The position numbers were made by a program, and so were the translations under genes. Source: an uncultured Pseudomonadota bacterium (GTDB lineage: Bacteria > Pseudomonadota > Gammaproteobacteria > Methylococcales > Methylomonadaceae). Taken from it: a DNA stretch of 50,149 nt. Numbering within the stretch: position 1 is the stretch's first letter; every line of letters begins with the position of its first letter. The DNA lies in the NCBI GenBank assembly GCA_903875455.1, contig CAIQWF010000175.1, forward strand, positions 1 through 50,149. The letters are read 5' to 3'. This document shows, in pieces, positions 1-50,149 of this stretch. The notes under the pieces are model-generated. The model ran no database searches and was not told the origin of the DNA. It saw only the letters and a program-made list of their open reading frames with translations.

Positions 1-146
1 ACTTTGCGCTAGACCTGAGTTTGATTAAATCCTCGACACATTATGAGGAGCTTTGTAACTTTGGAGTTATAGCTTATTAAAACTGTCCGAACTATTGATC
101 ATCCTAGTCTTAAATAAATATCTTTCCAAACCTTCAGTCTAAAAAT

Positions 147-1610
147 ATGAAATACAGCGACTTGCGTGACTTTATCAAGCAACTGGAAAAACAGGGTGAA
201 TTAAAACGCATTGCGGTTGAAGTTGATCCTTATCTGGAAATGACCGAGATTTGTGACCGTACTTTAAAGCAAGGCGGCCCGGCTTTGTTATTTGAAAATG
301 TCAAAGGTGCCAATATTCCAGTTTTAGCCAATTTATTTGGTACAGCGAAACGGGTAGCAATGGGAATGGGAGCGGATTCGGTCACAGAATTGCGCGGCAT
401 TGGCGAATTATTGGCGTATTTAAAAGAGCCGGAACCGCCGAAAGGGATCAAAGACGCAATGGACAAAATCCCGGTGTTTAAACAAGTGTTAAACATGCCG
501 GTGAAAGTGGTGAAAAATCCGCCCTGTCAGGAATTAGTCCGTAGCGGTGATGAAGTCGATTTAAGTGTGTACCCGATTCAAACTTGCTGGCCTGGCGATG
601 TTGCGCCGCTGATTACCTGGCCATTAGTGATTACCAGAGGCCCTAATAAAGAGCGGCAAAATTTAGGAATTTACCGGTTGCAGGTGATTGCCAAAAACAA
701 GGTGATTATGCGCTGGCTGGCGCATCGCGGTGGGGCGTTGGATTTTAAAGAGTTTCAGGAAAAAAATCCCGGTAAACCTTATCCGGTCGCGGTGGCGATT
801 GGCGCGGATCCGGCCACCATTTTAGGTGCGGTCACGCCGGTGCCGGATTCTTTATCTGAATATGCGTTTGCCGGTTTATTGCGTGGTAGCAAAACTGAAG
901 TAGCGGATTGTTTGCTCAGTGATTTGCAAGTTCCCGCCAGCGCGGAGATTGTATTTGAAGGCTTTATTTATCCTAATGAGTTCGCGCCGGAAGGACCTTT
1001 TGGTGATCACACCGGTTACTATAATGAAGTAGGCGAATTTCCGGTTTTTACCATCGAGAAAATTACCCAACGTCAAGCTCCGATTTATCACAGCACTTAC
1101 ACCGGACGCCCACCCGATGAGCCTGCGATTTTAGGCGTGGCCTTGAATGAAGTATTCGTGCCGATTTTGCAGAAACAGTTCCCTGAAATTATCGATTTTT
1201 ATTTGCCACCCGAAGGTTGTTCTTACCGAATGGCTGTGATTTCGATGAAAAAACAATATGCCGGACATGCAAAACGGGTGATGCTGGGAACCTGGTCATT
1301 TTTGCGGCAGTTTATGTACACCAAGTTTGTGATTGTGGTGGACGAGGATGTGGATGTGCGCAACTGGCAGGATGTGATTTGGGCGATTACCACGCGCATG
1401 GATCCAGCGCGGGATTTAACCATTCTGGAAAACACGCCAATTGATTACCTGGATTTTGCTTCGCCGGTTTCCGGTTTAGGTTCTAAAGTCGGTTTTGATG
1501 CCACCAATAAATGGCCTGGGGAAACGACTCGTGAATGGGGAAGAACCATTAAAATGTCGGATGAAGTAGTGAAAAAAGTTGACGCTATTTGGAAAAGCTT
1601 GGGAATTTGA
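147..1610 (+). CDS. ubiD: UbiD, 4-hydroxy-3-polyprenylbenzoate decarboxylase
   Basis: This 487-residue protein matches full-length UbiD, the prenylated-FMN-dependent decarboxylase that removes the carboxyl group from the polyprenyl-hydroxybenzoate intermediate of ubiquinone synthesis. The start [10 protein letters not shown], the NLGIYR segment near residue 172 and the [10 protein letters not shown] segment near residue 280 are typical of the bacterial family. It needs prenyl-FMN made by UbiX, which is not in this window. It is read in the same direction as the dcw cluster, but about 115 bases and a separate promoter lie between them, so it is probably transcribed independently. I see no convincing promoter in the 146 bases in front of it. 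The length is close to that of the E. coli protein and nothing looks broken. Confidence 0.95.
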
Positions 1611-1662
1611 TTGCCAACGTGATGTTTAAGCTAAAAAACCAGATAAAGTTCGCTAGTCGTTC

Positions 1663-1690
1663 TTGACTATAAAGAGTTTATTGTTATAGT
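1663..1690 (+). promoter_or_regulatory. Likely sigma-70 promoter of the dcw operon
   Basis: A TTGACT box (1663-1668) and a TATAGT box (1685-1690) are separated by 16 bases, each matching consensus at five of six positions. It lies 37 bases before the ATG of rsmH and is the only strong promoter seen at the head of the cluster. It also argues against the upstream GTG at 1689 as the rsmH start, since that codon would lie inside the -10 box. Confidence 0.6.
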
Positions 1691-1727
1691 GAAACATTTT
1701 GCTTGCATAGTGTCGTTATTGAAAGTT

Positions 1728-2654
1728 ATGGAACATTTGCCAGTGATGTATGCAGAATCCCTGCAAGCATTAGAAATTAAAGCCAGCGGAATTTATCTGG
1801 ATTGCACTTTCGGGCGCGGCGGCCACAGTCGCGGCATTCTGGAGCAACTCGGTTCTGCTGGACGATTACTGGCTTTCGATCGTGATGCTGACGCTATCAA
1901 TTCTGAAGTTGCTACAGCTTTACGTTTGGATTCGCGTTTTGAATTACAACATAGTCCTTTTTCACAATTGGAATCAGCGGTTAAAGGACGTGGCTGGGAA
2001 GGCTTGGTAGACGGCATTTTGATGGATTTGGGAGTTTCTTCTCCGCAGTTGGATAACCCTGAACGTGGATTCAGTTTTTTGCGCGACGGCCCTTTAGATA
2101 TGCGCATGGACGGACAAAATGGCGTAACTGCGGCGCAATGGCTGGCACAAGTTGATGAACGTGAATTGATGTTAGTATTGTTTGATTACGGTGAAGAGCG
2201 GTTTGCCAGGCGGATTGCCAAGGCAATTGTTACGACTCGCGTGGAAACACCAATTACTTCGACATTGCAACTGGCTAGATTAATCGAAGCAGCAGTGCCG
2301 GTGCGGGAAAAACATAAGCATCCTGCCACCCGCAGTTTTCAAGCTATCAGAATCGCCGTGAATCAGGAGTTGGAGGAAATAAAATCAGCCTTGGAACAGG
2401 CGCTCACAGTTTTAAAGCCCGGTGGACGGTTAGTGGTTATTTCTTTTCATTCTTTAGAGGATAGAATTGTAAAACGCTTTATTCGCGATGAATCAGGATA
2501 CAAATATGATCCCGGCAAATTACCGATTAAAGAAGCAGATATAGAGCAAGGAACGCTAAAAAGAGTAGGGAAAGCGATTTATGCGACAAAACAGGAAATT
2601 GAATTAAATCCCCGCGCCCGTAGTGCCGTTATGCGTATAGCTGAAAAAATTTAG
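1728..2654 (+). CDS. rsmH: RsmH, 16S rRNA (cytosine-1402 N4)-methyltransferase
   Basis: A 308-residue S-adenosylmethionine-dependent methyltransferase (MraW) that methylates C1402 in the 16S rRNA decoding centre. The start MEHLPVMYAESL is characteristic of the family and fixes the ATG at 1728. The SAM-binding motif DCTFGRGGHS lies at residues 25-34, LMDLGVSSPQLD near residue 102, and VISFHSLEDR toward the C-terminus. It is usually the second gene of dcw clusters, after mraZ. Here no mraZ precedes it, so it is the first gene of the operon. ftsL follows after 9 bases. Confidence 0.96.
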   Translation: MEHLPVMYAESLQALEIKASGIYLDCTFGRGGHSRGILEQLGSAGRLLAFDRDADAINSEVATALRLDSRFELQHSPFSQLESAVKGRGWEGLVDGILMDLGVSSPQLDNPERGFSFLRDGPLDMRMDGQNGVTAAQWLAQVDERELMLVLFDYGEERFARRIAKAIVTTRVETPITSTLQLARLIEAAVPVREKHKHPATRSFQAIRIAVNQELEEIKSALEQALTVLKPGGRLVVISFHSLEDRIVKRFIRDESGYKYDPGKLPIKEADIEQGTLKRVGKAIYATKQEIELNPRARSAVMRIAEKI

Positions 2655-2663
2655 GATGTTATT

Positions 2664-2927
2664 GTGCGATTCCTGTTATGGTCAGTATTGGTTAGTTTAT
2701 TGCTAGGTTCGGCTTTGGCCGTTATTTATAGTAAATATCGCACCAGATTATTGTTTATAGAAATTCAAAAACAGGAACGTGAGTTAGATAAAGAAGCGGT
2801 AAAATGGGGACAGTTACAGCTGGAAATTACCACACTCACCGCAGAAAACAGAGTAGAAATTGAAGCCCATGATAAACTGAAAATGGTTTTACCTAATCGG
2901 GCGGCAATTATTTACATAAAGCCATAA
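2664..2927 (+). CDS. ftsL: FtsL, cell division protein
   Basis: A small bitopic membrane protein of 87 residues: short cytoplasmic N-terminus, one membrane helix at about residues 3-22, then a periplasmic heptad-rich coiled coil. In the divisome it forms the FtsQLB complex and activates FtsWI. Sequence similarity is low in this family, so the call rests on size, topology and position between rsmH and ftsI. It starts with GTG, preceded by an AGGATG-like ribosome site. Confidence 0.9.
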   Translation: MRFLLWSVLVSLLLGSALAVIYSKYRTRLLFIEIQKQERELDKEAVKWGQLQLEITTLTAENRVEIEAHDKLKMVLPNRAAIIYIKP

Positions 2928-2968
2928 CTCAAAATAATCTTTTCATAGATTCACTCTCTTTGCCATTC

Positions 2969-4723
2969 ATGTCCGCCATTTTAAATACCGTTACAAATCA
3001 ATATAAAGCGCTGATTGTGTTTGCTACACGACGAGTGCTGCTGCTGGCATTTATTATGTGCAGCATGATTTTATTGATGTGGCGTGCTGTTGATTTGCAG
3101 GTTGTGAATAGGCAGTTTTTGCAAACCCAAGGCGCAAAACGACATATCAGCATCGTACCGGTTTCAACTTATCGCGGCAAAATTTTAGATCGCGATGGGG
3201 AAATCATGGCGATTAGTTCGCCAGTGCAATCCGTTTGGGTTAATTCGCAGGAGCTTGATGCCAATCAAAAAACAGAAATCAAAGAATTAATTGCGTTACT
3301 GGAGTTGCCAAAAGATAAAGCGAGAGTTCTGCTTTTTCCTGACCCCAAACAGCGTTTTGTTTATTTAAAGCGCCGTATTCCTCCTGAATTGGCGGAAAAA
3401 GTAAAGCTGTTAAAAATTAGCGGCATTTATTTTGAGCGTGAATTTAAGCGTTTTTATCCGGCTGGACCTATGGCGGCTCATATTGTCGGCTTTACTAATA
3501 GCGAAGATGTAGGACAAGAAGGGATGGAGCGGGCTTTTGAAAAAAGCCTGGCAGGCACAGACGGCAGTAAACAGGTGATTAGGGATGGAAAGCGGCAAAT
3601 TATTGAGGACGTAGAGAATATTAAAGAGCCGGTTCCTGGAAAAGACCTGGTTTTGAGTATAGACCGGCGGATTCAATATTTGGCATATCGGGAATTGCAG
3701 TCGGCTTTTTTGGCACATAAGGCAAAATCGGCTTCGATGGTAGTGCTTAATGCGAAAACCGGTGAAATTTTGGCCGCAGTGACTCAGCCGGCGTTTAATC
3801 CAAATAGCCGGGAGAATTTAAAAGAAAGTTTATACCGCAATCGGGCAATTACCGATGTTTATGAACCTGGCTCTTCAGTTAAGCCGTTTGTGGTGGCGGC
3901 GGCTTTGGACAAAGGCTATATTTCTGAAAGTGCCAAGTTTATCAGCAATGGCCCAATTCAGGTTGGCAAGTATCAGGTAAGGGATGGTCATCACTATGGC
4001 GTTTTGGATTTGGCGGGAGTGTTGAAAAAATCCAGTAATATTGGTGCGGCACAAATCGCTTTAAAAATGCCAGGGCATTATTTTTGGAACATTTATAACG
4101 GTTTAGGCTTTGGAGTTTCGCCCGCTGTCAGTTTTCCAAGTGAAGCATCGGGGTCGTTGCTAAGCACTGAAAAAGTGCATGGTTTTTCTCAGGCAGCGTT
4201 GTCATTTGGTTACGGTCTGTCGGTGTCAACGTTACAACTGGCCAGAGCTTATACCGCAATAGCAGACGACGGTGTTCTGCATTCTGTGAGTTTGTTGAAG
4301 CGCGACCGCGACCCTGATGCCAAACGAATATTTAAAGGAATCACCGCCAGAAAAGTGCGCAATATGATGGAACAGGTCATAGAGCCGGGCGGAACTGCTT
4401 ATGAAGCCCGTGTCGATGGCTATCGCGTAGCAGGCAAAACCGGGACAGTCAGAAAGGCCGTGCATGGTGGTTATTCGGATAAAAAATACTTCGCCGTATT
4501 TGCCGGCATGGCTCCGGCCACCAATCCGCGTTTTGTGATTGTGGTAATGGTTGACGAACCCAGTGAAGAACAATATTACGGCGGCCTCGTTTCAGCGCCG
4601 ATTTTTTCCAGAGTGATGACTGGCGCATTACGGATTTATGGAGTTGAATCTGATGGTGAAAATGCCGTGCCGACTTTATTAACGAACAAGAAAAAGGATG
4701 TAACCGCAGATGAAGTTGAATGA
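2969..4723 (+). CDS. ftsI: FtsI (PBP3), septal peptidoglycan transpeptidase
   Basis: A class B penicillin-binding protein of 584 residues that cross-links septal peptidoglycan with FtsW. It has one N-terminal membrane helix (about residues 22-38), a pedestal domain beginning near YRGKILDRDG at 68-77, and a transpeptidase domain. All three active-site motifs are visible: SxxK as SSVK at 302-305 (nucleophile S302), SSN at 355-357, and KTG at 490-492. I prefer the ATG at 2969 to the TTG nine bases earlier. The 3' end overlaps murE by 14 bases, which suggests translational coupling. Confidence 0.96.
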   Translation: MSAILNTVTNQYKALIVFATRRVLLLAFIMCSMILLMWRAVDLQVVNRQFLQTQGAKRHISIVPVSTYRGKILDRDGEIMAISSPVQSVWVNSQELDANQKTEIKELIALLELPKDKARVLLFPDPKQRFVYLKRRIPPELAEKVKLLKISGIYFEREFKRFYPAGPMAAHIVGFTNSEDVGQEGMERAFEKSLAGTDGSKQVIRDGKRQIIEDVENIKEPVPGKDLVLSIDRRIQYLAYRELQSAFLAHKAKSASMVVLNAKTGEILAAVTQPAFNPNSRENLKESLYRNRAITDVYEPGSSVKPFVVAAALDKGYISESAKFISNGPIQVGKYQVRDGHHYGVLDLAGVLKKSSNIGAAQIALKMPGHYFWNIYNGLGFGVSPAVSFPSEASGSLLSTEKVHGFSQAALSFGYGLSVSTLQLARAYTAIADDGVLHSVSLLKRDRDPDAKRIFKGITARKVRNMMEQVIEPGGTAYEARVDGYRVAGKTGTVRKAVHGGYSDKKYFAVFAGMAPATNPRFVIVVMVDEPSEEQYYGGLVSAPIFSRVMTGALRIYGVESDGENAVPTLLTNKKKDVTADEVE

Positions 4724-6170
4724 GTTGCTGGCAGATTTTGCAAAAGTTGATACGCCGCTTGAAATTGCAGGCATTACGATAGACAGTCGCGAAGTAAAAC
4801 CCGATTATGTGTTTATTGCCTTGACCGATGCAACTGTTAATTATGTGCAGCAGGCGATTGATAAGGGGGCGAGTGCAATTTTGTTTGAGCAGGATTCAAC
4901 CGATTTTCCGAGTTTACAGAATGATGTTTCTTGTGTTCAATGGATTGGCGTTGAAAATTTGACGGATAAATTGGCGGAGATTGTTGCTCGGCATTACAAC
5001 TATCCGGCGCGAAATCTGGACATTATTGGCATTACCGGCACAAACGGCAAAACCAGTTGCAGCCAGTTTCTGGCACAGGTTTTAACTGACTCGATGGTGA
5101 TTGGCACGTTGGGCTGGGGCACATGGGGCAATGTCAAATTCACCGGCTACACCACGCCGAATGCGGTTGTGTTGCAGAGAATTTTAGCTGAAACCGTCGC
5201 GCTGGGAAAAAAAACTGTGGTGATGGAAGTTTCTTCACATGGTGTGCAGGAAAAACGCATTGACCAAACCTTTTTCAAAGGTGCAGTGTTTACCAATTTA
5301 AGCCGCGACCATCTTGATTATCACAATTCGATGGCGGAATATTTCAACGCAAAACTGCAATTATTTAAGCGTCCTGAGTTGCAGTTTGCGGTTGTTAATT
5401 GTGATGATGAATATGGGCAGAAAATTGTCGCAGCCGTTGCGCCATCTGTGGCTTTATGGACTTTTTCCAAGCAAGAACAAATAAATTCAGCGCGTTGTGT
5501 TCAGGCAAAAAATATCAATTGTTCAATTAATGGCCTTCAGTTTGAGGTGTGTTGCGGCAATCAATCAGCCGTGATTAACAGCCGGTTGTATGGCGAATTT
5601 AATGTTGAAAACATGCTGGCGGTGCTAACCACCTTGCTGGCTTTAGGATTTAATTTGGATGAGGCAGCGGAAAAAATATCTGCGCTGCAATCCGTTCCAG
5701 GGCGAATGGAATATTTTGGCGGTAACGGCAAACCGGCGGTATTTGTAGATTTTGCCCACACGCCCGATGCGCTGGAAAAAGTTTTGCAAACCCTAAAACA
5801 TCATCAGCCTAAGTTTTTATCTGTGGTCTTTGGTTGCGGTGGCAATCGCGATGCCGGTAAACGTCGGTTGATGGGAGCAATTGCAGAAAAATTCGCCGAT
5901 AAAATCATTGTCACTGACGACAATCCCCGTTTTGAAGAAGGAGATAACATCATCGCGGATATTTTAAGCGGCTGTAAAAATCAAAATCTTAGTGTGATTA
6001 GGGATAGAGCTTTGGCAATACAAACAGCGATTTCGCAAGCGACAAGCGATGATTGCATTGTTATTGCTGGCAAAGGACATGAGGATTATCAGGAAGTCAA
6101 AGGCATAAAAACACCGTTTAGCGATCAGGCAATCGTCAAACAAGTATTAGAGCAGTGGAAAGAACAATAA
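4710..6170 (+). CDS. murE: MurE, UDP-MurNAc-L-Ala-D-Glu:meso-diaminopimelate ligase
   Basis: A 486-residue cytoplasmic Mur ligase adding the third amino acid of the peptidoglycan stem. The ATP-binding loop ITGTNGKTS is at about residues 108-116 and the catalytic-lysine region follows. The DNPR motif at 404-407 is the known signature of enzymes that use meso-diaminopimelate rather than lysine, which predicts Gram-negative type peptidoglycan. It overlaps ftsI upstream, and its stop codon shares one base with the murF start. Confidence 0.97.
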   Translation: MKLNELLADFAKVDTPLEIAGITIDSREVKPDYVFIALTDATVNYVQQAIDKGASAILFEQDSTDFPSLQNDVSCVQWIGVENLTDKLAEIVARHYNYPARNLDIIGITGTNGKTSCSQFLAQVLTDSMVIGTLGWGTWGNVKFTGYTTPNAVVLQRILAETVALGKKTVVMEVSSHGVQEKRIDQTFFKGAVFTNLSRDHLDYHNSMAEYFNAKLQLFKRPELQFAVVNCDDEYGQKIVAAVAPSVALWTFSKQEQINSARCVQAKNINCSINGLQFEVCCGNQSAVINSRLYGEFNVENMLAVLTTLLALGFNLDEAAEKISALQSVPGRMEYFGGNGKPAVFVDFAHTPDALEKVLQTLKHHQPKFLSVVFGCGGNRDAGKRRLMGAIAEKFADKIIVTDDNPRFEEGDNIIADILSGCKNQNLSVIRDRALAIQTAISQATSDDCIVIAGKGHEDYQEVKGIKTPFSDQAIVKQVLEQWKEQ

Positions 6171-7531
6171 TGGAATTAAATTTAAGCGAAATAGCCCGTA
6201 ATTTATTAGCGCAGTTAATTGGCAGCGATATTGCAATTTCTTCAGTCAGTATTGATACCCGCACTTTACAGGCCGGAGATTTATATATCGCGATTAACGG
6301 CAAAAATTTTGATGGACATGATTTTATTGCCAAAGCTGAGTATGCGGGCGCAAGTGCCCTAATGGTCGATCATCTCGTTGATACTGATTTGCCGCAAATT
6401 ATCGTGGCGGATACCCGAATTGGCTTAGCTGAGTTAGCGCGGCTGTGGCGGCAAAAATCGCAAGCGCAAGTTTTGGCTGTAACTGGTAGTAATGGTAAAA
6501 CCACGGTCAAGGAAATGCTGGCGGCGATTTTATCGGTGAATGCACCAGTATTGGCAACCAAAGGTAATCTCAATAATGATATTGGAGTGCCTTTAACGCT
6601 GCTGAAATTAAACGAGCTGCATCGTTACGCTGTAATTGAAATGGGCGCAAATCATCCCGGAGAGATTGGCTTTAGCAGTCGCTATGCTTTGGCAGATGTG
6701 GCAATCATTAACAATGTTGGCTCAGCCCATTTAGAGGGTTTTGGCAATCTGGAGGGTGTGGCACGGGCGAAAGGCGAAATTGTGAGTGGACTCTCAGCAC
6801 AGGGAACAGCGATACTTAACAAGGATGATGCTTTTTATGCGTTATGGCAGGAATTGGCGGAAGATCGCAAGATTATCAGTTTTGGTTTTGCAGGCGATGC
6901 CGATGTGTCTGCAACTGAGATAAACAGCCGGATTGAAAATCATCAATTTGTTACTTCATTTAATCTGATAACGGCAAAACAAAGTATTTCAATTTCTTTA
7001 AAACTTGCAGGGCAGCATAATGTTAAAAATGCCTTGGCAGCAGCTGCCGGGTGTTTGGCTGTAGGAATTGAACTATCACAAATCAAGCAAGGTTTGGAGA
7101 AACTGCAACCTGTTACCGGACGTTTGCAGCCATACATCGGTCGTTTAGGTAACGTTATTATTGATGACAGCTATAACGCGAACCCTTCTTCGTTGAAAGT
7201 TGCTTTGGAGGTGTTAAGTCAATGTACAGGGCAAACATGGATGATTCTGGGAGCGTTTGGCGAATTGGGTGAAGATAGCATTAATATCCATCGCGAAATG
7301 GGTGAGTTAATAAAATCATATAAGGTGAAGCGTTTATTCGCAGTCGGTGAAAATGCCCGTTACAGCGTGGAAAGTTTTGGTGCAGGAGCGGAATTTTTTT
7401 CCAGTCAAGATGAGTTGATTGCGCGGTTGCAGTCAGAACTGACTGGCAGCGAAACCTTGTTAGTCAAAGGTTCAAGATCGCAGCGAATGGAAAATGTTGC
7501 TGCAAGTTTAATAGATAATTTTAGGATATAA
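6170..7531 (+). CDS. murF: MurF, UDP-MurNAc-tripeptide:D-Ala-D-Ala ligase
   Basis: A 453-residue Mur ligase that adds the D-alanyl-D-alanine dipeptide (made by Ddl, encoded further down the operon) to give UDP-MurNAc-pentapeptide. The P-loop VTGSNGKTT begins near residue 104, with EMGANHPGEI about 50 residues later and the C-terminal domain DDSYNANPSS after residue 320. The start is placed at the ATG that overlaps the murE stop (TAATG), rather than a GTG 15 bases upstream inside murE. mraY follows after 3 bases. Confidence 0.97.
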   Translation: MELNLSEIARNLLAQLIGSDIAISSVSIDTRTLQAGDLYIAINGKNFDGHDFIAKAEYAGASALMVDHLVDTDLPQIIVADTRIGLAELARLWRQKSQAQVLAVTGSNGKTTVKEMLAAILSVNAPVLATKGNLNNDIGVPLTLLKLNELHRYAVIEMGANHPGEIGFSSRYALADVAIINNVGSAHLEGFGNLEGVARAKGEIVSGLSAQGTAILNKDDAFYALWQELAEDRKIISFGFAGDADVSATEINSRIENHQFVTSFNLITAKQSISISLKLAGQHNVKNALAAAAGCLAVGIELSQIKQGLEKLQPVTGRLQPYIGRLGNVIIDDSYNANPSSLKVALEVLSQCTGQTWMILGAFGELGEDSINIHREMGELIKSYKVKRLFAVGENARYSVESFGAGAEFFSSQDELIARLQSELTGSETLLVKGSRSQRMENVAASLIDNFRI

Positions 7532-7534
7532 CCG

Positions 7535-8644
7535 ATGTTGCTTTATTTGACCGATTATTTAATGGCATTTGACCCTAGTTTTCGGGTTTTCCAATATCTC
7601 ACTTTCAGAGCTATTTTGGGCGCGTTGACTGCATTAATCATCTCTTTTATGGTCGGTCCCTGGATGATTCAGAAATTAAGACGCGATAAGATTGGTGACG
7701 TTGGACGTGACTATGTTCCTGACGGTCATTTCAGCAAAAAAGGCACGCCAACCATGGGCGGCACCTTAATTCTGGTTGCCATCACCGTGAGTACATTATT
7801 ATGGACAAATTTAAGCAACCGCTATATTTGGGTGATTTTATTGGTCACGCTCGGTTATGGAATCATCGGTTTTATTGATGATTACCGGAAAGTGATGCAA
7901 GGCAATAGTGACGGGATTTCAGCACGCGCCAAGCTGTTTTGGCAGTCACTGATAGCGATGAGTGCGTCCATTTTTCTTTATCAATCGGCGCAATTAGAGG
8001 TGTTGGCACAAGTGCCGCACGCGATTGAGCAAACGCAATACATTATTCCTTTCTTCAAAAATGTGATGATTGATATAGGTTGGGGCTACATCATTATGAC
8101 CTTTTTGGTGATTGTCGGCACCAGCAATGCAGTTAATCTCACGGACGGCCTGGATGGCTTGGCCATTATGCCTACGGTGATGGTTGCAGCGGGGTTAGGA
8201 ATTTTTGCGTATTTGTCGGGACATAGCTCATTTTCGCATTATTTAGCCATTCCGCATTTAGCCAAAAGTGGTGAGTTGATTGTGTTTTGCGCTGCTTTAG
8301 TTGGTGCCGGTTTAGGTTTTTTATGGTTTAACACTTATCCGGCGATGGTGTTTATGGGCGATGTTGGTGCGCTGGCGTTAGGCGGCGCATTGGGTGTGCT
8401 GGCGGTTTTGGTGCGGCAGGAAATTGTGCTGGTGATTATGGGCGGAGTGTTTGTTGCTGAAACCTTGTCGGTGATTATTCAGGTGATTTCGTTTAAAACC
8501 ACCGGCAAGCGCGTATTTAGAATGGCACCGATTCATCATCATTTTGAATTGAAAGGCTGGCCTGAGCCGCGCGTGATTGTCCGGTTCTGGATTATTACCT
8601 TTATTTTGGTGTTGGTGGGTTTGGCGACGTTGAAGTTGAGATAG
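7535..8644 (+). CDS. mraY: MraY, phospho-MurNAc-pentapeptide translocase
   Basis: A 369-residue polytopic inner-membrane enzyme with about ten hydrophobic helices. It transfers phospho-MurNAc-pentapeptide to undecaprenyl phosphate, forming lipid I. Visible active-site elements include the DDYRK loop, NLTDGLDGL, the [11 protein letters not shown] segment and the C-terminal HHHFE motif. Length is close to the E. coli protein (360 residues). In most gammaproteobacteria murD follows directly, but here a Uma2-family gene intervenes 22 bases downstream. Confidence 0.97.
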
Positions 8645-8666
8645 TTTTTTCGCTCAGGAAAATATC

Positions 8667-9269
8667 ATGGCAGGCATAACAGAACTTTCGCAATTGGATT
8701 TAAACGGTACTTACAGTTATGCGGATTATTTGCTGTGGAAATTTGAAGACCGGGTCGAGTTAATCAAAGGCAAAATTATGGCGATGACAGCCCCGAATTT
8801 AAAACATCAGCGTTATTCGGGGCGGTTGTCGTTTTTTATTGGCAATTATTTGTATAAGAAATCGTGCGAATTATTTATTGCGCCATTTGATGTGAAATTG
8901 TATGACCACAGAAAAGCGCACTTGCCGGATGATAAAGCCTATAGTGTGGTGCAGCCGGATTTGTGTGTGATTTGCGATAAATCAAAATTGACGGAACGTG
9001 GTTGTGACGGAGCGCCGGATTGGATTATTGAAATTTTATCGCCCAGTAATTCAAAGAAGGAAATGCGCTTTAAGTATGATTTGTATGAAGAAAGCGGTGT
9101 GGGTGAGTATTGGTTGGTTTATCCGTATGAAGAAGCGGTTTATCAGTTTGTGTTGAGTGCGGAAACTGATAAATATGAGTTGAAAGGGATGTATGCCAAT
9201 GATGATATTGCAATTCCTGCGCTTTTTCCTGAATTGAAAATTGATTTGGCGGAAGTTTTTGCTGAGTAG
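8667..9269 (+). CDS. Uma2-family (DUF820) PD-(D/E)xK nuclease-like protein, inside dcw
   Basis: A 200-residue protein of the Uma2/DUF820 family, which has a restriction-endonuclease-like fold but no settled biological role. The expected acidic residues are visible: VQPDLCVI with D98, and DWIIEILSPSN with E122 and a downstream lysine-rich KKEMRFKYDLYE helix. The N-terminal YADYLLWKFEDRVELIKGKI region is typical. It lies 22 bases after mraY and about 96 bases before murD in the same orientation, so it should be co-transcribed with wall synthesis genes. Such proteins are not usual dcw members; insertion by transfer is my inference. Two other, clearly diverged Uma2 genes are in the hydrogenase operon. 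Confidence 0.85.
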   Translation: MAGITELSQLDLNGTYSYADYLLWKFEDRVELIKGKIMAMTAPNLKHQRYSGRLSFFIGNYLYKKSCELFIAPFDVKLYDHRKAHLPDDKAYSVVQPDLCVICDKSKLTERGCDGAPDWIIEILSPSNSKKEMRFKYDLYEESGVGEYWLVYPYEEAVYQFVLSAETDKYELKGMYANDDIAIPALFPELKIDLAEVFAE

Positions 9270-9365
9270 AATCGTTTTTTTGATTGAAAAATCGGTTGTT
9301 AGCGCAAACAGTTAACGCTGATAAAAATAATTTTTAGTAACAAAAATTTTACAATTTACACATTG

Positions 9366-10730
9366 ATGAACACCGCGACAACTCTCAATTTATTAAATCA
9401 ACACTTCTCCTTAAATCAAACCTCCAATATTTTAGTCGTTGGTCTAGGCATTACCGGACTTTCGGTTGCTCGCTATTTAGATAAATTAGGCTTCCAATTT
9501 TGCGTAGTCGATAGTCGTGAAAATCCACCTAACGCCTCAGAATTAAAAGCCTTATCGCCAGACATTCCATTAATCACCGGAGCTTTTCAGATAAGTGATT
9601 TTGAAAATGCCAGTCATTTAATTGTCAATCCCGGCCTTTCCTTGAACAATCCCATGATTCAAACCGCCGTACAACGCGGGGCGAAAATTGTCGGTGAAAT
9701 TGATTTATTTGCTTGCTCTACCGATAAACCGATTATTGCTATTACCGGCGCAAACGGCAAAAGCACCGTCACCACAATGGTCGGTGAGATGGGAAAAGTG
9801 GCTGGAAAAGTTACCGCAGCCGGCGGCAATTTAGGCACACCGGCCTTGGATTTATTGGCCGAGACGATTGAACTTTACGTTTTGGAATTATCCAGCTTTC
9901 AGTTAGAACGCACCCATGTTTTAAACGCCGCAGCGGCAACGGTGTTAAATGTCACCGCAGACCATTTAGACCGCCATGCAGATATGGCGGATTATGCGGC
10001 ACAAAAACAGAAAATTTTTCGCGGCAATGGTGTAATGATATTAAATGCCGATGATGATTATGTTGCGGCAATGCAGAATTCACAGCGTAATCAAAATTGG
10101 TTCAGTATTCAAAAAATGGTTGGTTTTCACATTGCAAAACGTGGCGGGGTGGAATGGTTAGTTAATGAAGAAACCGATTTTATGCCTTGCGCTGATTTGC
10201 CGTTAGAAGGTCGCCACAATCAAGCGAATGCGTTAGCGGCGTTAGCCTTAGGAACCGCGATCGGATTAGATAAAGCAGCAATGTGTTCTGCGTTAAGAGG
10301 CTTTATTGGATTGGATCACCGGATGCAAAAAGTCGCCGTGAAAAATGGGGCAAGTTGGGTGAATGACTCTAAAGCTACCAATATTGGTGCGTGCATTGCT
10401 GCATTGGAAGGTTACGACGAAAAAGTGATTTTAATTGCAGGAGGCGACGGCAAAGGTGCGGATATGAATGAATTGCGTTCTGTGGCGATAGAAAAAACCA
10501 AATATGTCATCGTGATGGGCAAAGATGCTGATTTAATTTCTGCAGCACTGGAAGGTTGCGTGCCTTTATTTTCAGCAAAATCGATGATTGAAGCGGTAAG
10601 CATTGCCGCACGGTTGGCAAAATCTGGCGATACAGTGCTGTTATCACCAGCCTGCGCTAGTCTGGATCAATATAAAGACTATAAAGATCGCGGCAATCAG
10701 TTTGCAGCGGCAGTCATGGCTTTGGACTAA
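9366..10730 (+). CDS. murD: MurD, UDP-MurNAc-L-Ala:D-glutamate ligase
   Basis: A 454-residue Mur ligase adding D-glutamate to UDP-MurNAc-L-alanine. The N-terminal Rossmann motif VVGLGITGLSVARYL is near residue 20, the ATP loop ITGANGKST near residue 125, LELSSFQLE near 175, and NDSKATN starts the C-terminal domain. The ATG at 9366 is preferred to a TTG three bases upstream. The gap of about 96 bases in front, unlike the tight junctions elsewhere in the cluster, is explained by the inserted Uma2 gene. I see no clear promoter there. Confidence 0.97.
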   Translation: MNTATTLNLLNQHFSLNQTSNILVVGLGITGLSVARYLDKLGFQFCVVDSRENPPNASELKALSPDIPLITGAFQISDFENASHLIVNPGLSLNNPMIQTAVQRGAKIVGEIDLFACSTDKPIIAITGANGKSTVTTMVGEMGKVAGKVTAAGGNLGTPALDLLAETIELYVLELSSFQLERTHVLNAAAATVLNVTADHLDRHADMADYAAQKQKIFRGNGVMILNADDDYVAAMQNSQRNQNWFSIQKMVGFHIAKRGGVEWLVNEETDFMPCADLPLEGRHNQANALAALALGTAIGLDKAAMCSALRGFIGLDHRMQKVAVKNGASWVNDSKATNIGACIAALEGYDEKVILIAGGDGKGADMNELRSVAIEKTKYVIVMGKDADLISAALEGCVPLFSAKSMIEAVSIAARLAKSGDTVLLSPACASLDQYKDYKDRGNQFAAAVMALD

Positions 10731-10734
10731 AACT

Positions 10735-11904
10735 ATGGTTAAAAAAATCAAACCGATAGCAGGAGCGTTTCATGTTGACTGGCTGCTGTTTTTTGTCAGT
10801 TTTACCTTATTAGGCTTAGGCTATGTGCTGGTGGTTTCCGCCTCTTTGCATTTGGGGATGAAACTGAGCGGCAATAGTATGTTTTATCCGCTTCGGCAGT
10901 TAATTCATATTGTCAGCGGATTGATTATTGGCTTTGGGGTGGTGCTGACACCACTGAAAGTTTGGGAAAGAAATGGGGCGATATTGTTTTTTTTCGGCTT
11001 GTTTTTGTTAGTGTTAGTTTTAACGCCGATAGGAATCAAGGTTAATGGCAGCAGCCGCTGGATTGCATTAATGGGCGTGCGAATACAAGCCTCGGAAGTG
11101 ATGAAACTGGTTTCAATCATTTACATTGCAGGCTATGTGGATAGACATAAAAAAACAGTACAGCAGGCAACATTTAGTTTGGTTAAACCATTAATGTTAT
11201 TCGCTCTTGCCTGCGGTTTATTGCTGTTGGAGCCGGATTTTGGTTCTTCTGTGGTGATTATCACTATCGTGATGGGCGTTATGTATCTAGCCGGAGCCAG
11301 ATTGGGACAATTTGCAATTTTAATCGCTTTAGTCTCAGTTTTGGGCAGAGCTTTGATTTATTCTTCACCTTATCGGTTGGCAAGGCTGAAAAGTTTTGAA
11401 AATCCCTGGGCCGATGCGCAAGATACCGGCTTTCAGTTGGTTCAGGCTTTGATTGCGTTTGGTCGCGGTGAAGTTTATGGCGTAGGGTTGGGTAGTGGAG
11501 TACAGAAAATATTTTATTTACCTGAAGCGCACACAGATTTTTTGTTTTCAGTTTTGGCTGAGGAATTAGGGTTGATTGGAGTATTGGCTGTTATCCTGTT
11601 ATTTGGGGGATTTATATTTCGAGCTTTTATGATAGGGGCAAAAGCCGAGGAAGTCGGATTGCGATTTGCAGCTTTTGTGGCTTATGGCTTGGGGATATGG
11701 TTTGGCTTTCAGGCTTTTATCAACATGGGCGTGAATATGGGAATGCTGCCTACTAAAGGCCTGACCTTGCCATTGATGAGTTATGGTGGCGGTAGTATGA
11801 TTGTCATGTGTGCTGCGGTGGCTTTGCTGTTTCGAGTACATACCGAAGTGACTGAACAGATTAAAAGTGTGCCTAAAGGAAAACAGGAATGGATAAGACA
11901 ATAA
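10735..11904 (+). CDS. ftsW: FtsW, septal peptidoglycan glycosyltransferase (SEDS)
   Basis: A SEDS-family polytopic membrane protein of 389 residues that polymerises lipid II at the septum with FtsI. Conserved elements are visible: KVNGSSRWI, LLLEPDFGSS, LPEAHTDFLFSVLAEELGLIG and, near the end, NMGMLPTKGLTLPLMSYGGGS. An open frame extends upstream into murD, but the ATG at 10735, four bases after murD, gives the family-like N-terminus. The end overlaps murG by 16 bases. Confidence 0.96.
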   Translation: MVKKIKPIAGAFHVDWLLFFVSFTLLGLGYVLVVSASLHLGMKLSGNSMFYPLRQLIHIVSGLIIGFGVVLTPLKVWERNGAILFFFGLFLLVLVLTPIGIKVNGSSRWIALMGVRIQASEVMKLVSIIYIAGYVDRHKKTVQQATFSLVKPLMLFALACGLLLLEPDFGSSVVIITIVMGVMYLAGARLGQFAILIALVSVLGRALIYSSPYRLARLKSFENPWADAQDTGFQLVQALIAFGRGEVYGVGLGSGVQKIFYLPEAHTDFLFSVLAEELGLIGVLAVILLFGGFIFRAFMIGAKAEEVGLRFAAFVAYGLGIWFGFQAFINMGVNMGMLPTKGLTLPLMSYGGGSMIVMCAAVALLFRVHTEVTEQIKSVPKGKQEWIRQ

Positions 11905-12947
11905 TGATTATGGCGGGAGGCACCGGAGGGCATGTATTTCCTGCTTTGGCTGTGGCTGAAAACTTGAGAGAAAAAGGCTGGAAAGTCAGTTGGTTAGGCA
12001 CGGAAAAGGGTTTGGAAAATCGGGTTGTGCCTGCGCGTCATTTTGAAATTGACTATTTATCGGTTGCAGGTTTGCGCGGCAAAGGCATCAGCGCGAAATT
12101 GAAAAGCGTGTTGTTGTTATTTAAAGCTTGTACACAAGCCATTGGCTATTTACGCAAACGTAAACCGGATGTAGTGTTGGGAATGGGCGGGTTTGTAGCC
12201 GGCCCCGGCGGTTTAATGGCAAAACTGCTAGGCATTCCGTTAGTGATTCATGAACAAAATCGGGTGGTGGGTACCACGAATCGTTTGTTGGCAAAAATGG
12301 CGAATCAGGTATTGGAGGCATTTCCAGATAGTTTTCCGGCAAAACAAAAAGCGACTTGTACCGGTAATCCGCTCAGAACTGATTTTTTGAATTTGCCGGA
12401 GAAAGTAGCTTGGCAGGTTTCGGAACGGTCTTTGCATATTTTAGTGGTGGGTGGCAGTCAGGGGGCCCAGGTTTTAAATCAGACTTTGCCACAGGCAATC
12501 GCTGAGCTAGAGAATGTACAGGTAAAACATCAAACTGGCGAAGCAATGTTTGACGAGGTAAACGCAGCTTATAAAAGTTTGAAAGTTCAAGCCGAGGCTG
12601 TGAAATTTATTGAAAATATGGCAGCCGCTTATCAATGGGCGGATTTAGTGATTTGCCGTTCCGGTGCAATGACTGTCAGTGAAGTGGCAGCGGCAGGTTT
12701 GCCCGCGATTTTTGTGCCATTACCTCATGCGATTGATGACCATCAAACTGCCAATGCACGTTATTTGACTGACGCTGGGGCAGGAGTGCTGATGTTACAA
12801 AAAGAATTAACGGCGCAAAAATTGGCGGCTGTGATAAAAGAAAAATTAACCGAGTTGAAAGCGATGGGAATAGCGGCAAAAAATAAAGCTCGTTTGGATG
12901 CAACCGAAATGGTTTGCGCTTGTTGTATTACGGAGGCTGGCGTATGA
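11889..12947 (+). CDS. murG: MurG, lipid II synthase (GlcNAc transferase)
   Basis: A GT-B fold glycosyltransferase of 352 residues, peripheral on the inner membrane, that adds GlcNAc to lipid I to form lipid II. The glycine-rich loops GGTGGH at the N-terminus and [12 protein letters not shown] near residue 99 are diagnostic, and [13 protein letters not shown] and the C-terminal [16 protein letters not shown] give the UDP-GlcNAc site. The extreme C-terminus ([12 protein letters not shown]) is a little unusual, but length is normal. It ends in an ATGA overlap with murC. Confidence 0.96.
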
Positions 12948-14380
12948 GCCATTTACAATTGCCACTTCCGGCAAAAGCCTTGGGAAAAGTAAAGCGGATT
13001 CATTTTGTCGGCATTGGTGGCACTGGCATGAACGGCATTGCCGAAGTGTTATTTAATTTGGGCTATGAAGTTTCCGGTTCTGATATAAAGGAAAGTATCG
13101 TCACATCCCATTTAATAGAATTGGGAATCACTTTGTATATCGGTCATCGTGCCGAGAATGTTAGCAATGCGGATGTGGTAGTTGTTTCAACTGCAATAGA
13201 TAAAACCAATCCTGAAATTGCTGCTGCCTATCAACAACGGATTCCGGTGATTCCACGTGCTGAAATGCTTGCAGAATTAATGCGGTTTCGATTTGGCATT
13301 GCAGTGGCAGGCACACATGGCAAAACCACCACCACCAGTTTAGTCACCAGCATGTTAGCGGAGGGCGGATTAGACCCCACATTTGTGATTGGTGGACGCT
13401 TAAACAGTGCCGGAACAAATGCGAAGTTAGGTTCTGGCAATTATCTGGTTGCCGAAGCCGACGAAAGTGATGCGTCATTTTTGTATTTGCAGCCAATGGT
13501 TGCAGTCGTTACAAATATTGACCAAGACCACATGGAAACCTATGGCGGCTGTTATCAAAAATTAAAAGATACGTTTATCGAGTTTTTGCACCATCTGCCT
13601 TTTTATGGTCTGGCGGTGATGTGTTTGGATGATGCAGGCGTTAAGGAAATTTTGCCACAGCTTTCCAAACCGGTGAAAACTTACGGCGTGGATGAAAAAG
13701 CCGATGTCCGTGCCGTTGACATAAAACAGGATGGAATGCACACCACTTTTATAGTGTTGCGAGGCGAAAAATATCAGCCACTACAAGTAACGTTGAATAT
13801 GCCGGGTTGGCACAATATGCTGAATTCTTTGGCTGCTATCACGATTGCCACGCATTTGGAAGTGAGCGACGATGCAATTGTCAAAAGTTTAGGCGCATTT
13901 AAAGGCATCGGAAGGCGTTTTTCTGTGCAGGGTGATGTGTCTATGCCAGGCGGCAAGCTGACTTTAGTTGATGATTATGGGCATCATCCTCGTGAAATTG
14001 CTGCGACTTTAGAGGCATTACGGCAAGCCTGGCCGGATAGACGTGCGGTGGTGATTTTTCAACCGCATCGTTATTCAAGGACCCGCGATTTGTTTGAAGA
14101 TTTTGTGCAGGTATTATCAACTGTTGATGTGTTGATTTTGATGGATGTTTATCCTGCTGGAGAGCCGGTGATTGCCGGAGCGGAAGGTAAAACTTTGTGC
14201 AGGGCAATTCGGGTGCGCGGACAGGTTGATCCGGTGTTTGTACAGGATAATGACGATTTAGTGCAAATTTTGACCGGTATTGTTGAGCCCAACGATGTCA
14301 TTTTAACTTTAGGGGCTGGCAATGTCGGGCAAATTGCCACTGAATTACCCGAAAAACTAACGGCTGCGTTAAATAAATGA
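12944..14380 (+). CDS. murC: MurC, UDP-MurNAc:L-alanine ligase
   Basis: The first amino-acid-adding Mur ligase, 478 residues. The Rossmann motif [17 protein letters not shown] is near residue 23, the ATP loop [11 protein letters not shown] starts at residue 121, and the C-terminal domain has [10 protein letters not shown] and FQPHRYSRT. The ATG at 12944 overlaps the murG stop (ATGA), which decides against an alternative start 30 bases upstream. It also overlaps murB by four bases. Confidence 0.97.
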
Positions 14381-15267
14381 GTCATAAATTAACCACCACA
14401 GGTAAGCTGTTGGTAAATGAAAAAATGGCGAAATACACCAGCTGGCGCGTTGGTGGTCTAGCTGATGAGATGTATTTGCCGACTGACAAGCAGGATTTGA
14501 TTAACTTCATTAAAAATCAACCCGCAGATAAGCCATTATTTTGGTTGGGATTGGGTAGCAATTTGTTAGTTCTGGATGGCGGAATTCGTGGTGTAGTCAT
14601 TAATACCCGTGGCCGTTTAAAAGAAATGAAACTGGCTGAAAATGGCTCTGTTTATGTAGAGGCAGGGGTTCCCTGTGCACATGTTGCCAGATTTTGTGCG
14701 GAAAAAGGATTGATCGGAGCTGAGTTTTTAGCTGGAATTCCTGGGACTATGGGAGGGGCTTTAAAAATGAATGCCGGAGCTTTTGGCGGTGAGACCTGGA
14801 CGATTGTTAAAGAAGTGGAAATGATTAATCGTGCCGGTGAGGTAACGCAAAGACAACCGGATCAGTTTGAGGTTAGTTATCGCTCTGTGAAAGGTTTGGA
14901 TGACGAATGGTTTTTAGCGGCGCAATTGCAGCTCGTTGCCGGAGATATAGCTCAAAGTCAGGAACAAATTAAAGCTTTGCTGGAAAAGCGTAATTTAACC
15001 CAGCCAACCAACCAACCCACTTGCGGTTCAGTATTTAAAAATCCGCCGGGCGACTACGCTGCAAGGTTGATTGAGCTTAGCGGTTTGAAAGGTTATACAA
15101 TAGGCGGAGCTTGTGTGTCAGAGAAACACGCTAATTTTATTGTCAATACCGGACAGGCAACTGCTGCGGATATTGAAGCCCTCATTGACTATATTCAAGC
15201 GCAGGTTAAGGCTCAACAGGGTGTTTGTTTGCAAACAGAAGTATGTAAGGTAGGAATAACGTTATGA
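14377..15267 (+). CDS. murB: MurB, UDP-N-acetylenolpyruvylglucosamine reductase
   Basis: A FAD-dependent reductase of 296 residues making UDP-MurNAc with NADPH. It is the short type II form: [13 protein letters not shown] at the start of the FAD domain, [15 protein letters not shown], the pyrophosphate-binding [23 protein letters not shown], and the CGSVFKNP motif with the serine that acts as proton donor. It is joined to murC and ddl by ATGA overlaps at both ends. This type has a shorter C-terminal domain than E. coli MurB. Confidence 0.96.
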
Positions 15268-16196
15268 GACCTTTAAAGGTTGACAAAGCAAGGGATTTCG
15301 GGCGTGTGGCTGTTTTGATGGGAGGATCTGCTGCAGAACGTGATGTATCTCTCAATAGTGGGGGGGCGGTGTTCAATGCCTTGAAACGTAAAAACATTGA
15401 TGCGATTGCGCTGGATATAGCGGATAATCCTATTTCAGCATTGCACAATAAAAAAATAGATCGGGTATTTAACATTGTACATGGACGTGGCGGTGAAGAT
15501 GGAGTCTTGCAAGCGGTGCTGGAAGTAATGAAAATCCCTTATACCGGTAGCGGTGTTACAGCGTCAGCACTGAGCATGGATAAACTGAAAACCAAATTAT
15601 GCTGGCAGGGCCAGGGATTAGTGACTCCAAGGTGGTTTTTATTAAAAAGGACGGAAGATGTTGATGCCTGTATCGCAAAGTTAGGATTTCCGGTGATTGT
15701 AAAGCCAGCAAATGAAGGCTCCAGCATTGGCATGAGCAAAGCGACGAATCGCGAAGAGCTATTGGCTGCATTTACTGAGGCGGCGAAATATCAATGTGCT
15801 GTTTATGCTGAAAGCTGGGTAGAGGGTAATGAATATACTGTGGGCGTGTTGGATGGAGAGCCTTTACCGGTGATTCGTTTGCAAGCGGCCAATGCGTTCT
15901 ATGATTACGATGCCAAATATAAGGCCACTACTACGCAATATCACTGCCCTTGTGGATTAGAACCGGAGCAGGAAGCAGCCTTACAACAACTGGCGTTAGA
16001 AGCCTGCGACTGTATTGGGGTCGAAGGTTGGGGGCGGGTGGATGTATTCATAGATAATAAAAAACAGGCGCAACTTATTGAGGTCAATACTGTACCGGGT
16101 ATGACTGATCACAGTCTTGTGCCAATGGCAGCGGCAAAGTTAGGGATGGACTTTGATGAATTGGTGTGGAGGATTTTGGAAACCAGTATGAAATAA
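15264..16196 (+). CDS. ddl: Ddl, D-alanine:D-alanine ligase
   Basis: An ATP-grasp ligase of 310 residues that makes the D-Ala-D-Ala dipeptide used by MurF. Visible motifs are GRVAVLMGGSAAERDVSLNS near the N-terminus, HGRGGEDGVLQ, the TGSGVTASALSMDK segment, the ATP loop VKPANEGSSIGMSK and the metal-binding end IEVNTVPGMTDHS. The position between murB and ftsQ corresponds to E. coli ddlB. The stop codon overlaps the ftsQ start (TAATG). Confidence 0.97.
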   Translation: MRPLKVDKARDFGRVAVLMGGSAAERDVSLNSGGAVFNALKRKNIDAIALDIADNPISALHNKKIDRVFNIVHGRGGEDGVLQAVLEVMKIPYTGSGVTASALSMDKLKTKLCWQGQGLVTPRWFLLKRTEDVDACIAKLGFPVIVKPANEGSSIGMSKATNREELLAAFTEAAKYQCAVYAESWVEGNEYTVGVLDGEPLPVIRLQAANAFYDYDAKYKATTTQYHCPCGLEPEQEAALQQLALEACDCIGVEGWGRVDVFIDNKKQAQLIEVNTVPGMTDHSLVPMAAAKLGMDFDELVWRILETSMK

Positions 16197-16957
16197 TGAA
16201 AAACTCAGGTCTAATAAAGTGGTTGCTGATTAGTGCTTTGATCGTAGTGGGTGTGTGGGATGGCTGGCGAGAACTTAAGGCGCAAGGTGCTGATTTACTG
16301 CCGATTAGATATGTTAGAATAGAAGGGGTTTTTCAGTGTATAACCAAAGAGGAAATCAAACAGGCATTACGGGGACAGGTAATGACCGGATTTTTGAATG
16401 CGGATATGTACGCGATACGGCAGGCATTACTCGATTTACCTTGGGTTTCACAGGTCAAGGTTAAACGGGTGTGGCCGGATGCGATAGAAATCAAGGTTTA
16501 TGAGCAGTATCCCATTGCTCGCTGGAATAATATCGGCTTATTAAATGAGCAGGGTGATTTATTTAGACCAAGCAACTTAGCCCGATTTAGTAAATTGCCG
16601 TTACTCTATGGTCCTGATGCGCAAGAAAAAAGGCTGATGGATGTCATGAAGCAGTTACAAGCGGGGCTTGCCAATTATTCGCTGGGGTTGGCTGAGTTTC
16701 ATGTGAATGAGAGGCGGGCATGGACTGTGGTTTTAACTAACGAAATGGTATTAAAGTTGGGGCGAAGAGAACCTTTGCAAAAATTCCAACAGTTTTTGCC
16801 TACAGTGCCAGTACTAGGAAAAGAAAGGATTGCAGCTATGGCCGTGGTCGATTTGCGATATCCCAATGGTTTTGCTGTTACTCAAAAGCAAAGAATAGTG
16901 CAGGTTGATTGGAAAAATATTAATCCGCAACATGAATCAACAACCAATAAAGAATAA
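16196..16957 (+). CDS. ftsQ: FtsQ, cell division protein
   Basis: A bitopic membrane protein of 253 residues, with a membrane helix at about residues 7-22, a POTRA domain beginning near IRYVRIEGVFQCITKEEI, and a beta-rich C-terminal domain. It links FtsL/FtsB to the rest of the divisome. The DLPWVSQVKVKRVWPDAIEIKVYEQYPIARW stretch is typical of FtsQ. The ATG overlapping the ddl stop is chosen over a frame-compatible start 30 bases upstream. ftsA follows after 24 bases. Confidence 0.95.
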   Translation: MKNSGLIKWLLISALIVVGVWDGWRELKAQGADLLPIRYVRIEGVFQCITKEEIKQALRGQVMTGFLNADMYAIRQALLDLPWVSQVKVKRVWPDAIEIKVYEQYPIARWNNIGLLNEQGDLFRPSNLARFSKLPLLYGPDAQEKRLMDVMKQLQAGLANYSLGLAEFHVNERRAWTVVLTNEMVLKLGRREPLQKFQQFLPTVPVLGKERIAAMAVVDLRYPNGFAVTQKQRIVQVDWKNINPQHESTTNKE

Positions 16958-16981
16958 TAACTGCTTAAAAGAGTAGGCAAA

Positions 16982-18208
16982 ATGGCGAAGAAATCAGAGC
17001 GTAATTTAATAGTAGGATTGGATATAGGTACATCAAAAGTCGCTGCTATTGTCGGAGAGTATACTCATGGTGGGGACCTAGAAATTATTGGCATAGGAAC
17101 TGCACCTTCGCGGGGATTGAAAAAAGGTGTTGTGGTCAATCTGGAATCAACGGTTCACTCCATTCAACGCGCTGTTGAAGAGGCAGAGTTAATGGCAGGG
17201 TGCCAGATACAGTCTGTTTATGCAGGTATTGCCGGCAGCCATATTAAAAGTCTTAATTCGCATGGAATTGTGGCGATCAAAGACAAAGAAGTCAGACAGT
17301 ATGATATTGATAGAGTGATTGATTCGGCCAGAGCGGTTGCGATTCCTGCGGACCAAAAAATTCTGCATATTCTGCCGCAGGAATTTGTCATTGACCAGCA
17401 GGATGGAATTAAAGAGCCAATAGGAATGTCAGGAATTCGCCTGGAAGCCAAGGTGCACATGGTCACAGGCAGCGTCAGTGCGGCACAGAATATTGTTAAG
17501 TGTATTCGCCGCTGTGGTTTAGAAGTCGAAGACATTGTGTTAGAACAATTAGCTTCTTGCACCTCGGTTTTAACGGAAGATGAAAAAGATTTAGGCGTAT
17601 TGTTGTGCGATATTGGCGGCGGCACCACGGATATTGCAATTTTTTCCAAAGGCGCGATAAAACATACTGCGGTGATTCCTATAGCAGGTGACCAGGTTAC
17701 AAATGATATTGCTGTGGCATTACGTACTCCGACCAAGAACGCTGAAGAGATAAAGTGCAAATATGCTTGTGCTTTAACCCAATTAGCCAATGATGAAGAA
17801 ATAATTGAAATTCCAAGTGTAGGAGAAAGATTGCCACGCAAGATTTCCATGCAGAATTTATCAGAGATTATCGAGCCACGCTATGAAGAATTAATGTTAT
17901 TAGTGCAGGCAGAGTTAAGACGCAGTGGATTTGAGGATTTAATTGCAGGCGGCATTGTGCTCACCGGTGGCAGCTCCAAAGTAACCGGGCTTATTGAGTT
18001 GGCTGAAGAAATATTTCATGTGCCGGTGCGGATAGGATTTCCTCAGCACATAGCCGGGCTGACAGACGTGGTGCAGAACCCGGTATATTCAACGGGGGTT
18101 GGATTGCTGCTTTATGGCAGAGAGCATCATGGGGGGCTTAACAGCTCCAGAGATGATTCTCCCGGATTGCTAGCAATGATAAAAAATTGGTTTCAAGGTA
18201 ATTTCTAA
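16982..18208 (+). CDS. ftsA: FtsA, actin-like cell division protein
   Basis: A 408-residue actin-like ATPase that anchors FtsZ to the membrane. The nucleotide-binding signatures are visible: GLDIGTSKVAAIVGE near residue 13, LCDIGGGTTDIAIF near residue 206 and GGIVLTGGSSKVTG near residue 322. The C-terminal end AMIKNWFQGNF is the expected amphipathic membrane-targeting helix. It is directly followed by ftsZ, as in other gammaproteobacteria. Confidence 0.97.
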   Translation: MAKKSERNLIVGLDIGTSKVAAIVGEYTHGGDLEIIGIGTAPSRGLKKGVVVNLESTVHSIQRAVEEAELMAGCQIQSVYAGIAGSHIKSLNSHGIVAIKDKEVRQYDIDRVIDSARAVAIPADQKILHILPQEFVIDQQDGIKEPIGMSGIRLEAKVHMVTGSVSAAQNIVKCIRRCGLEVEDIVLEQLASCTSVLTEDEKDLGVLLCDIGGGTTDIAIFSKGAIKHTAVIPIAGDQVTNDIAVALRTPTKNAEEIKCKYACALTQLANDEEIIEIPSVGERLPRKISMQNLSEIIEPRYEELMLLVQAELRRSGFEDLIAGGIVLTGGSSKVTGLIELAEEIFHVPVRIGFPQHIAGLTDVVQNPVYSTGVGLLLYGREHHGGLNSSRDDSPGLLAMIKNWFQGNF

Positions 18209-18240
18209 GAATTATACGAATTTTATAGGGGGTGGTCGAA

Positions 18241-19407
18241 ATGATGAAATATGAATTGGTGGATTCTTGTAGCGAGAATGCCGTAATTAAGGTGATAGGA
18301 ATCGGCGGCGGAGGTGGCAACGCAGTCAATCACATGGTTGACAAACACATTGAGGGAGTACAGTTTATTTGTGCGAATACCGATGCGCAGGCATTGCGTC
18401 GTCTTAGTGTTGATACCATTGTGCAGCTGGGAGTCGAATTAACCAAAGGATTGGGAGCAGGTACTCGTCCTGAAGTTGGCAAACAGGCCGCCGAAGAAAA
18501 CAAAGATAGAATCAAGGAAGTCATCGAAGGAGCCGATATGGTGTTTTTAACCGCCGGCATGGGTGGTGGTACAGGTACCGGAGCCATTTCCGTGATTGCC
18601 CAAATTGCTAAAGAGTTGGGAGTGCTGACGGTTGCAGTTGTAACCAAGCCTTTTGATTTTGAAGGTAAAAAGAAAATTGCCGTTGCAGAGGCAGGAATCA
18701 AGGAACTAGAAAAATATGTTGATTCGCTGATCATTATTCCAAATCAAAAATTACTGCCGGTTTTGGGCAATAATTTATCGTTGATGAACGCATTTAAAGC
18801 CGCAAATGACGTGCTATTGGATGCGGTGCAAGGGATTACCGAATTAATCACCCATCCTGGCTTGATCAATGTGGACTTTGCCGACGTAGTGACTGTGATG
18901 TCGAATATGGGAGCGGCAATTATGGGAACCGGTACTGCTTCGGGTGAAAATCGGGCGCGAGTTGCAGCTGAAAAAGCCATCTCCTGTCCGCTGCTGGAAG
19001 ATATAAGCTTGCAAGGTGCGAAAGGTATTTTAGTCAATATCACCGCAGCAGACATGGACTTAACCGAATTTAATGAAGTTGGCAATATCATGCACGCCTT
19101 TGCTTCGGAGTTTGCGGACATGAAAATTGGCACCGCGATTAATCCAGACTTAGGTGATGAAATTAAAGTCACGGTTGTTGCAACTGGTATGGGACAAGCT
19201 TCGCAGCCAGCGATTCCGGTACCTAAATTAGTGCCAAAAACTACCGATGGTTTGACTAACTACGGCGAATTGGAAAAACCAACGGTGATTCGTAAAAATA
19301 AAGTTGAGCCTAGAGAAACCCGCTTTGGCGCACAACCTAAAAAAGATGGAGTGGCGGATTTGGATTATCTGGACATTCCAGCTTTTTTACGGCGTCAGGC
19401 AGATTAA
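18241..19407 (+). CDS. ftsZ: FtsZ, tubulin-like division GTPase
   Basis: The GTPase that polymerises into the Z-ring, 388 residues. The N-terminal GIGGGGGNAVNHMV loop, the tubulin signature GGGTGTGA, and NxDFADV in the T7 region are all present, and the conserved C-terminal peptide LDYLDIPAFLRRQ (partner-binding for FtsA and ZipA) ends the protein. A GGGGGTGG ribosome site precedes the ATG at 18241. A GTG nine bases earlier overlaps that site and is less likely. Confidence 0.97.
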   Translation: MMKYELVDSCSENAVIKVIGIGGGGGNAVNHMVDKHIEGVQFICANTDAQALRRLSVDTIVQLGVELTKGLGAGTRPEVGKQAAEENKDRIKEVIEGADMVFLTAGMGGGTGTGAISVIAQIAKELGVLTVAVVTKPFDFEGKKKIAVAEAGIKELEKYVDSLIIIPNQKLLPVLGNNLSLMNAFKAANDVLLDAVQGITELITHPGLINVDFADVVTVMSNMGAAIMGTGTASGENRARVAAEKAISCPLLEDISLQGAKGILVNITAADMDLTEFNEVGNIMHAFASEFADMKIGTAINPDLGDEIKVTVVATGMGQASQPAIPVPKLVPKTTDGLTNYGELEKPTVIRKNKVEPRETRFGAQPKKDGVADLDYLDIPAFLRRQAD

Positions 19408-19411
19408 AAGA

Positions 19412-19443
19412 GAGTTTTTATTGGTAACATTGCCAATATCTCT
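19412..19443 (+). promoter_or_regulatory. Possible weak stem-loop between ftsZ and lpxC
   Basis: The 50-base gap between ftsZ and lpxC contains an inverted repeat, ATTGG and CCAAT around an 8-base loop, flanked by AGAGA on the left and TCTCT on the right, so an extended but interrupted hairpin can be drawn. No U-run follows, so it is not an obvious terminator. It could affect lpxC translation, or mean nothing. Confidence 0.25.
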
Positions 19444-19457
19444 TGCGACACGATTTT

Positions 19458-20378
19458 ATGATTAAGCAGCGGACTTTAAAGAATACTATTCGGGCAACCG
19501 GCGTAGGACTGCACACAGGCGATAAAATTTATCTTACCTTACATCCTGCTCCAGCTAATACCGGAATCTGTTTTCGGAGAGTTGATTTGGCAGAGCCTGT
19601 ATCCATCCGAGCTATCTCGAACAATGTGGGAGAAACCAAGCTTTCTACTACGTTGGTACAGGGTGATGTAAGGATTTCAACTGTAGAACACTTATTATCG
19701 GCTTTTGCCGGTTTAGGAATTGATAATGCCGTTGTAGATGTCAGTGCTGCTGAAGTGCCAATTATGGATGGTAGTGCAGGGCCTTTTGTGTTTTTGCTGC
19801 AATCGGCGGGGATTGTGGAACAGGACTCCCCAAAACAATATATTCGGATAAAAAAGCCAATCCATGTTGATGAAGGTGATAAATGGGCGGCATTTGAACC
19901 TTTTGAAGGTTTTAAAGTTACCTTTACCATCGATTTTGAACATCCCGCTTTTGCCGATCATTTGAAAACCGCCACGATGGATTTTTCTTCAACCACGTTC
20001 GTCAAGGAAGTTAGTCGCGCCAGAACTTTTGGCTTTATGAAAGACATTGAGTTTTTAAGGGAAAACAATTTGGCTCTAGGTGGCAGCCTTGAGAATGCTA
20101 TTGTGGTTGACGATGATAAAGTGCTTAATGAAGAGGGGCTGCGTTATGCGGACGAGTTTGTAAAGCACAAAATTCTGGATGCCATCGGTGATTTATATCT
20201 GTTGGGACATAGCCTGATTGGCGAATTTACCGGATATAAATCCGGGCATTCTTTGAATAATAAATTATTACGCGCTTTACTCGATGATACAGCGGCATGG
20301 GAACTGGTTTCATTTGAAGATGGAGACAATGCTCCTATTTCCTTTATGCGTTCGGCACAAAATCAAGCTGCTGGATAG
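19458..20378 (+). CDS. lpxC: LpxC, UDP-3-O-acyl-GlcNAc deacetylase (dcw copy)
   Basis: A zinc-dependent deacetylase of 306 residues catalysing the committed step of lipid A synthesis. The start [11 protein letters not shown], the zinc ligand in STVEHLLSA and the [19 protein letters not shown] segment, with the other zinc ligands (HxxxD), are all intact. This copy is in the ancestral position after ftsZ. A second intact lpxC of the same length lies at 32444-33364 on the other strand, with about 30 amino-acid differences. I count 27 base differences in the first 105 bases, so the two are not a recent duplication. Confidence 0.96.
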
Positions 20379-20384
20379 AAAGCT

Positions 20385-20410
20385 GTAGAGGTATTTTTGG
20401 ACACCTCTAC
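20385..20410. terminator. Stem-loop between convergent lpxC and hupE
   Basis: GTAGAGGT (20385-20392) and ACCTCTAC (20403-20410) form a perfect 8-bp stem with a 10-base loop in the 43-base gap between two convergent operons. The tails are only weakly T-rich (TCTTT on the plus side), but the position fits a bidirectional terminator for the dcw and hydrogenase operons. Confidence 0.55.
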
Positions 20411-20421
20411 TCTTTGCAAGA

Positions 20422-20961
20422 TTACAGCGAATTAGCCACGATGACATTATTTTGTGTGCGCTTAGCCCAAAGACTGGCAAATAATAATCCTATTCCATGC
20501 AATAAGCTGGTTGCCCCGATAAAACCAGCCATATAAGATAAAGTTTCAGTTGCCATCGGCATTTCCGCGCCGTGACTAATACCATGAAACAAGGCAAAAA
20601 ATCCGACTATCGCCATGCTGACCGCAGTTGAAAAACGGCTGCTGATTAATACCAACGCAATTAATGCCGCATTTGAAGCCATAATACCGGCTTCAGTACC
20701 TATGATTTCTACCCCTGTCATACCGACTAAAGCAGCTAATCCCATCACTGCTACAAATGTGAATGGTAATAAATACAAACTGTTTCCGCCACGCTGTTTT
20801 GCCCAGACTCCAACTGCAATCATTGCAATAATATGGTCGATGCCACTGAAAGGATGGACAAAACCTTCTGCAAAGCCGTGTAAATGTATGCCTCCGCTAT
20901 GAGCTTGTGCCAGAATCGGCAGAAATAACAACGCGAAAAAACTCAATAATTTTTTATTCAT
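20422..20961 (-). CDS. hupE: HupE/UreJ-family nickel transporter-like protein
   Basis: A 179-residue membrane protein with an N-terminal signal-like helix ending in AQA, then HSGGIHLHGFAEGFVHPFSGIDHIIAMIAVG, the histidine-rich signature of the HupE/UreJ family, followed by about five membrane helices. Members are thought to bring nickel to hydrogenases or ureases. It is the last gene of the hydrogenase operon and its start overlaps the hypB stop by four bases (ATGA). The context supports a nickel supply role for the Hox enzyme. Confidence 0.9.
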   Translation of the reverse strand: MNKKLLSFFALLFLPILAQAHSGGIHLHGFAEGFVHPFSGIDHIIAMIAVGVWAKQRGGNSLYLLPFTFVAVMGLAALVGMTGVEIIGTEAGIMASNAALIALVLISSRFSTAVSMAIVGFFALFHGISHGAEMPMATETLSYMAGFIGATSLLHGIGLLFASLWAKRTQNNVIVANSL

Positions 20962-21740
20962 GCTAAAGACCTCATTTGATTAGTAATCCAGGTTGTCCAT
21001 TCGGTTAAAGTTTCCTGTTTGGTGGCGGATAATTGCAACACTCCAATTTTGGGATTAACCCGTTTGGCAAATTCAATACAGCGATTCACATCAAAATTCA
21101 CATACGGCAATAAATCCATTTTATTGATAATCATCAAATCCGCAGCATGAAACATGTCAGGATATTTCAACGGCTTGTCATCACCTTCTGTGACCGACAA
21201 CACCACGACTTTATGCGCTTCCCCTAAATCAAACGAAGACGGACAAACCAGATTGCCTACATTTTCAATCGCCAGAAAACTACCGTCTGCAACTTGTAAA
21301 TCTGTCACCGCATGGCCTATATCGTGAGCGTCTAAATGACAGGCTTTGCCGGTGTTAATTTGCAAGGCTTTGGTGCCGGTGGCGCGAATCCGGTCAGCAT
21401 CGTGTTCAGTCTGCTGGTCGCCCTCAATCACCGCAATATTCATCTGCGTTTTTAACAAGTTGATGGTTTCAACCAACAGCGTAGTTTTACCCGCGCCGGG
21501 ACTGGAAACGAAATTCAAAGCAAAAATTTTATGCTGTTGAAAATACTGACGGTTTTGTCCCGCATAACTGTTGTTTTTCGCCAGAATATCCTGTTCAACC
21601 TGAATCATCCGCTCGGTATGGGTTTCGTGATGATGGTCGTGGCGATGAAGACTCATTACGCCGTGATGGTGAAGCTGCGTAGGTTTGAAAAGCCCTTTCG
21701 CCTTGCTTTGTGTATCGCTGCATCCGCAAATACCACACAT
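20958..21740 (-). CDS. hypB: HypB, hydrogenase nickel-insertion GTPase
   Basis: A 260-residue GTPase that helps deliver nickel into the hydrogenase large subunit with HypA. It begins MCGICGC, the high-affinity N-terminal nickel motif, followed by a histidine-rich stretch (LHHHGVMSLHRHDHHH) that may store nickel. The P-loop SSPGAGKTTL, EGDQQTEHDADRI, and the metal-site CHLDAHDIG with NVGNLVCP are present. An AAGGAG ribosome site precedes it. The 60-base gap after hypA holds a strong hairpin. Confidence 0.96.
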   Translation of the reverse strand: MCGICGCSDTQSKAKGLFKPTQLHHHGVMSLHRHDHHHETHTERMIQVEQDILAKNNSYAGQNRQYFQQHKIFALNFVSSPGAGKTTLLVETINLLKTQMNIAVIEGDQQTEHDADRIRATGTKALQINTGKACHLDAHDIGHAVTDLQVADGSFLAIENVGNLVCPSSFDLGEAHKVVVLSVTEGDDKPLKYPDMFHAADLMIINKMDLLPYVNFDVNRCIEFAKRVNPKIGVLQLSATKQETLTEWTTWITNQMRSLA

Positions 21741-21767
21741 AAAAACTCCTTAAAAAACTCCACAACT

Positions 21768-21801
21768 ACGACTGCCAGTCCTTCAAAAGACTGGCAGTCG
21801 T
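21768..21801. promoter_or_regulatory. Perfect 13-bp hairpin between hypA and hypB
   Basis: ACGACTGCCAGTC (21768-21780) and GACTGGCAGTCGT (21789-21801) pair completely around an 8-base loop. The first base overlaps the hypA stop codon and the hairpin ends about 28 bases before hypB. There is no T-run after it in the direction of transcription, so an RNA-stabilising or processing element seems more likely than a full terminator. Confidence 0.6.
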
Positions 21802-22142
21802 TAAACAACTTTCAATTCTTTAATCCGCATTTGTTCGCCTTGCGTAACCGTCACGCCAAACGCACCGCATTCACTGCAAGGGTCGTGCAAGGTTTCCAAT
21901 TCCACTATTGTCCCGCAGCGCGAACATTGGCCGCGCCCCGGCACTTCGATAATCACTAATTCGGCATTTTCTGCTAGTGAATTTTTCATCACCACGTCAA
22001 AACCGAAACGCAACGCATCAACAGCAACGCAAGATAACGCGCCGATTTCCAGACTGATCTGTTTTACCTGAGTAAAATTTTGTTGCTTAGCCTGGGTTTC
22101 CAACGTTTCCAATACGCTTTCCAGCAGGGAAATTTCATGCAC
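21801..22142 (-). CDS. hypA: HypA, hydrogenase nickel metallochaperone
   Basis: A 113-residue nickel- and zinc-binding chaperone that works with HypB. The start is a GTG: only this reading gives MHEISLLESVLE, with His2, the known nickel ligand, in place. A later ATG in another frame would not. The zinc site is seen as CSRC and CSEC near residues 73-92. It overlaps the 3' end of the upstream protease gene by 8 bases, and an AGGAG ribosome site lies inside that gene. Confidence 0.95.
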   Translation of the reverse strand: MHEISLLESVLETLETQAKQQNFTQVKQISLEIGALSCVAVDALRFGFDVVMKNSLAENAELVIIEVPGRGQCSRCGTIVELETLHDPCSECGAFGVTVTQGEQMRIKELKVV

Positions 22143-22632
22143 TGCAATGCTCCTGCCAAACTTCCAAGATTGGACTCTTCAGCAACTGCGTCACAAATTC
22201 CGTTGCTTGACTTAAACTTTGCTCGGCTATTACACTCAAACCTGCGCCCAATTCAAACTCCACGCCTTGTAGCGTTAATAAAAAACACGGCGGCGGCACA
22301 GCTTTCAATGTATCTTGATAAACCTGCATTACAGCCGCAGGATTCATCGCGTGCGTGGTGTAACTATTATCATAAGCAGGATTTAATTGGCTAAACTCAA
22401 CCGGCTGCTGATTGGCAACCGAAGCATCAGCAAATAAAACCAGTTCACGGTTTTGCAAATCCAGCGCATGTTCAATCTGTAACTGAAAATCGGTTAAACA
22501 TTCAATTTTTTCCAATAAAGTTTCAGGTAAATTCTGCACCTGTTCCAACAATAATGGTGCAAGTGCATCATCGCCGCGACTTAAATTGCCGTAAACGAGA
22601 ATTAAAATGGGTTTAACCTGCATTTGCTTCAT
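22135..22632 (-). CDS. Hydrogenase maturation protease (HoxW/HycI-like)
   Basis: About 165 residues with the fold signature of the hydrogenase-specific endopeptidases: VYGNLSRGDDALAPLLLE at the N-terminus, LFADAS near the middle and THAMNPAAVMQVY with the likely nickel-sensing histidine. These enzymes cut the C-terminal extension from the large subunit once nickel is in place. The position just after hoxH, with one gene between, suggests HoxH as substrate and a HoxW role. The start is the ATG at 22632 or one nine bases later at 22623; both lie within the preceding Uma2 gene, so translation is probably coupled. Confidence 0.85.
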   Translation of the reverse strand: MKQMQVKPILILVYGNLSRGDDALAPLLLEQVQNLPETLLEKIECLTDFQLQIEHALDLQNRELVLFADASVANQQPVEFSQLNPAYDNSYTTHAMNPAAVMQVYQDTLKAVPPPCFLLTLQGVEFELGAGLSVIAEQSLSQATEFVTQLLKSPILEVWQEHCSA

Positions 22633-23224
22633 CAATCACCAGTTGCTGCTGTGCTAAAAACTCAGTCATTTCTTCATTGACTACGCGGCTATAAATCATC
22701 TCAACCGGAACAGATAAATCAATAGACTCAAAACGAACCTCATCGCCTAAAAAATAATGTTCTGACTGCCAGCTTTGCGATTTTCGGCAAACTTCCACTT
22801 CGACAAAATCCTGCTCAATCAAGACATATTCCTGCAAACTCGGTAAACTTTGATAAGCGCGTCTTTTTAAGGCTTGATCTTTGCGGCGCGTGGATTTAGA
22901 TAAAACCTCAACAATAATTATCGGTGAGTCTGTGTAATATTCATTGTCGGATTTATCATTGCAAACCACCATTACATCAGGATAATAAAAATCTTCGCCC
23001 ACTTTGACTTTTATATCAGAAGCAAATGGTTCACAAGGGCTATTTTCTAAATGGGAATAAAGCCGAGCAAATAAATTACCAGTCACTCTTTCGTGATTTT
23101 TACTTGCTCCAGCCATCGCATAAGCATAACCATCAATCAGTTCATGCTTAATATCACTGATAAGCTCACCTTCCAAATATTCCTGTTCGCTAAGCCTATC
23201 ATCAGGTTTATATTTTAAATTCAT
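22613..23224 (-). CDS. Uma2-family nuclease-like protein between hoxH and the protease
   Basis: A 203-residue Uma2/DUF820 protein. The acidic core is visible as YYPDVMVVC (D83) and IIIVEVLSKST (E106), with RKDQALKRRAYQS after it. The N-terminus LSEQEYLEGELISDIKHELIDGYAYAMAGAS is typical of one subgroup and quite different from the dcw copy. Its ATG overlaps the hoxH stop by four bases and its 3' end overlaps the protease gene by about 20 bases, so it is fully built into the hydrogenase operon. Function is unknown. Confidence 0.85.
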   Translation of the reverse strand: MNLKYKPDDRLSEQEYLEGELISDIKHELIDGYAYAMAGASKNHERVTGNLFARLYSHLENSPCEPFASDIKVKVGEDFYYPDVMVVCNDKSDNEYYTDSPIIIVEVLSKSTRRKDQALKRRAYQSLPSLQEYVLIEQDFVEVEVCRKSQSWQSEHYFLGDEVRFESIDLSVPVEMIYSRVVNEEMTEFLAQQQLVIDEANAG

Positions 23225-24720
23225 AGCGTTTTTTCAATGTCGCCCTGACTGGTGGATTTAAATACCTGATTAATCACTTGCCCTTGCGCATTCACCAATT
23301 CCACTTCCATCGGCATTTTTCCCAACGCATGAGTAGCACAGGACAAGCACGGATCGTAAGCACGAATCGCCACTTCCAAGTGATTCAACAATGGTTCGGT
23401 AATTTCCAGACCATCCAAGTAAGTTGCCGCAACTTGCCGCACTGATTCGTTCATCGCATGGTTGTTACTGGTGGTGGAAACAATCAGATTAGCTTTGGTG
23501 ACAATGCCGTTATCATCTACCTGGTAATGATGGAACAGCGTGCCGCGCGGCGCTTCAATGACACCGACACCTTCATAGCGTTTTACCCCGGTTGCCACCA
23601 AATCAGTACCCATAATATCGGGGTCATGCAATAAGTCTTTAATGGCTTCCGCACAATGCAGAATTTCAATCAGTCGCGCCCAATGATAAGCCAAGGTGCT
23701 GTGTACCATTTTTTCATCAGTGATAGCCATTAATTGTTGCCGCGCAACTTCCGCTTTTGGCGTACTGATGTAATCGCATACGTTAATTCGGGCAAGAGGG
23801 CCTACGCGATACCAGCCGTCCTGTTGCCCTAATGACAGGAAATACGGGAATTTCATGTATGACCACGAGCGCACTTCCTCGTGGATATAATCGTTGTATT
23901 TGCAATAGTCAATGTGGTCAAACAGCGTATTACCTTCAGCGTTTTTCAAACGCAAGCCGCCGTGATAAAGCTCCAAGCTGCCGTCTTTGCCGACCAAGCC
24001 CATATAACTGGATTTTATGGTGGCAAATTCATCGTGATACGGTTTGTTGGAACAATGCACTTTGGCAATTAATGCTACTGAATCTTCTGCCCATGCAATC
24101 ATCTGGTCAACATCAGCGAGTAAATAATCGCGCTCTTCTTTGGTCAACGATTTATTTACTCCGCCTCCGATTGAGCTGGAGCCATGAATCCGTTTGCCGG
24201 ACACCATGCGGATCACTTCCTGACCGAATTTGCGCAGTTTTACGCCTTGCAAGCCAATTTCGGTGAACTCGCCCAACACTGCAATAATATTCCGTTTGGC
24301 AATGTCACTGCTAAAACCGAACAGTAAATCCGGGCTGGCAAGGTGGAAAAAATGCAGTGCGTGCGATTGCAAGACTTGCCCGAAATGTTGCAAACGGCGC
24401 ATTTTATCTGCGGTCGGCGGTAAGTTTTCCGGGTCTATGCCAACCAGCTGGTCTATGGCTTTTGCCGCCGCCAAGTGATGACTGACCGGACAAATTCCAC
24501 ATAAACGCTGCACTAAAACCGGCAATTCCCAATACGGACGGCCTTGAATAAAGCGTTCAAAGCCGCGAAATTCGACGATATGCAAGCGGGCTTGTTTAAC
24601 GTGGTTATTGTCATCCAATAATAAAGTGACTTTGCCATGACCTTCAACGCGGCTTACGGGTTCTATCACCACACGTTTTAAATTCTCTGGTGATTGAGCA
24701 GTTTCTAAATGTTCGTACAT
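23221..24720 (-). CDS. hoxH: HoxH, large subunit of NAD-linked [NiFe] hydrogenase
   Basis: The catalytic nickel-iron subunit, 499 residues. The first pair of active-site cysteines is in RLCGICPVSHH (C74, C77) and the second in DPCLSCATH (C458, C461, H464). A 35-residue tail follows H464 and should be removed by the maturation protease. The EPVSRVEGHGKV start region and overall length match group 3d HoxH. The ATG at 24720 (MYEHLE) is preferred to one 18 bases upstream. A 7-bp stem-loop lies 41-58 bases in front. The usual hoxY-hoxH adjacency is broken by three accessory genes. Confidence 0.96.
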   Translation of the reverse strand: MYEHLETAQSPENLKRVVIEPVSRVEGHGKVTLLLDDNNHVKQARLHIVEFRGFERFIQGRPYWELPVLVQRLCGICPVSHHLAAAKAIDQLVGIDPENLPPTADKMRRLQHFGQVLQSHALHFFHLASPDLLFGFSSDIAKRNIIAVLGEFTEIGLQGVKLRKFGQEVIRMVSGKRIHGSSSIGGGVNKSLTKEERDYLLADVDQMIAWAEDSVALIAKVHCSNKPYHDEFATIKSSYMGLVGKDGSLELYHGGLRLKNAEGNTLFDHIDYCKYNDYIHEEVRSWSYMKFPYFLSLGQQDGWYRVGPLARINVCDYISTPKAEVARQQLMAITDEKMVHSTLAYHWARLIEILHCAEAIKDLLHDPDIMGTDLVATGVKRYEGVGVIEAPRGTLFHHYQVDDNGIVTKANLIVSTTSNNHAMNESVRQVAATYLDGLEITEPLLNHLEVAIRAYDPCLSCATHALGKMPMEVELVNAQGQVINQVFKSTSQGDIEKTL

Positions 24721-24760
24721 GATTTTTTTACCTATCAATTAGGTTATATTCTGTATGGGA

Positions 24761-24778
24761 TACAAACCCAAGTTTGTA
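24761..24778. promoter_or_regulatory. Stem-loop in front of hoxH
   Basis: TACAAAC (24761-24767) and GTTTGTA (24772-24778) form a perfect 7-bp stem with a 4-base loop in the gap between a Uma2 gene and hoxH. No T-run follows on the minus strand. It may be part of the original hoxY-hoxH spacer. Confidence 0.35.
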
Positions 24779-24790
24779 CTCCTAAATTTT

Positions 24791-24820
24791 TTAGTCGTAA
24801 TGCCCTAAATTGTAATTGAA
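24791..24820 (-). pseudogene. Apparent relic of the hoxY 3' end
   Basis: Read on the minus strand, these ten codons give FNYNLGHYD-stop, resembling the true HoxY C-terminus LDYDLVHYD-stop at 25826-25855. By eye 22 of 30 bases agree. Five differences fall at third positions (four silent, one Leu/Phe), one is TGA against TAA, and three of the rest exchange similar residues (two D/N) or V/G. It lies exactly where the end of hoxY would be if hoxY and hoxH had once been neighbours. Its shortness is the main caution. Confidence 0.45.
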
Positions 24821-24825
24821 ATAGA

Positions 24826-25302
24826 CTACACATCAATTTTCAAAGGAAAATCCGCTACATATTCCGAATGAATCAGCTCATGATCGGCATTAAAAAAACG
24901 CATTTCGCCATTTTCACTGCACAACCACACTTCTTTTGCGCCTGCCTCAAAATATAAAATACTTTTTTCAGCCATTTCTTTCTGTGTATTGCTTTCCGAT
25001 AAAATCTCAACGCAAATCTCAGGCGCAATTGAAGCTTCCGCCTCATGCTTGATTTGCTCCCATCTTGGCAAAGAAAGCCATGCCACATCCGCAACTTTAG
25101 TACCTTTAACCGTTTTTATCGCACATTCGGACAAGGCAACCCCGCCTTGCAGCAAACGTTCCAAAATAACCGCAATCCTGATTTGAAAAAAGGAGTGATA
25201 AATTTTTACCGGACACATAATAATTTTTCCTGTTTCATCCAGTTCAATCTTAAACGGCAAATCTTTTAAACTCGGATGTTCACAAACCTCTTGCCAATTC
25301 AT
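24826..25302 (-). CDS. Uma2-family nuclease-like protein upstream of hoxH
   Basis: A 158-residue, shorter member of the Uma2/DUF820 family, with VADVAWLS (D72) and ICVEILSESNTQKEM (E99) followed by KSILYFEAGAKEVWLC. The N-terminal part is reduced compared with the other two copies in the window, but the core looks whole. It has a strong AGGAGG ribosome site and follows the toxin gene by 17 bases. It is most likely part of the same inserted cassette as the toxin-antitoxin pair. Whether it is active as a nuclease cannot be told. Confidence 0.8.
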   Translation of the reverse strand: MNWQEVCEHPSLKDLPFKIELDETGKIIMCPVKIYHSFFQIRIAVILERLLQGGVALSECAIKTVKGTKVADVAWLSLPRWEQIKHEAEASIAPEICVEILSESNTQKEMAEKSILYFEAGAKEVWLCSENGEMRFFNADHELIHSEYVADFPLKIDV

Positions 25303-25319
25303 GTTAGCCTCCTAATAAT

Positions 25320-25598
25320 CTATAAAGACTTTTTTAAATCACGATAAAAATTCTCATGCGTGCCATAAGCCAACAACATCAAAACTAACACTTCCTTCTG
25401 ATACCGATAAGCTAATAACATTTGTTGGGTATTCACCTTAAACTTATAAACCCTAACGCCGTTCAAATCGCCCGTTTTTAAATCGCCTAATTCTGGCTCA
25501 ACTAGCAAGGCTTTGACCGCATCATCCAACAACTCCTTTTCTGGTTTATGCAGTTTTTTGACAGTTTTGGCAAACAAACTACTTTGTAAAACTTTCAT
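25320..25598 (-). CDS. RelE/ParE-type toxin
   Basis: A 92-residue protein with the compact RelE/ParE superfamily pattern: an N-terminal strand and two helices (SSLFAKTVKKLHKPEKELLDDAV), then GDLNGVRVYKFKVNTQQMLLAYRY and a final strand VLVLMLLAYGTHENFYRDLKK. The GTHENFYRDL ending is seen in many RelE-like toxins, which cut mRNA on the ribosome or poison gyrase. It overlaps the stop of the small gene in front by four bases (ATGA), the usual antitoxin-toxin arrangement. Confidence 0.8.
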   Translation of the reverse strand: MKVLQSSLFAKTVKKLHKPEKELLDDAVKALLVEPELGDLKTGDLNGVRVYKFKVNTQQMLLAYRYQKEVLVLMLLAYGTHENFYRDLKKSL

Positions 25599-25810
25599 CC
25601 AAACTCGTACTCAGATATATCGCCCGCTTCAACTTGTTGCAAACTGACTAAAATATCTTTTACAAAAGCCATTGGTAAATCAGGATTTTCCTCGGCAATC
25701 TTGCCTAATTTTGCCCAATATTCAATCTGTGTAGCCAATGAACGGTGCATGGTATTTGCCATAACCGCAGCTTCGTTCACAAAATCATTCGATAACTCAA
25801 TGACAGCCAT
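25595..25810 (-). CDS. ParD-like antitoxin
   Basis: A 71-residue protein with the look of the ParD-like antitoxin family: IELSNDFVNEAAVMANTMHRSLATQIEYWAKLGKIAEENPDLPMAFVKDIL. The MHRSLATQIEYWAKLG helix resembles the ribbon-helix-helix region, and the acidic tail (VEAGDISEYEFG) would bind the toxin. An AGAGGAAT ribosome site precedes the ATG, 15 bases after hoxY. Such antitoxins often repress their own operon, but here the pair lies inside a larger operon. Confidence 0.75.
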   Translation of the reverse strand: MAVIELSNDFVNEAAVMANTMHRSLATQIEYWAKLGKIAEENPDLPMAFVKDILVSLQQVEAGDISEYEFG

Positions 25811-25825
25811 TTTGATTCCTCTTTC

Positions 25826-26362
25826 TCAATCATAATGCACTAAATCATAATCCAATCCAGGCTCACGTCCGGCGATTAAATCCGTCAAAAACTTCCAAAA
25901 CACATCGGCAGATGGCGGACAACCTGGCAAGGAATAATCAATTTTCACCACTTCATGAATCGGATGAACTTTATTCAGCAATAACGGCAGTTCAGGGTCA
26001 TTCGGAATATGGGCATTCTCTACGCCAATGCCATCCAAATAAGCCTCACGCAAACACGCTTCCAATGGTACGGAGTTTCGCATCGCCGGCAAGCCGCCGT
26101 TAATCGCACAGGCACCGACCGCAACCAAAATTTTGCAGTTATTCCGAAACTCTCGCAACACATGCACGTTTTCGGCATTGCAAACCCCGCCTTCAATCAA
26201 ACCTATATCACATGGCCCGCAATGTTTAATATCGGTAATCGGTGAGCGGTTAAATTCAACCACATCCGCTAACGGCACTAACCGCTCATCCAAATCCAAA
26301 AATGACATGTGGCAGCCAAAACAGCCCGCTAGTGAAGTTGTTGCAACTCGTACTTTACTCAT
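25826..26362 (-). CDS. hoxY: HoxY, small subunit of NAD-linked hydrogenase
   Basis: A 178-residue iron-sulfur subunit that carries the proximal [4Fe-4S] cluster and forms the hydrogenase dimer with HoxH. Cluster ligands are visible in SLAGCFGCHMSFLDLDE (C14, C17), in VGACAINGGLPAMRN (C85) and in PGCPPSADVFWKFL near the end. It overlaps hoxU by 8 bases. It lacks the extra clusters of longer small subunits, as expected for group 3d enzymes. Confidence 0.95.
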   Translation of the reverse strand: MSKVRVATTSLAGCFGCHMSFLDLDERLVPLADVVEFNRSPITDIKHCGPCDIGLIEGGVCNAENVHVLREFRNNCKILVAVGACAINGGLPAMRNSVPLEACLREAYLDGIGVENAHIPNDPELPLLLNKVHPIHEVVKIDYSLPGCPPSADVFWKFLTDLIAGREPGLDYDLVHYD

Positions 26363-27065
26363 GGCTTGCTCCCAAACTCACTTCATCAATATCATGGTGG
26401 TCATACAGCCTTTGACCTATCGGCACTTTAAACGCTGTGCCACGAACTAAAATCGCGCCGGTTGGGCAAATATGCGCCGCTCTGTCGTCAACACTCAAAT
26501 CGCTATCAGCCAATTTGCCTGATTCTGAATTCACCGCTAAATGCTTGTTAATCCCGCGCCCGACAATGCCGAATACATCTTTACCTTCTTGATGGCTGGC
26601 ACGGACACACAGAGAGCAAAAAATGCAGCGATTGCGGTCGACCAAAACATCAGGATGGGAAGCGTCCACATCTCTGAGCGCGAAAAAGTGCGGATAATGA
26701 TTATCCAACATATTCAAATGATAACCGACCGCTTGCAATTGGCAGTTGCCGGATTTTTCACACGAAGGGCAAAAATGATTGCCTTCCACGAACAGCATTT
26801 GGGTGAGGCGTTTGCGGTCTGCATTTAGCTCATCCGAATTATTCAGCACTTCCTGGCCTTCGGCTGCGGGAAATGTGCAGGAGCTGGCACTGCGTCCGTT
26901 CACCTTGACAGTACAGAGTTTGCAACTGCCGTGCGGGGTAAACTCAGGATGATGACATAAATGGGGAATATAGACACCGGCAGCCGCAGCCGCTTCCATA
27001 ATAGTTTGCCCTTCTTCAAAAGGAACTGTTTGTCCATCGATGGTAATGTGTTTAGTGCCAGTCAT
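26355..27065 (-). CDS. hoxU: HoxU, diaphorase iron-sulfur subunit
   Basis: A 236-residue electron-transfer subunit homologous to the N-terminal part of complex I NuoG. An N-terminal [2Fe-2S] ferredoxin fold (PHLCHHPEF, GSCKLCTVKVNG) is followed by the His/Cys ligand region GNHFCPSCEKSGNCQLQ and the ferredoxin-like DRNRCIFCSLCVRAS with CPTGAI. It passes electrons between HoxF and HoxY. The start shares a base with the hoxF stop (TAATG). Confidence 0.95.
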   Translation of the reverse strand: MTGTKHITIDGQTVPFEEGQTIMEAAAAAGVYIPHLCHHPEFTPHGSCKLCTVKVNGRSASSCTFPAAEGQEVLNNSDELNADRKRLTQMLFVEGNHFCPSCEKSGNCQLQAVGYHLNMLDNHYPHFFALRDVDASHPDVLVDRNRCIFCSLCVRASHQEGKDVFGIVGRGINKHLAVNSESGKLADSDLSVDDRAAHICPTGAILVRGTAFKVPIGQRLYDHHDIDEVSLGASHE

Positions 27066-28882
27066 TATTCTTCCTCCACTTGCGCTAAATGGGCGTTGCT
27101 GTCATCGCGCCCGGTCAATTTTCTGGCAATTGCCAAAGAACCGTCCAAGTCAAATCCCGGTTCAAAGCTGATTTGTTTCAGTTTGGCGTTGTACAGTTCG
27201 GGGTAACGTTCCAGCGTGGTTAAAATCGGTTGTGCTGCCGTTTGTCCCAAGCCGCAATGACTGGTCGATTTAACCAGTTTCGCGATTTCCTGCAATTCCC
27301 GCACATCGCCTGTTGAGCCATGACCTGTGCAGATTTTGTCGTATTGATTTTTCATTAACGACGTACCAACCCGACAAGGAGTACAGAAACCGCAGCTTTC
27401 ATGCGCGAAGAAATGGGTGAAATTTCGGACAATCTCGAAAATATCACGGCTGCTATTAAAAATAATAAATGAACCGCCGGTGGCCAAATCTTCAAAAGCG
27501 ATTTTTCGGTCAAATTCTTTGTTGGAAATAAAGGTTCCAGAAGGACCTCCTACCTGAATTCCCAAGACATCTTCCGCACCACAATCTTCTAAAATAGTTT
27601 TAATGGTTGTGCCGAATGGATATTCATAAATTCCCGGCCGGGCGCAATCGCCGCTGATGCTGAGTATTTTCGTGCCTTTGGATTTTTCGGTGCCGTGGGC
27701 GGCAAACCAGTCACCACCATGTAAACCGATATGAGCAGCAGCGACAAAGGTTTCCACGTTGTTGACTACGGTGGGTTTATTCAAATAGCCGGAGGTGACA
27801 GGATACGGTGGGCGATTACGCGGTACACCCATTTTTCCTTCCAGTGATTCGATTAAAGCCGATTCTTCACCGCAAATATACGCCCCTAATCCCAAACGCA
27901 CTTCCACATCAAAGTCGAAGTTTTTGCCTAAGATATTTGCGCCTAACAAACCGGCGGCGCGACGTTCTGCAATCACGGCGTTTAATTTAGAGTAGAGATG
28001 TAAATATTCGCCCCGCAAATAAATAAAGCCTTGATTCGACTTGATAATGGAAGCGCATAAAGTCATGCCTTCAATTAATTCATGCGCGTAGCTGTTTAGC
28101 AAAATCCGGTCTTTAAAGGTGCCGGGCTCGCCTTCATCGGCATTGCAGACTACATAACGCTGCGGCTGTTTATGGACCGAGATGTCACAAAAAGAATCTT
28201 CCTCGTAACCTTCATAACAGAGATGCCACTTCCAGGCAGTGGTGTAACCTGCACCACCACGACCTCTTAAGCCGGCTTTTTCAACTTCGTGCAAAGTTTG
28301 TTCCAAACCGCGTTGCCATGCCGCTTCAATTGCTGCGCCTTTTTCCAAATGACTGTCTAACAATAAACCGGATTTTTGCACGTTATCATCGACTTGCAGC
28401 AATGAGGTCGGCCATTCGGTTACTGGCGTTTTTTGCTGTATCAGAGCAGCGATTTCATCAATTCGGGCTTTGTTCAAACGACCAACGGCATGACCATTCA
28501 CCAGAATCGCGGGTCCTTGATCGCATAAACCAGTACAGGAGCTATTGGCAATGCTAACCAGACCATCGGCTCTGACTGTGCCTAATGGGGTATGCAGTTT
28601 TTCACACAGATAATCGGCAACAGCCTTTTTGCCCAGCATGTGGTCGGTAATTGAATCACTGATATAAATATCGTAGCGTCCGCGCGGTGTGGCAGAAAGA
28701 AAGCTATAAAACTCAATCACGCCTAAAATCTGGGTTTTGGGAACATCTAATTGCGTGACCAGTAAATCTATCGCCTGACTGGGAACATGAAAATATTGCG
28801 CCTGAACTTCCCGCAATATCATCAAAAGTTGCGTAGACTGATGCTGGTATTTTTCTGTCAACTGTTTAATAAATGATTCCAT
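27065..28882 (-). CDS. hoxF: HoxF, NAD(H)-binding diaphorase subunit with fused NuoE-like domain
   Basis: The 605-residue flavoprotein that reduces NAD+ or oxidises NADH. Residues 1-150 are a NuoE-like domain and the rest is NuoF-like. The FMN and NAD site is seen in GLRGRGGAGYTTAWKW and NADEGEPGTFKDR, and the [4Fe-4S] ligands in SCGFCTPCRVG with a later HCGLGQTA. In the NuoE-like part only the second cysteine pair (SSCTGLC) is present; the first pair is replaced (SITDHML), so that [2Fe-2S] cluster is probably incomplete. No separate hoxE is present. It has an AGAGGG ribosome site and is the first gene of the operon. Confidence 0.95.
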   Translation of the reverse strand: MESFIKQLTEKYQHQSTQLLMILREVQAQYFHVPSQAIDLLVTQLDVPKTQILGVIEFYSFLSATPRGRYDIYISDSITDHMLGKKAVADYLCEKLHTPLGTVRADGLVSIANSSCTGLCDQGPAILVNGHAVGRLNKARIDEIAALIQQKTPVTEWPTSLLQVDDNVQKSGLLLDSHLEKGAAIEAAWQRGLEQTLHEVEKAGLRGRGGAGYTTAWKWHLCYEGYEEDSFCDISVHKQPQRYVVCNADEGEPGTFKDRILLNSYAHELIEGMTLCASIIKSNQGFIYLRGEYLHLYSKLNAVIAERRAAGLLGANILGKNFDFDVEVRLGLGAYICGEESALIESLEGKMGVPRNRPPYPVTSGYLNKPTVVNNVETFVAAAHIGLHGGDWFAAHGTEKSKGTKILSISGDCARPGIYEYPFGTTIKTILEDCGAEDVLGIQVGGPSGTFISNKEFDRKIAFEDLATGGSFIIFNSSRDIFEIVRNFTHFFAHESCGFCTPCRVGTSLMKNQYDKICTGHGSTGDVRELQEIAKLVKSTSHCGLGQTAAQPILTTLERYPELYNAKLKQISFEPGFDLDGSLAIARKLTGRDDSNAHLAQVEEE

Positions 28883-29047
28883 CTATCCCTCTCTTGACGA
28901 CAATGTTTGAAAATAACGTAAGCTTACCTGAAATATTATAAGGTTACTATGACAAGAATATTAACAGAATATAATATTCGGTTCCGATTGATTATAAATT
29001 AAGGCTATAGTCTAAATGTTAGCAGAATCTTAATTTGTCATACGCCA

Positions 29048-29077
29048 TTCACAATAAACCGCTAGAATTATTATATT
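29048..29077 (+). promoter_or_regulatory. Probable promoter of the PatZ-like gene
   Basis: TTCACA (29048-29053) and TATATT (29072-29077) are 18 bases apart, each one base from the sigma-70 consensus, in the 222-base gap between divergent hoxF and the acyl-CoA synthetase gene. I found no equally convincing promoter for hoxF in this gap, nor a clear sigma-54 box. Confidence 0.5.
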
Positions 29078-29104
29078 GTTCGCTCACTTTTTCTTGGAAT
29101 TATT

Positions 29105-31786
29105 ATGGGTCCGCATTATTTAAGTTCATTTTTTACTCCCAAATCCGTTGCAATTGTCGGTGCCTCTGAACGGCCTGAAAGTGTTGGGTATCGCTTATTG
29201 CTCAACATGCAGGAAGCAGGTTTTGGCGGAGGCCTTTATCCTGTTAACAACAAACGGGAACAGATTTTAGGCTTAAAAGCTTATCCTGATCTGGAATCTG
29301 TGCCTGAAACTCTGGAGTTGGTGGTTATTTCTACCCCGGCTCCGACTGTGCCTGGAGTGATGCGGCAATGCGGCGCGAAAGGGGTAACTTCAGTGGTTAT
29401 TATTACCGCAGGTTTTGGCGAATTGGGCGATGAAGGCAAACGTCTTCAGCAGGAAGTGCTGGAAATTGCCCATCGTTATAATATTCGCATCATCGGCCCG
29501 AATTGCCTCGGCGTGGCAAGACCAAGCTCAAAGTTGAATGCCACTTTTGGAGATGGCTTGATTGCCGATGGCAGTTTGGCTTTGCTTTCGCAATCCGGCG
29601 CAGTATGCACGGCGATTTTAGACTGGGCAAAATCACAGGAAATCGGCTTTTCCACGGTGGTGTCAATGGGCGGTGCCGCAGACATTGATTTTGGCGAAGT
29701 GCTCGATTATCTCGCGACCGACAGCAAAACCACCGGTATTTTGATGTATGTAGAAGGGATTCGCGATGCGCGGCGGTTTTTAAGCGGCCTGAAAGCGGCA
29801 GCACGTTTAAAGCCGGTGATTTTGATTAAATCCGGTCGCCATGAAGCCGGCTGCAAAGCGGCAATGTCACATACCGGGGCAATGGTGGGGGGCGATGATG
29901 TATTTGACGCTGCGATAGAAAGAGCGGGCGTGGTGCGGGTTTACAATATTATTGAATTATTCTCGGCAGCGCGGATTCTGGCGAATAATTATATTTTGAA
30001 GCAAGACCGCCTTGCGATTATCACTAACGCAGGCGGCCCCGGTGTCATGAGTACCGACCGTGCCGAAGATGTCGGCGTGACAATGGCAACGCTCAGCGAA
30101 AGCAGCATTCAAGCATTAAACAAAGCTTTACCGGTGCATTGGTCTCATGCCAATCCGGTGGATATTTTGGGAGATGCCACCTCAGAACGTTATGCGCAAG
30201 CTTTGGATGTCTGCTTAAACGATGAAAATATTGATGGGGTATTAAATATTCTTACTCCGCAGGCAATGACCAATCCGACCCAGGTTGCACAATGTATTAT
30301 TGAGCGTGCCAATCATACCCAGAAGCCGGTGTTAGCTTCATGGACTGGCGGACAGCGAGTGATGGAAGGGCGGGCTTTGTTTGCCAACAGCCGGGTTGCG
30401 CATTTCAACGCCCCGGAAATTGCGGTCGATGCCTTTTCCTGTCTGGCAAAATACACCCGCAACCAGATTCTATTAAAGCAGATTCCTTCTCCGTCCAAAG
30501 AAACTACGCCGCCAAATGTCAGTGGAGCGCGGCTGATTATTCAGCGGATTCTGGCAGAAGGGCGGCAAGTATTCACCGCACAGGAAGCCAAGGCAATTTT
30601 GGCTGCGTTTCATATTCCGGTAAATCAGACCGTAAAAGTCTCCAGCGCCAAAGATGCGATGATTGTGGCGGAAACTTTTGGTTTTCCGGTGGTGTTGAAA
30701 GTGAACATGCCGGAATTCAGCCATAAATCCGACGTTGGTGGGGTGCGCTTGAATATCGGTAGTGCCCAGGATGTTTCCCATCATTTTGTGGAAATGGAAG
30801 GCTTGATTAAGCAAAAACATCCTGAAATAAAGCAGGTGGTAATGACGGTTGAACCGATGTATAAATCTTACAGTGGCCGTGAATTAATGGTTGGGGTGGT
30901 GCGTGATCCGGTGTTCGGCCCGGCGATTAGTGTGGGTTTGGGCGGCACAATGGTAGAAATTTTGCGCGATAAAGCGGTTGCTTTACCACCGCTCAATGAA
31001 TACATGGTGGAGGAAATGATTGCCAAAACCAAGGCCAGCAAATATCTAAAACAGTTCCGGCAATTACCGGCGGTGAATAAAAAAGCCTTGATTGATGTGC
31101 TGTTAAATATTTCCACGCTGGTAAGCGAATTGCCGGAAATTCTGGAGCTGGATATTAATCCCTTGATTGTTGATGACCGGGGGGTGATGGCAGTGGATGC
31201 CCGGATTAAAGCCGAGATTTCTCATCAGCTAACGCCTTATTCACACATGGCGATTCATCCTTATCCTTCTGAATTAATCCAGCATCACCAACTGCCAAAT
31301 GGCCTGGACATTACCATTCGGCCAATTCGCCCTGAAGATGCCAATATGGAAAAGGATTTTGTCCACAGATTGTCGGAGCGCAGCAAATATTTCCGCTTTA
31401 TGCAGTCCTTACAGGAGTTGACCCCGGAAATGATAGTGCGCTTTACCCAGATTGATTATGACCGGGAAATGGCATTTGTGGCGGTGACGGAAGATGAAAA
31501 CATGCCAACTGAATTAGGGGTGGGCCGTTACATTATGAACCCGGACGGCCATAGCGTGGAATTTGCGCTGGTCGTTTCTGATGACTGCCAAGGCTTGGGG
31601 ATTGGCGCACGGATTATGACTACCTTGATGCAGGCTGCGAAATATAAAGGCATTTCTTCATTTGAAGGTGAAGTGTTAAGTGTGAACAAACCGATGCTGT
31701 CACTGGTGAAAAAGCTGGGATTCAGTATTGAAACCATTGCCGGTGATACCGAAGTGGTTAGAGTGGTGAAAGACTTAAGAATGTAG
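29105..31786 (+). CDS. PatZ-type acyl-CoA synthetase (NDP-forming)/GNAT acetyltransferase
   Basis: An 893-residue multidomain protein. The CoA-binding domain (SVAIVGASERPESVGYRLL, IIGPNCLGV) is followed by the ligase domain with SQSGAV and the phospho-histidine motif SHTGAMVGGDD, an ATP-grasp domain (FPVVLKVNMPEFSHKSDVGGV), and a C-terminal GNAT domain with the acetyl-CoA loop QGLGIGARI. This is the architecture of protein lysine acetyltransferase PatZ/Pat, which often silences acetyl-CoA synthetase. In PatZ itself the ligase part is inactive. Here the catalytic histidine is present, so a true ADP-forming acyl-CoA synthetase activity cannot be ruled out. It is transcribed away from hoxF. Confidence 0.9.
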   Translation: MGPHYLSSFFTPKSVAIVGASERPESVGYRLLLNMQEAGFGGGLYPVNNKREQILGLKAYPDLESVPETLELVVISTPAPTVPGVMRQCGAKGVTSVVIITAGFGELGDEGKRLQQEVLEIAHRYNIRIIGPNCLGVARPSSKLNATFGDGLIADGSLALLSQSGAVCTAILDWAKSQEIGFSTVVSMGGAADIDFGEVLDYLATDSKTTGILMYVEGIRDARRFLSGLKAAARLKPVILIKSGRHEAGCKAAMSHTGAMVGGDDVFDAAIERAGVVRVYNIIELFSAARILANNYILKQDRLAIITNAGGPGVMSTDRAEDVGVTMATLSESSIQALNKALPVHWSHANPVDILGDATSERYAQALDVCLNDENIDGVLNILTPQAMTNPTQVAQCIIERANHTQKPVLASWTGGQRVMEGRALFANSRVAHFNAPEIAVDAFSCLAKYTRNQILLKQIPSPSKETTPPNVSGARLIIQRILAEGRQVFTAQEAKAILAAFHIPVNQTVKVSSAKDAMIVAETFGFPVVLKVNMPEFSHKSDVGGVRLNIGSAQDVSHHFVEMEGLIKQKHPEIKQVVMTVEPMYKSYSGRELMVGVVRDPVFGPAISVGLGGTMVEILRDKAVALPPLNEYMVEEMIAKTKASKYLKQFRQLPAVNKKALIDVLLNISTLVSELPEILELDINPLIVDDRGVMAVDARIKAEISHQLTPYSHMAIHPYPSELIQHHQLPNGLDITIRPIRPEDANMEKDFVHRLSERSKYFRFMQSLQELTPEMIVRFTQIDYDREMAFVAVTEDENMPTELGVGRYIMNPDGHSVEFALVVSDDCQGLGIGARIMTTLMQAAKYKGISSFEGEVLSVNKPMLSLVKKLGFSIETIAGDTEVVRVVKDLRM

Positions 31787-31935
31787 CCTGATTTCCCCAT
31801 CTTAACAAAATCTAGGGGCAATCCCTTGTGGTTGCCCTGATTTGTACTATCTTTCTGAACAGGAACGCTTTGTTTAACAAGGAATTACTCTTAAAACAAA
31901 GAATTTCTGCCTTAAACCCTGTTTCCCGACTCAGT

Positions 31936-31963
31936 TTGAGATAATTTTTTCCAAACATATTTA
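31936..31963 (+). promoter_or_regulatory. Possible promoter of the DUF721 gene
   Basis: TTGAGA (31936-31941) and TATTTA (31958-31963) are 16 bases apart, 16 bases before the ATG of the DUF721 gene. The match is moderate. An imperfect stem-loop (GGGCAA and TTGCCC, 31816-31837) further upstream may be the end of the PatZ transcript, although no T-run follows. Confidence 0.3.
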
Positions 31964-31979
31964 GGTTTGAACCGCCAAT

Positions 31980-32426
31980 ATGCCTGCCCCAGATAGCCCG
32001 TTTAAATCGTTAAGCACATGCCAAAACAGCATGTTGGTGGCTTATCAAACGAAAATCCGGCAGCAACAGCAGTTTTTAAAACAGGTCAGGGAGATATTGC
32101 CGACGCATTTGGAAGAGCATGTACTGTATTGCGTGGTATCAGGAAAACAGTGCCTGCTTTATGCCGATGCCGAGGAATGGGCGGCGCAGGTGCGGGCTTT
32201 TTTGCCGATTATTTTGCATACCTTGCAAGCTTCAAGTCTGCCCAAACTTGAGTTGATACAAGTACGAATTGTTTCAGAGCCTAAATCGCAGCAGGTCAGC
32301 CGTAAAGCAAACCTGCCGTCCAAGAGAAATATTGAATTGTTGCGCGAGAGTTTTCAGGCTATCGAGGATGATGAGTTAAAATCAGCATTGGCGCGGTTAA
32401 GCCGGACTTTGGAAAAACTCTCTTAA
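31980..32426 (+). CDS. DUF721 (DciA-like) protein
   Basis: A 148-residue protein with the DUF721 pattern: an N-terminal helix, YQTKIRQQQQFLKQVREILPTHLEEHVLYCVVSGKQCLLYADAEEWAAQVRAFLPIIL. The CLLYADAEEWAAQVRF-type strand-helix is typical. In bacteria lacking DnaC, DUF721 proteins (DciA) help load the replicative helicase. The gammaproteobacterial relatives found next to lpxC are often just called hypothetical. It converges with lpxC copy 2, with 17 bases between the stop codons, the same neighbour relation known from pseudomonads. Confidence 0.75.
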   Translation: MPAPDSPFKSLSTCQNSMLVAYQTKIRQQQQFLKQVREILPTHLEEHVLYCVVSGKQCLLYADAEEWAAQVRAFLPIILHTLQASSLPKLELIQVRIVSEPKSQQVSRKANLPSKRNIELLRESFQAIEDDELKSALARLSRTLEKLS

Positions 32427-32443
32427 CTGCCAGGGGTTGAGAA

Positions 32444-33364
32444 TTAACCGGCCGCCTGATTTTGCGCAGAGCGCATAAACGAAATTGGAGCGTTGTTTTC
32501 GTCGCTAAAGGAGATAATTTCCCATGCGTCTTTGTTTTCCAATAATGCCCGCAACAACTTGTTATTCAAGGAATGGCCTGATTTATAGCCGTGAAATTCA
32601 CCAATCAGGCTATGCCCTAACAAATATAAATCGCCAATCGCATCCAGGATTTTGTGTTTGACAAATTCATCCGCATAACGCAGTCCGTCTTCATTCAGTA
32701 CTTTGTCGTCATCAACCACAATGGCATTATCAAGACTGCCGCCCAAAGCCAGATTATTTTCCCGTAAAAACTCAATGTCTTTCATAAAACCAAAGGTTCG
32801 GGCCCGGCTGACTTCTTTCACAAAAGTAGTGGAAGAAAAGTCCATCGTTGCCGTTTTCAGATGGTCGGCAAAGGCGGGATGTTCAAAATCAATGGTGAAA
32901 GTGACTTTGAAACCATCAAACGGTTCAAACGAGGCCCATTTATCATCTTCATCAACCCGGATAGGTTTTTTAATCCGAATGTATTTTTTCGGGCTATCCT
33001 GTTCAACAATCCCCGCAGACTGAATCAAAAATACGAAAGGCCCTGCACTGCCGTCCATAATCGGCACTTCAGCAGAACTGACATCAACAATGGCGTTATC
33101 AATCCCTAAACCTGCCAATGCTGACAGCAAATGCTCAACGGTGGAGATTTTCACATCGCCTTGTACCAATGTTGTTGACAGCTTGGTTTCACCGACATTA
33201 TCGGAAGTAGCGCGGATAATTACAGGTTCCGGCAAATCCACCCGGCGAAAGCAAATTCCAGTATCTACAGCGGCGGGGTGCAAGGTCAAATAGACTTTAT
33301 CACCCGTGTGCAAGCCCACGCCGGTGGCGCGAATGGTATTTTTCAAGGTACGCTGTTTAATCAT
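32444..33364 (-). CDS. lpxC: Second LpxC, UDP-3-O-acyl-GlcNAc deacetylase
   Basis: An intact 306-residue LpxC, same length as the dcw copy and differing at about 30 residues (about 90% identical), with all zinc-site motifs ([18 protein letters not shown]) conserved. The changes cluster in the region after the start ([14 protein letters not shown]) and near the end ([17 protein letters not shown]). Base identity over the first 35 codons is only 78 of 105, nearly all differences silent. The second copy uses more C/G-ending codons there. This points to an old duplication or acquisition from a relative, with function kept. Confidence 0.95.
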
Positions 33365-33542
33365 AAGATCTTAGGTCTGTTAAGGAAAAGGGGGTGATTC
33401 TATCATAAAGAGCTGTTTTTGATGGAGAAAACATTATTCAACTGTCAGTCGGGGCAGAGATGGAAGAGTTAAAAAGATTGCCAGTCCCGGAGATTACAAA
33501 TACCGGCGGAACAAAAACAGAAAAGTTTTTGGGTAAATTTAT

Positions 33543-34910
33543 TCAGCGTGGTTCTGTTGGCGCTTGCACAACCTTATTTCGTCCACTGTCTTTTGCCTGA
33601 TAAAGAGCATCGTCTGCTTGTTTATACAACTCATCCATGTTCAAGTGAGGATGGGCAAGGGTAGTCACCAGTCCAAACGAAGCGGTGACGCAATTGGCCG
33701 CACTGTTAAAAACATGCTCAATTTGGGTATCTGCTATGGCTTGCCTGATTTTATCGGCAAAAAGAAATGCCTCTTCGACAGGCAGACCTGAAAAAATGAC
33801 CCCAAACTCTTCACCACCCAGTCGCAAGGGAATATCACTGCCGCGCAGACATTGTTTTTTTAGCACAGCGCCAATTTTTTTCAGTACATCATCGCCTTTT
33901 TGATGTCCATAACAGTCGTTGTATTGTTTGAAGTGATCTATGTCAAAAATCAAAAAAGAAATGGCCATATTTTCGCGGGCAGCTCTTTGGAGTTCTTTCG
34001 GGAAAATATTATTAAAATAGCGGCGATTATAGAGTTGCGTTAATTCATCAGTAATCACCAATATTTCAATAAGATTTAGCTTTTGCTCCAGCTCTGAGTT
34101 TAGTTTTTCCAAAGTCCGTTTTTTTTCAGAAAGCTCCTCGGTTCTGGCTGCAACTTTCTGTTCCAGAGTTTTATTTAACTCAGCGAGACTGTTGCGACTT
34201 TCTACAATCCGTTTCAACAAATCATTAAAGAAGTATTCAATTCTGGAAAGTTCATAGGAGTTAAAGGTTTCCAGATGTAAAAAATGGTATTTCTGTTTAT
34301 CAATATCGGTATTTTCCATTTCCCGACAAAATACATCGAGCTGTTGAGTCAAAAACTTATTAAAAGCCCAGATAAACAACAGCCATAATGCAATGGTTTT
34401 GATAACCGCATTAATAGTTGTCACTAAAAAACTGTATTTGACCTTGTTAATCACCCTCTGGTTGCTGGTGTATAAAGTCACTTTGGCGAATATCCTGTTT
34501 TGCTGCGCCAAATCAAAGGAATAGCCAAACAAACGAAGGTAAGAAGGCAAGCTATTTTCCACGCCATTTTGCAGCAATACCGGCATCGCCTGTTTGTTTA
34601 AAATTTGTCCTTTTTGAATAAAAATACCCTGTCCAACAATTTCTATCCCGACCAGAGTCGGCTGCTTTAATATCCCGTCTGCAATTGCTGACAATTGTTC
34701 AAGATCAAAATCCTTGGCTGATTGGGTTAAGCTCTGCTGAAAAATGGATTGGCTGATGTTTAAGCTGTTTTTGACATAATGCTCTTCAATTAAATATTCA
34801 TTGAACATTTGCAGCAATGTGACAATTACCGTAATAATCAGGTAAATGGAAAAAACAACTTTCAGCAGCCGCAAAGCCAGCGAGTTTTTGAGGAGCAGTA
34901 GTCGTTTCAT
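33543..34910 (-). CDS. Membrane-bound diguanylate cyclase (GGDEF)
   Basis: A 455-residue protein with a membrane helix near residues 13-36, a periplasmic sensor region of about 130 residues, a second membrane helix, a coiled-coil linker (SLAELNKTLEQKVAARTEELSEKKRTLEKLNSELEQK) and a C-terminal GGDEF domain. The active site GGEEF is at residues 365-369 and the product-inhibition I-site RGSD at 356-359, so it should make cyclic di-GMP. The start is placed at MKRLLLLKNSLAL, since an upstream start would overlap hypD by more than 60 bases. It follows hypD by 28 bases and may be co-transcribed with it. Confidence 0.9.
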   Translation of the reverse strand: MKRLLLLKNSLALRLLKVVFSIYLIITVIVTLLQMFNEYLIEEHYVKNSLNISQSIFQQSLTQSAKDFDLEQLSAIADGILKQPTLVGIEIVGQGIFIQKGQILNKQAMPVLLQNGVENSLPSYLRLFGYSFDLAQQNRIFAKVTLYTSNQRVINKVKYSFLVTTINAVIKTIALWLLFIWAFNKFLTQQLDVFCREMENTDIDKQKYHFLHLETFNSYELSRIEYFFNDLLKRIVESRNSLAELNKTLEQKVAARTEELSEKKRTLEKLNSELEQKLNLIEILVITDELTQLYNRRYFNNIFPKELQRAARENMAISFLIFDIDHFKQYNDCYGHQKGDDVLKKIGAVLKKQCLRGSDIPLRLGGEEFGVIFSGLPVEEAFLFADKIRQAIADTQIEHVFNSAANCVTASFGLVTTLAHPHLNMDELYKQADDALYQAKDSGRNKVVQAPTEPR

Positions 34911-34938
34911 GGTATTTAGAGAAAATAAACAGAATGCG

Positions 34939-36030
34939 CTAGGTATTAAGGCGGCGATAACGATAATAGGCAGCACACGCCCCTTCGGTGGAAACCATTG
35001 TTGCACCTAACGGATGTTCGGGCGTACAGCTTGTGCCAAACTCAGGACATTGCGCCGGTTTAATCAAGCCCTGCAAAACCTCACCACTGCGGCAGGCTTT
35101 GGGCTCTACTGTTTTAATCGTTTCGACATTAAAGCGTTTTTCCGCATTCCAGGCATCAAAATCCGGCGATAAGGTTAAACCACTTTGCGCAATTTCCCCC
35201 ATGCCGCGCCAACTGCGGTCTGTTGTGACAAATACTTCTCGCATTGCCTGCTGTGCCGTGGGATTTCCCTCATTCCGTGCGACCCGACTGTAAGCGTTTT
35301 CAACCTCAAACCGGCCACTTTCCAGTTGCGCAATACATTGATAAATTCCCTGCAACACATCCACCGGTTCAAAGCCTGTCACCACTATCGGGATGTGATA
35401 CTGTGCCGCAACCGGTAAATATTCGCCAATCCCCATAATCGTACATACATGCCCCGCCGCCAGAAAACCTTGCACCTGATTTTGTGGAGAATTCAATAAC
35501 GCCCGCATCACCGGCGGCACCAAGACATGACAGGCTAACAGCGAAAAGTTTTTTAAGTTTAATTTTCGCGCTTGAGTTGCGGTTAAAGCGGTCAATGGCG
35601 CAGTGGTTTCAAAACCAACGGCAAAAAACACCACTTCCCGTTCTGGATTTTGCTGAGCAATTTTGATGGCATCCAGTGGTGAATAAACGATGCGAATATC
35701 CGCTCCTTGCGCTTTTAATCCCAATAAATCCTGATGAGAACCAGGAACCCGCAACATATCGCCAAACGAGCAGAAAATAATATTCGGCTGGGCGGCAATC
35801 GCCAAAGCTTTGTCGATATATGCCAACGGCGTGACGCAAACCGGACAACCGGGGCCGTGAATCAGGCGGATTTGTTCCGGCAATAACTGGTCGATGCCAT
35901 GTTTGATGATGCTGTGAGTTTGGCCGCCGCACACTTCCATCAGCGTCCAGGGTTGGGTGGTGATGTTGGCAATCGCCGCCAGAATTTTTTTGGCAACCGC
36001 AGGGTCACGAAAAGCTTGCGGTGCAATCAT
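34939..36030 (-). CDS. hypD: HypD, hydrogenase cyanide-ligand assembly protein
   Basis: A 363-residue iron-sulfur protein that, with HypC, holds the Fe(CN)2CO unit being built for the NiFe site. The conserved [27 protein letters not shown] and [11 protein letters not shown] motifs are present, as are cysteines of the C-terminal [4Fe-4S] cluster ([28 protein letters not shown]). It overlaps hypC by four bases. In most hyp operons hypE comes next. Here a diguanylate cyclase gene follows. Confidence 0.96.
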
Positions 36031-36281
36031 GATTGCAGTTCGGTTTGGTTCATATCATCGAGTTCAGCGAGTGCGGCCAAAGTGGCAGCAGCCTCATTTT
36101 CATCCAGTATTGATAAGGCCAAGCCGGCATGAACAATCACATAATCGTTCAATTTGGCTTCGGGCAAATAGGCAAGGCTGATTTCTTTGATAACGCCTGA
36201 GAAATCAACACGGGCGAGACGGTCTAAACTGTTATTTTCAGAGGACAGGCTGATAATTTTTCCGGGGATGGCTAGGCACAT
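36027..36281 (-). CDS. hypC: HypC, hydrogenase maturation chaperone
   Basis: An 84-residue chaperone starting [10 protein letters not shown]. Cys2 is the residue that binds the iron complex. It partners with HypD and then the large subunit. The stop overlaps hypD (ATGA), and it lies 18 bases after hypF, so hypF-hypC-hypD is one unit. Confidence 0.95.
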
Positions 36282-36299
36282 AATGATATTCCGGTTCGT

Positions 36300-38570
36300 T
36301 CAAATAGAAGTAGAGGCAAAAACTTGTCCCAGCGCCAAACCACCATCATTCGGTGGGATTTTCTCATGGCGAAACAGGCGATAATTATACTCGTGATTAA
36401 GATTTTCAATCGCAGCGACCAAATAAGCATTTTGGAAACAGCCACCGCTTAAAACAATGGGCTGAGACTCAAACTTTTCTGCAACAGAAAAAATCATTTT
36501 TGCTAAAGTTTGATGAAATTTCGCCGCAATTTCTCCAGTCGTTACGACGGATAAATCAGCCAGTATTTCCAATAGCAGGGGTTCCCAATCAATCACCAGT
36601 ACATTATTTTCGTTAAAAATTTTTACACGGTAAGGGCGAATTAATTCGTCTTTGCCCTTGGCAAACATCGCCGCCTGTTCCAGAGCCATTGCTGCTTGAC
36701 CTTCAAATTCGCTAATCTGGCATAAACTCAGCAAACTTGCGATGCCATCAAACAGTCGGCCAATGCTGGTGGTTTGCGGGCAATTCAGCGATTTTTTTAA
36801 CATACTATGCAGCAGTTTAAGCTCGGTTTGTGAAAATGAGGTTAATAAATCCGCGTATTTTTCCGTGAATAAATTGTCACCCAAACAGCTATAAAGCAAA
36901 CCCAAAGCTACCCGGCGCGGTTCTTTTATTGCCTGAAAACCGCCGACCAGCGGAAACGGGCGTAAATGGGCAATGCGTTGAAAATCTTGTTGATTGATTC
37001 GTAAAAATTCTCCGCCCCAAAGCTGATTATCCGCTCCCAGGCCGGTACCATCCCATGCTACGCCTAATACTGGCGGTAGCAATTGATGTTCCGCCATGCA
37101 CGACAAAATATGCGCGTAATGATGCTGCACGGTTTTCGCCGGTAAATTTAGGCTTTTTGCATATTGGCTACTGACATAATCAGGGTGATTATCGCAGATT
37201 ACTTGCTGAGGTTGAATCGCGTAAAACTTGCTTAAATCGGCAATGGTTTTCTGAAATTGCTGCGCTGTTTCCAGTTGTTCCAAATCGCCTAAATGCTGGC
37301 TTAAGATAACCTGATTATTTTGCGCAATCGCCACGGTATTTTTTAACTGCCCACCCACGGCTAAAGTTGCTGGCAAATCGTTTTTAACTGGAATCGGTGT
37401 TGGCACATAACCCCGCGCCCGCCTTAATACGGTAGTTTTTCCAGCAATCACCCGCACAATTGAATCATCTAGCGGTCGTAAAATGTCGCGGTTATGGCAA
37501 AGGAAAAAATCAGCGATTCCGGCCAGTTTTGCAATAGTTTGATTGTTGTCGATGCAAATGGGTTCGCCATGTTGATTGGCACTGGTGGCGATTGCCGGGC
37601 TTTTCATGCCGCGCATAAGCAAATAATGCAACGGCGTGTAAGGCAGCATTAAACCTAATAAGGCTTGTTTTGGTGCAACGGCTTCGGCGATAGTTAAATC
37701 AGGCTTGGCTTTTGCCAACAGAATCGGTGCAGTGGCAGATTTTAAAACCTGTCTTTCCATGTCGTTGAGTTCGGTCAATTCTTCCGCTTGCGCTATTGAA
37801 CTTACCATTAACGCAAACGGCTTGCTGATACGATGTTTGCGTTGCCGTAATCGTAAAACCGCTTCCTGATGAGTCGCATCAACCATTAACTGAAAACCGC
37901 CTACGCCTTTTACTGCCACAATCTTGCCCTGTTTTAATTCAGTGATTGCGGCATCTAATGCAGCCTGTTTGGACGCTAAAAAATTGCCTTGATTATCAGA
38001 AAAACTAAGCTGTGGGCCACAATTGTGACAAGAAATAGTTTGGGCATGAAAACGCCGGTCGGCAGGGTTTCGATATTCGGTCAAACATTGCGGGCATAAC
38101 GGAAAATCGCGCAAACTGGTATTGCAGCGGTCGTAAGGTAATTCGTAGATTAAGCTGTAACGCGGCCCGCAATGACAGCAACTGATAAAAGGATGTAAGT
38201 AGCGGCGATTGCTGGGGTCGAATAATTCACCGCTACAAGCCTCGCATATCGCTATATCAGGACAAACGAAAGCGGATTTATTTTCATCCAGGTTTAAACT
38301 GGTCTTGAGCTGAAAAACAGTTTCGTTTTGAAGCGGGATTTGATGGTAGGTGATTTCGGCAATATGTCCGCAGCCGGGAACTTGCGATTGCAGTGCAGAT
38401 AAAAACAAAGTCTGTTGTGCGCTGTTGCCTTCAATTTCAATCACCACATGCTGATTGTCATTCGCGACCCAGCCTGCCTGCTGATATTGTCTGGCCAGAC
38501 GATAGACAAAAGGCCGAAAACCTATCCCTTGCAGCAATCCTGTTAAGGTGATTTTCAGGCGTTTATTCAT
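36300..38570 (-). CDS. hypF: HypF, carbamoyltransferase for hydrogenase maturation
   Basis: A 756-residue enzyme that turns carbamoyl phosphate into the precursor of the active-site cyanides. Domains in order: N-terminal acylphosphatase (LLQGIGFRPFVYRLARQ), two zinc-finger-like motifs (CEACSGELFDPSNRRYLHP with CCHCGP; CPQCLTEYRNPADRRFHAQ with CHNCGP), a YrdC-like domain (KGVGGFQLMVDA, KPFALMVSS) and a Kae1-like carbamoyl transfer domain (HHYAHILSCMAEH, GVAWDGTGLG, LSGGCFQNAYL). Length is normal. Its start lies within the last 8 bases of the preceding gene. Confidence 0.96.
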   Translation of the reverse strand: MNKRLKITLTGLLQGIGFRPFVYRLARQYQQAGWVANDNQHVVIEIEGNSAQQTLFLSALQSQVPGCGHIAEITYHQIPLQNETVFQLKTSLNLDENKSAFVCPDIAICEACSGELFDPSNRRYLHPFISCCHCGPRYSLIYELPYDRCNTSLRDFPLCPQCLTEYRNPADRRFHAQTISCHNCGPQLSFSDNQGNFLASKQAALDAAITELKQGKIVAVKGVGGFQLMVDATHQEAVLRLRQRKHRISKPFALMVSSIAQAEELTELNDMERQVLKSATAPILLAKAKPDLTIAEAVAPKQALLGLMLPYTPLHYLLMRGMKSPAIATSANQHGEPICIDNNQTIAKLAGIADFFLCHNRDILRPLDDSIVRVIAGKTTVLRRARGYVPTPIPVKNDLPATLAVGGQLKNTVAIAQNNQVILSQHLGDLEQLETAQQFQKTIADLSKFYAIQPQQVICDNHPDYVSSQYAKSLNLPAKTVQHHYAHILSCMAEHQLLPPVLGVAWDGTGLGADNQLWGGEFLRINQQDFQRIAHLRPFPLVGGFQAIKEPRRVALGLLYSCLGDNLFTEKYADLLTSFSQTELKLLHSMLKKSLNCPQTTSIGRLFDGIASLLSLCQISEFEGQAAMALEQAAMFAKGKDELIRPYRVKIFNENNVLVIDWEPLLLEILADLSVVTTGEIAAKFHQTLAKMIFSVAEKFESQPIVLSGGCFQNAYLVAAIENLNHEYNYRLFRHEKIPPNDGGLALGQVFASTSI

Positions 38571-39015
38571 ACCCCAGAATCTTAAAAAAATCGTCTATGG
38601 CATTGTCATTTTTTAAACCGATTTGAGTCTGGCTTTTTTTCTTAATCTGGACTGGGGCGATTTTTGGCGTAAGGTTGGTATCAGATAGCTTCTCTTTAGG
38701 TTGATGCTGGCTCCGATGAGCATTTTTAACCGCGTGAGCTCCGGTCAAGCCAAAATTTGAGACTTTTTCACTATCCCAGGAGGTAAAAGAAATATCTTTG
38801 GCAGGCGAGGTTTTCGGGGGCAAGGGATAATCGGCCAAACCTAGATTGACAATTTTTTCACGTTCCCATTTTTTAATATGGGCAAGCTTGTCAGGATGCG
38901 TTTTTTTATAAAACAAAGTCAGCAACAGCTCTATGGCGCGAATCAGCAAGGCGCGATGATGCAAAGCGGTGTTGTATTGCACCGGCTTTCCACTTGAACG
39001 CTTACGCTCAACCAT
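38563..39015 (-). CDS. Unrecognised basic protein upstream of hypF
   Basis: I do not recognise this 150-residue protein. It has a helical N-terminal part (HHRALLIRAIELLLTLFYKKTHPDKLAHIKKWEREK), a lysine- and proline-rich middle with little predicted structure, and a short acidic-aromatic C-terminus AIDDFFKILGYE. An imperfect repeat stands out: KWEREKIVNLGL and SWDSEKVSNFGLTG. A GGAG ribosome site lies six bases before the ATG at 39015, which I prefer to the ATG four codons upstream. It overlaps hypF by 8 bases, so it is probably expressed with the hyp genes. It has no known motif for nickel or iron. Confidence 0.65.
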   Translation of the reverse strand: MVERKRSSGKPVQYNTALHHRALLIRAIELLLTLFYKKTHPDKLAHIKKWEREKIVNLGLADYPLPPKTSPAKDISFTSWDSEKVSNFGLTGAHAVKNAHRSQHQPKEKLSDTNLTPKIAPVQIKKKSQTQIGLKNDNAIDDFFKILGYE

Positions 39016-39183
39016 TTGTTGCTCCATTATGACTGTAAAAATTATGTTATTAGAAAATGCCGGCCCACAACTTACGGCGTAATGAAAACCTAAAAAAACG
39101 TCTCTAACTTAATGAGTATAAACCCTGAAAAATAAGCGTATTGCAGCTTTTTCGCTTCTTGCTACAGTGAAGTATAGTGCATA

Positions 39184-39255
39184 CAGGGCGAAAGGCTTGT
39201 TTATATACGCGGAAATCGAAGAGGAAAAAGCAGTTTTTCAGGGCGAGAAGGCTTG
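39184..39255. repeat. Imperfect direct repeat downstream of rnpB
   Basis: CAGGGCGAAAGGCTTG (39184-39199) recurs as CAGGGCGAGAAGGCTTG (39239-39255), differing by one inserted base, 55 bases apart. It lies just beyond the 3' end of rnpB. Repeats after rnpB are known in E. coli, but those repeat the RNA's own end, which these do not. Confidence 0.5.
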
Positions 39256-39268
39256 ATACAGAAAAGAA

Positions 39269-39620
39269 AGAGTCGACCTGTAAGCCGGGTTTTGTTTAAA
39301 ACAGTCATTCATCTAGGCCGTAAGTCACCCGACGGCTCAAGCAATCTACCCGGAAACAGCGCGGGTCACGCATTGTGTTTCCCTATTTGATCTTGCTCCA
39401 AGTGGGGTTTTCCCTGCCACAACGGTTACCCGTTGCGCGGTGCGCTCTTACCGCACCATTTCACCCTTACCGCGAAAGCGAACTTTTACGGCGGTATATT
39501 TTCTGTGGCACTTTCCGTAGGCTCACGCCTCCCAGGCATTACCTGGCACTTTACCCTGTGGAGCCCGGACTTTCCTCCCTTTTATCTTTCGATAAAACAG
39601 CGACTGTTCGGTCAACTCTT
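39269..39620 (-). ncRNA. rnpB: RNase P RNA (class A)
   Basis: The minus strand shows the catalytic RNA of RNase P, which matures tRNA 5' ends. Conserved parts in order are GAGGAAAGTCCGGGCTCC just after the start, GGGTGAAATGGTGCGGTAAGAGCGCACCG, GGCAGGGAAAACCCC and, at the end, AAAACCCGGCTTA. The ends pair as helix P1: AGAGTTGACC at the 5' end with GGTCGACTCT at the 3' end. The ends are placed by this helix and are good to a few bases. A -10 box lies six bases upstream. Confidence 0.95.
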
Positions 39621-39626
39621 GCGGCT

Positions 39627-39632
39627 ATTGTA
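39627..39632 (-). promoter_or_regulatory. -10 box of rnpB
   Basis: On the minus strand a TACAAT hexamer, preceded by TG (extended -10), ends six bases before the inferred 5' end of RNase P RNA. No good -35 box is at the expected distance. Confidence 0.5.
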
Positions 39633-39997
39633 CAGGAACCTGCATGGATTAGCGAAGTTAAGAAGTTAAAAGAGTATAAACAGGCTTAAAAAGTAACAAT
39701 GTTTCAAACAGTCAGGCAGTCAGATGAAATAATCATCAATTCCTTTCCAGGTTGATTAGTTAATGGGCGCTTTAAAGCAAAAACTTTAAAACTGGCAAAC
39801 CCGCTACCATTGCGGTTAAACTTCCCTGATTAGAAAGATGTTTCAACCGGTACGTGATTCGCCGTTATTCCGGTATTTATACCTGAGTTCAGCACCAAGG
39901 AGGGTGATTTTCAAATGCTATACAGGGTTTGTTCATAGACAATAGCAAATTGCGAAATCACTTAAATAATTAATTTTATTAAGTAAAAATAATAAAA
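39633..39997. other. 365-base gap between rnpB and the SixA-NUDIX gene
   Basis: This stretch has no gene of normal size. It holds a strong ribosome-site-like AAGGAGGG (39897-39904) followed at 39915 by an ATG that opens only a seven-codon frame (MLYRVCS). With a one-base frame correction the reading would go on as LFIDNSKLR, which loosely resembles the start of MraZ. An inverted repeat ACCGG...CCGGT lies about 30 bases before it. A T-rich/A-rich run precedes the SixA gene. No clear promoter for that gene is visible. Confidence 0.4.
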
Positions 39998-40987
39998 ATG
40001 GATATGAAAAACAAAGAGCTGCTTATTCTCCGCCACGGAAAATCCGACTGGAATGTTGATTGTGATGATTTTCATCGGCCACTGCTGGAACGTGGCAAGC
40101 GAGGGGCAGAACAGATTGGAGTCTGGCTGCAACAGCAAAATTTGCTCCCCGATTTTATTCTCAGCTCCCCGGCAGAGCGGGCCATTGAAACCGCGATAAG
40201 ATGCTGCAAGGCGATGGGGCTTGGAGATAATCATATTTATCAGGAACCGGATATTTATGAAGCCAATTTCGCTACTTTGAGGGCCATTCTAAATGAATGC
40301 CCGCGCCAGGCTCAAAGGGTAATGTTAGTTGGGCATAATCCGGGGCTGGAACATTTGCTGGAAGACTTGGTAAATCTGCCGCTGCCGGAGTCTGAAAACG
40401 GCAAAATCTTGCCGACTGCCACGCTGGCCCATTTAACGCTGGCCGCACACTGGTCGCAAACTCACTCAGGTTGCGGAATATTGAACAATCTTGTTTCTGC
40501 CTCGTCATTACCCGAAGGTTTTCCGTTTATCACGTTAAATGACACAGAATTCAGATCACGTCCGGCTTATTATTATGCGCAATCAGGAGTGATTCCCTAT
40601 CACATTGTCGATGGTGAATTGCAGCTATTGCTGATTTCTGCGGGGAGTAAAGAAAAATGGGGGTTTCCCAAAGGTGTGATTGAACCGGGCTTGAGTCCGC
40701 AAATGTCGGCTGCTAAAGAAGCGTGGGAAGAAGCAGGGCTGCGGGGCGTAGTTGCGGATCAGGCATTGGGAAGATATAGTCGGGAAAAATGGGGCGGGCA
40801 GTGTTCGATTGAGGTGTTTCCAATGGCGGTGACAGAAATGGTGGATACTCATGAATGGGAAGAAAGCCACCGCCAGCGACAATGGATTAGTCCGAAAGAC
40901 GCGATGCAGGAAGTTAATCCTGCCTTAGTCAAAATGATTAAACAGTTGATAGCGGCGCTGGAATTCAGCAATGACATCGAGCAATAA
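39998..40987 (+). CDS. Fusion of SixA-type histidine phosphatase and NUDIX hydrolase
   Basis: A 329-residue two-domain protein. Residues 1-165 are a SixA-like histidine phosphatase: LILRHGKSDWN with the catalytic histidine at 13, SSPAERAIET, and VGHNPGLE with H113. Residues 185-320 are a NUDIX domain: its box runs from G226 to L248 as PKGVIEPGLS...KEAWEEAGL, with the REUxEE core read as KEAWEE. A WGFPKG lead-in is typical of diphosphoinositol or diadenosine polyphosphate hydrolases. Both domains look catalytically complete except E-to-L early in the box. The substrate is unknown. The ribosome site is weak and a second ATG lies two codons in. Confidence 0.85.
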   Translation: MDMKNKELLILRHGKSDWNVDCDDFHRPLLERGKRGAEQIGVWLQQQNLLPDFILSSPAERAIETAIRCCKAMGLGDNHIYQEPDIYEANFATLRAILNECPRQAQRVMLVGHNPGLEHLLEDLVNLPLPESENGKILPTATLAHLTLAAHWSQTHSGCGILNNLVSASSLPEGFPFITLNDTEFRSRPAYYYAQSGVIPYHIVDGELQLLLISAGSKEKWGFPKGVIEPGLSPQMSAAKEAWEEAGLRGVVADQALGRYSREKWGGQCSIEVFPMAVTEMVDTHEWEESHRQRQWISPKDAMQEVNPALVKMIKQLIAALEFSNDIEQ

Positions 40988-41000
40988 AGGTTATGCACGT

Positions 41001-41537
41001 TTATTGGGTTAAAATACGCGGCAATAAACTTTCAATGTAACTATTTTGCTCTTTCATCCGCAGCTGTTCACTGCTTACGTCCACCACAAAATCATCTTTT
41101 AGCCAGTTCCGTCCTAGTAGTAAGGCAAACTGCATTTTCGAGCGGTCACGCAGGTTAACCTCGACTGTTTTCACATAACTGCCCCAGGCAATCGCTAGTT
41201 GCACCACATAACGCGATTCACTGCCCAAGACATTGCGCACACTGTTTACTTTCACAATTTTAGTTTCAATGGTCTGGCTTTCACCATTTTCGTTCGCGGT
41301 GCTGAACCGTAAAGTTTTGCCAACATTGGCGTTCACATTGCTCTCTTCACCCTGAACATCAATATTGTATGCGTTAAGCGAAGTTGTATCTGCACCGGTG
41401 TCAATGCGGGCACGATAATGCAAGTCCTGAATCTGGACCATCTCAACCGCACCAATAACGTGTTTGGGTGATATCTGTGTGCAGCCAAGGGTAAAACTAC
41501 TTGCCAGAAGTAAAAAAAGAAAGCGTTGGTTTTTCAT
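41001..41537 (-). CDS. Retropepsin-like (RimK-associated, DUF785) lipoprotein
   Basis: A 178-residue protein with a lipoprotein signal peptide (hydrophobic helix then SSFTLGC, lipidated cysteine at about 19). The body has the retropepsin-like RIDTGADTTSLNA motif with the catalytic-type aspartate, and LLLGRNWL toward the C-terminus, matching the family annotated as putative ATP-dependent zinc proteases (PF05618). Members are often next to rimK, but here no rimK is present. It would be on the periplasmic side of a membrane. The protease activity is not proven for the family. Confidence 0.75.
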   Translation of the reverse strand: MKNQRFLFLLLASSFTLGCTQISPKHVIGAVEMVQIQDLHYRARIDTGADTTSLNAYNIDVQGEESNVNANVGKTLRFSTANENGESQTIETKIVKVNSVRNVLGSESRYVVQLAIAWGSYVKTVEVNLRDRSKMQFALLLGRNWLKDDFVVDVSSEQLRMKEQNSYIESLLPRILTQ

Positions 41538-41834
41538 GAGTCATGTTCAGCCTGAGCTGATTGTTTTTGCTATAAGCTAAAAAAGTTCTGCGATATGGAA
41601 GGTAGATTAGCATAGTTGTCTATACAAATCCTGATGCCAGCAAGATTACCAAAGATGGCAAGGTTTTATACGCTTCACATCCTTGATTTTTGAAATTGAG
41701 CAATTCATGCCGGATTCGCACTGTTTTCAAAATTATCCCGATACCTGTAGTGTATTAGCAGTGGATGTCATTGTAATTTTTAAGATATTTTCTTCGGACT
41801 AGAGAAAGGTGTTTGCAAATTGCTCTGTATTTTC
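41538..41834. other. 297-base gap without a clear gene
   Basis: Between the retropepsin-like lipoprotein gene (read leftward from 41537) and the end of the receiver protein gene. It must contain the lipoprotein gene's promoter, but I see no clear -35/-10 pair. A short palindromic stretch TCAGCCTGAGCTGA lies near its left end. A 31-codon frame starting near 41708 on the plus strand has no ribosome site and is probably chance. Confidence 0.4.
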
Positions 41835-42194
41835 TTACCTGCTAAAAGCCTCGGTAATGCTATCAATAACCGCGTCAGGCATATTGACTTTAGACAAGGC
41901 TGCATCCGCACCTAGGGCTTTAATCGGACGCAAATACTGGTCATTAGCAGAAATCGCCACAATAAAGGTTTTTTCTGACAAACCTCTCAGCTCTTTAATC
42001 AGCTCAAAACCATCTTTCCCAGGCATGAAGATATCGAGAACGATGACTCTTGGCCTGTGCTGGTTGAAAAGTTCAGTTGCCATAAAACTATCCGTAGTTG
42101 CAATCACATTGAACCCTTCAATTTCCAAAGCGTTTTGCAAGATCAACAATGAGATTTCATCATCATCAATAATCAATACAGAATTAGTTTTCAT
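41835..42194 (-). CDS. Receiver-only (CheY-like) response regulator
   Basis: A 119-residue stand-alone receiver domain with no output domain. The acidic pocket IIDDDE is near residue 9, the phospho-acceptor aspartate is in VIVLDIFMPGKDGFEL, the switch serine in VAISAND and the lysine in ALSKVNMP. The start is the ATG at 42194 with a GGGGG stretch about 8 bases upstream. A longer frame reaching into moaA would add unrelated residues. No histidine kinase is adjacent. Its downstream partner cannot be named. Confidence 0.88.
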   Translation of the reverse strand: MKTNSVLIIDDDEISLLILQNALEIEGFNVIATTDSFMATELFNQHRPRVIVLDIFMPGKDGFELIKELRGLSEKTFIVAISANDQYLRPIKALGADAALSKVNMPDAVIDSITEAFSR

Positions 42195-42243
42195 GCTTAT
42201 ACCCCCGAAAATATTCAAAATTGGATTAGTCTGTTGTTGGCAC

Positions 42244-43248
42244 TTAGCCGCCCGTCGCATTCATATAGCGTAAAATAACCGGCTGCTCGTGTAAATTAAA
42301 TTCATGTTTCTCAGGCTTGTGTTGCATGGCATTAACAATAACCTGTTTTAGATAAGCCATATCGCCCGGATTGGCTCTGATAACCTGTTTCAAATCCACT
42401 GAATGCTCATTGCCCAAACACAGCAGCAACCGCCCTTCGACGGTTAATCTAACCCGGTTACAGCTACTGCAAAAATTGCTGCTGTGCGGAGAAATAAACC
42501 CTACACGGGTATTTGTGCCAATCACATTGAAATAATCAGAAGGCCCTCCGGTTTTGCTGATGCTTGACAGCAAAGCAAAACGCTGCGCCAAATCGGCTTT
42601 AATCAAATGGCTGGGATAATAAGCCTCCGCCCGATTATGCGCAGAAACCACGCCTAACGGCATTTCTTCAATAAAACTGATGTCAATTTCCTTATCAACG
42701 GCAAATTGCACCAACTCACACACTTCATGGTGATTACGGTTTTTTAAAATCACTGCATTGATTTTTAAGCGTTCAAAGCCTGCTTCTTTTGCAGCATCAA
42801 TCCCTGCCAAGACTTGCGACAAGTCGCCGGTGCGGGTGATGGCTCTGAATTTAACCGCATCGAGTGTATCCAGACTAATATTCAAACGTTTTACTTTGGC
42901 TTGTTTTAACGCCGCCGCCATTTCGGTCAGTTTGGAGCCATTGGTGGTTAAAACCAGTTCTTTAAGCGAACTGATAGCGCCTATGTCGCGCAACAAATCC
43001 AGCACCCCGTGTCTGACCAGCGGCTCGCCGCCAGTGATGCGGATTTTTTTTACTCCCAACTGGGCAAAGGCTTCTGCCAGAGTATAAATTTCTTCCAACG
43101 TTAAAATCTGGGCTCGAGGCAGAAAAGTCATATCTTCCGCCATACAATAAACACAGCGAAAATCGCAGCGGTCTGTAATCGAAATGCGCAGATAATCGAC
43201 TTTTCTGCCGAAGCGGTCAATCAGTTGAGGGCTGGATAAATCGTTCAT
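42244..43248 (-). CDS. moaA: MoaA, GTP 3',8-cyclase
   Basis: A radical-SAM enzyme of 334 residues for the first step of molybdenum cofactor synthesis. The N-terminal cluster motif CDFRCVYC, the GGEPL SAM-binding segment, and the C-terminal cluster FCSSCNRVRLTVEGRLLLCLG with the third cysteine are present, and the protein ends in the required Gly-Gly (NATGG). The ATG giving MNDLSSPQLIDRFGRKVDYLR is preferred to one 24 bases upstream. No other moa gene is in the window. Confidence 0.96.
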   Translation of the reverse strand: MNDLSSPQLIDRFGRKVDYLRISITDRCDFRCVYCMAEDMTFLPRAQILTLEEIYTLAEAFAQLGVKKIRITGGEPLVRHGVLDLLRDIGAISSLKELVLTTNGSKLTEMAAALKQAKVKRLNISLDTLDAVKFRAITRTGDLSQVLAGIDAAKEAGFERLKINAVILKNRNHHEVCELVQFAVDKEIDISFIEEMPLGVVSAHNRAEAYYPSHLIKADLAQRFALLSSISKTGGPSDYFNVIGTNTRVGFISPHSSNFCSSCNRVRLTVEGRLLLCLGNEHSVDLKQVIRANPGDMAYLKQVIVNAMQHKPEKHEFNLHEQPVILRYMNATGG

Positions 43249-43333
43249 AAACTCAAGCAGGTTGTTGTGCAATCACGTCAGATTTCAGCGAAATTAAAAT
43301 CAAATTCAGCCTGAAAAAATGAATTGTCCATGA

Positions 43334-43371
43334 AAATCCATTAAGCCAGGCTCCTGTAACTTAATGGATTT
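43334..43371. terminator. Hairpin between moaA and the downstream end of a membrane protein gene
   Basis: AAATCCATTAAG (43334-43345) pairs perfectly with CTTAATGGATTT (43360-43371), 12 bp, and the loop contains a further CAGG/CCTG. It follows the minus-strand gene ending at 43386 and precedes moaA. Only TTTTC follows on the minus strand, so it is a plausible but not classical terminator. Confidence 0.55.
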
Positions 43372-43385
43372 GACGAGGAAAAAGC

Positions 43386-43880
43386 TTAGAAAAGCAGGGT
43401 AAAGGAATACGCGATACCGTAAGTACTGACAAAATATAAAAACGCAATCACCATGCTGGCAAAAACATCAATTGCCAGCACTCTTTTCATAATGTAGGTA
43501 ATCAGAGCGAAATTCCAGGAGATGACTCCGATAAATGCCGTGTAGCTAAGCCAGTCATAAGTCACTGTAAACCAGGCAACCACCGGTACACAAAAGATTA
43601 AGACCACATTTTCGCAAAACAGTAAGGCGCTGACCATTTGCGTATGATTGTGCATCGTGCGGTTTAAACTCAACATCGCCGCTACAAAGCCTAAAACCAG
43701 TCCTATATTAAGCAATACCGCAAAAAAAGCTTCATGTACCGGTATCATATTAGCCAGCATCAGAAACTTTAAGATACCGCCAAAAATCGCATTCTTTTTT
43801 AAAAAAGGCAGTGAACCGGTCAATTGCCAAGGATGGTTTTTAAACCAGCACAAGGGTAAATATTCTATTAATAGGTCCAT
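43386..43880 (-). CDS. Unrecognised four-helix membrane protein
   Basis: A 164-residue, very hydrophobic protein with about four membrane helices (around FAVLLNIGLVLGFVAAML, ENVVLIFCVPVVAWFTV, YTAFIGVISWNFALITY and VFASMVIAFLYFVSTYGIAY) after an N-terminal soluble part, LPLCWFKNHPWQLTGSLPFLKK. The layout is reminiscent of YIP1-like proteins, but I cannot assign it. The ATG at 43880 is used. A TTG start five codons earlier is possible. It lies 65 bases after the gene of the degenerate GTPase, same strand, so the two may be a unit. Confidence 0.6.
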   Translation of the reverse strand: MDLLIEYLPLCWFKNHPWQLTGSLPFLKKNAIFGGILKFLMLANMIPVHEAFFAVLLNIGLVLGFVAAMLSLNRTMHNHTQMVSALLFCENVVLIFCVPVVAWFTVTYDWLSYTAFIGVISWNFALITYIMKRVLAIDVFASMVIAFLYFVSTYGIAYSFTLLF

Positions 43881-43945
43881 ACACGCATCAACCAAGTTAG
43901 GTTAAATTCAGCTGAAATGTCATCATTAATTCCAAGATAGAATCA

Positions 43946-45316
43946 TTACAGTTTCGAGTAAAAAGAAGATTCTTCAGTTTCAATATAGCTAAAACCATCA
44001 TTCAATGATTGAATCAGTTCTTTGTTTTTTTCGATTAATTGTGCCAGTTTAGCCCGGTTTTTCCGGTTGCTGCCCACAGGTTCTGTAATCGGCAATAAAA
44101 TCCGCCAAAACGACAGGCTTTTTTCAAACAGCCCTGCAAGACTTTCAACCAGATTAAGTTCTTTTTGCTGTTTATTCAACTGTTTAATGATGAATTTTGC
44201 ATGAATTTTACTGTTAAAAATATGAAAAGGAATGATTACGGCAATCACCGCTGCCAGCGACAGTGGCCCAAAAATCGGATCTAACAGCAAATCCAGTACC
44301 CCCATTGATATTTCTGCAAACAAAATCAGTGAAACAACAAAGCCCAGAATGATTAAGGTGGTCATGTTAGCTCTTTCTTTCCATTGTACCAAAGCGGCCT
44401 GTACTGTAGGCATAATCAGGTCGTCAATATCGCGAATACTTTTTTCCAGCGCATGTAATACCCGATAAGAGCGGTCATTTTCCACATTCGCCATTCGTTG
44501 TTCGACTGCGGCAACGCCGCTAAAGTCCTGATTGTCAGATTCAGTCAGCACAATAAAGTCGCCGGTATCCAATCCTAAATGCGCCAGCTTTTTTTGCCAG
44601 GCATTGATAACTTCATTGGTTTTCACCGGATCCATGCCCATGTCAGAACGGTCGATGATGTAAATCAGTTTATTCGAGTCTTGATGGCTGATAAGACTTT
44701 TAACCAGCTCGTCGCTGACCGGCTCTTCGGCTTCAAAAAGATCAGTAAAAACAAAAATCAAATCCGAAATATCCAGCACATGCTGGGTCAACAGCATTTG
44801 TGCCGGACTATGGTAAGTGGTGGTGTAAGCCGGGGTATCAATAAATAATTTGCCTTTGAGTTTGTCACTGTGCAGGGTTTTTAATTCCAGATAACCATTT
44901 ATTTTGCTGCCTTCACCTTTAACCAGCAGTTCAATACGCTCGCTGATTTGATAAAACGGCAGGCGATGATCTACATCCAGAGCGGTTCCTGGCAAAGTCA
45001 CTTGTGTAGCTTGTGGGGTGTGCTGTAACACGGTGAACTTATGGGTGGAAGTGTGAACTACCGGCGTTTGCAGACTGGAGCCTAAATAACGGCTGAGAAA
45101 GTTGTTTTTAGTCGGGGAGTTGCCACCAATTAAACTGACAATCGGCCACCAGGAATTTTTGCGGGCGGTGGTTTCGTCAATTTCGATCAGGCCCAAATCA
45201 TATTCAATCTGGTCAAGTTCATGAAAAACCTTACCCGCCCTTTGCAAGACCGGCTGAGTAAGCGCAAAATGTTTTTCAAGATTAATCAAGTGTTTGCTTA
45301 CTGTTTTCTCTGCCAT
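43946..45316 (-). CDS. Dynamin-like membrane protein with degenerate GTPase motifs
   Basis: A 456-residue protein with an N-terminal helical part, a P-loop NTPase-like domain, two membrane helices (about 319-340 and 346-366) and a C-terminal helical tail. The order resembles EHD/dynamin-like proteins. The nucleotide site is degraded: the P-loop reads GGNSPTKNN (G64 to N72) instead of GxxxxGKS/T, the G3 motif reads DTPAY at 160-164 without its glycine, and the G4 region reads IIDRSDMG at 220-227. The rest (LIFVFTDLFEAEEPVSDEL, LIYIIDRSDM) keeps the GTPase pattern of strands. It may bind nucleotide poorly or not at all. A TATAAT box lies about 115 bases upstream. Confidence 0.7.
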   Translation of the reverse strand: MAEKTVSKHLINLEKHFALTQPVLQRAGKVFHELDQIEYDLGLIEIDETTARKNSWWPIVSLIGGNSPTKNNFLSRYLGSSLQTPVVHTSTHKFTVLQHTPQATQVTLPGTALDVDHRLPFYQISERIELLVKGEGSKINGYLELKTLHSDKLKGKLFIDTPAYTTTYHSPAQMLLTQHVLDISDLIFVFTDLFEAEEPVSDELVKSLISHQDSNKLIYIIDRSDMGMDPVKTNEVINAWQKKLAHLGLDTGDFIVLTESDNQDFSGVAAVEQRMANVENDRSYRVLHALEKSIRDIDDLIMPTVQAALVQWKERANMTTLIILGFVVSLILFAEISMGVLDLLLDPIFGPLSLAAVIAVIIPFHIFNSKIHAKFIIKQLNKQQKELNLVESLAGLFEKSLSFWRILLPITEPVGSNRKNRAKLAQLIEKNKELIQSLNDGFSYIETEESSFYSKL

Positions 45317-45429
45317 TAGATCACCTTACCCATTATTTTTATTGTTGTTACTAAACCATTCCAGCAACTCACGGCTGCGGTGGTTTTTCGCGTTTTGGAT
45401 TGATAAAAAATTTATTATTAATTTGTACC

Positions 45430-45435
45430 ATTATA
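45430..45435 (-). promoter_or_regulatory. -10 box of the dynamin-like gene
   Basis: A perfect TATAAT on the minus strand, preceded by an AT-rich stretch, lies about 115 bases before the dynamin-like protein gene. No good -35 box was found at 16-18 bases. Confidence 0.35.
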
Positions 45436-45489
45436 TAGCGATTAATCATAGAGCTTATAGTTTTAAGTAACGTGTAACCTAGGAAAAAA

Positions 45490-45523
45490 AAGCTTGGGCT
45501 GTGGAGCCGAGTTATTTGTTGGG
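45490..45523 (-). terminator. Possible terminator of queA
   Basis: On the minus strand, about 45 bases after queA, GGCT-CCAC-AGCC is followed by CAAGC and an eight-T run. The stem is short (4 bp) but the T-tract is strong. Confidence 0.4.
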
Positions 45524-45563
45524 CATTATTTTCAGCTGTTAGCGGCAAGAAAACAGGCTGAAA

Positions 45564-46583
45564 TCAAGCCAAAAACATCGCATCGCCATAACTGAAAAAC
45601 CGGTATTTTTGCGCTATTGCATACTGGTAAGCTTGCATAATATTTTCATACCCGGCAAAGGCAGAAACCAGCATCAATAGTGTTGATTCTGGCAGGTGAA
45701 AATTTGTTAGCATTGCATCAACCGACTTGAACTGATAACCGGGGGTAATAAACAAATCGGTATCGCCAAATCCTGCGGCCAACTCACCGTTTTGGGAAGC
45801 CGACTCCAAGGCCCTTACCGCAGTGGTGCCTATCGCAATCACCCGACCGCCTTTCGCTCGAGTTTCCTGAATTGCTTTCACGGTTTTCTGCGAAACTGCA
45901 AAATATTCTTTGTGCATAATATGCTCGGCCAAATTTTCTACTCGCACCGGCTGAAACGTGCCGCTACCGACGTGCAGAGTCACAAAAGCCTGGCTAATTC
46001 CTTTAGCCTGAATTTTCGCCATCGTCGCTTCATCAAAATGCAACCCGGCAGTTGGCGCAGCAACCGCGCCTTCCTGCTGCGCAAAAACCGTTTGATAGCG
46101 GCTGAAATCGGCTTCATTGTCGGCGCGAGTAATGTAAGGTGGTAACGGAATATGTCCAATTTGCGCCAATATCGATAACAGAGGCTGTTCGCCGTGAAAA
46201 TGCAGCCGATATAAATCCTGCTCCCGTCCTAATACTTCACAGTGATATCCGCCCGCAAGCGTAATCACAGTTCCGGCTTTCGCCGCTTTACTGGCTTTGA
46301 CATGGGCAATCGCGTTATGCTCATCCAGTAGTCTTTCAATCAAAACCTCTACCTTGCCGCCGCTTTGCTTGTGGCCAAATAACCGCGCCGGAATCACTTT
46401 AGTGTTATTAAACACCAGCAAATCATTGGCCTGAACCAAATCAATAAAATCTGTAAATTGTCTGTCAACAAGCTCTCCTGACTGTTTATTCATACACAAC
46501 AACCGGCTGGCACTGCGATTTTCCAACGGGTTTTGGGCAATTAAATTGGTAGGCAAGTTATAGTTAAAATCACTTTTATTCAT
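45564..46583 (-). CDS. queA: QueA, S-adenosylmethionine:tRNA ribosyltransferase-isomerase
   Basis: A 339-residue enzyme that builds epoxyqueuosine in the anticodon loop of certain tRNAs. The start (MNKSDFNYNLPTNLIAQNPLENRSASRLL), FNNTKVIPARLFGHK, PTAGLHFDEA, TLHVGSGTFQPVR and TNFHLPESTLLMLVSAF are typical. It is usually next to tgt, but tgt is not here; it stands alone with its own promoter. A TGGAG ribosome site lies before the ATG. The divergent tRNA-Leu gene shares the upstream region. Confidence 0.96.
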   Translation of the reverse strand: MNKSDFNYNLPTNLIAQNPLENRSASRLLCMNKQSGELVDRQFTDFIDLVQANDLLVFNNTKVIPARLFGHKQSGGKVEVLIERLLDEHNAIAHVKASKAAKAGTVITLAGGYHCEVLGREQDLYRLHFHGEQPLLSILAQIGHIPLPPYITRADNEADFSRYQTVFAQQEGAVAAPTAGLHFDEATMAKIQAKGISQAFVTLHVGSGTFQPVRVENLAEHIMHKEYFAVSQKTVKAIQETRAKGGRVIAIGTTAVRALESASQNGELAAGFGDTDLFITPGYQFKSVDAMLTNFHLPESTLLMLVSAFAGYENIMQAYQYAIAQKYRFFSYGDAMFLA

Positions 46584-46628
46584 TATGACTGGAGAAAAAA
46601 TTAAAATTTAAAAAAAAATACTGGCATT

Positions 46629-46650
46629 ATTATACATGTTCACCTATAAT
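46629..46650. promoter_or_regulatory. Back-to-back -10 boxes for queA and tRNA-Leu
   Basis: Plus-strand TATAAT at 46645-46650 sits 11 bases before the tRNA-Leu 5' end. A minus-strand TATAAT at 46629-46634 faces queA, about 46 bases before its ATG. They are ten bases apart, so the two promoters must overlap. The -35 regions are weak. Confidence 0.5.
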
Positions 46651-46661
46651 GCGAATTCTGT

Positions 46662-46748
46662 GCCGGGGTGGTGAAACTGGTAGACGCGCTGGATTCAAAA
46701 TCCAGTTCCTTTGCGGGAGTGTCGGTTCGATTCCGACCCTCGGTACCA
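46662..46748 (+). tRNA. tRNA-Leu (anticodon CAA)
   Basis: An 87-base class II tRNA with encoded CCA. The acceptor strands GCCGGGG and CCTCGGT pair (two G-U wobbles), the anticodon stem CTGGA/TCCAG holds the loop TTCAAAA with anticodon CAA, the variable arm is long as leucine tRNAs need, and GTCGGTTCGATTCCGAC is the T arm. It reads UUG codons, which are frequent in this window. Confidence 0.96.
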
Positions 46749-46758
46749 CAGATTCTAT

Positions 46759-46792
46759 AAAGGCTTAGTGGTTTTCCACTAAGCCTTTTTTA
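46759..46792 (+). terminator. Rho-independent terminator of tRNA-Leu
   Basis: AAAGGCTTAGTGG and CCACTAAGCCTTT form a 13-bp perfect stem with a TTTT loop, followed by a T-run, ten bases after the tRNA. Confidence 0.9.
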
Positions 46793-46851
46793 TTGCTTAT
46801 TACAAACTTAAGCTCCCTTCCTGTTATCTCCCAACTTCATTCAAGGATGCC

Positions 46852-47694
46852 ATGAAAATTCCGAAAAGTATTCAGCATTTAGTCCGTGACGGTCTGGTTG
46901 ATGAAGTATTGAGACCTTTGAAAAGCGGCAAGGAAGCAGCGGTTTATGTGGTTGTCTCGGAAGGGGAAATTCGCTGCGCCAAAGTCTATAAAGAAGTTTC
47001 ACAACGCGGCTTTCATACTCAAGCACAATATCAGGAAGGGCGGAAAGTTCGCAACAGTCGGCAGGCACGGGCGATGGAAAAAAAATCCCGCTACGGTCGT
47101 GAACAACAGGAAAAAGTCTGGCAAACTGCAGAAGTAGAAGCATTATATCGGTTAGCCGAAGCGGGAATTCGTGTGCCGCAGCCTTACAATTTTGTCGAAG
47201 GAGTATTGCTGATGGAACTAGTCACAGATGCTGATGGTAATGCCGCGCCGCGCTTAAATGATATGGAACTAACCCGGTCCGAAGCGTTGGAATATCACGG
47301 CGTTTTAATCAGGGCTGTGGTAAAAATGCTTTGCATTGGTTTGATTCACGGCGATTTGTCTGAGTTTAATGTACTGGTTGACAGTTATGGGCCGGTAATT
47401 ATTGATTTACCCCAGGCGGTAAATGCAGCGGCAAATAATAACGCGGCACGAATGCTAGAGCGTGATGTCGAGAACTTAACCAGTTATTTCAGCCAGTTTG
47501 CTCCGCAATTACGCGGCACTGATTATGGCAAGGAAATCTGGAAACTTTATCAAAGCGGTGATTTGCACCCGGAAGTGCAATTAACCGGCAAATTCAAGCG
47601 ACCTGAAAAAATTGCCGACGTTCGCAGCATTATGAAAGAAATTGATGATGCCCGAAAAGAAGCTGTTCGCCGCCGTTACGAACCTGAAATTTAG
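46852..47694 (+). CDS. RIO1-like serine protein kinase
   Basis: A 280-residue atypical kinase of the RIO family. The ATP site is seen in SGKEAAVYVVVSEGEIRCAKVYKE, the catalytic loop in LIHGDLSEFNVLV and the metal-binding segment in VIIDLPQAVNAAANNNAARML. The helix-rich RKVRNSRQARAMEKKSRYG insert is typical of the bacterial group. The role in bacteria is not well defined. RIO kinases act in ribosome maturation in eukaryotes and archaea. An AAGGATG ribosome site precedes the ATG, directly after the tRNA-Leu terminator. Confidence 0.9.
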   Translation: MKIPKSIQHLVRDGLVDEVLRPLKSGKEAAVYVVVSEGEIRCAKVYKEVSQRGFHTQAQYQEGRKVRNSRQARAMEKKSRYGREQQEKVWQTAEVEALYRLAEAGIRVPQPYNFVEGVLLMELVTDADGNAAPRLNDMELTRSEALEYHGVLIRAVVKMLCIGLIHGDLSEFNVLVDSYGPVIIDLPQAVNAAANNNAARMLERDVENLTSYFSQFAPQLRGTDYGKEIWKLYQSGDLHPEVQLTGKFKRPEKIADVRSIMKEIDDARKEAVRRRYEPEI

Positions 47695-47725
47695 TTTAAC
47701 CTTTTGATAGTCGAGGTTGCGCATC

Positions 47726-48547
47726 GTGGAAAATATGATTTCCGGGCCAAAACAATGGCGACCTTCTTTTTTTCTCGTAGCCTCGGCTGTGCTGCATGTT
47801 TTGGCTATTCTGTTTGTGTCGATATTGCCAAAGTATTGGTTGTGGGTGATCGCAGTTATCGTTGTTGACCATTTATCAATAGTCGCCGCCGGTTTATTGC
47901 CTCGCTGTCAATTATTAGGGACAAATTGGACGCAGTTACCAGCCGCTTCTGTGCAACGTCGGGAAGTCGCCCTGACCATTGATGATGGCCCTGATCCTGA
48001 AGTAACCCCGCAAGTCTTGGATATTTTGGATGCCTATAATGCTAAAGCCACATTTTTTTGTATTGGCCAACATGCACAAGATTATCCTGAATTATGCTGT
48101 GAGATTGTAAAGCGGGGTCATGCGGTGGAAAATCACACCCAGCATCATTGGCATTATTTTTCGCTACTCATCAATAGTAAACGGATTCGGGCAGAAATCG
48201 TCGCCGCACAGCAATCTGTAACAGCCATTACAGGAGTCGCACCGCTGTTCTTTCGTCCGACTGCGGGTTTGCGTAATTTTCTGCTAGAGCCGATATTATG
48301 TGGTTTAGGTTTGCAATTAGCCAGTTGGACCCGGCGCGGTTTTGATACCCGTGAAAAACAAACAGCACGGGTGTTGAATAAATTGCTTGAAAATCTGCAA
48401 GCCGGAGATATTTTGCTGCTGCATGATGGACATGCTGCCCGAACTATTGAAGGTGTGCCCGTAATTGTTGAAGTATTGCCACAACTTCTTGTCGCGTTTA
48501 AAGCGGCAAAACTGAATCCTGTTACATTAAGAGCTGCTACTTTATAG
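47726..48547 (+). CDS. Polysaccharide deacetylase (NodB-like) membrane protein
   Basis: About 273 residues. Two N-terminal membrane helices are followed by a NodB-like deacetylase domain with VALTIDDGPDPEVT (catalytic Asp pair), ATFFCIGQHA, the zinc histidines in ENHTQHHW, FFRPTAGLRN and DILLLHDG near the end. It probably deacetylates an envelope polysaccharide or precursor in or near the inner membrane. Start is uncertain: GTG at 47726 has a GAGG about nine bases upstream, and an ATG at 47735 is also possible. Confidence 0.85.
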   Translation: MENMISGPKQWRPSFFLVASAVLHVLAILFVSILPKYWLWVIAVIVVDHLSIVAAGLLPRCQLLGTNWTQLPAASVQRREVALTIDDGPDPEVTPQVLDILDAYNAKATFFCIGQHAQDYPELCCEIVKRGHAVENHTQHHWHYFSLLINSKRIRAEIVAAQQSVTAITGVAPLFFRPTAGLRNFLLEPILCGLGLQLASWTRRGFDTREKQTARVLNKLLENLQAGDILLLHDGHAARTIEGVPVIVEVLPQLLVAFKAAKLNPVTLRAATL

Positions 48548-48640
48548 GCAGATTATTGCGAAACAACACCGGCGCACAATTGTTCTAAATGAATGGATTT
48601 CTCAATGATAGGCTTTTTTGATCTGGTGATAAAAGTTAGC

Positions 48641-50149
<1,509 letters not shown>

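What the first reader, a model, noticed from the sequence alone, without database searches (positions are those of the whole stretch)
24791..25855. Relic of the hoxY 3' end marks where a three-gene cassette entered the hydrogenase operon
Directly after the Uma2 gene, ten codons read FNYNLGHYD-stop, against the real HoxY end LDYDLVHYD-stop at 25826-25855. By eye 22 of 30 bases match, in the right frame, with the stop aligned. Most differences are synonymous or conservative, as between alleles, not as in decay. The antitoxin-toxin-Uma2 cassette (about 1 kb) lies between the two ends. I infer that the cassette came in with a foreign hoxY allele, or split an old hoxY-hoxH junction, leaving the resident tail behind.
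Basis: partly seen in the sequence, partly recalled or inferred. Interest (0 to 1): 0.6.

Follow-up and report, generated by a model that had tools for sequence, protein, structure and literature searches.

The report
Displaced hoxY tail beside inserted cassette
A ten-codon copy of the end of one hydrogenase gene, stranded behind three inserted genes, looks like a true scar showing where those genes were slotted into the operon of a methane-oxidising bacterium, at a junction where its relatives repeatedly collect such inserts.

Summary
The relic (24791-24820, minus strand) matches the HoxY end at 22 of 30 bases with the stop aligned. Shuffles of the spacer match it this well in 8 of 20,000 (bases) and 0 of 20,000 (residues). 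Its closest known tail belongs to its own hoxY clade. It ends 70 bases before hoxH, a normal hoxY-hoxH spacing.

In this family the hoxY-hoxH junction is a recurrent landing site, often for toxin-antitoxin genes, while the hoxU-hoxY gap stays at -8 to +5 bases in 78 of 78 loci. Independent displaced gene ends occur in a congener (12 bases of hoxY tail before the same ParD-ParE pair), in G028 (about 20 codons) and, mirrored, in a MAG with a decayed hoxH start 122 bases behind hoxY.

"Split an old hoxY-hoxH junction, leaving the tail behind" is supported. "Foreign hoxY allele" is not: hoxY nests with its congeners, and the relic looks decayed rather than allelic. Most likely mechanism, inferred: recombination anchored in hoxY, closed by an illegitimate join. 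That is known in kind; searches listed nothing on this site.

The parts
25826..26362 (-). hoxY, small subunit of the NiFe hydrogenase, with its true 3' end LDYDLVHYD* at 25826-25855
   Evidence: native by the tree
25595..25810 (-). ParD-like antitoxin, first gene of the cassette
   Evidence: PF11903; 93% nt to G001 C71
25320..25598 (-). ParE-like toxin, overlaps ParD
   Evidence: PF15781; 93% nt to G001 C71
24826..25302 (-). Uma2-family gene, last gene of the cassette
   Evidence: PF05685; homolog in G001 C64 (72% over 507 bases) and a 73-base 5' fragment in G001 C71 (86%)
24791..24820 (-). displaced hoxY tail (relic), FNYNLGHYD*
   Evidence: clade affinity
24754..24788 (-). REP-like palindromic repeat (core TACAAACTTGGGTTTGTA at 24761-24778) between the relic and hoxH
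   Evidence: 45 of 237 family genomes (the window's own included) match the 130-base query, nearly all listed matches falling on this repeat; only 3 candidates per genome were scored; palindrome and hairpin
23221..24720 (-). hoxH, large subunit of the NiFe hydrogenase, start MYEHLETA
   Evidence: PF00374

Best explanation
24791-24820 is the old 3' end of hoxY, displaced downstream when an antitoxin-toxin-Uma2 segment was inserted exactly behind hoxY. Shown: the relic, the recurrent insertion at this junction, and independent displaced gene ends at the same junction in other genomes. Inferred mechanism: incoming DNA from a related cell carried hoxY (or its 3' part) followed by the cassette. RecA-type homologous pairing in hoxY anchored it, and the other end was closed by a non-homologous join inside the last codons of the resident hoxY. 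That gives an intact hoxY, then the new cassette, then the stranded tail, then the old spacer and hoxH. When the anchor is on the hoxH side, the mirror scar results (a displaced hoxH start behind hoxY), as seen in L077. The relic is now unselected and decaying.
For: Relic beyond chance. Closest tail is of its own clade: 25/30 to L036/L037; five clade tails 22, 23, 22, 25, 19 against a median of 19 (maximum 23) for 108 others, Mann-Whitney p = 0.0026. Normal distance to hoxH: 70 bases; 35 of 98 loci have 70 or fewer.

Independent scars: (a) congener G001, contig C71: the window's hoxY-ParD junction aligns with a 12-base hoxY tail CATTATGATTAA (HYD*) placed before ParD, behind Fic and a truncated Uma2, while the true hoxY end lies upstream. 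(b) G028: about 20 codons of hoxY tail, 59/60 bases, joined to an ORF start that matches the first 21 of 54 positions of antitoxin family PF09720 (22.4 bits, just under the 23.3 cut-off). (c) L077: VYKNFETAENL** against hoxH start MYENLETAENQ, 122 bases behind hoxY; score 18.5 against a null best of 11.5 in 65 spacers. (d) G001 C64: 48 bases (92%) around the start of the last reading frame before hoxH, duplicated ahead of an inserted pair.

Relic lengths differ (about 4, 10 and 20 codons), as an illegitimate join predicts. Modules adjoining hoxY in one genome lie deeper in another. ParDE and BrnTA are more alike between species at fourfold sites (38/51, 38/47) than hox genes (248/525, 141/320). 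ComEC and DprA families are present, but each also rings in 10 or more of 14 control genomes, so this is weak.
Against: The relic is only 30 bases. The base-only survey score barely exceeds the null strand (11.0 against 10.5). Most occupied spacers show no scar: of 141 loci (window counted twice) only the window and G028 stand out for a hoxY tail, and only L077 for a hoxH start. Non-clade tails reach 23/30 to the relic. G028's copy carries the following repeat and leader with it, which fits local duplication at least as well. The G001 cases lie on separate contigs, and reading them as two alternatives rests on an assembly bubble. No cassette-free strain of this species and no donor were found. 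The 70-base leader shares no visible similarity with L039's 42-base spacer and holds a repeat. Microhomology at the window's own junction cannot be shown.
Confidence: 0.68

Rival explanations
1. Tandem duplication within the genome (hoxY tail plus what follows), later trimmed by deletion, made the second tail without incoming DNA.
For: G028's copy is 59/60 identical and carries the following repeat and leader with it, as a local duplication would.
Against: In the window and in G001 C71 the relic is not followed by a second copy of what follows hoxY, so extra deletions are needed. ParDE looks transferred between species.
Confidence: 0.15
2. Chance resemblance in an AT-rich gap.
For: 30 bases only; the base-only suffix score on the null strand reaches 10.5 against 11.0 over 141 loci.
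Against: 8 and 0 of 20,000 shuffles; none of 69,488 real 30-mers outside hoxY tails; right strand, frame, stop and distance; affinity to its own clade; equivalent scars elsewhere.
Confidence: 0.12
3. Site-specific mobile element or integron using the hoxY 3' end as attachment site and rebuilding it on entry.
For: Polar, gene-sized modules directly behind hoxY; the two G001 alternatives diverge at the base after the hoxY stop. One inserted ORF in L042 matches an integron cassette protein family, Hfx_Cass5, at 25.8 bits against a cut-off of 25.
Against: No recombinase among the families shown for the inserted genes scanned (one search shows 25 of 30 families). No integron integrase above cut-off in 3 of 3 genus genomes, though 2 of 3 have weak hits below it. 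Scar lengths differ (about 4, 10 and 20 codons), so there is no fixed core. The mirror scar is in hoxH.
Confidence: 0.04
4. The 30 bases belong to the Uma2 module's trailer or to the dispersed repeat next to it.
For: They touch both; the window-C64 Uma2 alignment runs a few bases into the relic.
Against: The C64 sequence behind Uma2 agrees clearly only for TCTA. The listed repeat matches begin at the relic's end or later, apart from overlaps of up to ten bases and one weak hit across it (G078, E 0.009).
Confidence: 0.04

Closest known systems
Homology-facilitated illegitimate recombination (HFIR), described in Streptococcus pneumoniae, Acinetobacter baylyi and Pseudomonas stutzeri (PMC3240628, passages seen)
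   Same: One homologous anchor and one non-homologous join insert about 1 kb of foreign DNA next to a conserved stretch; fits the window's intact hoxY, cassette and partial second end.
   Different: Laboratory HFIR usually deletes recipient DNA and mostly shows 3-10 base microhomology (PMC3240628). Here no deletion can be shown, microhomology is at best hinted at in G001 C71, and RecA dependence is untested.
Sequential displacement of type VI effector-immunity modules in Vibrio cholerae (PMC5361080, passages seen)
   Same: New modules enter directly behind a conserved stretch, older ones are shifted downstream, a displaced 3' end is described, and the authors propose a mechanism akin to HFIR with the upstream region as anchor.
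   Different: There the displaced parts are immunity genes and effector ends that may be useful; here they are ends of core enzyme genes of no evident use, and the modules include toxin-antitoxin and Uma2 genes inside a hydrogenase operon.
Cyanobacterial hox operons with interspersed genes (Lyngbya majuscula, PMC2674450, passages seen)
   Same: Unrelated genes lie among the hox genes, and a Uma2-family ORF lies nearby.
   Different: No displaced gene ends appear in the passages seen; a different phylum and gene set.

Membership tests
Product of homology-facilitated illegitimate recombination | a homologous anchor at one side of the insert | tested here: inconclusive
   Intact native hoxY on one side fits, but no donor or crossover point is seen
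Product of homology-facilitated illegitimate recombination | join at the other side at varying positions, with broken partner genes | tested here: met
   Scars of about 4, 10 and 20 codons in three loci; a truncated Uma2 and a truncated antitoxin at two of the joins. That the joins are non-homologous is inferred, since no donor is known
Product of homology-facilitated illegitimate recombination | short microhomology at the join | tested here: inconclusive
   ATTATG shared by Uma2 and the hoxY tail in the C71 alignment; not testable in the window without the donor
Product of homology-facilitated illegitimate recombination | RecA dependence, linear incoming DNA | not testable with these tools
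   ComEC and DprA families are present, which is only compatible
Integron cassette array | integron integrase (IntI) | tested here: not met
   TIGR02249 above cut-off in 0 of 3 genus genomes
Integron cassette array | attC sites between cassettes | not tested
   No dedicated attC search was run
ParDE-like type II toxin-antitoxin pair | ParD-like antitoxin overlapping a ParE-like toxin | tested here: met
   PF11903 and PF15781 above cut-off, overlapping ORFs; activity untested
HoxFUYH NiFe hydrogenase operon | contiguous hoxF-hoxU-hoxY with hoxH on the same strand | tested here: met
   domains of HoxY and HoxH, of HoxF and HoxU (complex I-like iron-sulphur and FMN domains); the names hoxF and hoxU rest on gene order and recalled domain make-up

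The most novel reading that the evidence does not exclude
The hoxY-hoxH junction of Methylococcales is an integrase-free, homology-driven cassette site. Small toxin-antitoxin and Uma2-type modules enter next to the conserved hoxY (or hoxH), push older ones inward, shuttle between species faster than the hox genes, and leave short displaced ends of the core genes that record the side and order of entry.
Probability: 0.35. Interest if true: 0.6.

Novelty: new variant of a known kind. Interest (0 to 1): 0.45.

Why it matters
How small toxin-antitoxin modules, which carry no recombinase, settle in core operons is rarely visible. Displaced core-gene ends show the side, order and type of join of each insertion in natural populations. 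They would turn a laboratory mechanism (HFIR) into something that can be counted in genomes, and they warn that the hox genes of methanotrophs should not be taken for one unbroken unit.

Tried and rejected
Foreign hoxY: not supported by the tree or by identity along hoxF/U/Y/H. Relic as part of Uma2's trailer or of the repeat: disfavoured. A relic in every occupied spacer: not so. The tail segment of hoxY is not generally enriched in 80 spacers, and the survey of 141 loci (window counted twice) adds no further clear hoxY tail. An apparent second tail in G078 is only an overlap of two contigs. L065's apparent hoxH start in the spacer is its real, frameshifted hoxH; the same locus gives one artefactual gap (-74) and is wrongly one of the 22 loci without hoxH. 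G064's extra hits are mid-hoxY pieces. Integron: no integrase over cut-off. One search used wrong relic coordinates and its comparisons are void; one search replaces it. Other ParE-like relatives in the family are at most 68% identical apart from G001, so no donor was found.

Full report
The locus. The window is contig C175 of a Methylococcaceae genome (family inferred from its relatives). On the - strand hoxF, hoxU and hoxY overlap one another, then come a ParD-like antitoxin, a ParE-like toxin and a Uma2 gene, then hoxH. Another Uma2 gene overlaps the end of hoxH.

The observation. The relic at 24791-24820 matches the HoxY end (25826-25855) at 22 of 30 bases with aligned stops. Of 20,000 dinucleotide shuffles of the 1,105-base spacer, 8 reach 22 and none reaches the residue score of 31. 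Among 69,488 stop-terminated 30-mers of the window and 80 loci only hoxY's own tails and the relic pass. In an earlier scan with a tail profile the relic scored 24.8, the tail copy in G028 43.5, and nothing else above 15.4 forward or 15.3 reverse. Against it: a base-only suffix score over 141 loci (the window counted twice) gives 11.0 for the relic and 10.5 for the best null-strand hit. The relic's four residue changes, one of them V to G, look like decay. LDYDLVHYD is identical in the window, G002, L036/L037 and G001.

Phylogenetic affinity. Among 113 distinct hoxY tails the nearest (25/30) is that of L036/L037, of the window's own hoxY clade. The clade's five distinct tails score 22, 23, 22, 25 and 19 against a median of 19 (maximum 23) for 108 others, Mann-Whitney p = 0.0026. 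The D-to-N changes start more easily from the clade's LDYDL than from the LPYEL common elsewhere. The hoxY tree (40 rows) places the window with G001 and G002, then L036/L037 and L039; the six rows are held together at 100/97.

The junction is a landing site. In 80 loci from public genomes the hoxU-hoxY gap is -8 to +5 bases in 78 of 78 measured, and hoxF-hoxU lies within 60 bases in 70 of 74. The hoxY-hoxH gap in 55 measured loci is 60 or less in 17 (one an artefact of a frameshifted hoxH), 61-200 in 13, 201-600 in 8 and over 600 in 17; 25 loci show no hoxH, 13 of them with at least 4.5 kb in hand. In the larger set of 141 loci (window twice), 98 have hoxH: 33, 25, 19 and 21 in the same classes; 22 more hold at least 3.5 kb without hoxH, one of them (L065) wrongly. 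In the 25 spacers over 200 bases's set there are 48 ORFs of at least 60 aa in 23 spacers, 46 of 48 on the operon's strand. Pfam finds ParE (5), YoeB (4), PF09720 antitoxins (3), PIN (2), HicA, HicB and UPF0175, and others such as sulphur transport, aminotransferases, ankyrin repeats and one integron cassette protein; 25 of 30 families were shown.

The genus in detail. G001's hoxY contig C14 ends at the hoxY stop and overlaps both C71 and C64 by exactly 77 bases; both end in the same 77 bases that start C110, which leads into hoxH. I read this as an assembly bubble: two alternative cassette sets between hoxY and hoxH. C71 holds Fic, a truncated Uma2, ParD-ParE, a 270-aa SHOCT protein, BrnT with a CopG-type antitoxin (below its cut-off), and a 575-aa protein of no family. 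C64 holds the SHOCT protein, Uma2 (24.1 bits against a cut-off of 27), a cold-shock/Excalibur protein, DUF433 and DUF5615. G002 has BrnT, its antitoxin and the start of the long protein directly behind hoxY. So BrnT, the SHOCT gene, ParD and Fic each adjoin hoxY in one genome, and the first three lie deeper in C71. Order of entry is inferred from this.

Independent scars. In C71 the window's hoxY-ParD junction aligns with CATTATGATTAA, the last 12 bases of hoxY, placed before ParD; the true hoxY end lies upstream before Fic. In G028 about 20 hoxY codons (59/60 bases) follow a truncated antitoxin (first 21 of 54 positions of PF09720, just under cut-off), and the repeat and leader behind hoxY are copied too. 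In L077, 122 bases behind hoxY, VYKNFETAENL** copies the hoxH start MYENLETAENQ; a sulphur-transport pair lies between it and the real hoxH. Its score is 18.5 against a null best of 11.5 over 65 spacers; by residues 29 against a null best of 24. In C64, 48 bases (92%) around the start of the last reading frame before hoxH recur upstream of DUF433-DUF5615; that frame is itself broken, its later part matching DUF4351.

Movement of modules. At fourfold sites ParD+ParE of the window and G001 agree at 38 of 51, hoxF/U/Y/H at 248 of 525 (Fisher p = 0.0002). BrnT plus antitoxin of G001 and G002 agree at 38 of 47, hoxY/U/H at 141 of 320 (no test run). The modules have thus moved between species after the hox genes diverged, or evolve under other constraints; I prefer the first.

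Mechanism. No recombinase appears among the families shown for the inserted genes scanned, no integron integrase passes the cut-off in the genus, and scar lengths differ. A homologous anchor in hoxY (or hoxH) with an illegitimate join at the other end predicts a short displaced end of the anchor gene, on either side. HFIR is described in competent bacteria (PMC3240628, passages) and a mechanism akin to it was proposed for module displacement in V. cholerae (PMC5361080, passages). Local tandem duplication with later loss is the best rival, most plausible for G028. The repeat between the relic and hoxH is a separate insertion of unknown age.

Literature. Searches for hoxH + hoxY + toxin-antitoxin, for hoxH/hoxY/cyanobacteria/intergenic/xisH, for hoxYH in methanotrophs, for insertion hotspots with toxin-antitoxin genes, for HFIR with partial duplication, and for hoxFUYH + methanotroph + hydrogenase listed no paper whose title or abstract start describes this junction as an insertion site; of these lists only PMC2674450 was opened (passages).

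Noticed in passing
19458-20378 (+) and 32444-33364 (-): Two lpxC genes (PF03331 for the first), 79% alike in bases and 277 of 307 in residues (stop included), lie in opposite orientation on either side of the hydrogenase locus.
   Followed up: partly
22613-23224 (-): A second, longer Uma2 gene overlaps the end of hoxH; pieces of it match contig C107 of the same genome, which also holds a relative of the ParE-like toxin.
   Followed up: partly
L036, L037 (downstream of hoxY): hoxY is followed by an ORF of no Pfam family and an opposite-strand chemotaxis receptor gene; hoxH of these genomes lies on another contig, in L036's genome behind a TetR-family gene, so the operon may be split.
   Followed up: partly
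L115 and L116 ends (G001 C71, C64): The two alternative cassette sets diverge at the base after the hoxY stop and rejoin at the ATG of the next reading frame, with overlapping stop and start codons in both; such precise borders are unexplained.
   Followed up: partly
L137 (G078 C72): In G078 the second of two small genes behind hoxY runs into a REP-like repeat and seems broken by it. I read the pair as toxin-antitoxin from recalled resemblance; the first ORF has no Pfam match.
   Followed up: no
L055, L044, L109, L042: Gaps of 137-1168 bases between hoxF and hoxU, the only exceptions among 74.
   Followed up: no
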